Source of the DNA: Pandoraea capi
GTDB taxonomy: Bacteria; Pseudomonadota; Gammaproteobacteria; Burkholderiales; Burkholderiaceae
Reading direction: 5' to 3'
Assembly (NCBI RefSeq): GCF_902459735.1
Contig: NZ_CABPRV010000001.1
Coordinates: 496,001-560,000 of the forward strand
Length of the DNA stretch: 64,000 nucleotides
This document shows positions 1 to 64,000 of the stretch, piece after piece. The position numbers and the translations under genes were made by a program. Numbering within the stretch: position 1 is the stretch's first letter; every line of letters begins with the position of its first letter. A model generated the notes under the pieces. That model saw nothing but the letters and a program-made list of their open reading frames with translations, searched no databases and was not told the DNA's origin.

Positions 1-1
1 G

Positions 2-397
2 CCCGCCGCACCGCGCACGGCCACGAACAAGATCCCCATGACGTGGCCCGCCACCGGCAACGTGCTGGCGAACTACAACGGCAGCAGCAACAAGGGCATC
101 GATATCGGCGGCAAGGCCGGTGATCCGATTTACGCGGCGGCGGCCGGCAAGGTGGTCTATGCGGGCAACGGGCTGCGCGGCTACGGCAACCTCGTGATGG
201 TGCAGCACGAGAATGGCTACCTCACGGCTTACGCGCACAACAGCGCGTTGCTCGTGAAGGAAGGAGCGGCCGTCACGAAGGGACAGCAGATCGCAAAGAT
301 GGGCGACACGGACTCGCATGGCGTCGTGAAGCTGCACTTTGAAGTCCGTCAGAAAGGCACGCCGTTCAATCCGAGCGACTTCCTGCCGCCGCGCTGA
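2..397 (+). CDS. nlpD: NlpD-like LytM/M23 domain protein, 3' part only
   Basis: The gene enters from the left edge; the frame is open from base 2 and ends at TGA 395-397. The visible 131 residues are one LytM (peptidase M23) domain. The stretch NKGIDIGG sits where active M23 enzymes have HxGxD, and LHFEVR where they have HxH, so the zinc ligands are missing, as in NlpD/EnvC-type proteins. NlpD-type proteins are outer-membrane lipoproteins that switch on a periplasmic cell-wall amidase during cell division. YAGNGLRGYGNLVMVQH closely resembles the equivalent NlpD stretch. The lipobox and LysM part would lie outside the window. In many proteobacteria rpoS follows nlpD; here a terminator and opposite-strand opgH follow, so this may be a second NlpD-type protein. 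Confidence 0.85.
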   Translation, partial: PAAPRTATNKIPMTWPATGNVLANYNGSSNKGIDIGGKAGDPIYAAAAGKVVYAGNGLRGYGNLVMVQHENGYLTAYAHNSALLVKEGAAVTKGQQIAKMGDTDSHGVVKLHFEVRQKGTPFNPSDFLPPR

Positions 398-488
398 CAA
401 ATCGCAGCACCCCACAGACAACGCGCAGACACCCGATACGCAACGGCACGCCGGACGTTCTCGGTCCTGTCAGCCGATCGGCACAAAC

Positions 489-522
489 AAAAACGGCAAG
501 GCGCGAAGCCTTGCCGTTTTTT
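489..522. terminator. bidirectional intrinsic terminator
   Basis: Perfect 14-bp inverted repeat (489-502 with 508-521), 5-nt loop gcgaa. The core is GC-rich (CGGCAAGGC) and the ends are A-run on the left and T-run on the right, so both strands give hairpin plus U-tract. It lies between the stop of the NlpD-like gene (+) and the stop of opgH (-), and would serve both. Confidence 0.93.
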
Positions 523-562
523 ATCGTGCAATCGAAGTGGCGTCAGGCCGCCTCAACCGACC

Positions 563-3268
563 TCATGCCGACGCCAGAAATCCCTGCGACAGTCCGTTGG
601 CGCGCGCATCACACCACTCCGGGTGCGCACGGGGATCGGTCCACACGAGCAAGTGAAGCGCCGCAAGTGCACGTGGATCGTTGAGCAACTCCCACTTCTG
701 CGTGTTCGTCAGCTTGGTCGGGCCTTTGAGCAACGCGGTCTCGACACGTCCCGCACGCAGCGCATCGCGCTTCGCATCGTCGAGTGTCGGCTTCACGCTC
801 GACGCGACGAGCGCGTTGGCCATCGGGTCGATCACGGCGTCGACGAACCCGACATGCTTGCCTGCCTCGGCGGTGTACTTCTCCGTCATCCGCAATTCCT
901 TCGGCGGCCACGACTCTTCCGGAATGAGGAACAGACGGGCGCGCTTGAGACCGCGTCCGAGCGAGACCCGGCTGGAGAACACCGACACCGGGATCGAGAT
1001 CATCATCGAGCCCACGATCGGCATCAGCCACCAGATGAAGTCAGGGTTGAGCCAATAGACGATACCGCCCCACGCCATCCCGATCACGGTCTGCAACCCA
1101 TGGCGGCGAATGGCTTCGCCCCAATGCGTTTCTGCATCTTCGCGCGGCGGCGACTTCCATTGGATCGCAATGCCCGTGAGCGCGGCCAGCACGAACTGCG
1201 TGTGGAACAGCATGCGCACCGGGGCGAGCACTGCGGAAAACACCATCTCGATGAACATGCTCACCGTCACGGCGAACCAGCCGCCGAAGCGTTTCGCGCC
1301 CTTCACCCAAATCAGCAGCACCGCCAGGATCTTCGGCAGGAACAGCAACGTGGCCGTGGCCGAGAACAGCGCCAGCGCACGCTCCGGATGCCACTCGGGC
1401 CAGACCGGGAACAACTGACGCGGCGCCGTAAAGTATTCGGGCACCACCAGCGTGTGCTTGGCCAGCAGACACGTCGAGAGAATCAGGAAGATGAACCACA
1501 GCGGCGCCGACACGTAGGCCATTGCGCCCGTGACGAACACCGCGCGATGCACCGGGTGCATGCCTTCCGCGAGGAACAGACGGAAGTTCATCAGGTTGCC
1601 CTGACACCAGCGACGGTCACGCTTGAGTTCGTCGAGCAGGTTCGGCGGCATTTCTTCGTAGCTGCCGGGCAGGTCGTAGGCGATCCACACGCCCCAGCCC
1701 GCACGACGCATGAGCGCCGCTTCGACGAAATCGTGCGACAGGATCGCGCCCGACATCGCGCCCTTGCCCGGCAGCGGCGCGAGCGCGCAGTGCTCCATGA
1801 AGGGCTTCAGACGAATGATGGCGTTGTGCCCCCAGTAATGCGATTCGCCGAGTTGCCAGTAGTGCAGGCCGGCGGTGAACAGCGGGCCGTAAACACGTCC
1901 GGCGAACTGCTGCAGGCGGGCATAGAAGGTTTCGCGTCCTGCTGCGAGCGGTGCCGTCTGGATCAGCCCTGCGCTCGGGTGCGACTCCATCATGCGCACC
2001 AGCTTCGTCAGGCATTCGCCGCTCATGACGCTGTCCGCGTCCAGCACGATCATGTAGCGATAATCGCTGCCCCAGCGGCGGCAGAAGTCGTCGAGGTTGC
2101 CGCTCTTGCGCTTCACGCGACGTTGCCGGCGACGATAGAAGATGCGACCGAAGCCGCCGACCTCGCGACACAACGCCTGCCAGGCATCGACTTCCGCCGT
2201 GCAGTTATCGGCCTCGCTGGAATCCGACAGGATGAAGAAGTCGAAGCGCTCCAGCGAGTCGGTCCGGGCGAGCGATTCGTAGGTCGCGCGCAGACCGGCG
2301 AACACACGGCCGACGTCTTCGTTGCAGATCGGCATGACGATGGCGGTGCGTGCATCTGGTGCGATGGGCGCGTCGCCCGCCGCCATCTTCGAGATCATGT
2401 GACGCTCGCCGCCGAACAGCAGGACGAAGAAGCCGAAGATGGCCGTCCAGAATCCGGCGGACACCCAGCCGAAGAGCAGCACGAACAGCACGAGCACGGA
2501 GAATTCGAGCGGATCGGCGCCGTGATACGGCAGCACGGACGCCATGAAGTGCGTAGCGAGCGCCGTCTGCGCGATCATCAGCGCGAGCAACATCCAGCGG
2601 CGACGCCGCCCCGCTTGCGACCACTTGCCCTTCGGATCGGGCGCATCGCGCACGAGCGGATCGGGGTCTTGGCGGCCGGTGATCTTGCGCCACAAGCGGG
2701 CGAGCGGATTGAGCGACCAGGGACGTGGAATCAGCGACGTGCGCCGTACCGGCGGCGCCACGCGCAACGTCTGCACGCCGCGCACGTCACTCAGCCCGGC
2801 CGCAGCGGCCAGCGAGCCGCCTTCGGTCAGCGAAAGGCGCACCGGTTGCGACGCCAGCACGGCATCGCTGTCGGATTCGATTTCCGCGAGATCGTGGGCG
2901 TGCCATGCCGCCGTCGCCACCGCCGTCGGTGCGACAGTCGCGTCGGTCTGGGCGTCGGTCTGGGCGTCGGTCTGGGCGTCGATCTGGGCGTCGGTCTGGG
3001 CGTCGATCTGCGACGTCTTGCCGACGTCGGTCGACGCAAGCGTCGACGGGAGGAGCGCCGACGCAGGTTCAGTGTCAGCAGACGGTGTGCCCTCGCCGGC
3101 GACATGCGTCCCGCGTGCGGCGAGCAAACGCTGCAAGCGAGTCAGGATGTCGAGCGAATCGCCGCCGTCACGCTTGGCCTGCGCGAGCAGGGCGCGACGT
3201 TTCTCGGCGGGCAGGGGCAGCCGGTCGACATAAAGCTCGTCGACCGGAATATCGGAGCGCTCGCTCAC
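563..3268 (-). CDS. opgH: Glucans biosynthesis glucosyltransferase H
   Basis: Inner-membrane family 2 glycosyltransferase that builds the beta-1,2 glucose backbone of osmoregulated periplasmic glucans from UDP-glucose. Seen: a long cytosolic N-terminus, membrane segments around [20 protein letters not shown], nucleotide-binding MPICNED, the acidic motif LDADSV, and the acceptor motif RRWCQGN, followed by several more membrane helices. I place the start at GTG 3268, which overlaps the opgG stop as GTGA and implies translational coupling (901 aa). The frame stays open 24 nt further to a GTG at 3292, but neither has a good ribosome site. Odd: the N-terminal region carries six copies of a tetrapeptide AQ(T/I)D, made by a 12-bp DNA repeat at 2940-3011. 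It pairs with opgG upstream. Confidence 0.95.
2940..3011. repeat. 12-bp tandem repeat x6 inside opgH
   Basis: Six uninterrupted copies of a 12-bp unit, gcgtcg(g/a)tctgg, with single-base changes in units 4 and 6. Read on the minus strand it encodes AQTD/AQID repeats in the N-terminal cytosolic region of OpgH. Copy changes would keep the frame. Confidence 0.95.
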
Positions 3269-4836
3269 TCGGGGGGTAACAGGTAGCTCCACGTTTCGGA
3301 TAGGGTGTTACTGCCGTTGCGCAGGTAAGCGCGCATTTCGACGGGTTTCTCGGAATCGAGGCGGCGCATGCGAAGCATGACGCGATAGCCTCCCGTGACG
3401 TCATTGCGCTGCGTCTGCACTTCAAGGATCTTGCCGTTACCATCGATGGACACATTGCCTTCGACCTTGGCGTCATCCGGCAATTTCTTGAGCGCCGGGC
3501 CCTCGAAATCGAGCGCGAACAGCAGACTGTCGTCTGGTTTTCCCCGGTAGCCGTGACCACGGCGGCTTTGCGTCACCCACGCGAGAGGCGGGCGTTTGTC
3601 ATTATCTTTTTGCCACGTCAGCCGGTACTCCAGCCCATACGGCTGCTTCGGCTTCGGCGGTGCATCGGGTACCCAGTAGGCGACGATGTTGTCGTTGGTT
3701 TCGTCCGGTGTAGGAATCTGCACCAACTCTACACGACCTTGTCCCCATTTGCCCTTGGGTTCGACCCAGGCGCTCGGGCGCGACTCATAATGGTCTTCAA
3801 GGTCCTGATAATTGTTGAAGTCGCGATCGCGTTGCACCAGCCCGAAACCACCGGGGTTGGACAGCGAGAACGACGACACGAGCAGACGCTTCGGATTGAC
3901 GAGCGGACGCCAGATCCATTCGCCGGTGCCGGACTGAATGGAGAGGCCGTCGGAGTCGTGCACTTCGGGACGATAGTCGGGTGCCGGCGGCTGCTGGTTT
4001 TCGCCGAAGAAGAACATGCTGGTCAGCGGGGCAATGCCCAGCTTGGTCACGTTCTCACGCAGGAACAGTTCGGACTTGACGTCGACGGTCGTGTCGACCC
4101 CCGGACGCAGCGTGAAGCGATACGCGCCGGTAGCGCGCGGCGAGTCGAGCAACGCGTAGATGATCAGCTCTTTGGCGCCCGGTGCGGGACGCTGAATCCA
4201 GAATTCGGTGAAGCGCGGAAACTCTTCACCGGAGTTCAGCGCAGTGTCGAGCGCGAGACCGCGTGCGGACAGGCCGTACGTCTGGTTCTTGCCCAGCGCA
4301 CGGAAATAGCTCGCGCCGAGGAAGACCATGACTTCGTCTTTGTACTTCGGCGTGTTGACCGGGTAGTGGATCCGGAACCCGGCAAAGCCTAAGCCTCGCA
4401 GTTGCTTCGGGTCGACCTTGAGCGCACCGAAGTCGAACATGTCCGGGCTGTAGCGGATTTCGCGCACGCTGTTGCCCATCAGTTCGTTGATCTTGACGGG
4501 ACGGTCGTAGTACGAGCCTTCATGGAAGAACATCAGCTCGAACGGCAGCTTCTGCGCACGCCACAGCGCCTTTTCGGGCTTGAAGCGAATGTTGCGATAG
4601 CGGTCGTAGGTGAGGTTCTGAAGGTCTTTGGGAAGGTTCGGATCCTTCGGCTTGTAACGGCTGTTCGCGAGCGTGCGGGCCTGTTTGGCGACGTCGTCGA
4701 ACGAGAAAGCATGCGCGGCGCCCGAGACGAGCGCGCAGACGCTGAGCACACTGGCGATCGCCAGGCGCAGGGCACGGTGGGCAATCATGCGGGAAACCGC
4801 GTTGGGCAGGAATTCCATCGGCAGTGGGAAGGGCAT
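3265..4836 (-). CDS. opgG: Glucans biosynthesis protein G (periplasmic)
   Basis: Periplasmic protein of the OpgG/OpgD family, needed to make or branch osmoregulated periplasmic glucans. The family is about 510 aa; this frame gives 523. A signal peptide is visible as [17 protein letters not shown] with a cleavage-like AHA before [10 protein letters not shown]. Three in-frame ATGs (4836, 4818, 4788) are possible; none has a clear Shine-Dalgarno, and 4788 gives the most compact signal peptide. The family stretch [22 protein letters not shown] and the C-terminal Ig-like part are recognisable. It is first in the opgGH operon and its TGA overlaps the opgH GTG start. Confidence 0.95.
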
Positions 4837-5185
4837 GTAACGCGCGTGCCGACCGTAGCCAGCGTGCGCCGAACGCGCAATTTTACCCGTTCATTCACCG
4901 ATTGACTAAAGATGCATCGGCAAAACCTTCGAAGCGGGCACTCACATTACCCCTATCGTCTGCTGTGACGGTGCTTCCGGCGCGTCATAAATTTGTGACT
5001 ATTTGTGACCAAAGGGGCATTTGAAAGGATTTCCCTGCCTTTCCTGCCACTTTTCAGTCATTTTTTCGACATTCCTGCGCCATTTCCCTGCCATTCGGGG
5101 CGAATTTCGCGCGAAGCATCACAACTTCGCTCACGACTTTGTTTGCGCCCCGACGCAAACGCCCTCCGCCATCATCTGCCGCCCG
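4837..5185. other. intergenic stretch upstream of opgG
   Basis: About 350 bases between opgG and the LysE-type exporter, both on the minus strand. It must hold the opgG promoter, but I could not pick convincing boxes. A short direct repeat, tttgtgac, occurs at about 4991 and 5001. No gene-like frame. Confidence 0.5.
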
Positions 5186-5845
5186 CTAGCGGCTCGCCAT
5201 CGCGAGCAATCCCCCCAGCGTCATCAGCGCGCCGCCAATGGTGCGTCGCACGAGATGCTGCCGCCGGACCATCGCCGCACGCATCCACCCCGCCGAGAAG
5301 CCAAGCGCCACAAGGCTGAACCACACCCAATGGGCAAACGACATGAATGCGCCATACGCCAGTCCCAATTCCCACCCGGTGCCCGGATGAACGACCTGCG
5401 TGAAGGTACTCACGACGAACAACGTGCACTTCGGATTCAACGCGTTGGTGAAAAAGCCCGTGCGGAAGGCTTGCAGGTCTTCGCGCCAGCGAGTGGATGT
5501 CTGTTCATTCGAATCGATCGTTGCGTCCGACGACGAAGGCGACTCCTCGGTGACATCGACGACTGGCGACCGATCCTTCAACGTCCGCCAGCCGATGTAG
5601 ACCAGATACGCCGCCCCGACCCATTTGATGCCGGTGAACAACCACGGCAGTTGCGCAATCAACAAGCCGACGCCCACCAACGTGTACGCCACATGCACCT
5701 GCACTCCCGCCGCAATACCCAACGCCGCCCATAACCCCGCCCTGCGACCGTGACGCCAGCTCTCACGCGTCGCCATCGCGAAATCCGCACCCGGACTGAT
5801 TACCGCCAGCACCGTGATCGTCATTACCGCCAACAACTCTTGCAT
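5186..5845 (-). CDS. LysE/RhtB family amino-acid exporter
   Basis: Small inner-membrane exporter (219 aa) of the LysE/RhtB family, which pumps out amino acids or homoserine-type compounds. Seen: the N-terminal family motif ISPGADFAMATRESWRHGRRAG, the central ALNPK motif in the third conserved helix, and about six hydrophobic segments, the usual size and layout. The loop between helices 3 and 4 is long and charged (DVTEESPSSSDATIDSNEQ), slightly unusual. The substrate cannot be told. It faces the LysR gene at 6131 across 285 bp, the classic layout of an exporter controlled by its neighbour (lysG/lysE type). Confidence 0.88.
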   Translation of the reverse strand: MQELLAVMTITVLAVISPGADFAMATRESWRHGRRAGLWAALGIAAGVQVHVAYTLVGVGLLIAQLPWLFTGIKWVGAAYLVYIGWRTLKDRSPVVDVTEESPSSSDATIDSNEQTSTRWREDLQAFRTGFFTNALNPKCTLFVVSTFTQVVHPGTGWELGLAYGAFMSFAHWVWFSLVALGFSAGWMRAAMVRRQHLVRRTIGGALMTLGGLLAMASR

Positions 5846-5934
5846 GATGAATTCTCACTGATTGATTTGAGGACGACGGTCTGAGTGAGAGCGCTGTCCT
5901 GGCCGGAATTAGCCTCTGAACCGATGCCCACGCC

Positions 5935-6009
5935 GCGACGGACCGGGGCCCTATTCCGCCCCTCAGACATAGACCCAACTCGGTTCAGAACAGGGCCCCG
6001 ATCCGTCGC
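5935..6009. repeat. large inverted repeat in the lysE/lysR divergent promoter
   Basis: Two 21-bp arms (5935-5955 and 5989-6009) match as reverse complements with only two mismatches and share GGGGCCCT at their core; the spacer is 33 nt. A second 8-bp pair, CTGAACCG (5916-5923) and CGGTTCAG (5981-5988), brackets the left arm and abuts the right arm. This could be a strong cruciform or RNA hairpin. It is far longer than a LysR half-site. Confidence 0.85.
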
Positions 6010-6112
6010 TCATCGCACTCTTAGCGTTTGGGTCCTGACGCCTTTTCGTCATTTCGGCGGTATTTTCCTTGGTCTTTTCTCGCCCGAAAAACGATGTTTT
6101 TGCCCCCTCATC

Positions 6113-6129
6113 CGTGATAATTTCTCACG
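6113..6129. promoter_or_regulatory. LysR-type T-N11-A box next to the regulator start
   Basis: CGTGA-taatttc-TCACG ends one base before the ATG at 6131 and contains T-N11-A (6115 to 6127). LysR-type regulators bind such sites. The position suggests autoregulation; no footprint evidence. Confidence 0.45.
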
Positions 6130-6130
6130 T

Positions 6131-7045
6131 ATGACGCGCCCCTTGCCTCTCAACGCCCTCCAAGTCTTCGACGTCGCCGCCAGCGAACTCAGCTTCGCCC
6201 GCGCCGCCGACAGACTCTTCGTCACGCACGGCGCCGTCAGCCGGCAAATCCGCACGCTCGAACTCGCCTTCGGCTTTCCCCTCTTCGAACGCCGCAACCG
6301 CGCCGTCTTCCTCACCCCCGCCGGTACCCGCCTCCACGCCACCACCCGGCAAATGTTCGACCAACTCGCCTCCACCGTCGCCAGCCTCCACGCCAGCGCC
6401 GCCTCGCGCACACTCGTCGTCTCCTGCGAACCCACCCTCGCCATGCGTTGGCTCATTCCCCGCCTCGGCACGTTCGCTCAGACACACCCCGACATCGCCC
6501 TCCACCTTCACTCCGCCGGTGGCCCGCTCGACTTCGAAAACACCGGTGTGGATGTCGCCATCCGACGCAATGACTTCTTCTGGGGCCATACCCTCGCCGC
6601 CGAACCGCTCGCCGACGAATGGATCGGACCGGTCGGATTGCCCGCCTCGTTCGCCGCTCCACGTCTGAATCCGCTCGGCACGCGCACCCGCCCCAGCGTC
6701 TGGCAAGACTGGCTGCGCGCCATGCAATCGACCCGACGCGATTCACCGCCCACGCTCCCTTCACTCGAAGCGCACGGCAAGACGCCACCGTTCGAACACT
6801 TCTATCTGAGCCTGCAAGCCGCCGGTGCCGGACTCGGTGCCGCCATCGGATCGGTCTACATGGTGAGCGACGAACTGAGCGCAGGCCGCCTCGTCGCCCC
6901 CTACGGCTTTATCCGTGACGGCTCGGGTTATGTCGCGCTCTCACGCGAACCCTTCGCCGCAAACCCCGCCAAGGAAGCCCTGCTGATATGGCTGCGCCAC
7001 GCGCTGGCAGACGCCGCGTCGCCATGGATCGAAAACTCGCAGTGA
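6131..7045 (+). CDS. LysR family regulator, GcvA-like
   Basis: 304-aa LysR-type transcription regulator. The N-terminal winged helix-turn-helix reads LPLNALQVFDVAASELSFARAADRLFVTHGAVSRQIRTLE, the GcvA-like subgroup; the rest is the periplasmic-binding-like effector domain. The frame is open further up, but homology begins at ATG 6131, which has no good ribosome site; a very short leader is possible because a T-N11-A box ends right before it. It faces the LysE-type exporter and probably controls it. Its stop lies 16 nt from the MATE gene on the other strand. Confidence 0.9.
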   Translation: MTRPLPLNALQVFDVAASELSFARAADRLFVTHGAVSRQIRTLELAFGFPLFERRNRAVFLTPAGTRLHATTRQMFDQLASTVASLHASAASRTLVVSCEPTLAMRWLIPRLGTFAQTHPDIALHLHSAGGPLDFENTGVDVAIRRNDFFWGHTLAAEPLADEWIGPVGLPASFAAPRLNPLGTRTRPSVWQDWLRAMQSTRRDSPPTLPSLEAHGKTPPFEHFYLSLQAAGAGLGAAIGSVYMVSDELSAGRLVAPYGFIRDGSGYVALSREPFAANPAKEALLIWLRHALADAASPWIENSQ

Positions 7046-7061
7046 ACTGGAGCAGGCGCCA

Positions 7062-8633
7062 TCAGGCGCGAGGGTCGCGCGGCGCGTTACCGGAATCGGG
7101 GGCGGGACCCGTGGCCGCGGAGCGGGAAGCAGACGGATGAGACTCCGCAGGCGGTGAAGCCGACGAAGACGACGGCGATGCCGACTGCGCAGCTGCGACA
7201 GGCACCGGCACCGGCGCAGGACCCGCCGCCGCGCTCGCCGCATCTTCGGTCTGGGCAACGGCAGGCGGCCCCTTCGGCAGCATTCGCACGCCACGCCAAT
7301 TGCCCCACTTGTAGTACGACAGCGCCATGAGGAGCGACACGGCGAAGCCGAGCGGGAAGCTCCACCAGATCGCCTCAGCCCCCCACGTCTTCTGCATCTG
7401 CCACGCGAACGGCAAGCGGATCACCCACTGCGAGACGAACAGGATGACGAGCGGCGCCGTGACCGCCCCCGTCGCCCGCACGACGCCGAACAGCACGATG
7501 GTCACCCCGAACAGCACGAACGACCACGCCACGACCGCGTTGATGTGCTGCGCCACCGAGATGGCATAGCCATCGCCCGGCAAGAAGGCATTCATGAACT
7601 GCTTGTTGAACAACAGAATGGCGATGACCAGCGCGCCGGTCATGACAAAGTTCAGTCCGACGCCGACACGTCCGATCTTCGATACGCGATCCCATAACCC
7701 CGCGCCGACGTTCTGCGCGGTCATCGACGACACGCCCGCGCCGATCGCCAGCGCCGGCATCTGCACGTACGTCCACAACTGCGACGCGACGCCGTAGGCC
7801 GCCGTGGTCTGCGATCCGTAGCCGTTGACGAACCCCATCATCACCATGGCCGACGACGAGATCACCACCATCTGCAATCCCATCGGCAATCCCTTGACGA
7901 CGATCAGCCGCAACAGCCCCGGATCGATGCGCAGATACTTCCAGTCGCGACGCGTGAGCCACAGCGGATCGCGCCGCCGGTACAGGGTGTACATGAGCGC
8001 CGCGAGACTCACCGTCTGTGCGATGAGCGTCGCGCCCGCCGAGCCCGCAATGCCGAACGGCGGGATCGGTCCCCAGCCGAAAATGAGTAACGGGTTGAGT
8101 GCGATGTCGAGTCCCGCCGACAACAGCATGAAGCGAAACGGGGTGCGCGCGTCGCCCGCGCCTCGCAGCGCCATCATGACGAAGTTGTAGAAGTACATCA
8201 CCGGCAACGCCACGAAGATAATGCGCAGATACGCGACCGCAAACTCGCGTGCATCGCCCGGCGTCCCCAATGCGCCCAGCAACTCGGGCGTGAAGACGTA
8301 GCCGAACACGGACACGGCGACCGACATCAGGACGAAGAACGTCGCGCTCGTGCCGACGATGCGCTGTGTCAGCACATGATTCTTCGCCCCGATGGACTGA
8401 CCGATGAGGATGGTATTGGCCATGCTGATGCCAAAGACGACACCGAGCAGGAAGAACAACAGGATGTTGGCGTTGGACGCGGCAGTGAGCGCCGACTCGC
8501 CGAGATAATGGCCGATCCACATGGCGTTGATCGACGCGTTGAGCGATTGCAATACGTTACTGCCGAGCACCGGCAGCGAGAACCAGAAGAGGGTCTTGCC
8601 GATGGGGCCGCGCGTGAGATCCTGTTCGGCCAT
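7062..8633 (-). CDS. MATE family efflux transporter
   Basis: Twelve-helix inner-membrane antiporter (523 aa) that exports drugs or metabolites using a Na+ or H+ gradient. The N-terminus (RGPIGKTLFWFSLPVLGSNV) and the second-half repeat (LRLIVVKGLPMGLQMV) are MatE domain signatures. Odd: after the last helix there is a tail of about 70 residues rich in Pro, Ala and Ser, not typical of the family and probably disordered in the cytosol. It starts 8 nt after the hydrolase stop, so the two are likely co-transcribed. Confidence 0.92.
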   Translation of the reverse strand: MAEQDLTRGPIGKTLFWFSLPVLGSNVLQSLNASINAMWIGHYLGESALTAASNANILLFFLLGVVFGISMANTILIGQSIGAKNHVLTQRIVGTSATFFVLMSVAVSVFGYVFTPELLGALGTPGDAREFAVAYLRIIFVALPVMYFYNFVMMALRGAGDARTPFRFMLLSAGLDIALNPLLIFGWGPIPPFGIAGSAGATLIAQTVSLAALMYTLYRRRDPLWLTRRDWKYLRIDPGLLRLIVVKGLPMGLQMVVISSSAMVMMGFVNGYGSQTTAAYGVASQLWTYVQMPALAIGAGVSSMTAQNVGAGLWDRVSKIGRVGVGLNFVMTGALVIAILLFNKQFMNAFLPGDGYAISVAQHINAVVAWSFVLFGVTIVLFGVVRATGAVTAPLVILFVSQWVIRLPFAWQMQKTWGAEAIWWSFPLGFAVSLLMALSYYKWGNWRGVRMLPKGPPAVAQTEDAASAAAGPAPVPVPVAAAQSASPSSSSASPPAESHPSASRSAATGPAPDSGNAPRDPRA

Positions 8634-8641
8634 GGTCCGCC

Positions 8642-9706
8642 TTATTTGGTGTCGAACTTCACGCCGGCCGCCGGCGACGGCACGCTACATCGATGGCCAC
8701 GCACGTTGTCGAGGAATCGCTGGATCAGCGGCAGGATCTTGGCTTCGATATCGCCGTGCCCGTAACCGAAGCCCGCAAAGTTGAAATGCGTCGCACCGTC
8801 GACGACCGCCAGCCAGTGACATCCCGGCGGCATATCGGCAAACGGTTCGGTACGCGTCTGCCATTTGCCTTCGAGCGGCTCGTCCCGAGTGCCGGTCACC
8901 AGCAGCACCGGCTTGCGGATGTCATGCCACGCGCCCGCCGGGAAGATCGCACCCTTTCCCTGCGGTGAGAGCGCGATGTAACCGTCGAAGCGATCGTCGC
9001 TATCGAGCCCCAGCTTGTTCTTCGCCCCCGCCTCGATCATCACGGTCACCGCCCCCATCGAGTGCCCCGCCAGGACCGCCGGTCCCGCATGACACTGACC
9101 GCGCGCCCAATGCAATGCCGCCCCGGCATCTTCGAGACGATCGTCGTACGCTTCGGGGTCCGTAGTGAGCGCAAGCAAACCGTCGCGCAACCCGCCATTG
9201 CGCACCCGGTCCCGCAAGGAGTCGCGACCACTTTCCTTATGCGCCATCGTCACCGCCAGCCAGCCGGACTTCGAGAGCGCACGGCCAAGCCACGACAGCG
9301 CATCGCGGTCGTCGCCCGCACCGGGACTGAGCACGACCACGCCGTTGCAGGCCCCGGCAGGCCGGAAGACGTGAAGGTTCGCATACGCGCCGTCGCTGCG
9401 CAGCACGCGCTGGTCGGTGCCAGTGGACATGGAGGCGGAAGCGAAAGACGAGGAAGAAGACGATGCGCTGGAAGCGGAGGCCGCAGGGGCCGAGGGTGCC
9501 GACGCGGGCTTCGCAGCGGTGGCGGACACCGCAGTGTCGGCAGCCAAAACATGCGCAGGGAATGTCGAGACAAACGTGGCGACCAGTGTCGTGATGAACG
9601 CCGCGAAGATCGTCGCGGCAGTGGACGTGCCGACGCGGTAGACACCACTCGCGACGCGTAACGTCCCGAACGATCGTCCCACCGCCCTGCGCGCCTTTCC
9701 GAGCAT
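8642..9706 (-). CDS. Exported alpha/beta hydrolase (dienelactone-hydrolase-like)
   Basis: 354-aa alpha/beta hydrolase. The start is ATG 9706, with GGGGAG 7 nt upstream; an in-frame GTG at 9733 is less likely. Residues 25-57 form a hydrophobic export segment ending FPAHVLA, followed by an Ala/Ser-rich linker (about 60-95). The nucleophile elbow is GHSMG with Ser216; the acid is probably the Asp in GTRDEP and the base the His in GATHFNF. The fold resembles dienelactone and polyester-type hydrolases, but the substrate is unknown. The next gene is the MATE pump, 8 nt downstream. Confidence 0.8.
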   Translation of the reverse strand: MLGKARRAVGRSFGTLRVASGVYRVGTSTAATIFAAFITTLVATFVSTFPAHVLAADTAVSATAAKPASAPSAPAASASSASSSSSSFASASMSTGTDQRVLRSDGAYANLHVFRPAGACNGVVVLSPGAGDDRDALSWLGRALSKSGWLAVTMAHKESGRDSLRDRVRNGGLRDGLLALTTDPEAYDDRLEDAGAALHWARGQCHAGPAVLAGHSMGAVTVMIEAGAKNKLGLDSDDRFDGYIALSPQGKGAIFPAGAWHDIRKPVLLVTGTRDEPLEGKWQTRTEPFADMPPGCHWLAVVDGATHFNFAGFGYGHGDIEAKILPLIQRFLDNVRGHRCSVPSPAAGVKFDTK

Positions 9707-10001
9707 CCGTTCTCCCCTGGTATCCGGCAGCACGCAGCCAACCCGGGCCCGAAGGGTGCTAGTCCGAAATCATCTGAAGGACCGAGGGATCAGGTTGAGC
9801 CGGGGGCAACGGTCTCGCGACGACGCCCCGCTGCGACATCACACGATGAGCCATCTTAGCGCGGATTGCGTATGCGCTCGCATGAATTTTGCATCGTCCT
9901 GACGTGTCTCGCGTGCGCAACGCATGTCTTGCAATTCGGACTCACATGCGTTGCCTTTTCACGCGCCTTTGGCGGGCATTCGTCGTAGTGACGATGTCCG
10001 T

Positions 10002-11306
10002 TTAGGCGTGCCGATGCCCGCCCTCTCTCGCCTCGTGCAGCTCACGCACCTCATGCACCTCTCGCGACAGGCCGAGCGCCGACGCGTACCCCTGCGGATC
10101 GAAGCGCCACGTCAACGCGATCAGCGCGACGTTGATGACGACGAGCCCGATCCACGACGGCAGGAAGCTCCCCGTCGCCGCCACGATCGCGCCGGCCGCA
10201 AACGGGGCGAGCGCCGCGATGCAAAAGCCCACGCCCTGCATGAACGCCGCCAGCGCCGCCGCGTGACGCGGATGCGCGTGATGGTCCAGCGCCAGCACCA
10301 GTCCCAGCGAAAAGGTGCCGCCCAGACCGAATCCGATGCCGCCGATCCACACCCACGGTGCGACGTCCGGCGCGATGACCAGCCCGACGAGACCGCCCAG
10401 CGTCGCCGCGAGCGCCAACGTCAGCCAGCGGCGGCGATCGATGTGAGCGCGCGCAAGCCACGGCAACATCAATGCCGCCGCGACCTGACACGCCGTGAGC
10501 CCGGCGAGCAACGCGCCGCTGTGCGTCGCGCTCATGCCCCGCGCCTGATAGAACGGCGGCAACCACGCGACCATCGTCGTGTAAGCACAGTTGATGAGAC
10601 CAAAGTAGACGGCCAGCGTCCACGCGCGAGGCTTGCGCAACAGCTCGAGCATCGACGGCGCCTTATCTTCGATGCGCGCCGTTGCGGCCTGACATGCCGC
10701 ACGCAGTGCGTCCGCCGTCGCCGGTGTTGTGGGTGTCGCCAGGGTTGCGGCCGAAGCCGCCGCGCGCGCGAACGGCGCGCGCCACCACGCGAACGCGGCC
10801 AGACCGACGACGGCCAGCCACATTCCCAACCCCGCGCGCCAGTCGCCCGCCTCGGCGGCCATCCACGGACTCGCGGCGGCCCCGAGGCCGCCGCCGCCCA
10901 TGAGCGCCGCTGAGTACAGCCCCATCATCGACGTCATGCGCGCGGCGCTGTAGTTCGCTTTCACCACGCCGGGCAACAACGCCTGAATGATGGCGATGCC
11001 GGCGCCCGACACCAGCGCCGTCGCGATCATCGTGACGGTATCGTCTGCCACGAACCTTGCACCGCACGCCAGCGCCAGCGCGGCCAGTCCGAGCAGCACA
11101 CCGCTTCGCTCACCGAAGCGCCGCGTCAGCCCGCTCGCGGCGAACGCGCCCGCCCCCATCGCCAGCACGGGCAACGACGTGAGCAAGGCGGCGACGGGAT
11201 AGCTCATGCCCGTCGCCCCGCGAATCTGCGGCAGCAGCGGGCTGATGGAGGTGAGCGTCGGGCGCAGCGTAAGCCCCACCGCGACGATGGCCAGCCAAAG
11301 CGTCAT
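10002..11306 (-). CDS. MFS transporter, CynX/NimT-like
   Basis: 434-aa major facilitator carrier of the CynX/NimT type. The start ATG at 11306 overlaps the deaminase stop as ATGA; the frame runs further up, but only as a shadow of that gene. Seen: MTLWLAIVAVGLTLRPTLTSISPLLPQIR at the N-terminus (the family's RP..S.GP-like first-helix motif), about twelve helices and a central cytosolic loop. The C-terminus ends in a His/Glu/Arg-rich tail (REVHEVRELHEAREGGHRHA), unusual and possibly metal-binding. It is the last gene of the operon DUF3311-symporter-deaminase-MFS, and so probably moves a substrate or product of the deaminase. Between it and the hydrolase lie 295 bases (9707-10001) with nothing I can name. 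Confidence 0.88.
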   Translation of the reverse strand: MTLWLAIVAVGLTLRPTLTSISPLLPQIRGATGMSYPVAALLTSLPVLAMGAGAFAASGLTRRFGERSGVLLGLAALALACGARFVADDTVTMIATALVSGAGIAIIQALLPGVVKANYSAARMTSMMGLYSAALMGGGGLGAAASPWMAAEAGDWRAGLGMWLAVVGLAAFAWWRAPFARAAASAATLATPTTPATADALRAACQAATARIEDKAPSMLELLRKPRAWTLAVYFGLINCAYTTMVAWLPPFYQARGMSATHSGALLAGLTACQVAAALMLPWLARAHIDRRRWLTLALAATLGGLVGLVIAPDVAPWVWIGGIGFGLGGTFSLGLVLALDHHAHPRHAAALAAFMQGVGFCIAALAPFAAGAIVAATGSFLPSWIGLVVINVALIALTWRFDPQGYASALGLSREVHEVRELHEAREGGHRHA

Positions 11307-12520
11307 ACCGCCACGCCCTCGCTCACCACCACGTAACCGTTCGCGACAACCCAACGGCGCGGCGCACGGGTGACGATCGCCTGCGCCGCGTTCCGGGCAT
11401 CGGCCAGCACGAGGTCGGCGCGAGCGCCGACGTGAAGCCCGTAGTCCTCGAACCAGCACGCACGCGCGCCCTGATGCGTGACGCAATCGAGCGCGATGTC
11501 GAGTTCGTCGTCGCGCCGCAGGTTGTAGCGCAGACCGATCATCATCGCGCGCTCGAGCATGTCGGGCGAGCCGTAGGGCGTCCACGTATCGCGAATGCCG
11601 TCGTTGCCGCCGGCGAGCGGCACCCCGGCACGACGGCAGGCCATGAGCGGCGGCACGATACGCGACGGCGGCGCCGTCGTGATGAGCGCCACCCCGGCAT
11701 CCGCCAGACGCGCCAGCAACGCGTCGGCACGCGCGGCATCGAGTTCGCCCAGGCAGAAGGCGTGCGACACCACCACCTTGCCCTGCATGCCGAGCGCCGC
11801 AATGCGCTCCAGCATCAACTCGAACGAGAACACGCCCATCTCGCCCGGTTCGTGCAGATGGATGTCGACGGGACAGCCGTGCTTGTCGGCGAGCGAGAAC
11901 ATGGCGTCGAGCGACGCCTTCGGATCGCGGTCGATGGCGCAGGGATCCAGCCACCCGAGCACGTCCGCCCCACGGGCGAGCGACGCGTCGAGCAGTTCCA
12001 CGGTGCCCGCGCGATCGAGCACACCCGACTGCGGGAACGCCACGATCTGCATGTCGAGCCGGTCGGCCAGCGTCTCACGCGTGGCGAGCACGCCGTCGAG
12101 ATGCCGCAAGCCCGCATCCGTGTCGATGTCGACGTGCGTACGCAGTCGCGTGGTGCCTGCCGCGAGGAACGCGCGACCGAGCGCCAGCGACGCCGCCCCC
12201 GCATCGTGCCCGCTGGCCGCGCGCCACGCGCGCTCGTTGTCGATCCGGTCGATGAGCCGCGAGCCGCACTCGTTCACGTACCACGGCATGCCCCACGTGG
12301 TCTTGTCGAGGTGCGTGTGCGATTCGACGAAGCCCGGCATGAGCAGCGCCCCGCCTGCGTCGATGCGATGCACGGCACCGTCAGCACCATCAACACCATC
12401 GGCCGCCGCCGGATACGGCGGTAGCGCCGATCCGATGGCCGCGATCTTGCCCTGCTCGACACGCACGTCGACCGGCGAACCGTCCAGCCCCCGTGCGTTG
12501 CGAATTTCCAGTGTTGTCAT
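11303..12520 (-). CDS. Cytosine-deaminase-like amidohydrolase
   Basis: 405-aa amidohydrolase superfamily member close to CodA. The metal and catalytic residues line up: HTHLD near the N-terminus, DIHLHE (His and Glu three apart, as in CodA HxxE), VSHAF (His), and GGNDGIRDTW (Asp). The expected reaction is hydrolytic deamination of a pyrimidine or a related ring. Substrate pockets vary widely in this group (cytosine, isocytosine, creatinine-like and triazine rings), so the substrate is open. ATGA overlaps at both ends couple it to the symporter before it and the MFS after it, so it is the enzymatic core of an uptake-and-use operon. Confidence 0.85.
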   Translation of the reverse strand: MTTLEIRNARGLDGSPVDVRVEQGKIAAIGSALPPYPAAADGVDGADGAVHRIDAGGALLMPGFVESHTHLDKTTWGMPWYVNECGSRLIDRIDNERAWRAASGHDAGAASLALGRAFLAAGTTRLRTHVDIDTDAGLRHLDGVLATRETLADRLDMQIVAFPQSGVLDRAGTVELLDASLARGADVLGWLDPCAIDRDPKASLDAMFSLADKHGCPVDIHLHEPGEMGVFSFELMLERIAALGMQGKVVVSHAFCLGELDAARADALLARLADAGVALITTAPPSRIVPPLMACRRAGVPLAGGNDGIRDTWTPYGSPDMLERAMMIGLRYNLRRDDELDIALDCVTHQGARACWFEDYGLHVGARADLVLADARNAAQAIVTRAPRRWVVANGYVVVSEGVAV

Positions 12521-13992
12521 ACTTTCCTCAAGATTCCGGCTTCCACGTTGCGCGAACGGGTGAGCGCGCTCACCGCCACGAACGTCACCGCATTGACCGC
12601 CAGCGCGACCAGTCCCATGTTGATCGACGCCACAGTATCCGACGCGCCCGGCATCAACGTGCGAAGGTTGACGTCGAACCCGACGGCGGCGAGCAGCACG
12701 AGCGCACCGGCGCCGATGCCCGCGAACGCGCCGTACTTGTTACCGAACGGACGCGGCAGCAGACTCGCCACGAACGACGGGAACAACTGCGTGAGCAGAC
12801 TAGACGCGAACAACGCCAGCGCCACGAACGTCGCACCGCCGCGCAGCACGAAGAACACCGCGACCAGCCCGAACAGCGGCAACACACGCTTGGCGAGCTT
12901 GCCGACGAACGCTTCGCTCGCATGCGGCGCGAAGCCGTCGCGATAGATGTTCTTCGCGATCAGCGTCGATGCGTTGAGCAAGATCATCGAACCGGGCACC
13001 AACGCGGTCAACACCCCCACGCCGCCGATCACGCCGACGAACCAGGGCGAGAACGTCTGCTTGACGATGCGCAGCAGCGCCAGATCCGAATCGGCGCCGG
13101 AGAGCCCCGGCACTTGCAGAATCGCCGCAAAGCCGACGAAGAACATGAAGGCGATGACCATCTGATACAGCGGCATCAGGATCGTGTTCTTGCGCACCGC
13201 ACTCTCGGTCTTCGCCGCATACACCGACGTAAAGACGTACGGGTACAGGTAGTAGCCGAGCGACGTGAGCAGGATCGTCGAGTTGTACCAGGACAGGGTG
13301 AGCCCGCTCGTGGGCATTTCCAGGAAGCCCGGACGCGCCGCCTCGATGCGGTCGAACATCTCGCCGAAACCGCCGAAGTAATGCAGCGGCAGGTAGATGC
13401 CGAGGAACACGGCGATCACGAGAATCAGAATGTCCTTGTAGATCGCAATGCTTGCGGAACCGTGGATGCCCGACACCGTGATGTAGACCACCATCGCGAT
13501 CGCTCCGCACCAGATCGCGACCGATGGCGGGATCGTGCCGTACGACGCCTCGGACACGATGATGCCCAGCCCGCGCAACTGGATGATGAGCAGCGCGCTC
13601 ATGCCCAGCACGGCGACCAGCGAGACCACCACCCCCAGCGCGCGCGAGTGGTATGCCGTGGCGAAGAAGTCGGAGAACGACACGCAGTGGTGCTTCGTCG
13701 CATGACGCCACGCCGCAGGCAACATCCAGTAACCGAGCAGATACGCGAGGGCGCCGTAAGCGAGGATGTAGAACGCGGGCGGCCCCTTGCTGTAGGCCCA
13801 TCCGCTCGCCCCCAGGAATGTGAAGGTCGAGAAGGCCTCGCCCGCCATCAGCAGGAAGACGAGCAGCGTGCCGAAGCCGCGTCCGCCCACGGCCCATTGT
13901 TCGAGGCTCATGGTGCGACCGCGTCGTGCGCGCAAGCCCACGAAAATCGCGAAAGCGAGAAATGCCGCGATGACGGCGAGCGCGGCGTTCAT
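12517..13992 (-). CDS. Sodium:solute symporter, MctP-like
   Basis: 491-aa sodium:solute symporter (SSS family) with about 13 membrane segments. The start ATG 13992 overlaps the DUF3311 stop as ATGA. Motifs: SLEQWAVGGRGFGTLLVFLLMAGEAFSTFTFLG near the N-terminus and GASGWAYSKGPPAFYILAYG, as in the monocarboxylate/solute permease branch that often has a DUF3311 partner. The substrate is not readable from sequence; the deaminase next to it suggests a pyrimidine-like or N-heterocyclic compound, which would be unusual for this branch. Confidence 0.88.
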   Translation of the reverse strand: MNAALAVIAAFLAFAIFVGLRARRGRTMSLEQWAVGGRGFGTLLVFLLMAGEAFSTFTFLGASGWAYSKGPPAFYILAYGALAYLLGYWMLPAAWRHATKHHCVSFSDFFATAYHSRALGVVVSLVAVLGMSALLIIQLRGLGIIVSEASYGTIPPSVAIWCGAIAMVVYITVSGIHGSASIAIYKDILILVIAVFLGIYLPLHYFGGFGEMFDRIEAARPGFLEMPTSGLTLSWYNSTILLTSLGYYLYPYVFTSVYAAKTESAVRKNTILMPLYQMVIAFMFFVGFAAILQVPGLSGADSDLALLRIVKQTFSPWFVGVIGGVGVLTALVPGSMILLNASTLIAKNIYRDGFAPHASEAFVGKLAKRVLPLFGLVAVFFVLRGGATFVALALFASSLLTQLFPSFVASLLPRPFGNKYGAFAGIGAGALVLLAAVGFDVNLRTLMPGASDTVASINMGLVALAVNAVTFVAVSALTRSRNVEAGILRKV

Positions 13993-14246
13993 GATGCGGC
14001 TCCGTCGTGATCGCGACGACCGGCGTCGGCAACATCGGCTGCCAACGCCTGACGGCGGGCGGCGTCGCGCGACCCGTCGAAACGGAACATCACGACCATG
14101 ACCAGCGACGTGAGCAGCAACCAGACGATGTTCCACGTCATCAGAAAAGGCAGCCCGGCCAGCCGGGTACCCACGTGTTCGGCAAGCCAGCCGCCGCTAT
14201 AGAAGGCCGCGACGGGAAGCGCGGCCAGGCAATGTACAGGTTTCAT
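13989..14246 (-). CDS. DUF3311 small membrane partner of the symporter
   Basis: 85-aa membrane protein with two hydrophobic segments (CLAALPVAAFYSGGWL and MTWNIVWLLLTSLVMVVMF), typical of DUF3311 proteins encoded just before SSS symporters and thought to be their accessory subunits. The start ATG 14246 has CTGGAG five bases upstream. The C-terminal tail is charged and cytosolic. It is first gene of the four-gene operon; its stop overlaps the symporter start as ATGA. Confidence 0.82.
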   Translation of the reverse strand: MKPVHCLAALPVAAFYSGGWLAEHVGTRLAGLPFLMTWNIVWLLLTSLVMVVMFRFDGSRDAARRQALAADVADAGRRDHDGAAS

Positions 14247-14426
14247 GACGTCTCCAGACCCAAAGGGATTCACAGGGCAGTCACGCGTTGTCGCGCTGTC
14301 GTTCGCATCGGGTGATGCGCGCAAGGCAGTCGGCAATCGCGGCAGCCCGATGGTTTCGTCCATTTCGCGAGCAGTCGACGCGGTGGCATGTCATCTCGAA
14401 TTGCCATATCATCAACCAAATAACGC

Positions 14427-14444
14427 AAAATGGTTAACCATTTT
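14427..14444. promoter_or_regulatory. perfect palindrome, likely GntR operator
   Basis: Perfect 18-bp palindrome AAAATGGTTAACCATTTT; the core TGGTTAACCA fits the TNGT...ACNA pattern bound by FadR-type GntR regulators. A related half-site, TTGACCAT, follows at 14447-14454. It lies in the 427-base gap between the DUF3311 start and the GntR gene. A second perfect palindrome, CGGATCGCGATCCG (14639-14652), sits just before the gntR ribosome site. Confidence 0.7.
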
Positions 14445-14673
14445 TGTTGACCATTATCGGTAACGATTTGCCGAAATGCAAGGTCGCGAGCGCCGACGGG
14501 CCGAAATCGAGGGTTTCCGATACCTTCGATCGGCCAGACATCATGGGAGGGTGCAACCCTGACGGTGAACGCGAGGGCGCAGGTACAATGCGCCCCACAC
14601 CCGCGCGATCACGCACAATCAAGCACGATCGCTCACGACGGATCGCGATCCGCGTATTTCCAGGAGAACCGGC

Positions 14674-15459
14674 TTGAGCCGCACCGCAGCACCGCCCTCG
14701 CCTTCGTCCCCGCCCGCCACCGCCGCTTCGACTGCCATGTCGGCTGACGACGACAGTACGCCGGGCAGCGCCGGCCAGCAGATCGAAGCGCGCGTCTACG
14801 CCGCGATCTCGCAGGCGTTGCTCTCGGGCAAGCTCCGGCCGGGCATGCCGCTGCGTGAACGGAATCTGGCGCAGGCGTTCGACTGCACGCGCGGCGCGGT
14901 GCGCAAGGTGCTCGCGCGGCTCGGCTTCGAAGGCAAGCTGGTGCTCGAACCCAATCGCGGCGCGTTCGTGCCGCAGCCGTCGCTCGAAGACATTCGTCAG
15001 ACGTACCGTGCGCGGCGCGTGCTGGAGACCGGGGTGATCGCGAGCATCTGCGGCAGGCTGGGCGACGCGCAACTCGCGGCGCTCGACGCCCACGTGGCGA
15101 CCGAAGCCCGCTCGCATGCCGACGGCACGCACGAGCGCTCCATCCAGCTCGCGGGCGAATTCCATCTGAAGTTGATCGGCATGGCCGATAGCGCCGAACT
15201 CGATGCGTTCGCGCGTGCGCTCGTCGCCAAGACAGAGCTATATAAAGCGCTGTACGACCCGGCCGAGTTCATGCACTGCGCGCCGACCGAACACGCGCAG
15301 CTCGTGGGGCAATTGCGCGACGGCAAGACCGACGCGGCGATTGCGCTCGCGACGGCGCATCTCGACGAGCTCGAAACCCGTGTGCTGACGCGTGCGGCGG
15401 CGGCCGAGACGCCGGACTTCCGCGCCATCTTCGCCGAGGCGTTTGCGGGAGGTGCATGA
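14674..15459 (+). CDS. GntR/FadR family regulator (FCD domain)
   Basis: 261-aa GntR regulator. The winged helix-turn-helix spans about residues 38-100 (IEARVYAAISQALLSGKLRPGMPLRERNLAQAF..RGAVRKVLARL), followed by an all-helical FCD effector domain. The start is an uncommon TTG at 14674, supported by AGGAG seven bases upstream; an ATG at 14737 has no such site. Facing the transporter/deaminase operon with a perfect palindrome between them, it is the likely local regulator, with the operon substrate as inducer. Confidence 0.9.
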   Translation: MSRTAAPPSPSSPPATAASTAMSADDDSTPGSAGQQIEARVYAAISQALLSGKLRPGMPLRERNLAQAFDCTRGAVRKVLARLGFEGKLVLEPNRGAFVPQPSLEDIRQTYRARRVLETGVIASICGRLGDAQLAALDAHVATEARSHADGTHERSIQLAGEFHLKLIGMADSAELDAFARALVAKTELYKALYDPAEFMHCAPTEHAQLVGQLRDGKTDAAIALATAHLDELETRVLTRAAAAETPDFRAIFAEAFAGGA

Positions 15460-15579
15460 GGCGAATGCCCAAATCGGGGTATATTGCGCCTGATCGCGAG
15501 GAGCCCACGGCCCGCATGCCAATCCCGCCCCCCGCTTGAGTACGAAGCCATTACGAAGCACGAAGCCCGAAGGAAGCCC

Positions 15580-16881
15580 ATGTCCCATCTGGTAGTCCAT
15601 GGCGGCCAGCCGCTGCGCGGCCGCATCACCCCCTCCGCCAACAAGAACGCCGTCCTCCCGGTGCTGTGCGCCACGCTGCTGACCGATCAGCCCGTGCGCC
15701 TCATCGGCGTGCCCGAGATCACCGATGTCCGCAAGATCCTCGACATCTTTCGTCAGCTCGGCAGCGATGTCAGCGTCGATTTCGACGCCGGCATCCTGGA
15801 CGTCCATCACCTGAACACCCGATTCGACCCGCGCACCGACCATCTGCCCGAGGAGATGCGCTCGTCGATCATGCTCGTGCCGCCGCTGCTCGCGCGGTTC
15901 GGCGTCGCGCGCATCGAAGACAACATCAAGGGCTGCACGCTCGGCGTGCGCGAGATCGATCCGCACATCGAAGTGCTGCGCCATTTCGGCGGACGTGTCG
16001 AGCGCACCGCCGGCTCGCTGCTGATCCACGCGGACGAAGCACGCCCGGCCATCCATCACTGGCTCGATTACGCGTCGGTGACCACCACGGAAAACTTCGT
16101 GCTGTGCGCGGCGACCGCCAACGGACGCTCGCAGTTGAACAACGCCGCGTCCGAGCCGCACGTCCAGGAGTTCTGCCGTTTCATGCAGATGCTCGGCGTG
16201 CCGATCGAAGGCGTGGGGACGTCGCAGCTCGCCATTGAAGGTGTCGAGCGCTTCGGCGGGGGCGAATTCCGCTTCGCCGAGGATTTCCACGAGATCACCA
16301 CGTTCCTGGCGCTGGGCGCGATCACGGGCGGCGAGATCACCGTCAAGAACTCGGCGCCGGAGCAGTTCCCGCTGATCGACCGTACGTTCGCGAAGTTCGG
16401 CATCAAGGTCGAGCACCGCGACGGCTGGTCGACGGCGACCGCGCAAGGCAAGCTCAAGGTGCAGGCGCCGTTCACGCAGAACATTCTGACGAAGGTGGAA
16501 GCGGCGCCGTGGCCGTATTTCCCGGTGGACCTGCTGCCGATCTTCATCGCGCTGGGCGTGAAGGCCGAAGGCAGCGCCATGTTCTGGAACAAGGTCTATG
16601 ACGGCGCGATGGGCTGGTCGACGGAGTTGTCGAAGTTCGGCGCACACGTGTTCCAGTCGGACCCGCACCGTCTGATCACGTTCGGTGGCGTGCCGCTCTC
16701 GCCGGCGGTCGTCGAGAGCCCGTACATCATTCGCGTGGCGATCGCCTTGCTGATGGTGGCCGCGAGCATCGACGGACAGTCGACCATCAAGAACGCGCTG
16801 CCGATCCGTCGTGCGCATCCGCGCTTCGTCGAGAATCTCTGCTCGGTCGGCGCGAACGTCGTCTGGACGAACCCGGAGTAA
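15580..16881 (+). CDS. murA: MurA-type enolpyruvyl transferase, probable second copy
   Basis: 433-aa UDP-N-acetylglucosamine 1-carboxyvinyltransferase family protein; MurA joins enolpyruvate to UDP-GlcNAc in the first step of cell-wall precursor synthesis. The start is ATG 15580 with AAGGA six bases upstream. Key residues are kept: Lys22-Asn23 (SANKNAVLP), the fosfomycin-target Cys119 (KGCTLG), Asp in YFPVDLLPIF, and Arg in YIIRVAIAL. The surroundings differ from housekeeping MurA: FPVDLLPIFIALG where FPTDMQAQ is usual, and VREIDPHIEVL where ARPVDLH is usual. It is not in a cell-wall or hisG cluster. I infer a divergent paralogue, perhaps with a modified role or altered fosfomycin response. 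Confidence 0.85.
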   Translation: MSHLVVHGGQPLRGRITPSANKNAVLPVLCATLLTDQPVRLIGVPEITDVRKILDIFRQLGSDVSVDFDAGILDVHHLNTRFDPRTDHLPEEMRSSIMLVPPLLARFGVARIEDNIKGCTLGVREIDPHIEVLRHFGGRVERTAGSLLIHADEARPAIHHWLDYASVTTTENFVLCAATANGRSQLNNAASEPHVQEFCRFMQMLGVPIEGVGTSQLAIEGVERFGGGEFRFAEDFHEITTFLALGAITGGEITVKNSAPEQFPLIDRTFAKFGIKVEHRDGWSTATAQGKLKVQAPFTQNILTKVEAAPWPYFPVDLLPIFIALGVKAEGSAMFWNKVYDGAMGWSTELSKFGAHVFQSDPHRLITFGGVPLSPAVVESPYIIRVAIALLMVAASIDGQSTIKNALPIRRAHPRFVENLCSVGANVVWTNPE

Positions 16882-16934
16882 CTGGCGTCGCTGCGGCGGC
16901 GTCGAGATCTTCGATGTCTTTGAAGTCGTACGAT

Positions 16935-16956
16935 CCGGCCCCCCCGGGGGGGCCGG
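16935..16956. repeat. 22-bp perfect GC palindrome
   Basis: CCGG, seven C, seven G, CCGG: perfect self-complementary sequence with no loop, about 55 bases after the murA-like stop. No U-run follows, so it is not a standard terminator. The rest of the 295-base gap (16882-17176) shows nothing else I can name. Confidence 0.75.
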
Positions 16957-17176
16957 GCTCGCGCTGCGGCACCCCTGACGGCAGACGACCCCCCGATCAC
17001 CTACACGCCGGTCGTCGCCGCTGCGAACCCGACGGTTGACCTTACCTGAGCCGATCCGGCACGCGCTTGCCGCACCTTTGCCCGACGGCATCCCACGTTT
17101 GCCTGACGGAAAATTATTTCCCGCCCACCGGCATTCGCACCGAATTGACGCAGCGTGTCCGGGCGAATGTGAAAGA

Positions 17177-18136
17177 ATGACGACCATCATGAGCGATCGT
17201 CACCTGCCCCCGCAGTCGTTTGCCGCCTCCGCCGCCCCCACCGCGACGTCGTCTCGTCCGGCAGGCGCATGGCCCGCCTCGCCCCATGCCCGGCAGTTGT
17301 CGGGCGTGCGTGTGCTCGTGGTCGACGACAATCAGGAAGACCGCATGCTGCTCATGGACTTCCTCAGTCAGCAGGGCTGCCGGGTCTACATCGCGCAAGA
17401 CGGTCGCGACGGCTACACCAAGGCCCGCACGGTGCAGCCCGATCTCATCCTCATGGATATCCGCATGCCGGTCTGCGACGGCCTCGGCGCGTGCCGTCTG
17501 CTCAAGGCGGACCCGGGCACCCGCCACATCCCGCTGATCTTTCTGACGGCGGCCGCCCTGCCCGGCGAACGTGTTGCAGGACTGACGGCCGGTGCGGTCG
17601 ATTACATCGCCAAACCGTACGACTTCGAAGAAGTGCGGCTGCGGCTGTCGATCCATCTCAAGGCGACGACGCCCTCGCCCGCTCAGGCGACGTCCGATCC
17701 CGGCAGCGAGGGTACGAGACTCACGCCGCTGCCCGTGCAGGCGCATACACTCGACGCCGTGCTGTTTCGGGCGACGCGCGCCTTGCTGCTCGATCAATTG
17801 AGCACGACGCCCGAACTTGCCGGACTGGCAAGCGCCGTGGGCACGAACACGCGGCGCCTCAATCTGGCGTTCCGGCGCTGCGTCGGCGTCACGGTCTTCG
17901 ACTTCCTGCGCGAAGAACGCATGAAGGAAGCGCGACGCCTGCTCTCGGAGACGTCGCTCGACGTGCAGGACATTGCAGCGGCCGTGGGCTTTGCCAGCGC
18001 GGCCAATTTCGCGACGGCCTTCCGCGAGCGCTTCGGCATGCCGCCCAGCGGCTTTCGCGAGCAGGGCGCGCAGACCTATCTCGCGTCCGACGGTACTGAC
18101 GGTGCCGACACCCCGCCCATGCCGTCCACGCCATGA
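17177..18136 (+). CDS. Response regulator, REC plus AraC-type DNA-binding domain
   Basis: About 319-aa response regulator. The receiver domain (about 48-165) has the acidic pocket VVDDNQED, the phosphorylation Asp94 in LILMDIRMP, and Lys in IAKPYDF. The C-terminal AraC helix-turn-helix pair (about 215-305) reads LAGLASAVGTNTRRLNLAFRR and IAAAVGFASAANFATAFRERFGMPPSGFR. The start is uncertain: ATG 17177 or 17189, both with weak ribosome sites. The stop overlaps the kinase start as ATGA, so the two are made together. Targets are unknown; the murA-like gene upstream is one candidate. Confidence 0.88.
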   Translation: MTTIMSDRHLPPQSFAASAAPTATSSRPAGAWPASPHARQLSGVRVLVVDDNQEDRMLLMDFLSQQGCRVYIAQDGRDGYTKARTVQPDLILMDIRMPVCDGLGACRLLKADPGTRHIPLIFLTAAALPGERVAGLTAGAVDYIAKPYDFEEVRLRLSIHLKATTPSPAQATSDPGSEGTRLTPLPVQAHTLDAVLFRATRALLLDQLSTTPELAGLASAVGTNTRRLNLAFRRCVGVTVFDFLREERMKEARRLLSETSLDVQDIAAAVGFASAANFATAFRERFGMPPSGFREQGAQTYLASDGTDGADTPPMPSTP

Positions 18137-20991
18137 GTGCTGCGCCATCGGGCACTCCCGGCACAGTCCTCGCCCGCGTCTTCCCCATCGTCCACGTCTG
18201 CCACTTCGCCCGATTCTTTTGTCTGGCGCTCATGGCGCTCATCGTGCTCATCGCGCTCTGGCTGCCCACCGGCGCCGTCGCGGCTGCCGCGGCAACTGCA
18301 CCGACGCCTTCCGGTAAGCCAGTCGCCACCTCCGTCGCCATCGACCTCGCAACCGCCCCGTCGCCGCTCAAGCTCGACACGCAGTTGCGCATGCTCGAAG
18401 ACCCGACGCGCCGGCTCGACGCGACACAGGCACTTGCCGCGCCCGGCTGGCGCCAGGTCGTCCCGCGCATGCTCAACGCCGGCTACAGCCGCTCGGCGTT
18501 CTGGCTCACCGGCAACGTCGAGAACCTGAGCGCGGCGCCGGTCACGCGCTGGCTGAGCGTGGGCATCGTGCGGCTGGAGGACATCCGCTTCTATGCCATG
18601 CCGTTCGGCGCCACGCAGCCGAGCGTTAGCTGGCGCGCGGGACACACCGTGCCGCTGACGCAGCACCCCATTGCGTCCGAGACCTCCGTCTTTCCCATCA
18701 CGCTCGCCCCCGGCGAGCGCATGACGTTCCTCGTCCGGGTGGAGACGCGCTCATCGGTCAGTCTCGTGCCGCATCTCTGGCGTCCCGACGACTTCCGCAT
18801 GGCCGAGGCGCACAACGCCATGATCGCCATGCTGCTCGCGGGCTCGATGATCTCCATCGGGCTCTACGCTCTCGTGCTCGGCATCGCGCGACGCGATCCG
18901 GTTTTCGTTCTTCTCGCGCTCACCACCATCACGCAGGTCGCGCAGGACATGGCGTTTCAGGGCTTTCTGTATCGCTATGTTCTGCCGCAAGGCGGCGAGT
19001 TCATCGTCCGGGCGCCGAGCTTCTTCTCGACACTGACGGCCGGCGCGTTCAGCGCAATGCTGCTGGCCTTCGCAGGTCTGAACGGCGTTGCGCTGTGGCG
19101 CTGGACGTACCGCGTCATGATCGGGATCATGGGCTTCATGGCGGTGTGGGTGCTGTTCGGCGACCACCGTGTGGCGGCCTTCACCCATCTGCAATTGCTG
19201 ACGGTCTTCAACGTCATCTGGGTCGTCTCGCTGATCGACGGCTGGCGACGCGGCTGCAAGAACGCGCGCCTGAGCCTGCTCTCGTTCTCGCCGGGTTGCG
19301 TCGTGCTGTTCTGGCGGCTGGCGATCATCAACGGCCTGCTGCCCGAGGAGTGGCTGGCCAACACGGCGATGGCGTGGAGCACGAACATCTCCGTACTGCT
19401 GATGCTCACCATCATCGTGGCCGGACGCTCGCGCGAACTCGTGCGCGAGCAGCGCGCTGCGCAGCGCGAGGTGTTGCAAACGCGTCGAGAAGAACAGGCG
19501 CGGCTGGCCAACGCCGTCGACACGCGCACGCGCGAATTGCAGGCGGCCCTGATTGCGGCCGACGAAGCCAACAGCGCCAAGAGCGACTTCCTAGCGCGCA
19601 TCAGCCACGACCTGCGCACGCCGCTCACGTCGATCATCGGTTTCGCGGACCTCGTCCAGTCCGGCGGACGCGAAGACGCCGACCGTGGCCGCATCATTCG
19701 TCGCAGCGCGCATCACATGCTCGCGATGGTCAACGATCTGATCGAATACGCAGGCGGCGGCGCGGCCGATGCGCTACACGTCGCCCCGGTCTACACCCAC
19801 GCCTTCATCGACAACATGGCGCACGAAGGCATGAGCCTCGCGCGCAAGCACGACAACGCGTTCCTGCTCGACGTGCGCGCGCCGCTGCCGCCGCTGCTCG
19901 CCTTCGATGCCAAGCGGGTGCGTCAGGTGTTGGGGAATTTGCTGGACAACGCGGCGAAGTACACCACCGACGGCACCATCACGTTGTCACTGTCGGCCAC
20001 TCCGGACGCCACGCGCGCCGACATCGTGCACGTGTGTTTCGGCGTGGAGGATTCCGGCTGCGGGATCGCGAAGGAAGACCTCCCCCGCGTGTTCGAACCG
20101 TTCGCGCGGCTCGACGGCGCACGCCGTTTGCCGGGCGTGGGGCTCGGGCTCGCGATCGTCAAGCAGTGGATCGAGCGCATGAACGGCACCATCGCCATCG
20201 ACAGCACGCCCGACGTCGGCACACGGGTGACGTTCTCGCTGCCGCTGCACGTGGCGCGCGAGACCGACCTCGTCGCGCAATCGTTCGCGGGCGCCACGCA
20301 TGCGCTCCCCCCGCTCGACGGCACCGGCTATCACATCTGGCTTGCCGAGGATTCGCCCGAGATCCGGCAGTTCCTGCACGACGAACTCGCCAGTCTGGGC
20401 TTCTCCGTGCGGACCTTCGGTGACGGCGTGGCGCTCATCGCCGCGCTGGGCAATCCGAGGCAGACGCTGCCGGATCTGGTGCTGACGGATCACATGATGC
20501 CCAATGCCGATGGTCTGGCCGTAGCACGTGCCGTGCGCCGACGCTGGCCCGACGTGCCCGTGCTGGCCGTGTCCGCCTCACCGCAGGTGGTGGCAGGCAG
20601 CGGCGTCGGGCGTGCCGCGGGAGAGGAAGGCAGCGAAGCGGACGACGACGCCAGAGGGTACGACGCCTGCCTGCTCAAGCCGGTCGAACTCGCGGACCTG
20701 CGTCACACGCTGGCGCGGCTGCTCGACCTGCAACGCATCGACGCCCCGCTCGCCGCCGACGCGGATGGTGAGGCAGACGCCGACAGCGCTGCGCTCGTAC
20801 GACCGTCACGCGATCTGCTGGTGGAAGCCCGACAGTTGATCGCCATGGGCGCGATCACCGATCTGATGGACTGGGCGCGTCACCTGAGCACGCTCGCGCC
20901 GCAGTACGACGGCTTCGCGCACCACGTCCACCAGCTTGCCCAGCGCGGAGACCTTGCCGGGCTGGAGACGTTGTGCGCGGCGCCGTATTAG
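18133..20991 (+). CDS. Hybrid sensor kinase, 7TMR-DISM type
   Basis: 952-aa inner-membrane hybrid histidine kinase. Order: signal/anchor segment (about 15-50), a periplasmic 7TMR-DISM extracellular domain (about 60-215), seven membrane helices (about 225-425), a coiled coil, the HisKA H-box with His492 (RISHDLRTPL), the HATPase with N-box (GNLLDNAAKYT), DSGCGI and GVGLGLAI, then a receiver domain with Asp786 (LTDHMMPN). The ligand is unknown; 7TMR-DISM sensors often bind carbohydrate-like or small signals. It pairs with the REC-AraC regulator through the ATGA overlap. Phosphate may pass His492 to its own Asp786 and to Asp94 of the partner. Confidence 0.93.
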   Translation: MSAAPSGTPGTVLARVFPIVHVCHFARFFCLALMALIVLIALWLPTGAVAAAAATAPTPSGKPVATSVAIDLATAPSPLKLDTQLRMLEDPTRRLDATQALAAPGWRQVVPRMLNAGYSRSAFWLTGNVENLSAAPVTRWLSVGIVRLEDIRFYAMPFGATQPSVSWRAGHTVPLTQHPIASETSVFPITLAPGERMTFLVRVETRSSVSLVPHLWRPDDFRMAEAHNAMIAMLLAGSMISIGLYALVLGIARRDPVFVLLALTTITQVAQDMAFQGFLYRYVLPQGGEFIVRAPSFFSTLTAGAFSAMLLAFAGLNGVALWRWTYRVMIGIMGFMAVWVLFGDHRVAAFTHLQLLTVFNVIWVVSLIDGWRRGCKNARLSLLSFSPGCVVLFWRLAIINGLLPEEWLANTAMAWSTNISVLLMLTIIVAGRSRELVREQRAAQREVLQTRREEQARLANAVDTRTRELQAALIAADEANSAKSDFLARISHDLRTPLTSIIGFADLVQSGGREDADRGRIIRRSAHHMLAMVNDLIEYAGGGAADALHVAPVYTHAFIDNMAHEGMSLARKHDNAFLLDVRAPLPPLLAFDAKRVRQVLGNLLDNAAKYTTDGTITLSLSATPDATRADIVHVCFGVEDSGCGIAKEDLPRVFEPFARLDGARRLPGVGLGLAIVKQWIERMNGTIAIDSTPDVGTRVTFSLPLHVARETDLVAQSFAGATHALPPLDGTGYHIWLAEDSPEIRQFLHDELASLGFSVRTFGDGVALIAALGNPRQTLPDLVLTDHMMPNADGLAVARAVRRRWPDVPVLAVSASPQVVAGSGVGRAAGEEGSEADDDARGYDACLLKPVELADLRHTLARLLDLQRIDAPLAADADGEADADSAALVRPSRDLLVEARQLIAMGAITDLMDWARHLSTLAPQYDGFAHHVHQLAQRGDLAGLETLCAAPY

Positions 20992-21023
20992 ATCATTCGT
21001 TAGATCACTCGTTAGATCAATCA
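20988..21023. repeat. 12-bp tandem repeat x3 bridging two convergent stop codons
   Basis: Three copies of TTAGATCA(T/C/A)TCG-like units (20988-20999, 21000-21011, 21012-21023). The first carries the TAG stop of the kinase (+); the third carries the TGA stop of the MHS carrier (-). Each copy holds a stop in both directions. Confidence 0.85.
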
Positions 21024-22369
21024 CGCAGCGGCTGGTGTGCCGTCTCGCGCGCGGCGAAAAGCGCGATGGCCGTGACCGCGAGCGCTGCCGTCACATACAT
21101 CGACACCGCGAACGTCGTGCCGTATTCCTTGTACAGGCTCACGATGATCAGCGGCGCGAAACCACCGCCCAGAATCCCCGCCAGCGTGTAAGCCAGCGAC
21201 GAACCGGCATAGCGCACGCGCGTCGGGAACTGTTCCGTGACGAACGCCGCCTGCGGGCCGTACATGATGGCGTGAATCACCAGACCGATGACCACGGACA
21301 GCACGATCAGCGCCGGGCTCGACGTATCGAGCAGCACGAAGAAGCCATACGCCCAGATCACGGCGCACAGCACGCCGAAGCCATACACCGGACGGCGGCC
21401 GAGCTTGTCCGAGAGCGCGCCGAACAGCGGCACCGTCAGCGCGTTGAAGGCCGTGCCCACGAGCACCGCGCTCAGCGCCAGCGGACGCGACAGATGCAGC
21501 GTACCGGTCACATACGTCAGCGTGAAGACGACCATGAGTGCGTAGAGCACGTCCGAGCCGATACGCGAGCCGCCGGCGACCAGCAGATTGCGCCAGTGCT
21601 TGCGGAAAACGTCGGCAATCGGCATCTCCGCCTGACGGTCCGAATGCTGCATCTCTTCGAACATCGGCGTTTCTTCCACGCCACGACGCACCCACAGACC
21701 GAAGGCCACGAGCACGAGGCTCAGCAGGAACGGCACACGCCAGCCCCACGTGAGGAAGTCGTCGGGCGAGATCGAAAGCGTAATGAGCGCAATCAGGCCC
21801 GTCGCCAGCAGCGTGCCGAACGACGGCCCGACCTGCGTCCACGAGGCATTCAACCCGCGCTTTTTCTGATCGCCATGCTCCACCGAGAGCAGCACCGCGC
21901 CCGCCCATTCGCCGCCGAGCGCCACGCCCTGCACGAAGCGCAGGGCCACGAGCAGCACCGGACTCCAGATGCCGATCGACGCGTACGTGGGCAGCAGGCC
22001 CATCAGCCCGGTGGTCAGGCCCATCACCACGAGCGTGAGCACCAGCACGGCACGCCGTCCGATCTTGTCGCCGAGGTTACCGAACACGAAGCCGCCGAGC
22101 GGACGCGAGATATAACCGACGGCGTACGTCGACAACGCGAGGATGGTGCCGGCCAGCGGATCGACCGACGGGAAGAACAAGTGGTTGAAGACCAGCGCAG
22201 CCAGCGTGTTGTAGACGGTGAAGTCGTACCACTCCAGCGTGGTGCCGACCATGCTGGCAGTCGCCAGACGTCCCTTGTTGGCGCCTGGCTTCGCGGTCGC
22301 GGCGCTGTCGACCGCACCCTCTGCCCCGCTGTTTTCCCGTACATCGCGGGTATTCGAATACGTTGTCAT
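21017..22369 (-). CDS. MFS transporter, metabolite:H+ symporter (MHS) family
   Basis: 450-aa inner-membrane symporter of the MHS branch (ShiA/KgtP/ProP-like). The signature is clear: VGTTLEWYDFTVYNTLAALVF in helix 1, GNLGDKIGRRAVLV in loop 2-3, and RFVQGVALGGEWAGAVLL in helix 4. About 12 helices; a soluble N-terminus of about 40 residues. The start has TGGAG before ATG 22369. It lies 75 nt downstream of the barrel protein and behind a LysR gene on the same strand. The substrate is probably an organic or aromatic acid. Confidence 0.92.
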   Translation of the reverse strand: MTTYSNTRDVRENSGAEGAVDSAATAKPGANKGRLATASMVGTTLEWYDFTVYNTLAALVFNHLFFPSVDPLAGTILALSTYAVGYISRPLGGFVFGNLGDKIGRRAVLVLTLVVMGLTTGLMGLLPTYASIGIWSPVLLVALRFVQGVALGGEWAGAVLLSVEHGDQKKRGLNASWTQVGPSFGTLLATGLIALITLSISPDDFLTWGWRVPFLLSLVLVAFGLWVRRGVEETPMFEEMQHSDRQAEMPIADVFRKHWRNLLVAGGSRIGSDVLYALMVVFTLTYVTGTLHLSRPLALSAVLVGTAFNALTVPLFGALSDKLGRRPVYGFGVLCAVIWAYGFFVLLDTSSPALIVLSVVIGLVIHAIMYGPQAAFVTEQFPTRVRYAGSSLAYTLAGILGGGFAPLIIVSLYKEYGTTFAVSMYVTAALAVTAIALFAARETAHQPLRD

Positions 22370-22444
22370 GAATGTCTCCAGAAGTGCGCGAGATCTGCAC
22401 GAGACCCGCCGGAGCGACCGGCCTCGCGAATGAGCGTTGGGACG

Positions 22445-23098
22445 TCAGTCGCCGCTGGCGCCGAGGCGCCACAGCATGGCGAAGCGGGTCACGTCGGCGG
22501 CCGGTACACCGTGAGCGGCGGCCAGCGTCTCGGCGGCGGCGCGCACGGCGTCCGGGTCGGTGCCTTCGATGAGAACGACGGCATCGGCCGGCGGCAGCGG
22601 CGCGCCTTTGGCCGTCAGCGAGACGGACAGCGTCGGCACCGTGACTTGCAGCGTGGCGCGCACGATCCCGTCGCCCTGAGCCAGTTCGGCCAGTTGGGCG
22701 TTCAGACGCGAGCGGGCCTGCGTCACGACCGCTTCCGTCAGCACGAAGGCCGCGAGCATGCCGCCCTGACCTTCACCGGCTTCGACGTCGAGCGTGCCGA
22801 CACGGCGCTGCGTGCCCTGCATGCGCGCGAAGTTGCGCAGGGACCATTCCGTCTGGTGATTGAACGCCTGGGCGTACGGCTCGCTCGTGAACACAGCGGC
22901 GTCTTGCGTGCAGTAGAGTGCGAGGTACGGACGGGCGCAGTCATGCAGCGCCTTGAAGCGGCGGGCGAACTGGAAGCCCGGAATCGCCACACGCTCCTGC
23001 ATGTGTTCACGGTCGTACCAGCGGTTGAAATCCGCTTCGGAGGCCGGATCGATATTCGTCCAGATACAAAGTTGGGCGCGCGGGGCAGTCACAGTCAT
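22445..23098 (-). CDS. Ferredoxin-fold (dimeric alpha/beta barrel) protein of unknown function
   Basis: 217-aa soluble protein. The N-terminal half (IDPASEADFNRWYDREHMQERVAIPGF) resembles EthD/DUF4286-type dimeric alpha/beta barrels, small enzymes or binding proteins for hydrophobic or aromatic molecules. The start is ATG 23098; an in-frame TTG at 23122 is less likely. No catalytic residues can be assigned. Same strand as, and 75 nt before, the MHS carrier, so the two are probably one unit acting on one compound; the LysR gene upstream is the likely regulator. The 226-base gap before it contains an A/T-rich control region with the repeat CAAATTC. Confidence 0.65.
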   Translation of the reverse strand: MTVTAPRAQLCIWTNIDPASEADFNRWYDREHMQERVAIPGFQFARRFKALHDCARPYLALYCTQDAAVFTSEPYAQAFNHQTEWSLRNFARMQGTQRRVGTLDVEAGEGQGGMLAAFVLTEAVVTQARSRLNAQLAELAQGDGIVRATLQVTVPTLSVSLTAKGAPLPPADAVVLIEGTDPDAVRAAAETLAAAHGVPAADVTRFAMLWRLGASGD

Positions 23099-23324
23099 GA
23101 GGCATCCATCGGTTTTCGACAATCGGAGAGGCCGGCCGGTGCACGCTTCGCAACGAAGACGAAAGCATGCGCTATAGGCCGACCGTCCAGCCGAGTGTGC
23201 AAAACGACGGAAAATGCGTCCAACAAGAAATCAAATTCGCCGCGACAGCAAATTCTTATGACCGCCCAAACCCTTGCCGGGCGAGGCTTCGTGCCAGATG
23301 ACGCGGGGATGAGACCCGGACGAA

Positions 23325-24278
23325 TCAGGAATCGCCGGCGCCCCACACGGGGGCCGTCATGGCAGCCGCAGGCGGAATGGCGATGTCCGGTCCCATGTTC
23401 AGGGCGAACTCGCTGGCGGTGCGTTGCGCCAGACGGGCGACGTTCTCGGCAAGCAACGCGCCCGTGCGGAACGACCCGACGAGCGGCAGATTGGGGAAAT
23501 TGGCGTTCACGCGTAGCAGGTGCAGGCTGTGCTCGCCCAGTTCGCGCTGGATGATCGCCGGGGGCAGCATCGCCACGCCGAAACCATCCGCCACAAGGCG
23601 GATGATCGCCGCGACCGACGTCATGCAGTTCACCCGCACCGGGCGTTCGGCCGCGACCGAGAACATGCGCTCCAGCGTCTTGTGCGGTCCGGAATTGCGC
23701 GAGAAGCTCACCAGCGGGTAGGCGGCCAGATCGGCCACGTCGAGCGTTTCCCCTTCGAGATTGAGCTTGGGACTGGCTACCCAGCGCATCGGAAACTCGG
23801 CCAGCGGCAGGTTTTCCACGCCGGTGCCGTGCTGCATGTCCGTCTGCAGCACCAGATCGAGCGTGCCCGCTTCGAGCTGTTTGCACAGATTGATGGTCGT
23901 CTCGCTGGTCACCTCGATTTCGAGCTGCGGGTACTCGCGGTGAATGCGCGCCGCGAGATCGGGAAACCAGCTGTGCACGATCGACTCGACCACACCGATC
24001 TTGAGCACCCCCGGCGGCATGTCCGGGTCGCTCAGTTCGCGCTTCATCTCCTGCCCGAGCATGACGATGCGCTCGGCATACGCGAGCGCCTTCTGCCCGG
24101 CGGCCGTCAACGTGACCTCGCGCGCGCTGCGGTCGAACAACCGCACGCCGAAACTCTGCTCCAGCGAAGCGATCCGGCTCGAGACCCCCGCCTGCGTCGT
24201 GTGCAGGCGTTCCGCCGTCAACCGGAAGTTACGCAGCTTGGCGAGCCAGACGAAGGTTTCGAGAAAACGCAGGTTCAT
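23325..24278 (-). CDS. LysR family regulator
   Basis: 317-aa LysR regulator. The helix-turn-helix is MNLRFLETFVWLAKLRNFRLTAERLHTTQAGVSSRIASLEQ, with TQAGVS in place of the usual TQPAVS. The start is set by homology at ATG 24278; no good ribosome site is visible. The effector domain follows (VLKIGVVESIVHSWFPDLAARIH). It sits upstream of the barrel protein and MHS carrier on the same strand and most likely controls them. Confidence 0.88.
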   Translation of the reverse strand: MNLRFLETFVWLAKLRNFRLTAERLHTTQAGVSSRIASLEQSFGVRLFDRSAREVTLTAAGQKALAYAERIVMLGQEMKRELSDPDMPPGVLKIGVVESIVHSWFPDLAARIHREYPQLEIEVTSETTINLCKQLEAGTLDLVLQTDMQHGTGVENLPLAEFPMRWVASPKLNLEGETLDVADLAAYPLVSFSRNSGPHKTLERMFSVAAERPVRVNCMTSVAAIIRLVADGFGVAMLPPAIIQRELGEHSLHLLRVNANFPNLPLVGSFRTGALLAENVARLAQRTASEFALNMGPDIAIPPAAAMTAPVWGAGDS

Positions 24279-24584
24279 GCTTACGGGAGATGCGGACAAC
24301 CTTTGGGGAAAGGCCCATTTTAGCGGGAACACAAAAGACGTCGTTAAACGCATCCTGCGTATCGTCGACAACCGTCATTTGAGGGGGCCTGTTACGGCCT
24401 GGCGTTCCCATCGTGTTTCGTGATGTTTCGTTTTCGTAACGTTTTTCGCCGACGCGGCGCGCCTCATCTTCCCCATCTCCTTACGAATCAAGCAGTTAAT
24501 CGTCTCAAGAGGACTGGCACGGGAATTGCTGAATCTTGTGCAACGGCCCGTCGAGGCCGGAGGGCCAAATCTCTGGAGACTGTC

Positions 24585-24797
24585 ATGTCAACCGCCCATT
24601 TCCGCCGACCGCATCCGACAGTGGAACTCGCGCGCTGTGTGTTCCGGCAGCATTACATCCGCATCATGCAGGCCGAGTACCCCGGCAGCTATGCGGTGCT
24701 GGTCGACATCTGGCCCATGGACGGCCGTACGTTCTCGAGCATCGATCAGGCCAAGCACGCGGCCATGCTGTTCATCCGCAATATGGAAAACGAGTGA
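24585..24797 (+). CDS. Small protein of unknown function (70 aa)
   Basis: Not recognised. The start ATG 24585 has GGAG six bases upstream, which picks it over upstream in-frame ATGs. Basic N-terminus (HFRRPHP), then VELARCVFRQHYIRIMQAEYPGSYAVLVDIWPMDG and a final helix with an acidic end. No signal peptide or membrane segment; one Cys. It looks like a small folded alpha/beta protein. It starts after a 300-base gap downstream of the divergent LysR gene and precedes another small unknown gene by 58 nt, probably as one unit. Confidence 0.6.
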   Translation: MSTAHFRRPHPTVELARCVFRQHYIRIMQAEYPGSYAVLVDIWPMDGRTFSSIDQAKHAAMLFIRNMENE

Positions 24798-24855
24798 GTC
24801 CACGTAAGTGATCCCGCGCCGGCAAGCCTGGCGCGGCCAACGAGACGAGACCGAT

Positions 24856-25206
24856 ATGAAACACCACCACACCCGTCAGAGCGCCGCCGAGCGCCACGCC
24901 ATGGCCGCTTCGATGGCCCGCCCGTCGGCATGCCAGCCGGTTGTCCTCGACCCGGCGGCCGATCCGTACGCCCGGGTCGCCGTCGAGGCTTACGCGCAAG
25001 CCTGCGCCGAACAACAACCGTGGCTGGCCGAAGCCTTGCAGCGCCAGTACCGGTTGTCCGGGGGCACGCCATCAAGCGCAGCCGCCATCTGGCGCACGTT
25101 CCACGAAGCGCAACAACTCGCCCGGGAAGGGGACGGCTACGACGAAGCCGCCTGGACACACGTCGCGCTGCACCTTTGCGGCGTCCTTGGCGCGATGAAC
25201 CTGTAA
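24856..25206 (+). CDS. Hypothetical protein (116 aa)
   Basis: Not recognised. The start ATG 24856 follows a weak purine-rich site (ACGAGA). The N-terminus is His-rich (MKHHHTRQSAAERHAM); the rest is Ala-rich and helical (YARVAVEAYAQACAEQQPWLAEALQRQYRL, then AAWTHVALHLCGVLGAMNL). No signal peptide and no clear membrane segment. Codon use matches the genome. Probably translated with the 70-aa gene before it. Confidence 0.55.
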   Translation: MKHHHTRQSAAERHAMAASMARPSACQPVVLDPAADPYARVAVEAYAQACAEQQPWLAEALQRQYRLSGGTPSSAAAIWRTFHEAQQLAREGDGYDEAAWTHVALHLCGVLGAMNL

Positions 25207-25329
25207 GAATGTGAATTTTTGAAGGGGAGGGCCGTCGGGCGTTGCGCCGCGCCGACGGAAAACTCGGCGTGGCGGGCATTTCTGGCATACTTCGTGCAAA
25301 GAAAATTCCCGCAGTTTGCCTGGTACCCA

Positions 25330-26649
25330 ATGAGCAAGTCCGTCATGTCGGCAAAAGCCCCAAGCCGACTCTTTTTCGCCAAGATTTTCGGTGCACTGAT
25401 CCTGCTGTTTCCCGCTGCCACATTGGTCGTGCCGCGTGGTGGAAACACCGTCATGTTTCTGACAGTCGCGCTAGGTGCCGCCATTCTGCTCGTCGAACGC
25501 CAACGGGGAGACCTGTCGTGCCTCGTGCGCGAGCTCAAAACGAGCGCTCACGTCCGGATCCTGATCGGTTCGTTGCTGTTCCCCTTTCTCGCCATTCTCC
25601 TCGTAGAAGTACTACACGGCCACGTGGTCGCGAATACGCTTGACTCCCCGCTGCGATTCTTCCTTGCCGTCATCGTTTTCCTCGGATTGCGCCGCATCGT
25701 CAGCGTCGTCCCCAAATGGACCGATCTGACATTCGGCATCGGCGCCGTCTGTGCAGCGCTAATGGCGTGGTACGCCACCGCAGACCTGCTGGCTTATCGC
25801 GCTGAAAGCTCCTTTCTGAACGCGATCCACTTTGGCGACATCGCGTTGTTGCTGGGCATTCTTTCCGTGGTATCGATCCATTGGCTGCGCCGCGATACCC
25901 CATGGACCATCGCATTCAAGATTCTGGGCGCCGCAGCGGGTTGCTATGCCTCATGGGCGAGCCAGTCGCGCGGTGGCTGGATTGCACTCCCCTGCCTGCT
26001 GATCGTTTGGTTCCTGTGGCACAAGCATTCGAGCGGCATGGCCCGACGCGGCGCAATCGCGCTCGTGGCGATCGCTCTGCTTGCCGGCACTTTTTCGTCG
26101 AAAATGGTCCGGGATCGCTTTGAATCCATCCGGACCGATCTGACCAGCCTCGCCGCCGGGCACACTGACACCTCTGTCGGCATTCGCCTCGAATTGTGGA
26201 AAGTCGCGGGCAAGCTCATTGCGGAACATCCCGTGCTGGGACTCGGCGCCCACGGTTACCGTAACGCCATGCCAGCCATGGCAGCCTCTGGCGAATTGAC
26301 ACCGCTCACAGCCGATTACGGTAAGGGCGAAGTCCATAATCAGATCCTCGCCTACTTTGCCGATTACGGCCTGCTTGGCCTGCTTTGCATTCTGGGCGTC
26401 TATTTCGGCCCGGCGTACTTCTTTATCCGCGCCGCGCAATTGCGCCATAGCGATACGGAGCATCGAGCCGCCTTGATGGGATTGATGACGGTCGTAGCGT
26501 TTGCCGTCTTCGGCCTGACCGTGGAGACGTTCAATCTCAAGGTAACGGTCGCGTTCTACGCGACGATGCTGGCCCTGTTTGCCGCGTTCGCCTATCCTGT
26601 CGACTCTCCGGCAGACGACGAAACGCCCGCCAGCCCTGCCCGCCGTTAA
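25330..26649 (+). CDS. O-antigen ligase-like membrane protein (Wzy_C/WaaL)
   Basis: 439-aa membrane protein with about 10-12 helices and the Wzy_C region of O-antigen ligases, which join O-polysaccharide to lipid A-core on the periplasmic side. Seen: SQSRGGWIALP, the large periplasmic loop with GIRLELWKVAGKLIAEHPVLGLGAHGYR, and the conserved His in EVHNQILAYFADYGLLG. The start ATG 25330 has no clear ribosome site and upstream codons are open. Base composition looks lower in GC and less codon-biased than the neighbours, hinting at transfer, as for many surface-sugar genes. It could instead be a glycoprotein ligase (PglL type). A glycosyltransferase follows 16 nt later. Confidence 0.8.
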   Translation: MSKSVMSAKAPSRLFFAKIFGALILLFPAATLVVPRGGNTVMFLTVALGAAILLVERQRGDLSCLVRELKTSAHVRILIGSLLFPFLAILLVEVLHGHVVANTLDSPLRFFLAVIVFLGLRRIVSVVPKWTDLTFGIGAVCAALMAWYATADLLAYRAESSFLNAIHFGDIALLLGILSVVSIHWLRRDTPWTIAFKILGAAAGCYASWASQSRGGWIALPCLLIVWFLWHKHSSGMARRGAIALVAIALLAGTFSSKMVRDRFESIRTDLTSLAAGHTDTSVGIRLELWKVAGKLIAEHPVLGLGAHGYRNAMPAMAASGELTPLTADYGKGEVHNQILAYFADYGLLGLLCILGVYFGPAYFFIRAAQLRHSDTEHRAALMGLMTVVAFAVFGLTVETFNLKVTVAFYATMLALFAAFAYPVDSPADDETPASPARR

Positions 26650-26665
26650 TCGCAGCGCTCACGAC

Positions 26666-27559
26666 ATGCTAAGCATCCTGATCCCTACCTGGAACAATCT
26701 CCCGTTCCTCAAACTGTGCATCGATAGTGTTCGCCGCCATTCGAGCGAGGCGCACGAGATCCTCGTTCACGTGAACGACGGAAGCGATGGAACGCTGGAA
26801 TGGGTCCGCGAGCAGGGTCTGCGTCACACACACAGCAGCGGTAACGTGGGCGTCTGCCTGGCGCTCAACCAGCTCGCACCGCTCGCCTCGCACGATCAGT
26901 TGCTGTTCCTGAACGACGACATGTTCGTCACCCCTGGCTGGGACACCGCGCTCATCGACGCCGCCCGTGCGCTCGATACGCCGATCTATTACCTCTCGTC
27001 GGTGATGATCGAACCCAACGCAGGGGTCAGCAAGCAGGTGGTCTCGAAGGATTTCGGCACGACGACGGAAACCTTCGACGAAGCGGGTCTGATCGCCTTT
27101 GCCGCCTCACTGGGCCGGGAAGACGTCAACGGTGTGCCCACGCAGCCCACCCTCGTGAGCCGGAGTCTCTGGCACCTCGTCGGGGGCTACAGCATCGAGT
27201 TCGGACCGGGGATGAGCAGCGACGACGACTTCCTGATGAAGCTGTGGCTGGTCGGCTGCCGCACGTTCCGGATCGTCGGCAAGAGCGTCGTCTACCACTT
27301 CGGCTGCCGCTCGACCGGGCGCGTGGTGAAGAATCGCGGTAGCCGCGAGTTCCTGATGAAGTGGGGGATGACGCAGGCGGAATTCAAGCGCGACTATCTC
27401 GACCTGGCGGGAACGCCCGAGGGCGCCGCCCTACCGAACGTGCCGACGCCCAGCGGCAAGAGCCGCATCAAACGCGCACTGCACGGCAGCAAGCCCTACC
27501 CGCTCGAAGACCTCGCGCGTTGGGATACCGCCGTGCCGCGCCATCTGAAACTGGACTGA
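26666..27559 (+). CDS. Family 2 glycosyltransferase
   Basis: 297-aa GT-A fold glycosyltransferase, cytosolic and probably membrane-associated. MLSILIPTWNNLPFLKLCIDSVRRHS is the nucleotide-sugar binding start; LFLNDDMFVTPGWD carries the DxD-like acidic motif (NDDM); DDDFLMKLWLVGCRTF is the acceptor-side motif. The start ATG 26666 is set by homology. It forms a pair with the ligase-like gene 16 nt upstream, so a role in core or O-chain sugar assembly is likely. The sugar is unknown. Confidence 0.85.
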   Translation: MLSILIPTWNNLPFLKLCIDSVRRHSSEAHEILVHVNDGSDGTLEWVREQGLRHTHSSGNVGVCLALNQLAPLASHDQLLFLNDDMFVTPGWDTALIDAARALDTPIYYLSSVMIEPNAGVSKQVVSKDFGTTTETFDEAGLIAFAASLGREDVNGVPTQPTLVSRSLWHLVGGYSIEFGPGMSSDDDFLMKLWLVGCRTFRIVGKSVVYHFGCRSTGRVVKNRGSREFLMKWGMTQAEFKRDYLDLAGTPEGAALPNVPTPSGKSRIKRALHGSKPYPLEDLARWDTAVPRHLKLD

Positions 27560-27600
27560 GCGGTCACCGCGCTGGCGGCCTGACGGTCGTCAGTGCAACC

Positions 27601-27783
27601 TTAATGCGGTGGGTGATGCCGTGGGTGGCGGATTCGCGCCCACGCATGCTCAAGACGCTTCACAGCTGGGCTATCCGGGTGACGCGTCCACCACACCCCC
27701 AGCTCCCACACCATCCCTGCGAGTACGGCGATCACCACCAGCGCGCCGATCGTGTACCAGAGCTCACCGAACGAGGTTGTCAT
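27601..27783 (-). CDS. Small single-pass membrane protein (60 aa)
   Basis: Function unknown. The start ATG 27783 has GGGAGG six bases upstream. One hydrophobic helix (LWYTIGALVVIAVLAGMVWELGVWW) is followed by a basic His/Arg/Pro-rich tail (ARIRHPRHHPPH). It lies downstream of the YeiH-type gene on the same strand, separated by a hairpin at 27804-27830. Confidence 0.6.
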   Translation of the reverse strand: MTTSFGELWYTIGALVVIAVLAGMVWELGVWWTRHPDSPAVKRLEHAWARIRHPRHHPPH

Positions 27784-27803
27784 CCTGGCCTCCCGAAAAC
27801 GCT

Positions 27804-27830
27804 TCACGGACGACAAACCGTCGTCCGTGA
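27804..27830. terminator. hairpin between the YeiH-type gene and the 60-aa gene
   Basis: Perfect 11-bp inverted repeat (27804-27814 with 27820-27830), loop AAACC. On the minus strand it is followed by AGCGTTTTCG, a weak U-tract, so it may end or attenuate the YeiH-type transcript before the small gene. A second, shorter hairpin sits at 27850-27869. Confidence 0.5.
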
Positions 27831-27898
27831 TTGCATTCTAGGTGACGAAACCCGGCTTGCCCGCCGGGTCTGCCCTAAGCCGCAGCAAGCCTGCCGGA

Positions 27899-28960
27899 TC
27901 AGAGTTGCCCCATCGTGAGTTGCACCACGAGGCTGCTCACCGACACGGCGGCCCACACGCCAAGACCAAGCAGGATCGGACGCACCCCCGTCGAGGCCAT
28001 ACGGCGCAGGTTCGACGACAGGCCGATGGCGGTCAGCGCCACGATGATCAGGAACTCGGCGGCGTCGTGAATCCACGGTTGCAGCGACGCCGGAACGAAC
28101 CCTGCCGTACGGATCCCCGAAGCGATCAGGAAGCCGAGGATGAACCACGGGAAAATACGGGCGAGGCTGAAGTTACCGGCGCCGGCGCGCTTGGCGCGGT
28201 AGGCCACGATGGCCGCGAGCGTCAGGCAGATCGGAATGATCAGCGTGGCACGGGTAAGCTTGACGATGGTGGCATAGTCGCCCGCCGCCTTGCTGTAGCT
28301 GTAACCCGCGGCCACCACCGACGACGTATCGTTGATCGCCGTACCAGCCCACATCCCGAAGCCGAGATCCGACAGGTGAAGTGCATGGCCGAGCACCGGG
28401 AAGAGCAGCACGGCGGCAATGTTGAACAGGAAGATGGTCGAGATGGCGAACGCCGTTTCGTGGTCGTCCGGCTTGACGATGGGCGTGACCGCAGCGATGG
28501 CAGACCCGCCGCAGATCGCCGTGCCCACGCCGATAAGCAGCTTGAGCTTGTCGGGCACGCCCAACAAACGCCCCAGACCCCATGCCGACAAGCCGGCAGC
28601 AGTAATCGTCACCGCCGTGACGGCGAGCGATTCGAGCCCCGTGTGAGCCACTTGCGACAGGCTCAGTCCGAAGCCGAGCGCGATGATCGACCACTGAAGC
28701 ACGTATTTCGAGGCGAACTTGATACCGGCCTCGTACCGTGCGCCCGGCGAGAACAGGTTGCGCACGAGAATGCCGAGCAGGATGCCGAACACCGGGCCGC
28801 CGACGAGCGGCATCTGACGACCCAGCAGCAGTGCAACGAAAGCGATGGCGGTCGAAAGGATCAGACCTGCCCACGGGTTGTGCTGATCGGGGACCAGCGT
28901 GTCCGGCCGACTGGCGGCAGTGGATCCGGCGGATGAAGCGGTGTGGGTTTTTGTTGTCAT
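27899..28960 (-). CDS. YeiH-family (UPF0324) putative sulfate exporter
   Basis: 353-aa inner-membrane protein with about 10-11 helices. Family stretches: GGPVFGILLGILVRN, ALGFGLSLSQVAHTG, GTAICGGSAIAAVTPIVK, and MWAGTAINDTSSVVAAGY. YeiH proteins are predicted exporters; some members are linked to sulfate or sulfonate metabolism, but direct proof is limited. The start is ATG 28960 with AAAGGAG eight bases upstream rather than the GTG at 28969. It shares an A/T-rich, palindrome-containing control region with the divergent DsbA-fold gene. Confidence 0.88.
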   Translation of the reverse strand: MTTKTHTASSAGSTAASRPDTLVPDQHNPWAGLILSTAIAFVALLLGRQMPLVGGPVFGILLGILVRNLFSPGARYEAGIKFASKYVLQWSIIALGFGLSLSQVAHTGLESLAVTAVTITAAGLSAWGLGRLLGVPDKLKLLIGVGTAICGGSAIAAVTPIVKPDDHETAFAISTIFLFNIAAVLLFPVLGHALHLSDLGFGMWAGTAINDTSSVVAAGYSYSKAAGDYATIVKLTRATLIIPICLTLAAIVAYRAKRAGAGNFSLARIFPWFILGFLIASGIRTAGFVPASLQPWIHDAAEFLIIVALTAIGLSSNLRRMASTGVRPILLGLGVWAAVSVSSLVVQLTMGQL

Positions 28961-29018
28961 TGCAGGCACTCCTTTCGAATGACTGCAAGTCTAAAAACTC
29001 CGCTTCAATAATAAAAAT

Positions 29019-29063
29019 CGTTATATCGGATACAGAATATCCATATTTCCGATATTTATAACG
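29019..29063. promoter_or_regulatory. A/T-rich inverted-repeat control region
   Basis: CGTTATATCGG (29019-29029) is matched by CCGATATTTATAACG (29049-29063) with a four-base insertion, and GGATA-cagaa-TATCC (29028-29042) sits in the centre. It is much richer in A/T than its surroundings and lies between divergent start codons, so it probably holds the yeiH-type promoter and operator. The regulator is not in sight. Confidence 0.5.
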
Positions 29064-29204
29064 ACCCGTCGTAATGCATTGATTTGTATGGTTTTCTCGC
29101 CTCCCCTACAGCGTGACGGCAGCGCCCGTTACACTGTCTCGAGCGCCAGGGCACGACACGACGCCGTGCCGATCAGACAACCAGACCAAGGAGACCGCGC
29201 CCCC

Positions 29205-29876
29205 ATGTCGCAAGCCACGTCTACCGCCGACACCCACGTTCGCCGCGCCCAGTGGTATTTCGATTTCGCTTCCCCCTTCGCGTACCTGCAATTCGAGCGC
29301 TTCGACACGCTGCCACGCACGCTGTCCGTCGAACTCAAGCCGATCGTGCTCGGCGCGATCCTCGTGCATCTACAGACGCAGGGGCCGGCGGAGACTCCGC
29401 ACAAGCGCATCTTCACCTACCGGATGGCGCAATTCCGCGCCGAGCAGGACGGCATTCCCTACAAGATGCCACCGGTGCACCCGTTCCATCCGATTCGCGT
29501 GCTCAGGCTCGCCGTCTCGCTGGGGGCGACGCATGATGTCGTGCGCACGATCTTCCGCTTCATCTGGGCGGAGGGCCGCGATGTCTCCGACGCGCAGGGG
29601 TGGGCCGACCTGAGCCAACGGCTCGGACTGTCCGCTGACGAAGCGCTCGCCCGTGCCGAAGCACCGGACGTCAAGACCGCCTTGCGCGAGAACACCGAAG
29701 CCGCGATCGCCGCAGGCGTGTTCGGCGTGCCGACGTTTGCGTATGAGGGGGAGTTGTATTGGGGCGACGATGCGACAGCGATGTTCCGTCACTGCCTCGC
29801 GCACCCCGAGTGGCTGCAATCGCCGGACGTCAAACGTCTGCAACAGGTGACGGTCGGCGTGCGACGCGAGCGCTGA
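29205..29876 (+). CDS. DsbA-fold 2-hydroxychromene-2-carboxylate isomerase family protein
   Basis: 223-aa thioredoxin-fold protein of the HCCA isomerase/kappa-GST group, which uses glutathione. N-terminal WYFDFASPFAYLQFER matches the family start (a Ser in place of a redox CxxC), and the C-terminal part has GVFGVPTFAYEGELYWGDDA. AAGGAG is 12 bases before ATG 29205, somewhat long. HCCA isomerase acts in naphthalene breakdown, but no such pathway is nearby, so the real substrate is unknown. Confidence 0.85.
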   Translation: MSQATSTADTHVRRAQWYFDFASPFAYLQFERFDTLPRTLSVELKPIVLGAILVHLQTQGPAETPHKRIFTYRMAQFRAEQDGIPYKMPPVHPFHPIRVLRLAVSLGATHDVVRTIFRFIWAEGRDVSDAQGWADLSQRLGLSADEALARAEAPDVKTALRENTEAAIAAGVFGVPTFAYEGELYWGDDATAMFRHCLAHPEWLQSPDVKRLQQVTVGVRRER

Positions 29877-29915
29877 AGCGCTCGTGCCACGTCAGGCAGG
29901 CGGGCAAATCCGGCA

Positions 29916-31382
29916 TTATTTGCCGGTGCCCAGCACCAGCGGTAACGGTACGGCCTCGGCCATGGCGGCGTAACCGGCATCGCTCGGATGGGTGCCGTCG
30001 CCGCTGTCCAGACGCGGCAGCATGCGCGTCGGCTGCGACGGATCGCGTAGCGCCGCATCGAAGTCGATGACACCGTCGAAGCCGCCATTGCCGACACTGC
30101 TACGGACCCAGCGATTGACCGCCTCGCGAACCACCTCCCGCTCGGGCGGCAATTTGCCAGGCGGAATCGTAGTGCCGAGAATGCGCACGTTGCGCGCATG
30201 GGCCGCGGCGATCAGCGACTGATATCCGGCGATCATCTCCGGCGCCGTCACGATCACATGGGGTACGTCGCAATCGAGCCCGGCGTGCGGCGGCACGTAA
30301 CCGAAATTGATGTCGTTGATGCCGATCTGCACCACGACCGTCTTCACGCCCGGCTGCTCCAGCGCGTCGCGATGAAAGCGAGCCACGAGCCGCTCGCCGT
30401 AGCAGGCGGAATCGTGCAGCAGCCGGTTGCCGCTGATGCCGAGATTGAGGACGGCCACGTCGCGTCGCCCGGCGGCGGCCAGACGCCGCGCGAGTCCATC
30501 GGGCCAGCGACGATTCGCGCCCAGCGTGCTGCGCATGCCGTCGGTAATCGAATCGCCGATGGCGACGATGGCATGCGACGGCATATCCGGCGTCACACTC
30601 AGTCCGGCCAGCCACAACGTATTCGTAAAACGCGTCGGGAAGGCCGACGCCTGCGCGTCATCAACGAAATCCCCCGCGCCGCTCAGAAACGCCGTCTGCT
30701 GGGCGATCTTGTGCCACGTCGTGGGGGTTTTCGATTCACGGGTAAAGAGGCTGATCGCCAGCGGCGTACCGGCGCGCACGGCGAACGGCACCGGATCGCT
30801 CTCGAGCGATGCGCCCGGCGCAATGCGCGCGACCGGCTGGCCGCCGAACGTCAGACGTCGCAGGCTCGCGGCATCGATGCCAGCGCCGCGCGCCGAGACC
30901 GCCAGCGTTGCACGCTCGATGACCAGCGGCTGCGTGCCGAAGGTGTTCGAGAAACGCACGCGCGCTTCGTTACCGGATAGCGTCGGGAAAATGATTTGAC
31001 GCACGGTGCGCCCGCCGGCTGCCGGGGCACGATTGAACGACGGCGCAGCGGGATGTTGTGCGACTGCCTGCGGCGCCGTCGCCCAGGCGCCGACCCGGGC
31101 GTTCCCGGCAACCGCAGACGTCGCCCCGTTCGGCGCGCCCTGTGCGAACGCCGACGATGCCGCACCGGCAACCACAGCAACGGCGCAAGCCGCGACGACA
31201 TGCGTCAGCGAGGTCAGCGTGAAGCGCGCGACGGTGCGCAGAGCAACATGCCGGGCGCGAGGCCTTTGCGGCAAGCCCTCGGTAGCGGAAAACCGCTGGA
31301 ACCGGTGGTTCAGGAACGTCGGGAACATCGAAAGCATCAGGGACAGCGGAGGCGATCCGCGAGTCGGGGCAGCAGCCGCCAT
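29916..31382 (-). CDS. Secreted SGNH/GDSL hydrolase
   Basis: 488-aa exported esterase-type protein. Residues about 50-80 (VARFTLTSLTHVVAACAVAVVAGAASSAFA) form an export signal after an unusually long N-terminus; a start at ATG 31337 would shorten it. A beta-rich domain of about 150 residues precedes the SGNH domain, which has block I IGDSITDG, block II SGNRLLHD, block III GINDINFG, and block V DGTHPSDAGY (catalytic Asp-His). The layout resembles two-domain GDSL carbohydrate or lipid esterases. The substrate is unknown. Its start is 123 nt from the stop of yfiB, same strand. Confidence 0.87.
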   Translation of the reverse strand: MAAAAPTRGSPPLSLMLSMFPTFLNHRFQRFSATEGLPQRPRARHVALRTVARFTLTSLTHVVAACAVAVVAGAASSAFAQGAPNGATSAVAGNARVGAWATAPQAVAQHPAAPSFNRAPAAGGRTVRQIIFPTLSGNEARVRFSNTFGTQPLVIERATLAVSARGAGIDAASLRRLTFGGQPVARIAPGASLESDPVPFAVRAGTPLAISLFTRESKTPTTWHKIAQQTAFLSGAGDFVDDAQASAFPTRFTNTLWLAGLSVTPDMPSHAIVAIGDSITDGMRSTLGANRRWPDGLARRLAAAGRRDVAVLNLGISGNRLLHDSACYGERLVARFHRDALEQPGVKTVVVQIGINDINFGYVPPHAGLDCDVPHVIVTAPEMIAGYQSLIAAAHARNVRILGTTIPPGKLPPEREVVREAVNRWVRSSVGNGGFDGVIDFDAALRDPSQPTRMLPRLDSGDGTHPSDAGYAAMAEAVPLPLVLGTGK

Positions 31383-31505
31383 TGTGCCTCATTGTGGCCG
31401 CTGGCAAGGGCTTACGTTGCCTTTCGGGCCATTCGCGCCGACCCGGCAGTGTTTTGCTTTATTCAGCGAAACACCGCAAGAGGCAGAAGAGACCGCCTGC
31501 AATGC

Positions 31506-32132
31506 CTAGCGCGTCGAAATGACGATGGCGACACGCCGGTTCTGCGCCCGTCCGGCCGGCGTGCCGTTATCGGCCACCGGGTTGCGCTTGCCTGCACCGA
31601 TCGTCTGAATGCCGGCCCGCTGCATGCCGGCGTCCACCAGCACGCCGGCGACGGCATCGGCACGGCGCGCGGAGAGTTGCTCGTTATAGGTGTCGCTGCC
31701 GACCGAGTCGGTGTAACCGTAGACACGCACGGCATCCAGTCCGACTTTCACGAGCGTGTGACCGATGCGCGACACGGTGTCGCGGGCCGTATCGCGCACC
31801 ACGAACTTGTCCGTGTCGAACAGTACCGTGTCCGAGAGCCCGAACTCCCAGCCTTCGTCCGTCTGCTTGAAGCCTTCGGCCTTGAGCGCGGCGATCTGCT
31901 CGGGCGTGAGGCCGTGCACCGGCGCGGTCTGGCAGCCGGCCAGCGCGCCGACGCCGAGCAGGCAGACCAGCAGGAGCATCCCGCGAACGGACGCTTTCAA
32001 TGACGTCACGGTGCGCACCAGCGTGGCGGCGAAACCTTCGAATGCTTCGAACCCTTCGTCGAGGCGGCGGGCGTGGAGGATGAAAGCGCCAGTCGAAGCG
32101 CGTTCACGTGTGTGATGAGTGCTCAAAACCAA
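31506..32132 (-). CDS. yfiB: YfiB-like OmpA/Pal-type lipoprotein
   Basis: Outer-membrane lipoprotein with a C-terminal OmpA-like peptidoglycan-binding domain (VRVYGYTDSVGSDTYNEQLSARRADAV). The lipobox LAGC follows MLLLVCLLGVGA. In the Yfi system YfiB binds YfiR and takes it away from YfiN, turning c-di-GMP synthesis on. The start is unclear: the full frame begins at a TTG (32132), while the ATG at 31979 begins exactly at the signal peptide but lacks a ribosome site. It lies 72 nt after yfiN, in the order seen in Pseudomonas (yfiR-yfiN-yfiB). Confidence 0.85.
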   Translation of the reverse strand: MVLSTHHTRERASTGAFILHARRLDEGFEAFEGFAATLVRTVTSLKASVRGMLLLVCLLGVGALAGCQTAPVHGLTPEQIAALKAEGFKQTDEGWEFGLSDTVLFDTDKFVVRDTARDTVSRIGHTLVKVGLDAVRVYGYTDSVGSDTYNEQLSARRADAVAGVLVDAGMQRAGIQTIGAGKRNPVADNGTPAGRAQNRRVAIVISTR

Positions 32133-32204
32133 TCCCCATTGCGGTGTGAAATCCGGTCGTCGTTTCTGGTTGTCGTTTGTTCAGCTTAGGTGTTGCCAGC
32201 CGCC

Positions 32205-33641
32205 TTATCTCTTGGGGCTTTCCGCAACATGCCAGGTGCCCTGGCCGGCACGCTTGGCCTGATACATTGCCGCGTCCGCCGCACGCAACAGCGCGGGCGC
32301 GTCGTCGGCATGCGTCGGGTACAACGCGATACCGATGCTCATCGAGGTGACGAGTTCGCCGCCATTGATGCCATCAGGCAGTGCGATCGGTCGTTCCATC
32401 GAGGCGAGCAGCGTCTGCGCGAGGCGCACGGCATTGGAGGTCTGACGCACGCCGCGCAGCATCACGGCAAACTCGTCGCCACCGAGACGCGCCACCAGAT
32501 CCCCCTCACGCAACGGCTGACGCAGCCGCCCCGCGATGGCCACCAGCACGGCGTCGCCGGCGTCGTGCCCGAGCCGGTCGTTGATGTCCTTGAAACGATT
32601 GCCGTCGAGATACAGGAGTGCGACGTGGGTGCCCAGCTCCCTCGCCTCTGCAAGCGCCTGCGCCAGACGCGACTCGAAGTACGCGCGGTTCGGCAGGCCC
32701 GTCAACGGATCGTGATTCGCCTGATGGGCGAGCGTAGCGTTCTGGGCGCGCAAGTGGTTCTGCCAGCCCTCGAATTCGTCGAGCAGCGCGTTGAAGTCGT
32801 CGCCCAGCTCCTTTAGCTCGGCAATCGGCGTGGCGGCCACGCGTTGATGGAACGCTCGTTCCTGACGCACCGCGTGGGCGACTTCCGCCAGCGCGCGCAG
32901 GGGTTTGACGATATCGCGGTGCATGCGCTTGGCCAGCAGGTTCGCCACCGCAAACGTCACCAGCAGACAGACAAGCACGCCGCCGACCCCGCTCATCAGA
33001 AACACGAAGAACTGGTTGCCCTGCCCCTGCACTTCGATCTGCCCGACGACATTGCCGTCGTGACGAATCGGCAGCGTCACGGGCCCCGGCATCGCGACAT
33101 CGGCGACGGTACGCTCGATCCGCGACCACGTGCCGCCGTCGGGGCGGCGCCACATGGCGAACTGGACGTTGCGCGCATCGAGCACCCGCACTTGCACCAC
33201 GTCCTCGTCGTTCGCAATCAGGGCAATGGCTTCCTGCGCAGCCACGCGATCGCCGAACACGACGGCGGCTTCGGCCGTGTAGGCAAGCGAGCGTCCGATC
33301 AGCAGCAGGTTGTTCTCGGCGTAGGCGCGCAGTGCGATCCACGCGACGATCGAGAGCGAGAGTGCCGCAAGCACCACGGCGGAGACCGCCAGACGCAGGT
33401 GCGTGCGCCGCAGCACCCGTTGCAGCGAAGGTCGGCGGCGGCGCACCGGGGGAGATGCCGCCAATGCCTCGGCGCCCTTATTGGGCGCGGCGTCGGGTCC
33501 GGTGTCAGGCGCTGCGGTCGGCGACTCATGCGCCGCCGCACCCGACGCCAGGTCGACCGCGCTGTGCGGCGGCATCAATCTGGCAACGGGCGCACCCGGT
33601 CCGTTCGGTGGGGGATGGGCTGGGGGGAATTGAGTTGTCAT
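32205..33641 (-). CDS. yfiN: YfiN/TpbB-like diguanylate cyclase
   Basis: 478-aa inner-membrane enzyme that makes c-di-GMP. Order: a long Pro-rich N-terminus (about 1-80), helix 1 (LRLAVSAVVLAALSLSIVAWIAL), a periplasmic sensor of about 110 residues, helix 2 (FFVFLMSGVGGVLVCLLVTFAVANLL), HAMP, then a GGDEF domain with an intact active site GGDEF (387-391). An RxxD inhibitory site, as in many cyclases, appears as RQPL-R-EGD just before it. The start overlaps the yfiR stop as ATGA. YfiR is expected to hold the periplasmic part inactive. The N-terminal extension is longer than in Pseudomonas TpbB. Confidence 0.9.
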   Translation of the reverse strand: MTTQFPPAHPPPNGPGAPVARLMPPHSAVDLASGAAAHESPTAAPDTGPDAAPNKGAEALAASPPVRRRRPSLQRVLRRTHLRLAVSAVVLAALSLSIVAWIALRAYAENNLLLIGRSLAYTAEAAVVFGDRVAAQEAIALIANDEDVVQVRVLDARNVQFAMWRRPDGGTWSRIERTVADVAMPGPVTLPIRHDGNVVGQIEVQGQGNQFFVFLMSGVGGVLVCLLVTFAVANLLAKRMHRDIVKPLRALAEVAHAVRQERAFHQRVAATPIAELKELGDDFNALLDEFEGWQNHLRAQNATLAHQANHDPLTGLPNRAYFESRLAQALAEARELGTHVALLYLDGNRFKDINDRLGHDAGDAVLVAIAGRLRQPLREGDLVARLGGDEFAVMLRGVRQTSNAVRLAQTLLASMERPIALPDGINGGELVTSMSIGIALYPTHADDAPALLRAADAAMYQAKRAGQGTWHVAESPKR

Positions 33642-34333
33642 GGTGTCCCCGGCTTTCGTGCCAGCTTCAGCACGTTCGGGTGGACACGTACGCCGCTGCG
33701 CGCGACGGTGTCGAGGTTGATATCGAAGGTCACCCGGTCGGCATCGACGTTCAGGCAGAACATCGTGCCGAGCGTGCAGGAGTCGTTGCGCTCGCTGATC
33801 GTTAGCACGGGGTGACCGGCGAGTGCGGCCAGGACCGCACGGCGTTCGGTGTCGCTAACCGCACCGAGATACAACGCATCGCATAACGAACCAATGGCGG
33901 GTTCTGCCGCGGACACGCGCTGCACATCGACGGGCGGCGTATTACTTGAAGGTTGCCCGGCAGGCGGTGCGAGCAGGTCGCGCGCGTAGTCGGTGTTGCC
34001 GACCACGCACAGGCGCACCTTCGCGGGCGGCGTGGGCCAGCGGGTGAAGCTGACGATACCCAGCACGACCTGTCGCACGTTGGCTTCGCGGGTACCCGCC
34101 GGCGAGGGCGCTGCGCCCGCACCGGTACTGGCGGACGTCTGCGCCATCGCGTCGCCAGGCATCAGCATGCACAACATCAGCGAACACAGCATCAGACGCG
34201 CGCGCCAATGCAGAACCGCGCGGTACGCTCGCCGCGGGCCCCGTGTCGTGCCGCTCGTCTTGATCGAGACGCTATGCAATGCCGTCTTTCCTCTTTGCTG
34301 AAATGTCCGTTCTTCGCCGGAATCAGGCCGCAT
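33638..34333 (-). CDS. yfiR: YfiR-like periplasmic repressor of the cyclase (DUF4154)
   Basis: Periplasmic protein (about 180 aa mature) of the YfiR/DUF4154 family, which binds and silences YfiN. Four cysteines fit the known pattern: LCVVGN, LCDALYLG, and the redox-sensing pair CTLGTMFC (Cys-x6-Cys). The export signal is MLCSLMLCMLMPGDAMA. The start is uncertain: ATG 34333 is the longest, but a TTG at 34279 has AGAGGA upstream and ATG 34192 begins at the signal. First gene of yfiRNB. Oxidising or reducing stress in the periplasm would be expected to change cyclase activity. Confidence 0.85.
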   Translation of the reverse strand: MRPDSGEERTFQQRGKTALHSVSIKTSGTTRGPRRAYRAVLHWRARLMLCSLMLCMLMPGDAMAQTSASTGAGAAPSPAGTREANVRQVVLGIVSFTRWPTPPAKVRLCVVGNTDYARDLLAPPAGQPSSNTPPVDVQRVSAAEPAIGSLCDALYLGAVSDTERRAVLAALAGHPVLTISERNDSCTLGTMFCLNVDADRVTFDINLDTVARSGVRVHPNVLKLARKPGTP

Positions 34334-34555
34334 GATACCGAAGGGCTCTGCGTCGAGCCAGATACAAGGCCAGATGCAGCCCCGGGTCCAGGGCCGGATG
34401 CGGCGCCGGAGCCCCGGCCCCCACGCCGGGCCACAAGTTCACAGCATGCGCGTCCCGGCACATTTTCGAAACCCCTTCCGCCCCCGCGTTTTCCCTTGCA
34501 CGAAAGGGCTTGCATCGTGGCAGAATGGCGCTCATAACCAATTGAAAATCAAAGG

Positions 34556-34582
34556 AAATCGAGCCATTCGATCGCTCGATTT
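34556..34582. promoter_or_regulatory. inverted repeat between yfiR and the EAL gene
   Basis: AAATCGAGC (34556-34564) and GCTCGATTT (34574-34582) form a perfect 9-bp inverted repeat with a 9-nt spacer, in an A/T-rich patch of the 331-base gap between the divergent yfiR and PAS-GGDEF-EAL genes. Possible operator controlling both sides, or an RNA hairpin in the EAL-gene leader. Confidence 0.5.
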
Positions 34583-34664
34583 TCGAGATAAAAATCGCGA
34601 CGCCAGGGAGGTGTTGCATGACGTTCCTGAATTCCGGCCGGACCGGCTTTCGGGAGGTGCGGAC

Positions 34665-36386
34665 GTGAACGATCCCGTGCCTCGTCGGGTGCCTGACGTA
34701 CAAGCCGAATTGAGCCGCGCCGCGCTCGATAGCGCGCCCTATGCCATGTTCGTGTGCACGGACGATGGCATGCTCGAACGCATGAACACGGCATTCACAC
34801 GCCTGACCGGTTACCAGCCGAACGACCTGCTGGGCAAGCGCAGCTTCCTGTCGCTGCTCGATCCCTCCGAACTTGCCCGCCGTCGCCTGCCGGCCCTCGC
34901 CAGCCTGTCGGCCATCGAACCAGTGCCGTACGATGACGAGTGGCACCTGCTCACCCACATCCGCAGCTGGCTGCCGGTCCGTCTTGCACTCTCGTGCGTC
35001 GAGCACGCGCGGGGCGAGCGGCGTTGGGTCGGGATCGTGCTGGATCTCTCGCAACAGGTGCAGGTGGCCTCGCGCCTGTGGTACGTCACGCATCACGACC
35101 CGGTCACCAACCTTCCCAACCAGACCTTGCTCAACGAGCGGCTGGAACTGGCGATCCACCGCTGCGCGAATCAGCGGGTCGGGTTGACGGTGATGCTCGT
35201 CGAACTCGATCACCTGCGCAAACTGCGCAGCACCTTCGGGCCGCCGACCGCCGAACTGGCCTTGCGCATCGCGGCCGAACGCCTGCGTGAAGCCAGCGGA
35301 CCGGAAGACGCGCTCGCCTGTCTCGGCGGCAGCCAGTTCGTCATCGTCACCAACGAGACCGGCGACGGCGCCCGGTTGCTCGCCGCGCGCATTCAGGCGC
35401 GGCTGGCACAGTGGGTGGACGTCGACGACAACACCGTCGCACTCGACGCGAGCATCGGCGCGGTCAGCTACCCCGATCACGGCAACACGCCGGAGACGCT
35501 GTTGCGGCGCGCCCATGTCGCGCTCGGCATCGCCAGCGCCGCCGGTGGCGGCTTGCGCTTCTTCAGCAGCGAGATGGATTCGCAGACACGGCGACGCAAC
35601 GAGCTGGAAAGCCTGTTGCGCGTAGCCGTGCACGAGCAGGCGCACTCGCAGTTGCATCTCGTCTATCAGCCGCAGGTCACGCTCTCGACCGGCGAGATCC
35701 GTAACGCGGAGGCGCTGCTTCGCTGGCGTCATCCGACGCTCGGGGCTGTCGGTCCAGCCGAGTTCGTGCCGATTGCCGAGACCTCGGGGCTGATCCTGCC
35801 GCTGGGCGAATGGGTCATGCGCACGGCCTGTCGCGAGGCGAGCCGGTTGTTGCGGCGCTGCGGCTATTTGCCGCGCGTGTCGGTGAACGTCTCGTCGCAG
35901 CAGTTCGCGCGGCAGGATGTCGTGGGGATGGTCGAGCGGGCACTGAACGTCAATGCGCTGGAGCCGCGCTATCTCGAGATCGAAATTACGGAAACGGTGC
36001 TGCTGGGCGACTCCAGCGCCGCCATCGGATGCCTGCGTTCGCTGCACGATATGGGCGTGGAGATCGCCGTGGACGACTTCGGCACCGGCTATGCCAGCCT
36101 CGCGTATCTCACGCGCTTTCCCGTGCATCGCCTGAAGATCGACCAGAGCTTCGTGCGCGACATGCTCACGCATGCGCCGAGCCATGCCATCGTGAGCGCC
36201 GTCATCGCCATGGCCCACTCGCTCGGCTTACGGGTGACGGCCGAGGGCGTAGAGACGCAGGCGCAGGCGCAGCGGCTCACCGAACTGGGCTGCGACGAGG
36301 CGCAGGGCTACTGGTTCGCCCGCCCCGTCGACGCTCAGGGCTTTTATCACATCGTTGCGCCCCTAGGCAGCGGCGCACGCCGGTGA
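34665..36386 (+). CDS. PAS-GGDEF*-EAL c-di-GMP phosphodiesterase (GGDEF site degenerate)
   Basis: 573-aa cytosolic protein. The start is GTG 34665 with GGGAGG seven bases upstream; the open frame before it is not coding. Residues about 10-125 are a PAS sensor, about 140-290 a GGDEF domain whose active site is GGSQF (221-225), so it should not make c-di-GMP but may still bind GTP. About 305-560 is an EAL domain with intact NAEALLRW (EAL 349-351), EITETVLL, DDFGTGYASL, KIDQSFVRD and TAEGVET. Expected to break down c-di-GMP, opposing the divergent YfiN cyclase. The last codons lie in the first copy of a 34-bp tandem repeat. Confidence 0.92.
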   Translation: MNDPVPRRVPDVQAELSRAALDSAPYAMFVCTDDGMLERMNTAFTRLTGYQPNDLLGKRSFLSLLDPSELARRRLPALASLSAIEPVPYDDEWHLLTHIRSWLPVRLALSCVEHARGERRWVGIVLDLSQQVQVASRLWYVTHHDPVTNLPNQTLLNERLELAIHRCANQRVGLTVMLVELDHLRKLRSTFGPPTAELALRIAAERLREASGPEDALACLGGSQFVIVTNETGDGARLLAARIQARLAQWVDVDDNTVALDASIGAVSYPDHGNTPETLLRRAHVALGIASAAGGGLRFFSSEMDSQTRRRNELESLLRVAVHEQAHSQLHLVYQPQVTLSTGEIRNAEALLRWRHPTLGAVGPAEFVPIAETSGLILPLGEWVMRTACREASRLLRRCGYLPRVSVNVSSQQFARQDVVGMVERALNVNALEPRYLEIEITETVLLGDSSAAIGCLRSLHDMGVEIAVDDFGTGYASLAYLTRFPVHRLKIDQSFVRDMLTHAPSHAIVSAVIAMAHSLGLRVTAEGVETQAQAQRLTELGCDEAQGYWFARPVDAQGFYHIVAPLGSGARR

Positions 36387-36490
36387 CATCGTTTGATCAA
36401 GCAGCGGCGCACGTCGCTGACATCGTTTGATCAAGCCGCGGCGCACGTCGCTGACGTCGTTTGATAGAGCAGCGGCGCCCCGCCGCTGAC
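36367..36490. repeat. 34-bp tandem repeat x3.6 grown from the end of the EAL gene
   Basis: Units 36367-36400, 36401-36434, 36435-36468 and a partial 36469-36490. Consensus begins GCAGCGGCGCACG and holds CTGACATCGTTTGATC. The first unit encodes the last residues and TGA of the phosphodiesterase; later copies are non-coding and carry a few substitutions. Stops recur in each copy. Confidence 0.92.
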
Positions 36491-36631
36491 GCCCCCACCC
36501 CGGCGAATCATGTATCCGGTGCCGCCTTTTTTGTCGACATGGCGTGTCAAGACTCGCGCGTGACTTTAGAACGCGGTATGGTACGTCGCGAAGGGATTCC
36601 CCCGAACGACGTAGCAACGAGGAACATCGCC

Positions 36632-37738
36632 ATGAAAACCAAAGCCGCCATTGCCTGGGAAGCGGGCAAACCCCTGACCATCGAAGAAGTCGATCTGGAA
36701 GGGCCGCGCGCCGGCGAGGTGCTGATCGAGGTCAAAGCCACCGGCATCTGCCATACGGACTACTACACACTCTCGGGCGCCGATCCGGAAGGCATCTTCC
36801 CGGCCATCCTCGGGCATGAAGGCGCGGGCGTGATCGTCGACGTCGGCCCGGGCGTCACCACGCTCAAGAAAGACGACCACGTCATTCCGCTGTACACGCC
36901 CGAGTGCCGTCAGTGCAAGTTCTGCCTGTCGCGCAAGACCAACCTGTGTCAGGCGATCCGCAGCACGCAGGGCCGCGGCCTGATGCCGGACGCCACGTCG
37001 CGCTTCTCGCTCGACGGCAAGCCCATCTTCCACTACATGGGCACGTCCACCTTCTCGAACTACATCGTCGTGCCGGAAATCGCCGTGGCGAAAGTCCGCT
37101 CCGACGCGCCGTTCGACAAGGTCTGCTATATCGGCTGCGGCGTGACGACCGGTGTGGGCGCCGTCGTCTACTCGGCGAAAGTCGAAGCGGGCGCGAACGT
37201 CGTCGTCTTCGGTCTGGGCGGTATCGGCCTGAACGTCATTCAGGGCGCAAAGATGGTCGGCGCCGACAAGATCATCGGTGTCGATATCAACCCGGGTCGC
37301 GTCGAACTCGCGAAGAAATTCGGCATGACGCACTTCATCAACCCGAAGGAGGTCGAGAACGTCGTCGACACCATCGTGCAACTGACCGACGGCGGCGCGG
37401 ACTACTCGTTCGAGTGCATCGGCAACGTGACGACCATGCGTCAGGCGCTGGAGTGCTGCCACAAGGGCTGGGGCCAGTCGTTCATCATCGGCGTGGCGGC
37501 TGCCGGTCAGGAAATCAGCACGCGTCCGTTCCAGCTGGTCACGGGTCGCGAGTGGAAGGGCTCCGCCTTCGGTGGCGCGCGTGGCCGGACCGACGTGCCG
37601 AAGATCGTCGACTGGTACATGGAAGGCAAGATCAACATCGACGATCTCATCACGCACACGCTGCGCCTCGATCAGATCAACGAAGGTTTCGATCTGATGA
37701 AGCGCGGCGAGTCCATCCGTTCGGTCGTGCTGTACTGA
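36632..37738 (+). CDS. adhC: S-(hydroxymethyl)glutathione dehydrogenase / class III alcohol dehydrogenase
   Basis: 368-aa cytosolic zinc, NAD-dependent enzyme that oxidises the glutathione adduct of formaldehyde, and can also reduce S-nitrosoglutathione. Catalytic zinc ligands: ATGICHTD (Cys) and GHEGAG (His-Glu); structural zinc Cys cluster [20 protein letters not shown] fold [14 protein letters not shown]. The length is exactly typical. GAGGAA lies before ATG 36632. In many relatives S-formylglutathione hydrolase follows; here an SH3 protein follows instead, so the second step must be encoded elsewhere. Confidence 0.97.
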
Positions 37739-37907
37739 GGCTTTCGCCTGTGGTTCTGAGCGTGGGATCGGGTTGTCGATGCTGTAACACGTGAGAATAT
37801 GGCTGCAACGTTTCGTTACGCGTTACTGCAAACCAACCAGCGACACGACCGGTCGAACCGGCATGCAGAGGTTTGGGGCTGCACCTCGTCACAACAGGGA
37901 GAAGACC

Positions 37908-38684
37908 ATGAACCAACGAACCTTGCCGCTCATTCTGGCGGGGACTGCCATGCTGACCACGCTCGCGGCCCTGCCCGAAGTCGCGTCGGCGCAGTCGGGG
38001 CAAGCCGTCATCAACTCGGCGGCCAATGTGCGGGCGGGCCCGGCCTCCGACTACCCGATCGTCGCACAGGCGGCGCCCGGCATGCCGGTAACGGTCTACG
38101 GCTGCATCGCCGGCTACTCGTGGTGCGACATCGGCCTGCCGGGCGCACGTGGATGGATCTACGGCGCGCTGCTCAGCTATCCCTATCAGGGCAATCCGGT
38201 GCCCGTGCTCAATTACGGGACGATGATCGGCTTGCCGATCATCACCTTCTCCATCGGCAATTACTGGGGCAACTATTACCGTAACCGTCCCTGGTACAAC
38301 GACCAGCGGTATTGGCATCGTCCGCCGCCGGGTCCTCGCCCTCCGCATTGGGGCCCGGGTCCGGGGCCGAGGCCACCGGGCGGTCACTATCCGGGACCGG
38401 GACCGCGGCCGCCGGGTGGTCACTATCCGGGACCGGGACCGAGGCCGCCGGGGCACGGCGCTGGGCCGGGTCCGCGCCCCCCGGGACATGGCGCCGGACC
38501 GGGTCCGGGCCCGAAGCCGCCGGGGCATGGTGCGGGTCCGGGCTCGAGACCGCCGGGACATGGGGGTCCGGGGGCACGTCCGCCGGGCGGTGGCGACGGG
38601 CACGGGGGTGGTCATGGGGGAGGTCATGGCGGGGGTCGTCCGCCGGGCGGTGGCCCGGGGGGCTCTGGAGGACCGAATCGCTGA
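37908..38684 (+). CDS. Secreted SH3-domain protein with Gly/Pro-rich repeat tail
   Basis: 258-aa exported protein. GGGAG stands seven bases before ATG 37908. Signal peptide MNQRTLPLILAGTAMLTTLAALPEVASA, then a bacterial SH3 domain (INSAANVRAGPASDYPIVAQAAPGMPVTVYGCIAGYSWCDI..ARGWIYGALL). A short hydrophobic stretch and a Tyr/Trp/Asn patch (YWGNYYRNRPWYNDQRYWH) lead into about 110 residues of repeats built from GPGPRPPGGHYP and GHGAGPGPRPP, ending in GGGHGG runs. SH3 domains of this type bind cell wall or protein partners; the tail is likely extended and envelope-spanning. Precise role unknown. Confidence 0.82.
   Translation: MNQRTLPLILAGTAMLTTLAALPEVASAQSGQAVINSAANVRAGPASDYPIVAQAAPGMPVTVYGCIAGYSWCDIGLPGARGWIYGALLSYPYQGNPVPVLNYGTMIGLPIITFSIGNYWGNYYRNRPWYNDQRYWHRPPPGPRPPHWGPGPGPRPPGGHYPGPGPRPPGGHYPGPGPRPPGHGAGPGPRPPGHGAGPGPGPKPPGHGAGPGSRPPGHGGPGARPPGGGDGHGGGHGGGHGGGRPPGGGPGGSGGPNR
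38356..38560. repeat. imperfect 36-bp coding repeats in the SH3 protein
   Basis: A clear 36-bp unit (38391-38426, with a shorter copy before and decayed copies after) encodes PGPGPRPPGGHY. Later units shift to GHGAGPGPRPP. Very G/C-rich and prone to copy-number change. Confidence 0.8.
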
Positions 38685-38916
38685 CATCCGCGAGGGTTTT
38701 CATTCGGGCAATGGTGTGGCGGGGTTATCGGTGCCGTGACGGAGCGACTTTCAGGTGGAGCGCAGTCAGGGCATCGGTAACCCCGCTGCCCGGAAGTCAG
38801 ACAGAACGAAGCGGTGATCCCGGGATGTGGTGTGAATTAAGTTGATTTGAGTTGAGTCAAGCCCCAATATCCGCCCCTAATTCAGCACGCCCTGCACCCA
38901 CTTCGCAAAAAACGCT

Positions 38917-39024
38917 TAAAATGTGAGCAATTCCGGCCAGGCGGAGGTGCCGAACTGGCGCCGATGGCCGGACCGCAGGACAGCGAGCCCTTGCACACAT
39001 GACGTCGAACGACGTCGCCGTGCA
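38917..39024 (+). ncRNA. candidate structured RNA or leader (unproven)
   Basis: A -10-like TAAAAT (38917-38922), with only a weak -35 candidate, is followed by two strong hairpins. Hairpin 1: TCCGGCCA (38932-38939) with TGGCCGGA (38965-38972), plus an inner GGTGCC/GGCGCC stem. Hairpin 2: TGCAC (38992-38996) with GTGCA (39020-39024), enclosing GACGTC-GAAC-GACGTC. No protein frame fits here. It lies about 410 bases before the amino-acid permease on the same strand; a long regulatory leader or a separate small RNA are both possible. No known riboswitch family was recognised. Confidence 0.4.
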
Positions 39025-39434
39025 CCAACGTAGCAGACCCTTCAGCAGACCTATCTCCGGTGTGCCGCCGTGATGCCGAGCCATCGCGACGGTCACGACA
39101 GTCCGGCAGGATCCTCAGTAAGTCTCGATCGTGTTCGTCCCGCTTCGATGCGCCCAACGGCGCGTCGTGGCATGCCTATCGCCCTGCCGCATCCGGCGCG
39201 TGCCATCCACGCTCGCCGGTGGCGGCCGATTTGCCCGGCTTCGCGCGTGGGCAGCGTTAGCGCATCGACGTGGTTCGTCAAACCCTGCGGGTGTCCGCCA
39301 CGCATGGGGGACGAGCGGCCACAAGCCCGGGGCGCCCTTGCAGCCAGGTCGCGGGACACGTCTCCCGTGGATTCCCCGATGGCGCGCGCCAAGCGCAGGC
39401 CACGGGCACACGTTGCAGGAACCTTTTGCAGGCA
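39025..39434. other. long non-coding stretch before the permease
   Basis: Together with 38685-39024 this makes a 750-base gap, the longest in the window. No frame on either strand has a ribosome site plus recognisable protein. It is G/C-rich with no clear terminator. Might be a 5' leader of the permease mRNA. Confidence 0.5.
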
Positions 39435-40844
39435 ATGAGTCTTTTTCGAACCAAAAACATCGAGAACATGCTGGCGGCTGGCCGCAGTGGCGGTCTCAAG
39501 AAAGTGCTGGGCCCGGTCGACCTCGTGCTGATGGGCATCGGCGCCATCATCGGCACCGGCATCTTCGTGCTCACCGGCACCGGCGCCTTGACGGCCGGCC
39601 CGGCGCTCACGCTCTCCTTCATCATCGCGGCCATGGCCTGCGGCTTTGCCGCGCTGTGCTACGCCGAGTTCGCGTCCACCATCCCCGTCTCCGGCTCCAT
39701 CTACACCTACAGCTATGCCACGCTCGGCGAAATCGTCGCGTGGATCATCGGCTGGGATCTGATGCTCGAATACGGGCTGGCGTCGTCCGCCGTGTCCGTC
39801 GGCTGGTCCGGCTACTTCCAGTCGCTCGTCGCCGGCTTCGGCCTGCACCTGCCCGCGGCCATCACCGCAGCCCCCGGCAGCGTGCCGGGCGTGACGACCT
39901 TCATCAACCTGCCGGCCGTCGTCATCATGCTGCTCATTACTTGGGTGCTGTCGTACGGCGTGCGCGAGTCCGCGCGCATCAACAACCTGATGGTCGCCAT
40001 CAAGATCGGCGTCGTGCTGCTATTCATCGCCGTCGGCGTCTGGCACGTCAAACCCGCCAACTGGACGCCGTTCATGCCCTTCGGCACCAGCGGCATGTTC
40101 AATGCAGCAGCGCTCGTCTTCTTCGCATTCATCGGCTTCGACGCCGTGACGTCCGCCGCCGAAGAAGTCCGCAATCCGGGACGCGATCTGCCCATCGGCA
40201 TCATCGGCTCGCTCATCGTGTGCACGCTGCTGTACGTGGCCGTGGCCGCCATCATGACCGGCATCGTGCCGTTCGCGCAGTTCGCCGGTGTGGATCACCC
40301 CGTCTCGCTCGCGCTGCAATACGCCGGACAGAACTGGGTCGCAGGCTTCGTCGATCTCGGTGCCATTCTCGGCATGACCACCGTCATTCTCGTGATGACC
40401 TACGGCCAGACCCGTATCACTTACGCCATGTCGCGTGACGGACTGTTGCCGCCGCTGCTCTCGCGCATCCATCCGACGCACAAGACGCCGTTCGCGGGCA
40501 CCTGGATCATCGGCGTGGTGTTCGCCGTCATCGCAGGTTTCGTGCCGCTGGGCGTGCTCGCCGAGCTGATCAACATCGGCACGCTGTCGGCGTTCGCGCT
40601 CGTGTCCGTCGCGGTGCTCGTGCTGCGCCGCACGCGCCCCGACCTGCCGCGAGCGTTCCGCGTGCCGGGCGCACCGGTCGTGCCGCTGATCTCCGCCGGG
40701 CTGTGCCTGTTCCTGATGGCGCATCTGCAAGCCGCCACGTGGATCGCCTTCGTGGTGTGGCTGGCCATCGGCATGGTGATTTACTTCACCTACGCGCGCC
40801 GCAACGCGCTGCTGCACAAGCACGGCGACACGCCACAGGTCTGA
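39435..40844 (+). CDS. APC family amino-acid permease (CAT/YfnA-like)
   Basis: 469-aa inner-membrane transporter of the amino acid-polyamine-organocation superfamily, closest in style to the cationic-amino-acid branch. Helix 1 holds the substrate-site glycines in GIGAIIGTGIFVLTGTGA; then FAALCYAEFASTIPVSGSIYTY and FFAFIGFDAVTSAAEEVRNPGRDLP are branch signatures; about 12-14 helices. The start ATG 39435 is set by homology (MSLFRTKNIENML); upstream codons are open but not conserved-looking, and the ribosome site is weak. The substrate is not certain. The long structured gap upstream suggests post-transcriptional control. Confidence 0.9.
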   Translation: MSLFRTKNIENMLAAGRSGGLKKVLGPVDLVLMGIGAIIGTGIFVLTGTGALTAGPALTLSFIIAAMACGFAALCYAEFASTIPVSGSIYTYSYATLGEIVAWIIGWDLMLEYGLASSAVSVGWSGYFQSLVAGFGLHLPAAITAAPGSVPGVTTFINLPAVVIMLLITWVLSYGVRESARINNLMVAIKIGVVLLFIAVGVWHVKPANWTPFMPFGTSGMFNAAALVFFAFIGFDAVTSAAEEVRNPGRDLPIGIIGSLIVCTLLYVAVAAIMTGIVPFAQFAGVDHPVSLALQYAGQNWVAGFVDLGAILGMTTVILVMTYGQTRITYAMSRDGLLPPLLSRIHPTHKTPFAGTWIIGVVFAVIAGFVPLGVLAELINIGTLSAFALVSVAVLVLRRTRPDLPRAFRVPGAPVVPLISAGLCLFLMAHLQAATWIAFVVWLAIGMVIYFTYARRNALLHKHGDTPQV

Positions 40845-40894
40845 TCCCCGGGACACGGGACAAACCGACGCGCCCGCTCGTCCACTCTCGCACT

Positions 40895-40916
40895 CACTCG
40901 CGCACCGGCGCGAGTG
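40895..40916. terminator. hairpin after the permease, no U-tract
   Basis: CACTCGCGC (40895-40903) pairs perfectly with GCGCGAGTG (40908-40916), loop ACCG. No T-run follows on either strand, so it may be a Rho-type or RNA-stability hairpin. It lies in the 283-base gap between the permease and the cupin gene. Confidence 0.4.
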
Positions 40917-41127
40917 CGCGTATAGTCCGGTTCAGGAAACGCAGGGCTCGGAGAACACATGATGTTCTCCGGGCCCTTTGCCCATCCGCCGCATCATCTG
41001 TATCGCCAACCCCCTTTGCATCACTCGCACCAAGCACCACGCATCACGTGTTCCGCATCACGCAAATCGTTCGTCCGAGCTTCCGTTTGCCGTCGTCTCA
41101 CTACGTCTTTGCCGAGGAAACAAGAAC

Positions 41128-41586
41128 ATGCGCCGTTATGTCCTGCTTGCCGCCGTACCCGCCGCCTTCGCTGCCGGCATCGTTGCCTCCCATCTCGTGC
41201 CCAGCGCCATGGCGCAGGCCGCCCCGCTCACCCCGCAGATCATCGATGTCGGCGCCATGACCGACGAGCAGATCGGCAAACTCGTGCCGAACGTGGGCAC
41301 GCTGCGCAGCCGCACGCTGGTCGCGACACAGAACGGCACCGTCGCCGTGCAGAGCGGCAACGTGCCGCGCCACACCCATCAGGATGCCGATGAAATTCAG
41401 TATGTGATTTCCGGCAGCGGCACCTTCTGGCTGGGCGACCAGCAACGCGAAGTGCATCCGGGCGATCTGATCATCATTCCGCGCGGCACCGTGCACGCAG
41501 GGTCGCAGAACACCAGCGGTGAATTCAAGGTGCTCGCGATCAAGCTGCCGCCGCAAGCGCCGAACGATATCCAGTTCGTGAAGTGA
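41128..41586 (+). CDS. Exported single-cupin protein
   Basis: 152-aa protein with a signal peptide (MRRYVLLAAVPAAFAAGIVASHLVPSAMA) and one cupin barrel. Motif 1 PRHTHQDADEIQYVISGSGTFWLG supplies the metal ligands His, His, Glu; motif 2 PGDLIIIPRGTVHAG supplies the last His. GAGGAAA precedes ATG 41128. Periplasmic single cupins of this kind have no settled function: they may bind a metal and act as small dioxygenases or isomerases, or sense sugars. Confidence 0.82.
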   Translation: MRRYVLLAAVPAAFAAGIVASHLVPSAMAQAAPLTPQIIDVGAMTDEQIGKLVPNVGTLRSRTLVATQNGTVAVQSGNVPRHTHQDADEIQYVISGSGTFWLGDQQREVHPGDLIIIPRGTVHAGSQNTSGEFKVLAIKLPPQAPNDIQFVK

Positions 41587-41676
41587 CGGACATGCCGGGA
41601 TAGCCAGTCATGGCGGGCGCACGTCCCGCCATGCGGCCTATGGGGACATTGATGAATGGGTAGACGTGAACCGCCG

Positions 41677-41970
41677 TCAGCCGAAATTGCGGTTCAGCCA
41701 GACCGCGCCGTAGCCGAGCGCGAACATCGTGAGCAGCAGCGGCACCGAGATGCGGATGATCTGGATGACGAGCGGACGCGGCGGCAGGTCTTCGTCCTGC
41801 GGCGCACGCGCAGCCTCATGCAACGCTCCCGTGCATAGCGCCGCCGCCACCGCGCTGGCGAACACCCAGAACGTCTGGTTGTAGAGCAGCGCAACGAGCA
41901 GCAACGTGAGCGCCACGTTGCGTCCGTGATAGATCAGATTGACGGTATTGCGAAAGGCTTGCGGCGACAT
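41677..41970 (-). CDS. Small membrane protein of unknown function (97 aa)
   Basis: Not recognised. Two clear helices (VALTLLLVALLYNQTFWVFASAVAAALCTGAL and LVIQIIRISVPLLLTMFALGYGAVWL) flank a charged loop (HEAARAPQDEDLPPRP). The start ATG 41970 is chosen because MSPQAFRNTVNLIYHGRN looks like a natural N-terminus; no good ribosome site. Monocistronic. Confidence 0.55.
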   Translation of the reverse strand: MSPQAFRNTVNLIYHGRNVALTLLLVALLYNQTFWVFASAVAAALCTGALHEAARAPQDEDLPPRPLVIQIIRISVPLLLTMFALGYGAVWLNRNFG

Positions 41971-42132
41971 GTCGGAAAAGCACTGACGTGTGCATGGAGG
42001 CACCGCCTGCGCGAAAGGTCTTGTTATTTGTCTTTTGACCGGCAACACGCCTCACGGCGCATCGCGGCCCTCGAAAGCTGAGCAAAGCTTATCCACACTT
42101 AACGGCTTTTGCCACCGGAGTCTTTAACCTCC

Positions 42133-42204
42133 CGCATGACGTTGCGCATAACGTCCTGCATGACGTCCTGCATGACGTCCTGCATGACGTGCTGCATGAC
42201 GTGC
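42133..42204. repeat. 12-bp tandem repeat x6 upstream of the Kef operon
   Basis: Six contiguous 12-bp units with consensus TGCATGACGTCC; units 1-2 begin CGCAT and units 5-6 end TGC. It ends 93 bases before the quinone-reductase start, within the 326-base gap 41971-42296. Each unit has the same face of the helix about every 1.1 turns. Could be a binding array or a plain minisatellite. Confidence 0.9.
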
Positions 42205-42296
42205 CGCGTTGAACAGGCCGTTGCACGGTACCGCCCACGCCACCACGCCACCACGCCCGATGCCCGGCGTCATATGAATGGGGTATCCTCCCCCGC

Positions 42297-43037
42297 ATGA
42301 CAGCCCCCGCCTCTACCCGTATCCAGCACGCCGCGCCGGACACCCCCGACAGGGCGCCACAGCGCGCCGTCTATGTCATCGTGGCGCATCCGCGCTGGCG
42401 CGATTCACGCGTCAACCGGCGCCTGCTCGAAGCCGCGCGCGGCATCGACGGCGTCGACGTCAATGACCTTTACTCGACCTATCCCGACTTCAGCATCGAC
42501 GTGGCCGCCGAGCAGCAACGTGTCGCGCGCGCCGACCTGATCGTGCTCGTCCATCCGATCTACTGGTACAGCATGCCGCCGCTGCAAAAGCTCTGGTTCG
42601 ACGAAGTGCTGTCGTGGGGCTGGGCCTATGGTCAGGACGGACACGCGCTCGCGAACAAGGATCTCTGGCTGGTCGCCAGCACCGGCGGGCCGCTGGAGAG
42701 CTATCGTCCCGAGGGCTACAACCAGCACGAGTTCGCCGCGTTCCTGCCCGGCTACGAACAGACAGCTCACCTGTGCGGCATGCGCTTTCTGCCGCCGCAC
42801 GTGCTCTACGGCGCGCGACGCTGCGACGCCGCCGCCCTCGACGCCCACGTCGGCGAATTCGCCGGGCGTCTGGCCACGTACCCGCAATGGCCGGAACTGA
42901 TCTCGATGGCCGACGCGCCGGAGTGTCAGGCGATCCCGTCGACCGACCGTCCGCGCTGTGCGACAGGCGACATCCCCGAGGCCCCCGCCAACGTCGGCGA
43001 CGCAGGCATCGACACCACCGCCGGGAGGGCCGTCTGA
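42297..43037 (+). CDS. kefF: KefF-like NAD(P)H:quinone oxidoreductase / antiporter subunit
   Basis: 246-aa flavodoxin-fold protein. VIVAHPRWRDSRVNRRLLEAARGIDGV is the FMN phosphate site; VLVHPIYWYSMPPLQKLWFDEVLSWGWAYG and VASTGGPLESY are the typical KefF/NQO1-like flavin-loop motifs. KefF-type subunits bind the cytosolic side of KefC and are needed for full K+ efflux during electrophile stress, and also reduce quinones. The C-terminal 40 residues look disordered. The TGA overlaps the next ATG by one base (TGATG), so it is coupled to the antiporter. Confidence 0.88.
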   Translation: MTAPASTRIQHAAPDTPDRAPQRAVYVIVAHPRWRDSRVNRRLLEAARGIDGVDVNDLYSTYPDFSIDVAAEQQRVARADLIVLVHPIYWYSMPPLQKLWFDEVLSWGWAYGQDGHALANKDLWLVASTGGPLESYRPEGYNQHEFAAFLPGYEQTAHLCGMRFLPPHVLYGARRCDAAALDAHVGEFAGRLATYPQWPELISMADAPECQAIPSTDRPRCATGDIPEAPANVGDAGIDTTAGRAV

Positions 43038-44965
43038 TGGAACATGTCCCGTCGTGGCTACTCGCCAGTCTGATTTATCTGGCAGCCGCCGTCATCGTTG
43101 TGCCGCTCTCGCGCGCACTGGGTCTCGGCGCGATCATCGGCTACCTCGCGGCCGGCATTGCGATCGGCCCGTGGGGTCTCGGTCTCGTATCCCGCGTGGA
43201 AGACGTGCTGCACTTCGCCGAGTTCGGCGTCGTGCTCATGCTGTTTCTCGTCGGTCTCGAACTGGAGCCGCGACGGCTATGGAGTTTGCGACGACCGATC
43301 TTCGGCTGGGGCTCGGCGCAGGTCATCGGCTGCGCCGTGCTCCTCTTCGCCGCCGGCGTGGCACTCGGCGCGCCGTGGCGCATCGCCCTCGTCGCGGCGC
43401 TGGGTCTGGCGCTGTCGTCCACCGCCATTGCCTTGCAGGTGATGGCCGAGCGCAACATGCTCGCCACCGCGAGCGGTCAGGCCGGCTTCTCGATCCTGCT
43501 GTTTCAGGACGTCGCGGCCATTCCGATTCTCGCGTTGCTGCCGCTGCTCGCAAATTCGTTCGACAGCCACACGATGACTGGCACGACGCGCGCGCTCGAA
43601 GCGTTGAAGATCGTCGGCGTGATCGCGGCCATCATCCTCGGCGGCCGACTCGCGTTGCGCCCGCTGCTGCGCTGGATCGCCAATAGCAAGACGCCGGAAA
43701 TCTTCACGGCGGCGTCGCTGCTGCTCGTCGTGTCGATTGCGACGTTGATGCAGCTGGTCGGTCTGTCGATGGCGCTCGGCGCATTCCTCGCGGGCGTGCT
43801 GCTCGCCGAGAGCGAATACCGTCGCGAACTCGAAACCGACATCGAACCGTTCAAGGGTTTGCTGCTCGGCCTGTTCTTCATCGCCGTGGGCATGAGCATC
43901 GATTTCGGCGTGCTGCTCGCACAACCGCTGCGCATGCTCGCAGTCGTGGTCGGCTTCATGGCGCTCAAGGGGCTGGCAATCTACAGCCTGTCGCGGTTGA
44001 TGCAACTGCCCTATCAGGAGCGGCCCATCTTCACGCTGCTGCTCGCGCAGGGCGGCGAATTCGCTTTCGTGGTGTTCCAGTCGGCAGGCCCGCAAGTGTT
44101 ACCGCCCGCCGTGTCGTCGTTCCTGATCGGCGCGGTGGCGCTGTCGATGCTGCTCTCGCCGCTGCTGCTCGTGGCCATCGACAAGTGGCTGCTGCCACGC
44201 TACAGCGTGAAGGGATCACCGCGCATGGAGGAGATCTCCGAGCCGCAGTCGGCGAATGTGGTGATCTGCGGCTTCGGCCGTTACGGACAGATCGTCGGCC
44301 GTGCGCTCGTGCCGCAAGGGGTGTCGGTCACGGTGCTCGACCATGACCCCGATACCATCGAGAGTCTGCGTCAGTTCGGTTTTCGTGTGTTCTACGGGGA
44401 CGCGACGCGTCTCGACTTGCTGCGTATCGCCGGCGTGGCGAATGCGCGGGCGGTGGTCGTCGCGGTGGACGACATCGATCAGTCGCTGGAGATCGTCGAT
44501 CTGATGCGAGAGCACTTCCCCGACGTGCCGGTCGTGGCCAGAGCGCGCAACGTCGGACACTTGTTCCAGTTGCGCGACCGCGGCGTGCAGCACGTCGAAC
44601 GCGAACTCTTCGACGCCTCGCTGCGCAGCGCGCGCTCGGTGCTCGAAACGCTCGGGTGGCCGGCTGCCGAAGCCCGTGAGGCGACCATGGCGTTCAGACG
44701 CGCCAATGTGCAGTTGACGGACGAAATGTATCCCTCCTACCAGGATCGCAACAAGATGATCGCCACCGCGAAGGAAGGGCGTCGTCAGTTCGAGGAGCAA
44801 ATGGCGCGCGAGCGTGCCACGCGCCGGGCGCAGCATCAGGTCACCTTCGGCTGGGATGGCGACCGTGCGCCCGACAAGACACCTGCGCCCGCCGACGCCG
44901 ACCAAGCGGCAGCGCAAGCGCAGACAGATCAGCACAACGGCGCGGCGCACGAGCCCCGCCCCTGA
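43037..44965 (+). CDS. kefC: KefC-like K+/H+ antiporter (CPA2)
   Basis: 642-aa inner-membrane CPA2 antiporter. About 12-13 helices (residues 5-385) with LGLGAIIGYLAAGIAIGPWGLGL, FLVGLELEPRRLW and GFSILLFQDVAAIPILALL; then a cytosolic TrkA-N Rossmann domain starting VVICGFGRYGQIVGRAL (GxGxxG) that in Kef proteins binds glutathione or its adducts. The C-terminus is a charged, disordered tail. Opens on electrophile or formaldehyde-type adducts to acidify the cell; fits with adhC nearby, though they are separate units. GGGAGGG lies seven bases before ATG 43037. Confidence 0.93.
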   Translation: MEHVPSWLLASLIYLAAAVIVVPLSRALGLGAIIGYLAAGIAIGPWGLGLVSRVEDVLHFAEFGVVLMLFLVGLELEPRRLWSLRRPIFGWGSAQVIGCAVLLFAAGVALGAPWRIALVAALGLALSSTAIALQVMAERNMLATASGQAGFSILLFQDVAAIPILALLPLLANSFDSHTMTGTTRALEALKIVGVIAAIILGGRLALRPLLRWIANSKTPEIFTAASLLLVVSIATLMQLVGLSMALGAFLAGVLLAESEYRRELETDIEPFKGLLLGLFFIAVGMSIDFGVLLAQPLRMLAVVVGFMALKGLAIYSLSRLMQLPYQERPIFTLLLAQGGEFAFVVFQSAGPQVLPPAVSSFLIGAVALSMLLSPLLLVAIDKWLLPRYSVKGSPRMEEISEPQSANVVICGFGRYGQIVGRALVPQGVSVTVLDHDPDTIESLRQFGFRVFYGDATRLDLLRIAGVANARAVVVAVDDIDQSLEIVDLMREHFPDVPVVARARNVGHLFQLRDRGVQHVERELFDASLRSARSVLETLGWPAAEAREATMAFRRANVQLTDEMYPSYQDRNKMIATAKEGRRQFEEQMARERATRRAQHQVTFGWDGDRAPDKTPAPADADQAAAQAQTDQHNGAAHEPRP

Positions 44966-44984
44966 GCGTCAGACAGGCATCGAC

Positions 44985-45009
44985 GTTCCCTATCGCGCCG
45001 ATAGGGAAC
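44985..45009. terminator. strong hairpin between convergent genes
   Basis: GTTCCCTATCG (44985-44995), loop CGC, CGATAGGGAAC (44999-45009): perfect 11-bp stem. It lies between the stops of kefC (+) and the 141-aa gene (-). No U-run on either side, so a non-classical terminator or 3'-end protector. Confidence 0.55.
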
Positions 45010-45057
45010 ACTTCCCTCATGCCAACGGTGTATGCGGATCGTGCGATCCGTGCGTGA

Positions 45058-45483
45058 TCAGTCGAACGGCTTGAAATGGCCGTCGGCCGGCACACGGGCA
45101 TCGGCGCGCAGACGCGTCTCGGCGTCCACACCAGCCAGACCGCGATAGTAGAGATGCACGGCAATGGCTGCCGAATACCGGCGGATTTCGACGAGCGTGA
45201 GATACGCATGCTCGGCCGACGTGAACATCAGATACGGCGATTCTTCTTCGATCAGCCCGGCGACCTGATGCAGGCCGTGACGGTGCAGCACTTCCGTGAG
45301 TTCGTCGCGGCTGCGGTGCGTATTCGCATCGGTGGCCGGGTACATCATGCGAAGCAAGGCGAGCGGATGATCGGCGACCGCGAGCGAGAGTGCCTGTACG
45401 ACAGCATGACTGTCGAGCGCCGTAGCCACGGCTTCACCTTCGGGACGATGCTGCGGAAAAAGTTGCTCAAGGGTCAGCGACAT
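45058..45483 (-). CDS. Hypothetical protein (141 aa)
   Basis: Not recognised. Start at ATG 45483 (MSLTLEQLFPQHRPEGEAVAT), with only a weak ribosome site. Mostly helical, no signal peptide or membrane helix; contains DANTHRSRDELTEVLHRHGLHQVAGLIEEE, which looks like a small helical bundle, and SAEHAYLTLVEIRRYSAAIAVHLYYRGL. No Cys; several His. Monocistronic. The 240-base gap to the next gene shows nothing certain. Confidence 0.6.
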   Translation of the reverse strand: MSLTLEQLFPQHRPEGEAVATALDSHAVVQALSLAVADHPLALLRMMYPATDANTHRSRDELTEVLHRHGLHQVAGLIEEESPYLMFTSAEHAYLTLVEIRRYSAAIAVHLYYRGLAGVDAETRLRADARVPADGHFKPFD

Positions 45484-45723
45484 GATGAGTCCATTGCGGA
45501 GTAGCTGCAAAAACTGCGGCAGCGGTTCTACAGTCTAGTCACGTCTGCGCACGCGATATAGCGCGTCGCGCGAATACCTGCGTTGCACGCGCCGCAACAA
45601 TTACCAAATATTTCAAACGCCTCTCGCTTCCTGCCACAACTTCCGACGCATTGCCATTACGCAGTTTTACGTCATGCCCGCACGGCTGTGCGATGACACA
45701 ATGCATCGATTAATAAGTTAACA

Positions 45724-47061
45724 ATGGAAGAGACAGTCGTGGTTAAAAGTATTTCCCGTTTTTTCACGCAGGTCGTGCACCGCTTTTTGCCCGACCCGCT
45801 CATCTTCGCCATCTTCCTGACGGTCATTACCTTTGCACTGGCGCTGAGCTTCACGCCCAAGACGCCGGGCGATCTCGTGCTGCTCTGGGGATCGGGCTTC
45901 TGGAATCTGCTGGCGTTCTCGATGCAGATGGCGATGATTCTCGTGACGGGTCACGCCCTCGCCAGCTCCGGGCCGATGAAGCGCGCAATGGCCGCACTTG
46001 CCGGTGCCGCACGCTCCCCGGCGCAAGCCACGATGATGGTCGCGTTGCTCGCCGGTGTGGCCTGCGCGATCAACTGGGGCTTCGGCCTCGTGCTCGGCGC
46101 GATGTTCGCGCGTGAAGTCGCACGCCGCGTGAAGGGCACCGACTATCGTCTGCTCGTCGCCTGCGCGTACATGGGCTTTCTGACATGGCACGGCGGCTTG
46201 TCCGGCTCGGTGCCGCTCGTCGCGGCCACGCACGGCAATCCGATGGAAAAGGTCGTCGGCCTGATCCCCGTCTCGCAGACGCTGTTTACCGGCTACAACG
46301 CGTTCATCACGGTGGGCCTGATCGTGATGTTGCCGTTGCTCGCCCGCGCGATGATGCCGCGTCCGAACGAAGTGGTGACGGTCGATCCGAAGCTGCTCGT
46401 CGACGAACCGACGCATGAGCGCGTGCTCGGGCCGAACGCGACGTTCGCCGAGAAGCTCGAAGAAAGCCGTCTGCTGTCGTTGCTGGTGTTCGCGCTGATC
46501 GCAGGCTTTCTCGTGCTGCGCACCGTCACGAAGGGCTTCACGCTCGACATCGATACCGTGAACATTGCGTTCCTCGGCATCGGCATATTGCTGCATCGCA
46601 CGCCGATGGCCTATGCCCGGGCGATCGCGAATGCGGCCCGTGGCGCGTCGAGCATCATGATCCAGTTTCCGTTCTACGCCGGTATTCAGGCGACGATGGA
46701 TCACTCGGGGCTCGCCGGTGTCATCACGAACTGGTTCATCGAAATCGCCAACGCGCACACGTTCCCGCTGCTCGCCTTCCTCAGCTCGGCCGTGATCAAC
46801 TTCGCGGTGCCGTCGGGCGGCGGTCACTGGGTCGTGCAGGGGCCGTTCGTCATGCCCGCCGCACAGGCGCTGCACGCCGACCTCGGCAAAGCGGCCATGG
46901 CCATCGCCTACGGCGAGGCCTGGACCAACATGGCGCAACCGTTCTGGGCGCTGCCCGCCCTCGCGATTGCCGGGCTCGGCGTGCGCGACATCATGGGGTA
47001 TTGCGTGACGGCGCTGCTGTTCTCCGGCGTCATCTTCGTCGCCGGGATGTATTTGTTCTGA
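45724..47061 (+). CDS. AtoE-like short-chain fatty acid transporter
   Basis: 445-aa inner-membrane carrier of the AtoE/short-chain fatty-acid transporter family. N-terminus FFTQVVHRFLPDPLIFAIFLTVITFALAL, then LLWGSGFWNLLAFSMQMAMILVTGHALASS, INWGFGLVLGAMFAREVARR, and the C-terminal VPSGGGHWVVQGPFVMPAA, all family signatures. About 12 helices. The start ATG 45724 has a poor ribosome site. No ato catabolic genes are next to it, so it is a stand-alone carrier for acetoacetate, butyrate or similar acids. A 9-bp hairpin lies after the stop (47088-47112). Confidence 0.9.
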   Translation: MEETVVVKSISRFFTQVVHRFLPDPLIFAIFLTVITFALALSFTPKTPGDLVLLWGSGFWNLLAFSMQMAMILVTGHALASSGPMKRAMAALAGAARSPAQATMMVALLAGVACAINWGFGLVLGAMFAREVARRVKGTDYRLLVACAYMGFLTWHGGLSGSVPLVAATHGNPMEKVVGLIPVSQTLFTGYNAFITVGLIVMLPLLARAMMPRPNEVVTVDPKLLVDEPTHERVLGPNATFAEKLEESRLLSLLVFALIAGFLVLRTVTKGFTLDIDTVNIAFLGIGILLHRTPMAYARAIANAARGASSIMIQFPFYAGIQATMDHSGLAGVITNWFIEIANAHTFPLLAFLSSAVINFAVPSGGGHWVVQGPFVMPAAQALHADLGKAAMAIAYGEAWTNMAQPFWALPALAIAGLGVRDIMGYCVTALLFSGVIFVAGMYLF

Positions 47062-47087
47062 CGTTTCGCCCCTCGCGCGCCATGCAG

Positions 47088-47112
47088 GCAGACCGGACAT
47101 TCGCCGGTCTGC
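47088..47112. terminator. hairpin after the AtoE-like gene, no U-tract
   Basis: GCAGACCGG (47088-47096) pairs with CCGGTCTGC (47104-47112), loop acattcg. No T-run follows. A likely end or protection structure for the carrier mRNA. Confidence 0.45.
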
Positions 47113-47169
47113 ACGGCGCGCGCGCAACGCCAATGGTATGATTTTTGCCGACAACATGACTCATACCGT

Positions 47170-48090
47170 ATGCGATATCCCGACCAGATGTCCGACACGC
47201 TAGCGGCAGCCGTTGCGCAGGCCGACCATGTCATGCGCCATTGGCAATACGATGTCGATGGCCCCGTGAAAATTGGTTCGGACTCCCACAAACGCATGTT
47301 CTGCCGCATGCTGCTGGAGTCGCACAATCCCTACAAGCCTTCCGTCATCGAGTGGCCGACGCTGCCGCCCGATGCCCTCAAGCGTCTGACCGCACTGCCC
47401 ATCTGGGACATTGCCGTGCAGACGGAAGGCCGTGCGTCCATTCGCGTGGCCACGTACGCCGCCACGATTCACGACCCGCTGCTGCGTGAAGCGCTCGTCA
47501 TGGATGGCAACGAAGAAGCCCGCCACAAGGTCGTGCTCTCGAAGCTGGTGGAGGCCTACGGCATCGAACTCGCCGAGGAGCCCCCTTACCCGCCGCCCCA
47601 AGACGCCGAATGGGCGTGGATGAAAACGGGCTTCAGCGAATGCATCGACAGCTTTGTCGCCTTCGGTCTGTTCCGGTCGGCGCAGCGCTCGGGCTATTTC
47701 CCCGAAGCGCTGGTGGAAACGTTCGAGCCGGTGATTCAGGAAGAAGCGCGCCACATCCTGTTCTTCGCGAACTGGGTCGCGTGGTACCGGCGCACGCTGC
47801 CGTTCTGGAAACGCCCGTGGTTCTATGCGCGCGTGGCGGCCGTGTGGGTTACGCTGATCTGGGATCGCATGGCGATCGCGCGTGGCATCGACACCGACGG
47901 CGTGGCGCGCGACGCCAACTTTCCGGCGACCGGCACCGCCGACATCGGCGAGTCGCTCAAGCCGCGCGACCTGATTCTGCTCTGTCTCGAAGAGGACACA
48001 CGGCGCATGGACGGCTACGACAAGCGGCTGTTGCGCCCGACGTTCGTGCCGAGACTCGCCCGCATCGCGCTGCGCTTCATGAAGGCATGA
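47170..48090 (+). CDS. Ferritin-like diiron domain protein
   Basis: 306-aa cytosolic protein. Two ExxH sites, NEEARHKVV and QEEARHILFF, mark a ferritin-like four-helix bundle that can hold two irons, as in ferritin-like oxidoreductases and acyl desaturase relatives. Additional acids (Glu in QTEGRAS and SECIDSF) may complete the site. A hydrophobic stretch, WFYARVAAVWVTLIWDRMAIA, lies in the C-terminal third. Start ATG 47170 or 47188; no clear ribosome site. A TATGAT sequence at 47137 could be its -10 box. Substrate unknown. Confidence 0.75.
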   Translation: MRYPDQMSDTLAAAVAQADHVMRHWQYDVDGPVKIGSDSHKRMFCRMLLESHNPYKPSVIEWPTLPPDALKRLTALPIWDIAVQTEGRASIRVATYAATIHDPLLREALVMDGNEEARHKVVLSKLVEAYGIELAEEPPYPPPQDAEWAWMKTGFSECIDSFVAFGLFRSAQRSGYFPEALVETFEPVIQEEARHILFFANWVAWYRRTLPFWKRPWFYARVAAVWVTLIWDRMAIARGIDTDGVARDANFPATGTADIGESLKPRDLILLCLEEDTRRMDGYDKRLLRPTFVPRLARIALRFMKA

Positions 48091-48139
48091 CGAGCAACGT
48101 CGTCGTCGCGCAAACGTGACGACACATGACGACAAACGA

Positions 48140-48179
48140 AAAAAGCCGCCCCGGGGTTTCGCACCCGGGGCGGCTTTTT
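48140..48179 (+). terminator. intrinsic terminator of the ferritin-like gene
   Basis: AAAAAGCCGCCCCGG (48140-48154) pairs with CCGGGGCGGCTTTTT (48165-48179), 10-nt loop. Near-symmetric A-run and T-run, so it can stop both strands; the convergent DUF4148 gene ends at 48241. Confidence 0.93.
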
Positions 48180-48240
48180 CTATCTTGCTACAGCGACTTG
48201 TACTGCGACGGCGGCGACGATGTCGTCAGCCGTGTGGCGA

Positions 48241-48651
48241 TCAGCTGCCCTGGAATTCGTCGAGTTGACCGGCAGCGCGCGCGCGGGCCAGTTCTTGCTT
48301 GACGTCGGCGCGCGACACGTTCGAGCTGTGCGCCACGGCGGCAACCGGGTAGTCGGTGTCGTTTTCGGCCAGCAGACCTTCAGCACGCGCCTGAGCCAGT
48401 TCCGTCTTCACTTCGACGCGGGTCTTGCTCGCGCCCGAGGCGACGTACACCGGATAGTCGGCATCCCCTTGGGGGATCAGGCCGTTGGCGCGGGCCTGGG
48501 CCAGATCGGCCAGCACGGCAGCGCGCGTAAGCGGTTGGCCTTGCGAGGCGACGTCGGGGTAGTTGTTAGCGTTTTCGGCAGCGTTGCTGGCAACAGCACC
48601 CAGCGAGGCAACAGCAGCGATAAGGGCGATAGCGATGTTCTTGCGGTTCAT
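48241..48651 (-). CDS. DUF4148 repeat protein, exported
   Basis: 136-aa secreted protein of the DUF4148 family, abundant in Burkholderiales and of unknown role. Signal peptide MNRKNIAIALIAAVASLGAVASNA, then three related helices: TRAAVLADLAQARANGLIP, TRVEVKTELAQARAEGLLAENDTDYPV, and SRADVKQELARARAAGQL; NDTDYPV/DADYPV sequences link them. AGGAG is about 10 bases before ATG 48651. Confidence 0.9.
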   Translation of the reverse strand: MNRKNIAIALIAAVASLGAVASNAAENANNYPDVASQGQPLTRAAVLADLAQARANGLIPQGDADYPVYVASGASKTRVEVKTELAQARAEGLLAENDTDYPVAAVAHSSNVSRADVKQELARARAAGQLDEFQGS

Positions 48652-48816
48652 TTTGATAACTCCTGTCAGTTGCGACGACTTTGTTTTGAATTGCGCCGTC
48701 GATGGAAGGAAGTCTAGAACTCGCCATCGCGATGAAAAACGCGATATTTGTCGACGAACTATTGTGTGTTTTGATGAGAATCGAATGCACAACATTGGTG
48801 CGATCAAAATGCAAAA

Positions 48817-48852
48817 CGCCGCAGTGACCGGAAAGACCGGTGAACTGCGGCG
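48817..48852 (-). terminator. intrinsic terminator of the arsR-SRPBCC operon
   Basis: CGCCGCAGT (48817-48825) pairs with ACTGCGGCG (48844-48852), with an inner ACCGG/CCGGT stem and AAAGA loop. Read on the minus strand it is followed by TTTTGCATTTT. It is 31 bases after the SRPBCC stop. Confidence 0.8.
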
Positions 48853-48883
48853 TCTGAAGCCACGGGAATCGGGGGACGGATGC

Positions 48884-49831
48884 TTAGTCGGTGAGCGATG
48901 CGCCAAGCGCGTCGAGCAGGAAATTCGTGCCGCGTTCGCGCGAACCGGCGTCGTCGTACCCATCCAGGAATGCGCCCTGTTCGGTCATGACGAGATGCGT
49001 GCCGCCATCGCGTGCCTTGAGGTCGATGGTGGCCAGCGACACCGAAATCTTGCGCGTGTCGAGATGCATCTCGTAGGCGTAGACCACGCGCGTGTCCTTG
49101 ACGACATCGTAGTAAAGCGCATCGAACGTCGACACCATGCCGCTTTCCCACTTGCCCTTCGCGACCTCGCGTCCGCCGGGACGCACATCCATCGTGCGCT
49201 CGATCAGCGTCAGCCCATCGCTGCGCGCGAACCATCGGTCCTTCGCCTCGCGTTCGACCAACGCGCGAAACACGCGTGCGGGCGATGCAGGGTACTGACG
49301 TTCGATGCGAAACGTCCCGTGCACGACACTGCGGGCCGTCGGCGCCTCAGCTTCGCGCATGACTTCGCGCCCCAGCTTGTCGAGCGTTTGCGTCCAGCCC
49401 TGTCCCGCACCTTCCGGCATCCAGGCGAACGCAGGATCGAGCACCGTGTAGCGCTGTTCGACGTCCAGTTGCGTGCCTTGCGCCACGTCGGTGAAATTCG
49501 CCGTCGTCAACGCGCCGAACAGTGCATGCCCCTTCGCATCGGTCACGGTCATGTCGATGACGAGGCGTGCGGGGGCATCGACTTCCACGAAGCGCCCGCG
49601 AATCCAGTGCGACTCGCCTTCGGGCGACTGCATGCGCAACGCGAATACGCCGCCCTCGTGCGCCTCGATCTGCGCCTCGGGAATCGTGTAACCGGCCGGG
49701 CAGAACCAGCGTTTGACCGCTTCGGTCGAGGTCCATGCCGAGAACACCACCTCGCGCGCCACGGCGTAAGTGCGGCCGACGGTCAGCGGTCGGGGTTGTC
49801 CTGTTGCTTTTGCTTCACTTGCGGTCGTCAT
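48884..49831 (-). CDS. Tandem double-SRPBCC (AHSA1-type) protein
   Basis: 315-aa protein of two START-like SRPBCC/AHSA1 domains in a row. Domain 1 begins LTVGRTYAVAREVVFSAWTSTEAVKRWFCPAGY; domain 2 begins GTFRIERQYPASPARVFRALVEREAKDRWFARSD. Each holds a deep hydrophobic pocket in known members. AAGGAG lies before ATG 49831. It overlaps the ArsR gene by 17 nt, the usual ArsR-AHSA1 pairing, but the usual partner has a single domain; here two are fused. Ligand unknown. Confidence 0.85.
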   Translation of the reverse strand: MTTASEAKATGQPRPLTVGRTYAVAREVVFSAWTSTEAVKRWFCPAGYTIPEAQIEAHEGGVFALRMQSPEGESHWIRGRFVEVDAPARLVIDMTVTDAKGHALFGALTTANFTDVAQGTQLDVEQRYTVLDPAFAWMPEGAGQGWTQTLDKLGREVMREAEAPTARSVVHGTFRIERQYPASPARVFRALVEREAKDRWFARSDGLTLIERTMDVRPGGREVAKGKWESGMVSTFDALYYDVVKDTRVVYAYEMHLDTRKISVSLATIDLKARDGGTHLVMTEQGAFLDGYDDAGSRERGTNFLLDALGASLTD

Positions 49832-50171
49832 GAAGGTCTCCTTCGGGCGGCAGGCTGGCCAGATACTCGCCCAATCGGTCGAGGTGGCCTTCCCACTCGT
49901 GACGGCGCTGGTTGATCCATCGCTCGGCAAGGCTCAGCGCCTGGGGTTCGATCCGGCACGTGCGTACACGTCCGGCCTTTTCGGTACGCACCAGCCCGGC
50001 GTTTTCCAGCACGGACAGATGCTGCATGACCGCCTGCAACGACATCGACAGCGGTTGCGCCAACGCGCTCACCGACGCTGGCCCCTGTGCCAGCCGCACG
50101 AGCATGGCCCGACGCGAAGCGTCGGCCAGTGCCTGAAAAGTCAGATTGAGGGTGTTGTCATGGTCAAGCAT
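49815..50171 (-). CDS. ArsR-type HTH regulator
   Basis: 118-aa winged helix-turn-helix regulator. LNLTFQALADASRRAMLVRLAQGPASVSALAQPLSMSLQAVMQHLSVLENAGLVRTEKAGRVRTCRIEP is the ArsR fold with no metal-binding Cys pair, so it is not a classic arsenite sensor. It belongs to the group that precedes SRPBCC genes. Probably represses its own operon. A T/A-rich stretch with an alternating TTTAGT repeat sits just upstream (about 50190-50220). Confidence 0.9.
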   Translation of the reverse strand: MLDHDNTLNLTFQALADASRRAMLVRLAQGPASVSALAQPLSMSLQAVMQHLSVLENAGLVRTEKAGRVRTCRIEPQALSLAERWINQRRHEWEGHLDRLGEYLASLPPEGDLHDDRK

Positions 50172-50226
50172 GTGCTTGAGTATAGTCGCGACAGAAACTA
50201 AAGCAAGGACTTTAGTATTAAAAACG

Positions 50227-51138
50227 TCAGGTGATGATGTGGTGCTCGCGGGCGCGCACCTTCGCCGTGTGCTGACGATGCAGAATTTCCCGCAGCGACT
50301 GCTCGATGGTCTCGGACATGGCGTCGAGCGCCAGATCGTTCGGCTCCAGCCCGAACGGTTCTTCGATCTCGGCGCTTACTGCCTCCAGCGCGAAGAACGT
50401 GTACGAGATGAAGGCGACGATCACCGGCGTCATGGGGCCGATGGAGTCGACCAGCCCGAACGGCAGCAACAGGCTGTAGAGATACGTCACCCGGTGCAGG
50501 ATCACGCCGTAGGTGAAGGGAATCGGCGTCGTGGCGATACGCTCGCAGCCGCCGATGGCTTCACCGAGACGGTCCAGATGCATCTCCATCACCTGCGCCA
50601 GCGGGCCGTCGAGCTGACCGCGCATGCGGCGCTCGCGCAGCCACTCACCGGCCATCAGGAGAAGGGTGATCGGCTTGAACTGCTTGCGCCTGAGGCACGC
50701 CACGTCTTCCTTATCGAGCAGACGTTCGAAGTCCGCCTTCGGGTCGGTGCCGCGCAACTGATGGCGCATGCCGTGCACGAAGGCGATCAGATAGGCGACG
50801 AAGCGCGGCGAATCGGAGGTATCCGAGACCAGCGTCATCGACTGACGCGACAGCGCACGCGTCTCGTTGAGCACACTGCCCCAGAGCATGCGCGCTTCCC
50901 AGTAACGGGCGTAGCTGGTGGTGTTACGGAAACCGAGGAAGATCGCGAGCGTAATGCCGATCAGCGAAAACGGGATGAACGTGAGCGGGATCTTCCATTC
51001 GAAGATGCGCCCGTGCGCGAGCGTGACGGCAATCGAGATGATCGTGGTGAAAACGAGCTGCGGAGCGATCTTGGGCAAGATCGAGCCGCGCACGACGAAT
51101 AGCATGCGCAGCCAATGCAGGTTGGGACGGACGATCAT
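50227..51138 (-). CDS. Bestrophin-like (UPF0187) anion channel
   Basis: 303-aa bestrophin-family membrane protein with four helices. MIVRPNLHWLRMLFVVRGSILPKIAPQLVFTTIISIAVTL matches the family N-terminus; GFRNTTSYARYWEARMLWGSVLNETRAL and IPFTYGVILHRVTYLYSLLLPFGLVD are further family stretches; a cytosolic C-terminus follows. The start is ATG 51138, set by homology; upstream open codons lack a ribosome site. Bacterial bestrophins form pentameric ion channels. Stand-alone gene. Confidence 0.88.
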   Translation of the reverse strand: MIVRPNLHWLRMLFVVRGSILPKIAPQLVFTTIISIAVTLAHGRIFEWKIPLTFIPFSLIGITLAIFLGFRNTTSYARYWEARMLWGSVLNETRALSRQSMTLVSDTSDSPRFVAYLIAFVHGMRHQLRGTDPKADFERLLDKEDVACLRRKQFKPITLLLMAGEWLRERRMRGQLDGPLAQVMEMHLDRLGEAIGGCERIATTPIPFTYGVILHRVTYLYSLLLPFGLVDSIGPMTPVIVAFISYTFFALEAVSAEIEEPFGLEPNDLALDAMSETIEQSLREILHRQHTAKVRAREHHIIT

Positions 51139-51313
51139 GGTGACGAAGGCGCTTGCAAGCGCTGGAAAACCGGCGGTGGGGGTAGCCGTTGGGGCCGGAT
51201 GATACGCCGATATTCTCGGCATTGAAACGGCTTCGACGCCCCGAACAGGCAGCCCGCGTCAAATCGTCGCAATGGGCGGGACCGGCGCTCAGCGACACGC
51301 CATGAAACGACGA

Positions 51314-51342
51314 ACGCCCGACGGCGGCGAGCCAACGGGCGT
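51314..51342. terminator. weak hairpin downstream of mmsB
   Basis: ACGCCCG (51314-51320) pairs with CGGGCGT (51336-51342). On the minus strand it is followed by TCGTCGTTTCAT, a poor U-tract. Possible end of the mms operon transcript. Confidence 0.4.
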
Positions 51343-51379
51343 GCGGACACCTTCGTTGCGAACACCGCCCGCGAGACGC

Positions 51380-52309
51380 TTACTTCACCTCCAGCGCCTG
51401 CGCGAGCGTGACCGGATCCTGGAAGATGCTGGAAAAGTCGAGCCCGCCGTGACCGTTCGCGCGATGCACTTCGAAGATCCGGCGCGCCAGATCGCCCAAC
51501 GGCGTCACCACGCCACTCGACTCGGCCGCCCCGTGCGCCAGGCGCAGATCCTTGGCCATCAGATCCGTGGCGAACCCGCCGGTGTACCCCCGCGACGACG
51601 CCGCATTCTCCATCACGCCCGGACACGGGTTGTACACCTCCAGCGTCCAGTTGCGCCCTGAGCTTTGCTGCATCACGGCCGAGAGCACCTTCGGGTCGAG
51701 CCCGTTGGCGATGCCCAGACGCAGCGCCTCGCTCGTGCCCGCCATCAGAATGCCGAGCAGCATGTTGTTGCATAGCTTGAGCGTCTGACCGGCGCCGAGC
51801 GGGCCGCCGTGGTGAATCGCCCGCCCCATGTTGCCCAGCAGCGCACGCATGCGTTCGACCAGCGCCGCGTCGCCACCCACCATGAACGTCAGTGTGCCGG
51901 CCGCCGCGCCCGCCGTGCCGCCCGAGACCGGCGCGTCGAGCAACAGCGTGCCCGGGCGGGCGATCTTCGCCAGTTGACGTGGGATCTCCGGCGGTACCGT
52001 ACTGCTGTCGATGAGCACCGCCTCCGGTGCCGCGTTCGCGAGCACGCCGTCGGGTCCGTCGTAGGCGGCGAGCACATGTTCACCGGCGGGCAGCATCGTG
52101 ATGACGACCTGTGCGTCGCGCACGGCATCGGCAATCGACTTCGCGGCCTTGCCGCCCGCCGCTGCGAGCCGCTCCACCGCCGAGTCCGACAGGTCGAAGC
52201 CGCGCACCGCGTGCCCCGCCTTCACGAGATTCGCCGCCATCGGCCCGCCCATGTTGCCCAGGCCGATGAAGCCGATGCGCAGCGTCCCTTGTTGCGTTTC
52301 CGTAGCCAT
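51380..52309 (-). CDS. mmsB: 3-hydroxyisobutyrate dehydrogenase
   Basis: 309-aa NAD-dependent enzyme of valine breakdown, making methylmalonate semialdehyde for MmsA. FIGLGNMGGPMAANLVKAGHAV is the Rossmann start; LLDAPVSGGTAGAAAGTLTFMVGG is the substrate loop; LGAGQTLKLCNNMLL holds the catalytic Lys. GGAG lies before ATG 52309. It is 43 nt after mmsA. It could also act on related 2-hydroxy-3-oxo acids (tartronate semialdehyde), but the mmsA neighbour favours HIBADH. Confidence 0.93.
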   Translation of the reverse strand: MATETQQGTLRIGFIGLGNMGGPMAANLVKAGHAVRGFDLSDSAVERLAAAGGKAAKSIADAVRDAQVVITMLPAGEHVLAAYDGPDGVLANAAPEAVLIDSSTVPPEIPRQLAKIARPGTLLLDAPVSGGTAGAAAGTLTFMVGGDAALVERMRALLGNMGRAIHHGGPLGAGQTLKLCNNMLLGILMAGTSEALRLGIANGLDPKVLSAVMQQSSGRNWTLEVYNPCPGVMENAASSRGYTGGFATDLMAKDLRLAHGAAESSGVVTPLGDLARRIFEVHRANGHGGLDFSSIFQDPVTLAQALEVK

Positions 52310-52352
52310 CGTCTGTCTCCGAAATCTGCGATCTGAGGTTAGCGGGATGCGC

Positions 52353-53852
52353 TTACTTCAGCGTAATGGTCGTATTCACGCCCGCCGGGCCGGTGCCGCG
52401 TGCTTGCCAGCGTGCGGTCACGGTCTTCGTCTGCGTCCAGAACAGAATCGCCTGCTTGCCGTTCGGCCCCAGATCGCCAAGCTTCGACGCACGCGAACCG
52501 GTGAAGCTGAACCACGCGACCGGCACCGGAATCGGCAGGTTGATGCCGACCTGACCGACGTCGATCTCGTTCTGGAACTGGCGCGCCGCGCCGCCGTCCT
52601 GCGTGAACAGCGCCACGCCGTTGCCATTCGGATTCGCGTTGACGAAAGCGATCGCCTCGTCGAGCGTCTCGGCGCCTGCCATGCACAGCACCGGTCCGAA
52701 GATTTCATCGCGATAGATGGACATCTCCGCCGTCACGCCGTCGAAGATGGTCGGGCCGACGAAGTTGCCGTCCGGCGCTTCCTTCACCGCGTGACCACGC
52801 CCGTCGAGCAGCAGCTTCGCGCCCTCTTCCACCCCGGCGCCGATGAGCTTCTCCACACGTGCACGCGCCTGCTTCGACACGAGCGGCCCGACGTCTGCCT
52901 TGCGGTCCGTGCCCGGACCGACCTTCAGCGCACGCGCACGTTCGACCAGCTCCGGCACCCACTCGCGCGCTTCGCCCACCAGCACGGCCACCGACGTCGC
53001 CATGCAACGCTGCCCTGCCGCGCCGAACGCCGCGCCGAGCAAATGGTTGATGGCCTGTTCGCGATCGGCATCCGGCAGGATCACGCAGTGGTTCTTCGCG
53101 CCCATCATCGCCTGACAGCGCTTGCCCGCTTCCGATGCGCGACGATAGATATGCGTGCCGACGTGCGTCGAGCCGATGAACGACACTGCCTTGATGTCGG
53201 GGTGATCGCAAATGCCGTTGGCCGTGTCCGGCCCGCCGTGCACGACGTTGAGCACGCCCGGGGGCAGTCCCGCTTCGAGCGCGAGTTCCGCGAGACGCAG
53301 CGAGGCGCTCGGGTCCTGCTCCGACGGCTTGAGCACGAACGTATTGCCGGTCGCCACGGCCAGCGGGAACATGAAGCACGGCAACATCACCGGGAAGTTG
53401 AATGCCGTGATGCCCGCGCACACGCCGAGCGGTTCGATGAGCGTGTAGACGTCGACGCCACCAGCCGCGTTTTGCGCGTACTCACCGAGTTGCAGCGACG
53501 CGATCGAGCACGCATGTTCAACGACTTCGAGGCCGCGTCCGACTTCCCCTTCGGCGTCGGGCAGCGTCTTGCCGTGCTCGCGCGTAATCAGCTCGGCAAG
53601 CTCGCCCGTGTGATCGCGCAGCAATTGCTGGAAGCGCAGCATCACGCGCATGCGGTTGGCTTGCGACGTGTTGCGCCACGACTTGTAAGCGGCCTTCGCC
53701 GACGCCACGGCGGCGTCGAGTTCTTCAGCGGTGGCGAACGGCACGCGCGCGACGACTTCCTGCGTGGCGGGGTTCACGACATCGCGCCACTGCGACGTCT
53801 TCGATTCAACACGCTTGCCGTCGATGAGCAGCGGAATGGTAGGTAGGGACAT
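52353..53852 (-). CDS. mmsA: Methylmalonate-semialdehyde dehydrogenase (CoA-acylating)
   Basis: 499-aa aldehyde dehydrogenase that turns methylmalonate semialdehyde into propionyl-CoA in valine (and thymine) breakdown. NAD site: FNFPVMLPCFMFPLAVATGNTFVLKPSE; catalytic Cys in GAAGQRCMA; C-terminal NEIDVGQVGINLPIPVPVAWFSFTGSRAS is the MmsA signature. CTGGAG is before ATG 53852. It lies 63 nt after the binding-protein gene. Confidence 0.96.
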   Translation of the reverse strand: MSLPTIPLLIDGKRVESKTSQWRDVVNPATQEVVARVPFATAEELDAAVASAKAAYKSWRNTSQANRMRVMLRFQQLLRDHTGELAELITREHGKTLPDAEGEVGRGLEVVEHACSIASLQLGEYAQNAAGGVDVYTLIEPLGVCAGITAFNFPVMLPCFMFPLAVATGNTFVLKPSEQDPSASLRLAELALEAGLPPGVLNVVHGGPDTANGICDHPDIKAVSFIGSTHVGTHIYRRASEAGKRCQAMMGAKNHCVILPDADREQAINHLLGAAFGAAGQRCMATSVAVLVGEAREWVPELVERARALKVGPGTDRKADVGPLVSKQARARVEKLIGAGVEEGAKLLLDGRGHAVKEAPDGNFVGPTIFDGVTAEMSIYRDEIFGPVLCMAGAETLDEAIAFVNANPNGNGVALFTQDGGAARQFQNEIDVGQVGINLPIPVPVAWFSFTGSRASKLGDLGPNGKQAILFWTQTKTVTARWQARGTGPAGVNTTITLK

Positions 53853-53915
53853 GACACGCTCTCCAGATCGATATGAATACGAACGAATACGGATGAAAGA
53901 ATTCGGGGCTGAAAA

Positions 53916-55154
53916 TTACTTCGCTGCCGTGTTCGTCTTCACGAGCGAACAGGTCGATTTCGACAGCGGCTGGAAGGCTTCCGTCGCGGGGACGGTGGCC
54001 ACTTTAGTGTAGTAATCCCACGGGCCTTTGGACTCGGCGGGCGACTTCACGCGGAACAGATACATGTCGTGAATCACGCGTCCGTCCGGGCGAATCGACG
54101 CGTTATGCATGATCGGATCGCGAATCGGCAATTCACGCATTTTTTGCGCAACGACCTTGGCGTCGACCGATTTCGCGGCCGCTACCGAGCGCAGGTAGTG
54201 CAACACGCTCGAATACACGCCCGCCTGCACCATCGTCGGCTTCAGGTTCTTGTACTTTTTCTGGAAGCGGTCGGACCACTGGCGCGAGGCGTCGTCGTAG
54301 TCCCAATAGAAACCGTCGGTAAAGAGCAGTCCCTGCGCGGTATTCAGACCCAGCGCGTGAACGTCCGAGAGGAACACCAGCAGCGCCGCCAGCTTCTGCC
54401 CGCGTTGCACGATGCCGAACTCGCGCGCCTGCTTCAGAACGTTGACCGTGTCCTGTCCTCCATTGGCCAGCGCCACGACCTGTGCTTTCGAGCTTTGCGC
54501 CTGCAACAGGAACGACGCGTAGTCGGACGCATTGAGCGGGTGCCGCGACTGACCGACGACCGTGCCGCCAAGCGTCTTCACGATATCGGCAGCGTCTTTT
54601 TCCAGCGAATGCCCGAAGGCGTAATCGACGGTGATGAAGTACCAGGATTTCCCGCCGTTGCCCACCACGGCGCGCGCCGTGGCGGCCGATTGCGAGTACG
54701 TGTCGAACATCCAGTGAAAGCCGGTGGGGGAGCAATCCTCGTTCGTCAGACGTGTCGTTGCCGGGCCGGAGAACAGCACCACGCGCTGCTTGTCCATGGC
54801 GAGTTTCTGCACGGCGAGGGCGGCGGCGGAGTTCGTCAGGTCGGCAATCGCGTCGACGTTATCGCGATCGAACCATTCGCGCGCCTTGTTGGCGGCAACG
54901 TCGGCCTTGTTCTGGTTGTCGGCCGACACCAGTTCGACCTTCATGCCCTTGCATTCGGCGGCCAGACAGTCGTCGATAGCCATTTGGGCCGCTACGACCG
55001 ACCCAGCACCGCCCATGGCCGAGTACGTCCCCGACATATCGGTGAGCACGGCCACCTTCACAGGACGATCCGGCAACTGCGCCAATGCACCGGCAGACGA
55101 CAATCCCAAACCCGCACCGAGTCCCAGCGCGAGCAGCCACGGCTTGATCTTCAT
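53916..55154 (-). CDS. ABC transporter substrate-binding protein (LivJ-like)
   Basis: 412-aa periplasmic binding protein of the branched-chain amino-acid/amide family. Signal peptide MKIKPWLLALGLGAGLGLSSAGALAQ; binding fold begins VKVAVLTDMSGTYSAMGGAGSVVAAQMAID, with FHWMFDTYSQSAATARAVV and WYFITVDYAFGHSLEKDAADIV. AAGGAG is nine bases before ATG 55154. No permease or ATPase genes are next to it, so it must share these with another transporter. It leads the operon with mmsA and mmsB, which suggests a valine-related substrate. Confidence 0.9.
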   Translation of the reverse strand: MKIKPWLLALGLGAGLGLSSAGALAQLPDRPVKVAVLTDMSGTYSAMGGAGSVVAAQMAIDDCLAAECKGMKVELVSADNQNKADVAANKAREWFDRDNVDAIADLTNSAAALAVQKLAMDKQRVVLFSGPATTRLTNEDCSPTGFHWMFDTYSQSAATARAVVGNGGKSWYFITVDYAFGHSLEKDAADIVKTLGGTVVGQSRHPLNASDYASFLLQAQSSKAQVVALANGGQDTVNVLKQAREFGIVQRGQKLAALLVFLSDVHALGLNTAQGLLFTDGFYWDYDDASRQWSDRFQKKYKNLKPTMVQAGVYSSVLHYLRSVAAAKSVDAKVVAQKMRELPIRDPIMHNASIRPDGRVIHDMYLFRVKSPAESKGPWDYYTKVATVPATEAFQPLSKSTCSLVKTNTAAK

Positions 55155-55283
55155 CGCTTTTGTCTCCTTGAGGTCTAATCGATCTCTTCTTGTCTTATGT
55201 TTGCGCTGCCGCCGTCTATGCGCGGCGCTCATAAATTGTATTTGTGCGAATTTGCTTTACATAGCGCATCGCTGCATCTACTT

Positions 55284-55299
55284 TGTGCAGAAATGCACA
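55284..55299. promoter_or_regulatory. LysR-type operator candidate
   Basis: TGTGCA-GAAA-TGCACA: perfect 6-bp arms, immediately before the AGGAG of the LysR gene at 55313 and within the divergent gap to the binding-protein gene (55154). A likely self-control site. Confidence 0.6.
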
Positions 55300-55312
55300 T
55301 AGGAGACAGCGC

Positions 55313-56302
55313 ATGGCACGCACCGGCGCAGCACGTCCGATCGGGTCGGCGGGCGCGGCAGTCCGCAGTCCGGGCACGGAGCCGAGGCCCGACTGGGACG
55401 ACCTTCGGTACTTCCTGGAAGTGGCGAGAACGCAGCGGGTGAGTGCCGCGGCGCTGCGTCTGGGGGTCGATCACACGACCGTCTCGCGGCGCGTGCGGGC
55501 GCTGGAGCAGGCGCTCGGCACGCTGCTGTTCGACAAGTCGCGCAACGCGGGCTTCGCGCTCACCCCGGAGGGCCAGCAGTTGCTCGTTCACGCCGAGCAG
55601 ATGGAAACGGCCCTGCAATCGGCCTGCGAACAGGTCGCGGGTCTCGGGCAGACGCTCTCGGGTCATGTGCGCATCGGCTCGACCGAAGCGTTCGGCACCT
55701 ACTTCGTGACGCCGGTGCTCTCACACTTCCAGCGCGAATACCCCGCCATCGATTTCGACGTGCTGCCGGTACCGCGCTTCGTAAGCCTGTCCAAGCGCGA
55801 GGCCGATCTGGCCATCACGATCGAGCGCCCCCAGCGCGGGCCTTATGTATGCAGCAAGTTGTGCGACTACCGTTTGCAGTTGTACGCGACGCCCGGCTAC
55901 CTCGCCCGATATGGCGACGTGCAGACGTTCGCCGATCTCGCCGGACGCCGCTTCATCAGCTATGTCGACGAACTCTCCTTCAGCAACGAACTGCGGTATC
56001 TGGAGGACATCGTGCCCGGGGGCAACGTCGTGCTGCGCAGCACCAGCGTAATCGCACAATATCAGGCGGCGTTGCAGGGCGAGGCGCTGGCCATCCTGCC
56101 GTGCTTCATGGCCGCGCAGGATGCCCGGCTGGTGCCGCTGCTGGTCGACGACGTGGTCGTCACGCGCAGCTTCTGGATCTACTGCCACGAGGAACTGCGC
56201 ACGCTCAAACGCATTACGGTGCTGTGGGATTACCTGCGCGACGCGGCGCAGCGCAACGACGCCCTGCTCCAAGGCAAGGCCGGGCGGTTGCAGTTGACCT
56301 GA
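55313..56302 (+). CDS. LysR family regulator of the mms operon (predicted)
   Basis: 329-aa LysR regulator. DWDDLRYFLEVARTQRVSAAALRLGVDHTTVSRRVRALEQALGTLLFDK is the helix-turn-helix; DHTTVSRR replaces the common TQPAVS. The N-terminus has an extra 25 or so Ala/Gly-rich residues. AGGAG lies eight bases before ATG 55313. It faces the SBP-mmsA-mmsB operon, with a perfect inverted repeat before its own start. Confidence 0.92.
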   Translation: MARTGAARPIGSAGAAVRSPGTEPRPDWDDLRYFLEVARTQRVSAAALRLGVDHTTVSRRVRALEQALGTLLFDKSRNAGFALTPEGQQLLVHAEQMETALQSACEQVAGLGQTLSGHVRIGSTEAFGTYFVTPVLSHFQREYPAIDFDVLPVPRFVSLSKREADLAITIERPQRGPYVCSKLCDYRLQLYATPGYLARYGDVQTFADLAGRRFISYVDELSFSNELRYLEDIVPGGNVVLRSTSVIAQYQAALQGEALAILPCFMAAQDARLVPLLVDDVVVTRSFWIYCHEELRTLKRITVLWDYLRDAAQRNDALLQGKAGRLQLT

Positions 56303-56351
56303 CGGGCGGGTCGGATGACGGGTTTCGGAGAATCGGCGGCGCCGTGCGGCC

Positions 56352-57347
56352 TCACCGGATCTTGCGCTGCTCTTCGTCGATGACGGCAGGAATCGCGGTG
56401 CGCATCGCCTCGATGAAGCGGCGCAGACGCGCCGGGTAATACTTGGCGTACGGGTAGATGATGTACATCGGCAGCGCCGTCGAACGCCATTGCGGCACCA
56501 GTTGAATCAGACGCCCCTGCGCAATGTCCTCGGCCATCACCCAGGCCGACGCCACGCCCACCCCCAGCCCGCGTAATGCCGCACTGCGAAAAGCGAACAG
56601 ATTGTCGGTGCTCATGCGCGGATCGAATGTGACACGCTCGGATTCGTGCGTCTGCCGATGCGTGAGCGTCAACTCGGTCCGGTAGAAGACCGTGAGCGCA
56701 AGCCACGGGAGCGTCGCCAGATCGGCAGGACGTTCGGGCATCGCGCGCCCGCTCAACAATTCGGGAGATGCCACGACGATACGCGGCACGTCCGTGAGCA
56801 GGATCGCCACATTCGACGGGTCTTGCAGCTCGCCCACGTGAATCGCGCAATCCACCCCCTCGGCGATGAAGTCCGGCTCCCGGTCCTGCAAGAACCAATG
56901 CACCTTCATTCCCGTGTAGCGCTCCAGAAAATCGGCGAGCGGCCCGATCATCATGTCCTGTCCGAACGCGTGCGGCACGTGCACCCGCAGCGTGCCTTCC
57001 GGCTCGTCGCCCGTGCCTCGCAGATCAGCTTCGAACGCCTCCCAGCTCGTCACGAGCTCCTTGGCCCGCGCGAAGCAGCGCTCGCCGTCTTCGGTGAGTT
57101 TCATGCGATGGGTCGAGCGCTGGAGCAGGCGCAAGCCGAGCGAGCGCTCCAGCATTTGCAGCCGGCGGCTCACGGTCGGCTGCGTGGTGCCGAGCAGCGC
57201 CGCTGCCGCCGACAGACTGCCGGATTCGACGATGCGCACGAAGGTCTGCATCAGCTCGACGCGGTCGGCGCCGGTCGACCGGGCAGCGGGGGTGCCGGTG
57301 GTCGATTGGGGAGAAGTCGATGGAAGGGGATCGAGGGGCTCTGTCAT
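56352..57347 (-). CDS. LysR family regulator
   Basis: 331-aa LysR regulator. RVELMQTFVRIVESGSLSAAAALLGTTQPTVSRRLQMLERSLGLRLLQRS is the helix-turn-helix with TTQPTVSRR; the effector domain follows. About 25 Pro/Ser/Thr-rich residues precede the fold. It faces the MFS gene at 57446 across 98 bp and is probably its regulator. A palindrome (57346-57360) overlaps its own start codon. Confidence 0.92.
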   Translation of the reverse strand: MTEPLDPLPSTSPQSTTGTPAARSTGADRVELMQTFVRIVESGSLSAAAALLGTTQPTVSRRLQMLERSLGLRLLQRSTHRMKLTEDGERCFARAKELVTSWEAFEADLRGTGDEPEGTLRVHVPHAFGQDMMIGPLADFLERYTGMKVHWFLQDREPDFIAEGVDCAIHVGELQDPSNVAILLTDVPRIVVASPELLSGRAMPERPADLATLPWLALTVFYRTELTLTHRQTHESERVTFDPRMSTDNLFAFRSAALRGLGVGVASAWVMAEDIAQGRLIQLVPQWRSTALPMYIIYPYAKYYPARLRRFIEAMRTAIPAVIDEEQRKIR

Positions 57348-57360
57348 ACGTCACGCGTAT
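57346..57360. promoter_or_regulatory. inverted repeat at the LysR start codon
   Basis: ATACG-tcacg-CGTAT, perfect 5-bp arms, covering the first base pairs upstream of and into the ATG of the LysR gene at 57347. A possible autoregulation site within the 98-bp divergent gap. Confidence 0.45.
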
Positions 57361-57445
57361 AAAGGTTGTACGGATTATAGGTCTACCGCTGCACCGCACC
57401 AAGCGAGACACTACGCGCCGTACTTCGCTACTGGAGCCTCACCCC

Positions 57446-58672
57446 ATGAGTTCCGCACAACTCTCCAATTCCGCCGCGCCTGCACGGCCTCAGCCCGAGC
57501 TATCCGCCCGGCTGATCCTGCTGCTGGCAACAGGCACCGGCCTCACGGTCGCCTCGCTGTATTACGCGCAGCCGATGCTCGGCATCATGACCGACGACAT
57601 CCACGCGGCCAACACGACCGTCGGCTGGGTGCCCACGCTGACGCAACTCGGCTACGCGCTGGGCATTCTGCTGCTCGTGCCGATGGGCGACATCATCGAC
57701 CGTCGCCGCATCGTGCTGGTCAAGGGCGCAATCCTGACGCTTGCGCTGCTGCTCGCGGCCTTCGCGCCGGGCATCGGTACCTTGCTCGTCGCGAGTCTCG
57801 CCATTGGCCTCACGGCGACGATGGCGCAGGACATCGTACCGGCGGCCGCCACACTCGCCCCCGAGTCGATCCGGGGACGCGTCGTGGGCACCGTCATGAC
57901 CGGTCTGCTGCTGGGAATTCTGCTCTCGCGGGTCGTGTCCGGCTTCGTCGCGCAGAACTTCGGCTGGCGGGCGATGTACGTTGTCGCCGCCGTCAGCGTG
58001 GCCGGTTTCGGCGTGGTGGCGTGGCGCAGTCTGCCGTCCTTCCACCCGACGACGCAGATGACCTACCGTCAGTTGATCGGCTCGGTGGCGAGTCTGTGGC
58101 GTCGTCATCCGGCATTGCGCCGCGCGGCGTTCGCGCAAGGGTTGCTGTCGGTCGGGTTCAGCGCGTTCTGGTCGACATTGGCCGTGATGCTGCACGACGC
58201 ACCGTTCCATCTGGGGGCCGCCGCTGCGGGCGCCTTCGGTCTGGCAGGGGCCGCGGGTGCGCTTGGCGCGCCGATTGCCGGGCGTATCGCCGACAAGAAA
58301 GGCCCGCAAGTGGTGACACGTCTGGGCGCCGCGATGGTGGCCGTCTCGTTCGCGGCGATGCTCTTCGCCCCGATGTTGAGCCCTCATGCGCAACTGTGGC
58401 TGATCGGGCTGGGCGCCATCGGCTTCGATCTCGGTGTTCAGGTCGCACTGATCTCGCACCAGACCATCGTGTACGGCATCGAGCCCGCCGCACGCAGCCG
58501 CCTGAACGCCGTGCTGTTCGTTTGCGTGTTCATCGGGATGTCGCTCGGCTCGGTGCTCGGCTCTCAGGCGCTGGCTCACTGGGGCTGGACCGGGGTCGCC
58601 GCGCTCTCCACGCTGGCCGCGCTCGGCGCACTGGCCGTGCGGATGTGGCCGGGAACGACGTCGGCACACTGA
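57446..58672 (+). CDS. MFS transporter (YnfM/arabinose-efflux-like)
   Basis: 408-aa 12-helix major facilitator. LLATGTGLTVASLYYAQPMLGIMTDDI is the first helix; GYALGILLLVPMGDIIDRRRIVLVKG holds the family loop 2-3 motif; APESIRGRVVGTVMTGLLLGILLSR is the drug-antiporter-like helix 5 motif. CTGGAG lies before ATG 57446. Likely an exporter controlled by the divergent LysR; the substrate is unknown. A strong terminator follows. Confidence 0.9.
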   Translation: MSSAQLSNSAAPARPQPELSARLILLLATGTGLTVASLYYAQPMLGIMTDDIHAANTTVGWVPTLTQLGYALGILLLVPMGDIIDRRRIVLVKGAILTLALLLAAFAPGIGTLLVASLAIGLTATMAQDIVPAAATLAPESIRGRVVGTVMTGLLLGILLSRVVSGFVAQNFGWRAMYVVAAVSVAGFGVVAWRSLPSFHPTTQMTYRQLIGSVASLWRRHPALRRAAFAQGLLSVGFSAFWSTLAVMLHDAPFHLGAAAAGAFGLAGAAGALGAPIAGRIADKKGPQVVTRLGAAMVAVSFAAMLFAPMLSPHAQLWLIGLGAIGFDLGVQVALISHQTIVYGIEPAARSRLNAVLFVCVFIGMSLGSVLGSQALAHWGWTGVAALSTLAALGALAVRMWPGTTSAH

Positions 58673-58689
58673 GTATTGACGAAACAAGA

Positions 58690-58731
58690 GCCTTGCAGAC
58701 AGTCGGCCGTCTGCAAGGCCCTTTCTCTTTT
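58690..58731. terminator. intrinsic terminator between MFS and NAT genes
   Basis: GCCTTGCAGAC (58690-58700) pairs perfectly with GTCTGCAAGGC (58709-58719), loop agtcggcc, then CCTTTCTCTTTT. On the minus strand the stem is followed by TCTTGTTTCG, so it may also serve the convergent N-acetyltransferase gene. Confidence 0.88.
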
Positions 58732-58744
58732 GGGGCAACGACGT

Positions 58745-59611
58745 TCAGCGAACGACAGGTTTCGCCGCGCCGGCCAGCGCCCGCTCGAACAATTCGTGGG
58801 TGTCGATGCCTGAGAGATCCAGGCCGAAACGCCCTTCGAGCACGTCCACCAACGCAGATGCCGACGCGATCTCCGTCTGCGCCGTCACATCCCCCTTCGG
58901 CCCGCGCTCGATGAGTCTGGTGTCGAGCAATGCCAGACGCCCTTGCGCTTGCGGCAATACGCGGCACGCCATCAGATGGTTGGTGAAGATCGACTCCGGC
59001 GCACTGGACGTGTACCAGTTCCCCAGCTTGTAATCGATCCACTCGGCGGGCCGGGGCGTGAAACGGTAGGTCGGCAGCCATGTCTGCGCCGACTTCACGC
59101 TCAGGCGGTATTCGCCAATCGCTTCGCCATCGCTTGCGCGCACGGGTTCCAGTTGGAAGACTTCGAGCGGCGTCGTCTGTTCTCGCGACGTGCCCAACCG
59201 CAGCGGCGCGGTCAGCGTCACCGAGCCGAAACCGACATCGGCGAGCCACGACTCGCCGTCCAGCTCGACACGCAGCAGCATGTGCGTGAGTGGCGCTTCG
59301 TCCGTGAAGGCGCGACCCCAGGCGACGCGTCCGATCAACGGCGTGACGTGGAAACCGAGATACGTGAGCGCGCTGGCGAACAGCGCGTTCTGCTCGAAGC
59401 AATACCCGCCGCGCCCGGCGTCGACCAGCTTGCCGACGACCGACGGCAGATCGACGTTGACGGGCTTGCCGCGAATGGGATCGAGGTTTTCGAAGGGAAT
59501 CGCCAGCGGATGCAGCGCATGCACTGCGCGCAACACGTCGAGCGTGGCCTCATGCGGGCCGGAGTAGCCGATGCGCCGGAAATAGCGCGCCGGATCGAAC
59601 GATTGGGACAT
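58745..59611 (-). CDS. Arylamine N-acetyltransferase
   Basis: 288-aa cytosolic enzyme that moves acetyl from acetyl-CoA to arylamines and hydrazines, a detoxification step. The catalytic triad is complete: Cys71 in RGGYCFEQN, His in LTHMLL, Asp in WLADVGFG. GAGGAAG lies eight bases before ATG 59611. N-terminal FDPARYFRRIGYSG and PFENLDP are family landmarks. Monocistronic. Confidence 0.95.
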   Translation of the reverse strand: MSQSFDPARYFRRIGYSGPHEATLDVLRAVHALHPLAIPFENLDPIRGKPVNVDLPSVVGKLVDAGRGGYCFEQNALFASALTYLGFHVTPLIGRVAWGRAFTDEAPLTHMLLRVELDGESWLADVGFGSVTLTAPLRLGTSREQTTPLEVFQLEPVRASDGEAIGEYRLSVKSAQTWLPTYRFTPRPAEWIDYKLGNWYTSSAPESIFTNHLMACRVLPQAQGRLALLDTRLIERGPKGDVTAQTEIASASALVDVLEGRFGLDLSGIDTHELFERALAGAAKPVVR

Positions 59612-59726
59612 GCCGGACTTCCTCTCACGGGATGCGGACATACGCAGAGCACATACGTTAGCGCATCCGCCGCCGCCGTGCATAAAGTGCCGGCGGAAGC
59701 GGGGGTACAAGCGGGGGACATCGCCC

Positions 59727-60278
59727 CTATCGCGATCCGTTGTTCGATTCGCAGAAGCGAATGCGGTTGTTGAACGGATCGGTCACCGTCATTTGCTTGC
59801 CCCAATCGAGCATCTCGATCCCGGGATTCATATTGGGATAACGCTTGCCGGACAAATCGCGCTGATACGCTTCCACGCCTCGCATGAAGACAAAAGTCGT
59901 CGCCCCCGGGCTGGCGTCGCCGAAATGGCCCGACAGGTGCAGCGTCATTCCCGCGCGCGAGACCTGACAGTAGAGCGGCATGCCATCGGCGAAGCGATGC
60001 TCCCAGTCGAGTTTGAAGCCGAGAAAGTCCACGTAGAATTCACGCGCCTTCGCTTCGTCGAAGATCCGGTGAATCGGGGCAACGGTGTCGAAGACGATAC
60101 CGTCGCTGGCCGCAGAAGCGACCTTGGCGGCGAGCACGTTCCAATCCGCGAAGCCGAATTGCGCGGCGACGGATTCGAGTGCCTGAGCGTGGGAGATGTC
60201 GATGCCCTCGCGCGCGAGACGTTCGCGCAGGGACTTTGCCATGATTTTGGCGTCGAGATAGGTTCGCATGTTGGCCAT
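59727..60278 (-). CDS. Glyoxalase-superfamily (VOC) protein with N-terminal helical domain
   Basis: 183-aa cytosolic protein. Residues 1-60 (MRTYLDAKIMAKSLRERLAREGIDISHAQALESVAAQFGFADWNVLAAKV) are a small helical region typical of the Glyoxalase_8 type; the rest is a VOC fold (FYVDFLGFKLDWEHRFADGMPLYCQVSRAGMTLHLSGHFGD..GIEMLDWGKQMTVTDPFNNRIRF). Relatives bind antibiotics such as bleomycin or act on small toxic molecules; no metal ligands can be assigned with confidence. Start ATG 60278 or 60269; the latter has AGGA in a suitable place. Confidence 0.85.
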   Translation of the reverse strand: MANMRTYLDAKIMAKSLRERLAREGIDISHAQALESVAAQFGFADWNVLAAKVASAASDGIVFDTVAPIHRIFDEAKAREFYVDFLGFKLDWEHRFADGMPLYCQVSRAGMTLHLSGHFGDASPGATTFVFMRGVEAYQRDLSGKRYPNMNPGIEMLDWGKQMTVTDPFNNRIRFCESNNGSR

Positions 60279-60564
60279 CCTGGATAGCGTTCGTGGGCGA
60301 CGCATTCGATCAGTGCCCGCGTTGCTGATGCGCGTCGCCTGATGAACGGGACGGACATGCGTTTGCCTGCGATGCTTTCACCATCCCCCGGCAGCGTTTG
60401 ACGAGGGGCGAGCGGCAGGCAGCATCGGCCTTCGCCGGATTCTAGCAGCATTGCCTTGCTGCGACATCACACGTCGTGGGCCGTGGATCATGAGTCAAGG
60501 GCCGGGACGCCTGCCCGGCGCCCGCGCAATGCCGAAACGCGATGGGTGCCTTCGGAATTCCATA
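60279..60564. other. intergenic stretch between VOC and ZapE-like genes
   Basis: With the promoter below, this makes a 369-base gap. Short inverted pieces are present, but nothing I can name; no gene-like frame. Confidence 0.5.
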
Positions 60565-60594
60565 TTGGCGAGCGTGTCGCCACGCCGGTATAGT
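60565..60594 (+). promoter_or_regulatory. sigma-70-like promoter of the ZapE-like gene
   Basis: -35 TTGGCG (60565-60570), 18-bp spacer, -10 TATAGT (60589-60594). The start codon is at 60648, giving a leader of about 45 nt. Confidence 0.55.
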
Positions 60595-60647
60595 GGCGCT
60601 CGTTGGCCGCACGCCTATGCCGGCCGAAGCCATCCGGAGTGCTTTTC

Positions 60648-61691
60648 ATGATCGATGCTGCGCGCGTGATGCAAGCGCTGGCCGAGCGCCCCATCGCCCC
60701 CGACGCGCGCCAACGCGACGCCATCGCCATACTCGCGCGCCTCGGCGCATCCGCCAACGCGACGACCGCCACCTACGACGGCGTGTATTGCTACGGATTG
60801 CCCGGGCGCGGCAAGAGTCTGGTCGTCGATGCGGCCTTCGCCGTGGCGGCATGCGAAAAGCGCCGCGTGCACTTCCACGAATTCCTGCGCGACATCCACC
60901 GGCAGCTCGTGCGCGAACCGAAGTGCGACGACCGGCTCGCTGCGGTGGCGAATCGCTGGCTCGATGGCGTCGAACTGCTCTGCTTCGACGAATTCCACGT
61001 CCACGATATCGCCGATGCGTTCCTCATCGGCCGCTTCCTCGACATCGCGCTCGCACGCCGCGTGCGGCTGGTGCTCACGTCGAACTACGCACCACAGCAG
61101 TTGCTGCCCGACCCGGAGTTTCACGAACGCTTCGAGCCGACCATCGCGGTGATTCTGCAACGCTTCGCCATCGTCCATTTCGACGGCGCGACCGATTACC
61201 GGATGGGGGGCGATAGCGCATCGATTCCGCGCTGGATCTCGCCGTTGATCGATGCGCGCGAGACCCTGTCGGCCCGCTACGCCGAGCTGGAAGGACTGCC
61301 CCCGACCGGACCGTCGGAAGTGACGGTCGCAGGGCGCGCGCTGGCAGTTCGCAGCGCAGGAGATCGTGTGTTGTGGGCAGACTTCGACGCGCTGTGCGTA
61401 GCGCACCGCTCCCATCTCGATTACCTCGGACTGGCCGAGCGATGGCAGACGCTGATCGTCGACGCGTTGCACGTCGAGCAGCTTCGTCGACCGGACACGT
61501 TGCAGCGCTTTCTCTGGCTCGTCGATATCGCCTACGACCGGCAGCGCACGCTGCTGATCGCCTCCGATGCCCCGCTCATCCCCGCACTCGATGCGCTGAG
61601 CGACTGGCGTGACCTGTCGCGCACGATCAGCCGTCTGGCCGAGATGGGCTCGCGCGATTACGAACGCCGCACGCTCATTCGTCCTCGCTGA
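60648..61691 (+). CDS. zapE: ZapE/AFG1-like ATPase
   Basis: 347-aa P-loop ATPase of the AFG1/ZapE family. Walker A is GLPGRGKS, Walker B LLCFDEFHV; sensor region VRLVLTSNYAPQQLLPDP and the YRM motif after it are also family features. ZapE works at the FtsZ ring under stress in E. coli. GGAG lies nine bases before ATG 60648. Divergent from the typical N-terminus and not beside usual partners, so it may be an extra copy. Its end overlaps the convergent XRE gene by 17 nt. Confidence 0.85.
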   Translation: MIDAARVMQALAERPIAPDARQRDAIAILARLGASANATTATYDGVYCYGLPGRGKSLVVDAAFAVAACEKRRVHFHEFLRDIHRQLVREPKCDDRLAAVANRWLDGVELLCFDEFHVHDIADAFLIGRFLDIALARRVRLVLTSNYAPQQLLPDPEFHERFEPTIAVILQRFAIVHFDGATDYRMGGDSASIPRWISPLIDARETLSARYAELEGLPPTGPSEVTVAGRALAVRSAGDRVLWADFDALCVAHRSHLDYLGLAERWQTLIVDALHVEQLRRPDTLQRFLWLVDIAYDRQRTLLIASDAPLIPALDALSDWRDLSRTISRLAEMGSRDYERRTLIRPR

Positions 61692-61869
61692 AGATATCCT
61701 CGATGCGCAGACCGAACACGCGCGCGATGGTGAATGCCAGTGGCAGGCTCGGATCGTAGCGCTCGTTCTCGATGGCGTTGACCGTCTGACGCGAGACGCC
61801 GAGCGCTGTTCCCAGATCACTTTGCGACCAGCCGCGCGCCAGACGCAATGCCTTGATCTCGTTTTTCAT
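61675..61869 (-). CDS. Small XRE-family repressor (64 aa)
   Basis: One-domain helix-turn-helix protein: KNEIKALRLARGWSQSDLGTALGVSRQTVNAIENERYDPSLPLAFTIARVFGLRIEDIF. This is the short XRE type usually encoded beside a small membrane protein. The start ATG 61869 overlaps the stop of the membrane gene as ATGA. It probably represses its own operon by binding the two matched palindromes at 62253-62312. Confidence 0.92.
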   Translation of the reverse strand: MKNEIKALRLARGWSQSDLGTALGVSRQTVNAIENERYDPSLPLAFTIARVFGLRIEDIFSEDE

Positions 61870-62240
61870 CGATAACGTCGCGCGCAAAGGAAACCGGAGA
61901 CGACCCACAGCGTGCACATCAGCGGCCACACGACAAACAGCGACAGCTTGGGGAAACCCACGCCTTCGAGAAAACCGTAACCGAATGTGATCAGCCCCGT
62001 GCCCGCGAACGAGACGGAAAACGATTCCAGCTGAATGCGTCGCTGCAATTCGTCCATGCGACGAAGATTACGCACGATGGCCCAGCACATCGCAAAACCC
62101 GGCAACATCGGCAGCAGCGCGATCGGCACCCGGGCGCTCAGGGGAAGATCAGGCATCGCCTGCAACACGCGTATCGATCCCGCCAGCACCACCACGTAGG
62201 CGAGCAACGCTCCGCCCATCTCTTTCACATAACGCGTCAT
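61866..62240 (-). CDS. Four-helix membrane partner of the XRE repressor
   Basis: 124-aa membrane protein with about four helices (GALLAYVVVLAGSIRVLQAM, VPIALLPMLPGFAMCWAIV, FAGTGLITFGYGFLEGVGF, LSLFVVWPLMCTLWVVSGFLCA) and a basic cytosolic loop (RNLRRMDELQRRIQLES). It resembles DUF2178-like partners of short XRE regulators. GAGG lies seven bases before ATG 62240, directly against the inner operator. Function unknown; it may sense membrane state or a small molecule and relay it to the repressor. Confidence 0.8.
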   Translation of the reverse strand: MTRYVKEMGGALLAYVVVLAGSIRVLQAMPDLPLSARVPIALLPMLPGFAMCWAIVRNLRRMDELQRRIQLESFSVSFAGTGLITFGYGFLEGVGFPKLSLFVVWPLMCTLWVVSGFLCARRYR

Positions 62241-62252
62241 CGTGCATCCTCA

Positions 62253-62312
62253 TGTAAAGCATGCTTTACACGATAAGCGAAACCGATCCACGTGTAAAGT
62301 TTCTTTTACACG
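62253..62312 (-). promoter_or_regulatory. double operator and promoter of the XRE/membrane operon
   Basis: Inner site: perfect 18-bp palindrome TGTAAAGCATGCTTTACA (62253-62270). Outer site: CGTGTAAA-gtttct-TTTACACG (62291-62312). Centres are 40 bp apart, about four helix turns. On the minus strand TTTACA (62298-62293) is the -35 inside the outer site, followed by a 17-bp spacer and a -10 TATCGT (62275-62270) that touches the inner site. The inner site abuts the ribosome site. Confidence 0.85.
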
Positions 62313-62314
62313 AC

Positions 62315-63208
62315 TCAGATCACGCTCGCGATGCACTCCCGCAGCCAGCGATGCGCCGGGTCGCGATGCACGCGCTCGTGCCAGTACATCGAGATTTCGA
62401 AGCCGGGCAGATCGACCGGGGCCGCCGTGATCTGTAACGCCGGATCGTCGCGCACGAGGCGTTCCGGGGCCATGGCGACGAGATCGGTCTGCGCCAGCGC
62501 CGCGCGCAGGAACAGGAAGTGCGGCACGGAGAACACCACGCGACGTGACATGCCGAGCGCGGCCAGCGCGTCGTCGGTGCTGGCGTGAAAACCCCCGCCG
62601 TCCTGCGAGACGATCGTGTGATCGAGGCCGCAAAACTGTTTGAGCGTGGGACGCCGCGTCAACTTCGGATGCCCGCGCCGTCCGGCCAGCACGTAGCGCT
62701 CGGTGAATAGCGCCTTGCGATGCAGTGCCTCGGGCGCGTTTTCTGTCGTATGAAAAATGACGTCGACTGCGCCTTGCTCCGCCTGCCGCTCCAGCCGCGA
62801 CGGCTCAAGATCGAGCACCGCCAGACGCGCCTTTGGCGCCTGCGCCCGCAATACCTGAAGCAGCGGCAGCACGATGGTCGATTCGGTGTAATCGGTCGCG
62901 GCGATTCGCCACGTCAGCTCGGCGCTGCCCGGATCGAATGGTGCTGCGGGGGCCACCGCGCGGGAGAGCGATTCGAGCGCCTCGCGCAGCGGTTCGCGCA
63001 ACGACTCCGCGCGCGCGGTCGGTCGCATACCGCGCGGCCCCGGTAGCAGCAGCGGATCGTTCAGCAGATCCCGCAGTTTCGCCAGATGCACGCTCACCGC
63101 CGGCTGGGAGATGTGCAACCGCTCGGCAGCGCGTGTGACGTTCAGCTCCGAAAGCAGCACGTCGAGCGTGACGAGCAGATTCAGATCGATGCGGCGTAAA
63201 TTAACCAT
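62315..63208 (-). CDS. LysR family regulator
   Basis: 297-aa LysR regulator of the NodD/LinR-like branch. MVNLRRIDLNLLVTLDVLLSELNVTRAAERLHISQPAVSVHLAKLRDLLNDPLLLPGPRGM is the helix-turn-helix. The effector domain follows. The start is ATG 63208. It faces the NAD(P)H-quinone reductase across 145 bp with candidate LysR sites, the usual set-up for quinone or aromatic-stress control. Its stop lies three bases outside the outer XRE operator. Confidence 0.93.
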   Translation of the reverse strand: MVNLRRIDLNLLVTLDVLLSELNVTRAAERLHISQPAVSVHLAKLRDLLNDPLLLPGPRGMRPTARAESLREPLREALESLSRAVAPAAPFDPGSAELTWRIAATDYTESTIVLPLLQVLRAQAPKARLAVLDLEPSRLERQAEQGAVDVIFHTTENAPEALHRKALFTERYVLAGRRGHPKLTRRPTLKQFCGLDHTIVSQDGGGFHASTDDALAALGMSRRVVFSVPHFLFLRAALAQTDLVAMAPERLVRDDPALQITAAPVDLPGFEISMYWHERVHRDPAHRWLRECIASVI

Positions 63209-63228
63209 CGAGATAATCCATAGTTATA

Positions 63229-63242
63229 CCTGACATATCAGG
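63229..63242. promoter_or_regulatory. LysR operator candidate
   Basis: CCTGA-cata-TCAGG in an A/T-rich patch (ATAGTTATACCTGACATATC) between the divergent LysR and reductase genes. Likely LysR binding area; exact box not certain. Confidence 0.5.
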
Positions 63243-63353
63243 AATTCATTTCCAATATACCTTTGCCGCACCTAAGCTGCATTCGTTCTCTTCTTTTGCC
63301 ACATCTTTTCGCCTCACCGAATCGAATGCGCCGACCGGCGCCGGAGTTTGACC

Positions 63354-64000
63354 ATGAATGTCCTGATCGTCTACGCCCATCCGCAACCGCGCTCGCTGAA
63401 CGGCGCACTTCGCGATTTCACCGTGCAGCATCTGGAAGCTGCCGGTCATCACGTGCAGGTCTCGGATCTGTACGCTATGCAATGGAAGACCACCATCGAC
63501 GAGCAGGACGCGCCGCAACGCGACCCGAGCGAGCCGTTCCACGCATCGCTCGATTCGAAGAAGGCGTTTCAGAGCGGCACACAAAGCGCCGACATCGCGC
63601 GCGAGCAAGACAAGCTGCGCTGGGCCGACACGGTGATTTTCCAGTTCCCGCTCTGGTGGTTCTCCATGCCCGCGATCATGAAGGGCTGGTTCGACCGCGT
63701 GTATGCGTATGGTTTCGCTTACGGCGTGGGTGAGCACTCGGACTCGCATTGGGGGGATCGCTACGGCGAAGGCAGCATGACCGGCAAGCGCGCCATGCTG
63801 ATGGTGACGACGGGCGGCTGGGATTCGCATTACAGTGCGCGCGGCATCAACGGCCCGATCGAGGACGTGCTTTTCCCGATCCAGCACGGCATGCTGTTCT
63901 ACCCCGGCTTCGACGTGTTGCCGCCGTTCGTCGCTTACCGCACGTCGCGCGTGGATGCCGAGGGCTTCGCCGCGCTCACGGATGCGCTCGGCGAACGTCT
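63354..64000 (+). CDS. NAD(P)H:quinone reductase (flavodoxin-fold), runs off the window
   Basis: The frame starts at ATG 63354 (GGAG eight bases upstream) and is still open at the right edge after 215 codons. MNVLIVYAHPQPRSLNGALRDF is the flavin phosphate site; VIFQFPLWWFSMPAIMKGWFDRVYAYGFAYG and LMVTTGGWDSHYSARGING are NQO1/MdaB-like motifs. Expected to reduce quinones by two electrons, avoiding radicals. Divergent from the LysR regulator, which probably induces it. Confidence 0.9.
   Translation, partial: MNVLIVYAHPQPRSLNGALRDFTVQHLEAAGHHVQVSDLYAMQWKTTIDEQDAPQRDPSEPFHASLDSKKAFQSGTQSADIAREQDKLRWADTVIFQFPLWWFSMPAIMKGWFDRVYAYGFAYGVGEHSDSHWGDRYGEGSMTGKRAMLMVTTGGWDSHYSARGINGPIEDVLFPIQHGMLFYPGFDVLPPFVAYRTSRVDAEGFAALTDALGER

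Follow-up and report, generated by a model that had tools for sequence, protein, structure and literature searches.

What regulates a two-gene operon whose promoter elements lie within, or touch, a pair of palindromes? The question is raised by a locus in the window, by which we mean the whole 64-kb stretch of DNA that was analysed, where genes for a membrane protein and an XRE repressor stand behind such a pair (Table 1). The first-pass annotation had reported two related palindromes with centres 40 bp apart, and the dyad centres do fall at 62261.5 and 62301.5. The outer operator differs from the form TGTAAAG-N4-CTTTACA by one mismatch. When up to three mismatches to this form were allowed, the two operators were the sole matches in the 64-kb window; shuffled windows contained a mean of 0.29 such matches, and two or more were present in 2 of 100 shuffles. 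The outer operator starts 4 bp past the stop codon of a LysR gene, and the immediate neighbours of the module are this LysR regulator and an AFG1-like ATPase.

Table 1. Features of the twin-operator module (positions are those of the window)
Feature	Position	Strand	Remarks
Outer operator TGTAAAGTTTCTTTTACA (+ strand reading)	62293..62310	no strand	Centre 62301.5
-35 element TTTACA	62293..62298	-	Right arm of outer operator (its last six bases on the - strand)
-10 element TATCGT	62270..62275	-	17 bp from -35; final T doubles as first base of inner operator
Inner operator TGTAAAGCATGCTTTACA	62253..62270	no strand	Perfect 18-bp dyad, centre 62261.5
Ribosome-binding site GAGGA	62247..62251	-	Read from sequence
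124-aa four-helix membrane protein (predicted)	61866..62240	-	Precedes XRE gene
Asp63-Glu64 codons of membrane protein	62049..62054	-	Conserved in homologues
64-aa XRE (HTH_3) repressor, CylR2-like	61675..61869	-	PF01381, E 1.1e-16
Recognition helix SRQTVNAIE, XRE residues 26-34	61768..61794	-	In relatives, residues 29, 31 and 32 change together with operator bases

The annotation had placed the -35 hexamer within the outer palindrome and the -10 hexamer against the inner one with a 17-bp spacer. A promoter search of the minus strand agreed with this placement, as TTTACA-17 bp-TATCGT was the single promoter-like match between 62150 and 62450, where shuffled sequence gave a mean of 0.2. The statement that the inner palindrome adjoins the ribosome site stood with a refinement, namely that 12 bases (62241-62252), including GAGGA, precede the ATG. 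If transcription starts about 7 bp past the -10 element, the start would be located halfway through the inner operator. The locus showed no terminator-like site.

The membrane ORF (62240-61866) overlaps the ORF of the 64-aa XRE protein (61869-61675) as ATGA, just as had been described. The four helices ascribed to the membrane protein were recovered as a prediction: its AlphaFold model, made with an input alignment of 39 sequences, has four long helices at a mean pLDDT of 97. In this model the second helix is broken at residues 42-43, and Asp63-Glu64 is placed at the start of the third helix. The arginine-rich loop near these two residues is expected, from the positive-inside rule, to be cytoplasmic. 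The membrane protein had no match in Pfam and NCBIfam at E 0.1, and a Foldseek search of the PDB with its model returned 0 structures at E <= 0.001, the best having E 1.4. Against PDB sequences, the XRE protein matched 9k3w with E 1.5e-20 (residues 2-63) and CylR2 (1utx) with E 6e-11 (residues 3-61). Its recognition helix we take to span residues 26-34.

The strict operator TGTMAARNNNNYTTKACA has two sites in the whole genome (31 contigs, 5.85 Mb), both of them at this locus, and the reversed control pattern has zero occurrences in the same 31 contigs (5.85 Mb). A regulon under the strict operator is ruled out, the genome having just these two sites, both at the promoter of the module. A search of the source genome for family XREs gave one strong match (4e-41) and six others, all at 3.5e-5 or weaker. 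From sequence, a dedicated local autoregulator would be the natural reading of this operator restriction together with the single strong family XRE.

A search of 149 related genomes found the membrane protein in 5; when an alignment was used for the search, 10 of the 399 genomes examined in the order had it, with its own genome counted both times. The XRE gene follows the membrane gene in all 13 distinct Burkholderiales loci. The annotation had staked its reading on paired sites upstream of homologous operons; these were looked for and are present in 12 of the 13 loci (window included), with the two operators 40 bp apart in nine, 39 in two and 41 in one. The exception (L004), from another genus of the family, has a single operator, the outer one at the -35 element. 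In L011 (spacing 39) and L009 (spacing 41) the promoter spacers, read by eye, are 16 and 18, indicating that in these two loci the operator spacing follows the promoter.

Within the genus, the LysR neighbour is present in 26 of 32 genomes. In 3 of the 26 LysR-bearing genomes, LysR and the AFG1-like ATPase flank the whole module of operators, membrane gene and XRE gene. In 18 of the 26 the ATPase comes after LysR with neither module nor palindromes, and in the remaining 5 the stretch examined showed no module and no ATPase. One of the 18 module-less genomes (L311) still has a short stretch matching XRE residues 50-64, a trace that points to loss of the module by deletion in that genome. The module is a unit that comes and goes within the genus.

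A scan of a genome collection for pairs of operators separated by 7-37 unconstrained bp returned at least 119 stretches, which are not a random draw. A family XRE (E < 1e-6) lies within 2.5 kb downstream on the strand read in 114 of 119 among the matches listed. In the strict orientation of the pattern, the XRE lies within 3 kb in 104 and within 1 kb in 102 of the 119 among the matches listed; random positions and strands in the same loci, used as a control for the 1-kb figure, gave 1833 of 23800 (7.7%). The 5 of 119 among the matches listed with no family XRE in view are L026, L087, L107, L120 and L125. The XRE-bearing loci among the matches listed come from at least nine phyla, as labelled in the records: Bacillota, Pseudomonadota, Bacteroidota, Chloroflexi, Actinomycetota, Acidobacteria, Spirochaetes, Krumholzibacteriota and Zixibacteria. 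When the same pattern was applied to viral contigs, a family XRE was in view at 0 of 30 stretches, 25 of which are one phage repeat. Two borderline loci of the genome scan were assigned as follows. In L107, counted as a miss, an ORF whose membrane nature was judged by eye follows the operators directly and continues to the edge of the locus; L066, counted as XRE-bearing, has its XRE 50 bp after the operator start.

Both gene orders occur, with the XRE first in 54 of 109 double-operator loci with a partner ORF among the matches listed. By a simple hydropathy count, the partner has at least two hydrophobic segments in 48 of the 55 loci where an ORF separates operator and XRE, and in 49 of the 54 XRE-first loci, where it comes after the XRE, again among the matches listed; 5 loci among these matches have no visible partner.

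Because the pattern itself fixes most operator bases, counts of operator letters are not evidence, and only the free positions and the context count. The hexamer of the outer right arm, which is the -35 element, was required to read TTKACA, and among the matches listed it reads TTGACA in 101 of 114 and TTTACA in 13 of 114. The G form TTGACW was found at the inner right arm in 28 of 114 among the matches listed; in loci matched only in reverse, this arm was fixed to TTTACA by the pattern. The frame of a -10 element (TA...T) peaks exactly 17 bp past the outer arm, being present there in 60 of 114 loci, compared with 0-14 loci at every other distance between 8 and 31 (among the matches listed).

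In the 104 strictly oriented XRE-linked loci among the matches listed, the operators are spaced 26-54 bp apart, and the distribution peaks at 40, 44 and 46. Among the matches listed, the inner operator mostly starts at the last -10 base when the spacing is 40, 3 bp past it at 44 and 5 bp past it at 46. The earlier figure of exactly 40 bp is correct for this locus and nearly so for Burkholderiales (39-41 in 12 of 13 loci) but does not extend elsewhere (26-54 among the matches listed). Since the spacing of 26-54 follows promoter geometry, an exact 40 is specific to the lineage and looping is unsupported. As read from these sequences, the variation in spacing would be tolerated by independent blocking of the -35 element and the start, and does not fit looping or helical phasing at a fixed distance.

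To avoid selection by the operator, we also sampled XREs and sought an operator-like pair with up to four mismatches in the 650 bp upstream. In Bacillota (61 genomes, 24 XREs passing E 1e-15), 20 of 24 had a pair; two of these XREs come from the centre genome of the sample, to which an operator match had led, and without them the count is 19 of 22. None of 960 shuffles of the Bacillota set reached four mismatches or fewer, and the best had 6. In the phylum of the window (60 genomes) a pair was found for 4 of 8 XREs outside the window, and in its order (200 genomes) for 5 of 6. L146, a miss within 650 bp, has a perfect pair farther up, at -836 and -793. A larger Bacillota set had a TG-type pair at a score of at least 22 (null 20.5 at 95% and 23.0 at 99%) in 82 of 125 loci, or 81 of 123 when the centre genome was left out. 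The 43 of 125 XREs lacking a TG-type pair consist of 28 with the usual [ST]RQ[TSA] and 15 others, one of which (L281) was merely shifted in frame. L269 had 27 bp upstream, and L198, with a run of N, was counted among the 43 rather than the 82, as were L213, L270 and L285, whose pairs are not of the TG type.

In the 82 Bacillota loci, operator bases were compared with residues of the recognition helix. At least one TGG half-site accompanied 18 of 18 XREs with Gly31 and 3 of 64 with other residues (Fisher 2e-15), and G at half-site position 6 accompanied 6 of 6 with Ala29 and 1 of 76 others (Fisher 2e-8). In the same 82 loci, half-sites ending in A or T were found with Ala at residue 32 in 16 of 28 versus 3 of 54. 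A tree analysis covered residues 31 and 29. With these columns left out when the tree was built, residue 31 changes four times, with one independent pair on supported branches, and residue 29 changes once; because independent changes are so few, the Fisher p-values overstate the covariation. TGG half-sites without Gly31 occur in L171, L204 and L224, and L144, with Asn31, has TGG half-sites against the Gly31 rule. In L147 and L148 (Pseudomonadota, Ala29) the half-sites are altered at the sixth base, to G or T. These comparisons tentatively suggest that operator bases change together with recognition-helix residues in relatives.

The membrane partners share an Asp-Glu pair. The string DE[RLMFY] was present, among the matches listed and counting all partners of 110-165 aa with the window excluded, in 33 of 39 membrane-first and 44 of 45 XRE-first partners; the 6 of 39 membrane-first partners without it among the matches listed include L041. 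In an alignment of 39 chosen sequences, which omits L041, L045, L073 and L105 of the 39 membrane-first partners and adds L002, L004, L006 and the window, Asp63 is the sole invariant column and Glu64 is present in at least 90%. In an alignment of 33 XRE-first partners, chosen from 45 with 12 omitted, both Asp and Glu are invariant. When the two alignments were compared with hhalign, they aligned on Asp-Glu with 85% probability (E 6e-6), and the unchosen sets with 79%. A Pfam search with ten partner proteins gave matches only below the curated cut-offs, such as DUF2178 (0.0079) and DUF6442 (0.0029).

Several classifications were considered for the pair. The XRE protein falls short of a toxin-antitoxin assignment with an XRE antitoxin of the HipB, HigA or MqsA type: its best NCBIfam score, 39.9 (Y4mF/HipB type), compares with a cut-off of 71.65, and no family in the list attained its own cut-off. 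In PADLOC the XRE matched HTH_VI (4.6e-9), capH (8.1e-7), RmrA (4.6e-6) and weaker others, all over the HTH alone, and the membrane protein had no match at 0.01. The window XRE presumably belongs to the YozG branch. YozG-subfamily XRE regulators beside restriction-modification genes are described as a barely characterized branch, and their partners there are a methyltransferase and a nuclease (PMC12376442), whereas the partner in the window is a membrane protein. The closest solved sequence relative of the window XRE, compared by sequence alone, is 9k3w, a PbsX-family regulator in the PDB.

The known system that the module most closely recalls is CylR1/CylR2 of Enterococcus faecalis, in which CylR2 is described as binding the cytolysin promoter and one promoter as serving both the repressor and a small membrane protein (PMC3709268, PMC11343131). 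CylR1 is reported to be needed for induction of the CylR2-controlled genes (PMC3709268). How a signal passes from membrane to repressor without phosphorylation in this type of system was called not understood in a 2013 review (PMC3709268), and the system was called enigmatic in a 2024 preprint (PMC11343131). CylR2 (66 aa; structures 1utx and 2xiu) and the window XRE belong to the same sequence family (E 6e-11); the latter is likewise a small protein of about 65 aa with a single HTH_3, homologous along its length. Both systems pair an XRE repressor with a small membrane protein, here the ATGA-coupled 124-aa product, the membrane partners being likened by description. CylR1 is described with three predicted transmembrane helices (PMC3709268, PMC11343131), whereas four are predicted for the membrane protein of the window. 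In those accounts CylR1/CylR2 controls a divergent lantibiotic operon; in contrast, the strict operators of the module are found solely at its own promoter, and its immediate neighbours, LysR and the AFG1-like ATPase, are not a lantibiotic operon.

Palindromic motifs upstream of autoregulating XRE genes have been surveyed in a census in which nine of ten tested proteins bound their own motif, and a TTAC segment common to two of its motif DNAs might be related to the operator described here (PMC12565409). The census scanned 200 bp before the XRE gene, whereas here the operators precede the membrane gene, so that such a scan would miss them. Its main text contains no TTTAC or GTAAA string and neither the word 'membrane' nor 'tandem'; its supplementary motif table may list the operator. 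Neither this operator nor the twin arrangement was found described in the literature searched, with the same proviso for that supplementary table. The XRE/membrane pair is thus a known type, and its twin-operator grammar was not found in print.

The two sites, their place in the promoter, their conservation, their restriction and, in relatives, their covariation with the recognition helix are read from the DNA, whereas binding by the XRE protein, repression, signalling by the membrane protein and the signal itself are inferred. We consider it probable (about 0.75) that the two genes of the locus form a self-contained, autorepressed module acting in the manner of CylR1/CylR2, with the membrane protein as likely sensor or anti-repressor. 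The XRE protein would bind as a dimer to each TGTAAAG-N4-CTTTACA operator, one dimer per site being suggested by the dyad and by relatives. The outer dimer would cover the -35 element, whose six bases make up one operator arm, and the inner dimer would cover the end of the -10 element and the start site. RNA polymerase would be excluded, leaving the pair weakly expressed. The four-helix membrane protein, encoded on the same transcript, would sense something at the membrane and weaken the hold of the XRE protein on DNA, possibly via Asp-Glu, upon which expression would rise. Both the analogy with CylR1/CylR2 and the conserved Asp-Glu make it plausible that the membrane partner sends such a signal. 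Cooperative binding of neighbouring dimers is possible.

Autorepression may be all that the module does, the membrane protein being its regulated product, such as an immunity or envelope protein, and no sensor. This reading is unlikely, if seriously to be considered: all operator sequence evidence fits it equally, and the XRE-first order in 54 of 109 loci among the matches listed is that of a regulator with its target, but the two genes stay together whichever comes first, Asp-Glu is mostly kept (33 of 39 and 44 of 45 among the matches listed) while the rest of the partner diverges, and the partner of the related CylR2 is needed for induction (PMC3709268). The first-pass annotation had proposed self-repression by the XRE protein at both palindromes, possibly with looping. 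The self-repression is well supported in silico by conservation in homologues, by the position of the sites in the promoter, by the restriction of the operators and by the covariation of helix and operator; the looping is not, given spacings of 26-54 bp among the matches listed. A distance of 40 bp is short for looping by a dimer of a 64-aa protein. Tight repression through cooperation of the two dimers, whether by looping or by helical phasing at a constant 40 bp, is improbable, even if two sites are usual and the spacing is near-constant in Burkholderiales (39-41 in 12 of 13 loci), since the peaks at 40, 44 and 46 within the 26-54 range (104 loci among the matches listed) place sites up to about half a turn apart, and the gap from the -10 element to the inner site shifts with the spacing. 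As a general rule, looping at a fixed 40 bp is ruled out by the 26-54 bp spacing in relatives (among the matches listed).

The palindromes might instead serve another regulator, such as the upstream LysR, form hairpins in RNA or terminate transcription of the LysR gene. The outer site does lie 4 bp past the LysR stop codon and the inner one before the ribosome site, but any of these readings is very improbable. Among the matches listed the sites accompany XRE genes across phyla, and they are absent from the 18 genomes of the same genus in which AFG1 follows LysR without the module; moreover, operator bases track the XRE helix in relatives. Against a terminator, no terminator-like site was found, and against hairpins, the outer palindrome would be untranscribed from this promoter and the inner one transcribed only in part.

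Beyond the autorepressed CylR1/CylR2-like module at this locus, a wider reading can be put forward tentatively, with the odds somewhat against it: that the locus belongs to an ancient, pan-bacterial one-promoter module outside lantibiotic clusters, in which a CylR2-like repressor would meet a four-helix membrane protein via Asp-Glu. One half-site would serve as the -35 element with a second site at the start, and the operator code would drift with the helix residues. Because spacing is free within promoter geometry, the two dimers would act as independent roadblocks. An operator that is recognisable by sequence, a tentative helix-to-base code and the Asp-Glu pair would together permit cheap and direct tests of membrane-to-repressor signalling, and with such an operator modules of this kind may be found and sorted in other genomes.

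Most matches to the double-operator pattern in viral contigs belonged to one recurring phage element, in which the operators have a spacing of 28 and lie upstream of small ORFs; L333, also from a viral contig, was a looser version of it. A homologue of the 64-aa CylR2-like XRE was in view in none of the 30 viral stretches matching the pattern. The recurring element looks like a phage promoter repeat that is unrelated to the XRE module. In two viral contigs (L316 and L318), the double operator stood immediately 5′ of an ORF of membrane type that carries the Asp-Glu motif, and the sequence covered in both stops short of where an XRE gene might appear. Mobile elements may therefore carry the module.

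Features noted in the window and in other loci
Feature	Stretch	Position	Basis
Recurring phage element (25 viral stretches)	L317, L319-L332, L334-L336, L338-L344		Double-operator pattern matches
Alpha/beta-hydrolase-like gene	L016, L017	After module	Pfam (TAP-like PF08386 and Abhydrolase_6, respectively)
Alpha/beta-hydrolase-like gene	L025, L032, L047, L072, L123, L128	After module	By-eye judgement
Third operator-like site	L011, L014	95-98 bp past inner operator, near start codon	
XRE/ATPase gene overlap (17 bp)	Window	61675-61691	
Partial XRE match	L311	~1425-1469	Match to last 15 residues only

The module was followed by a hydrolase-like gene in some Xanthomonadales and Massilia-type loci, where this gene may be operon cargo. 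In two loci, an additional operator-like site was present upstream of the membrane gene. In the window, the 3′ end of the XRE gene runs into that of the AFG1-like ATPase gene, which is convergent with it.

In a genome of the same genus (L311), the partial XRE match lies between the LysR and AFG1-like ATPase genes, which immediately flank the module in the window, and is likely a scar left by module loss.
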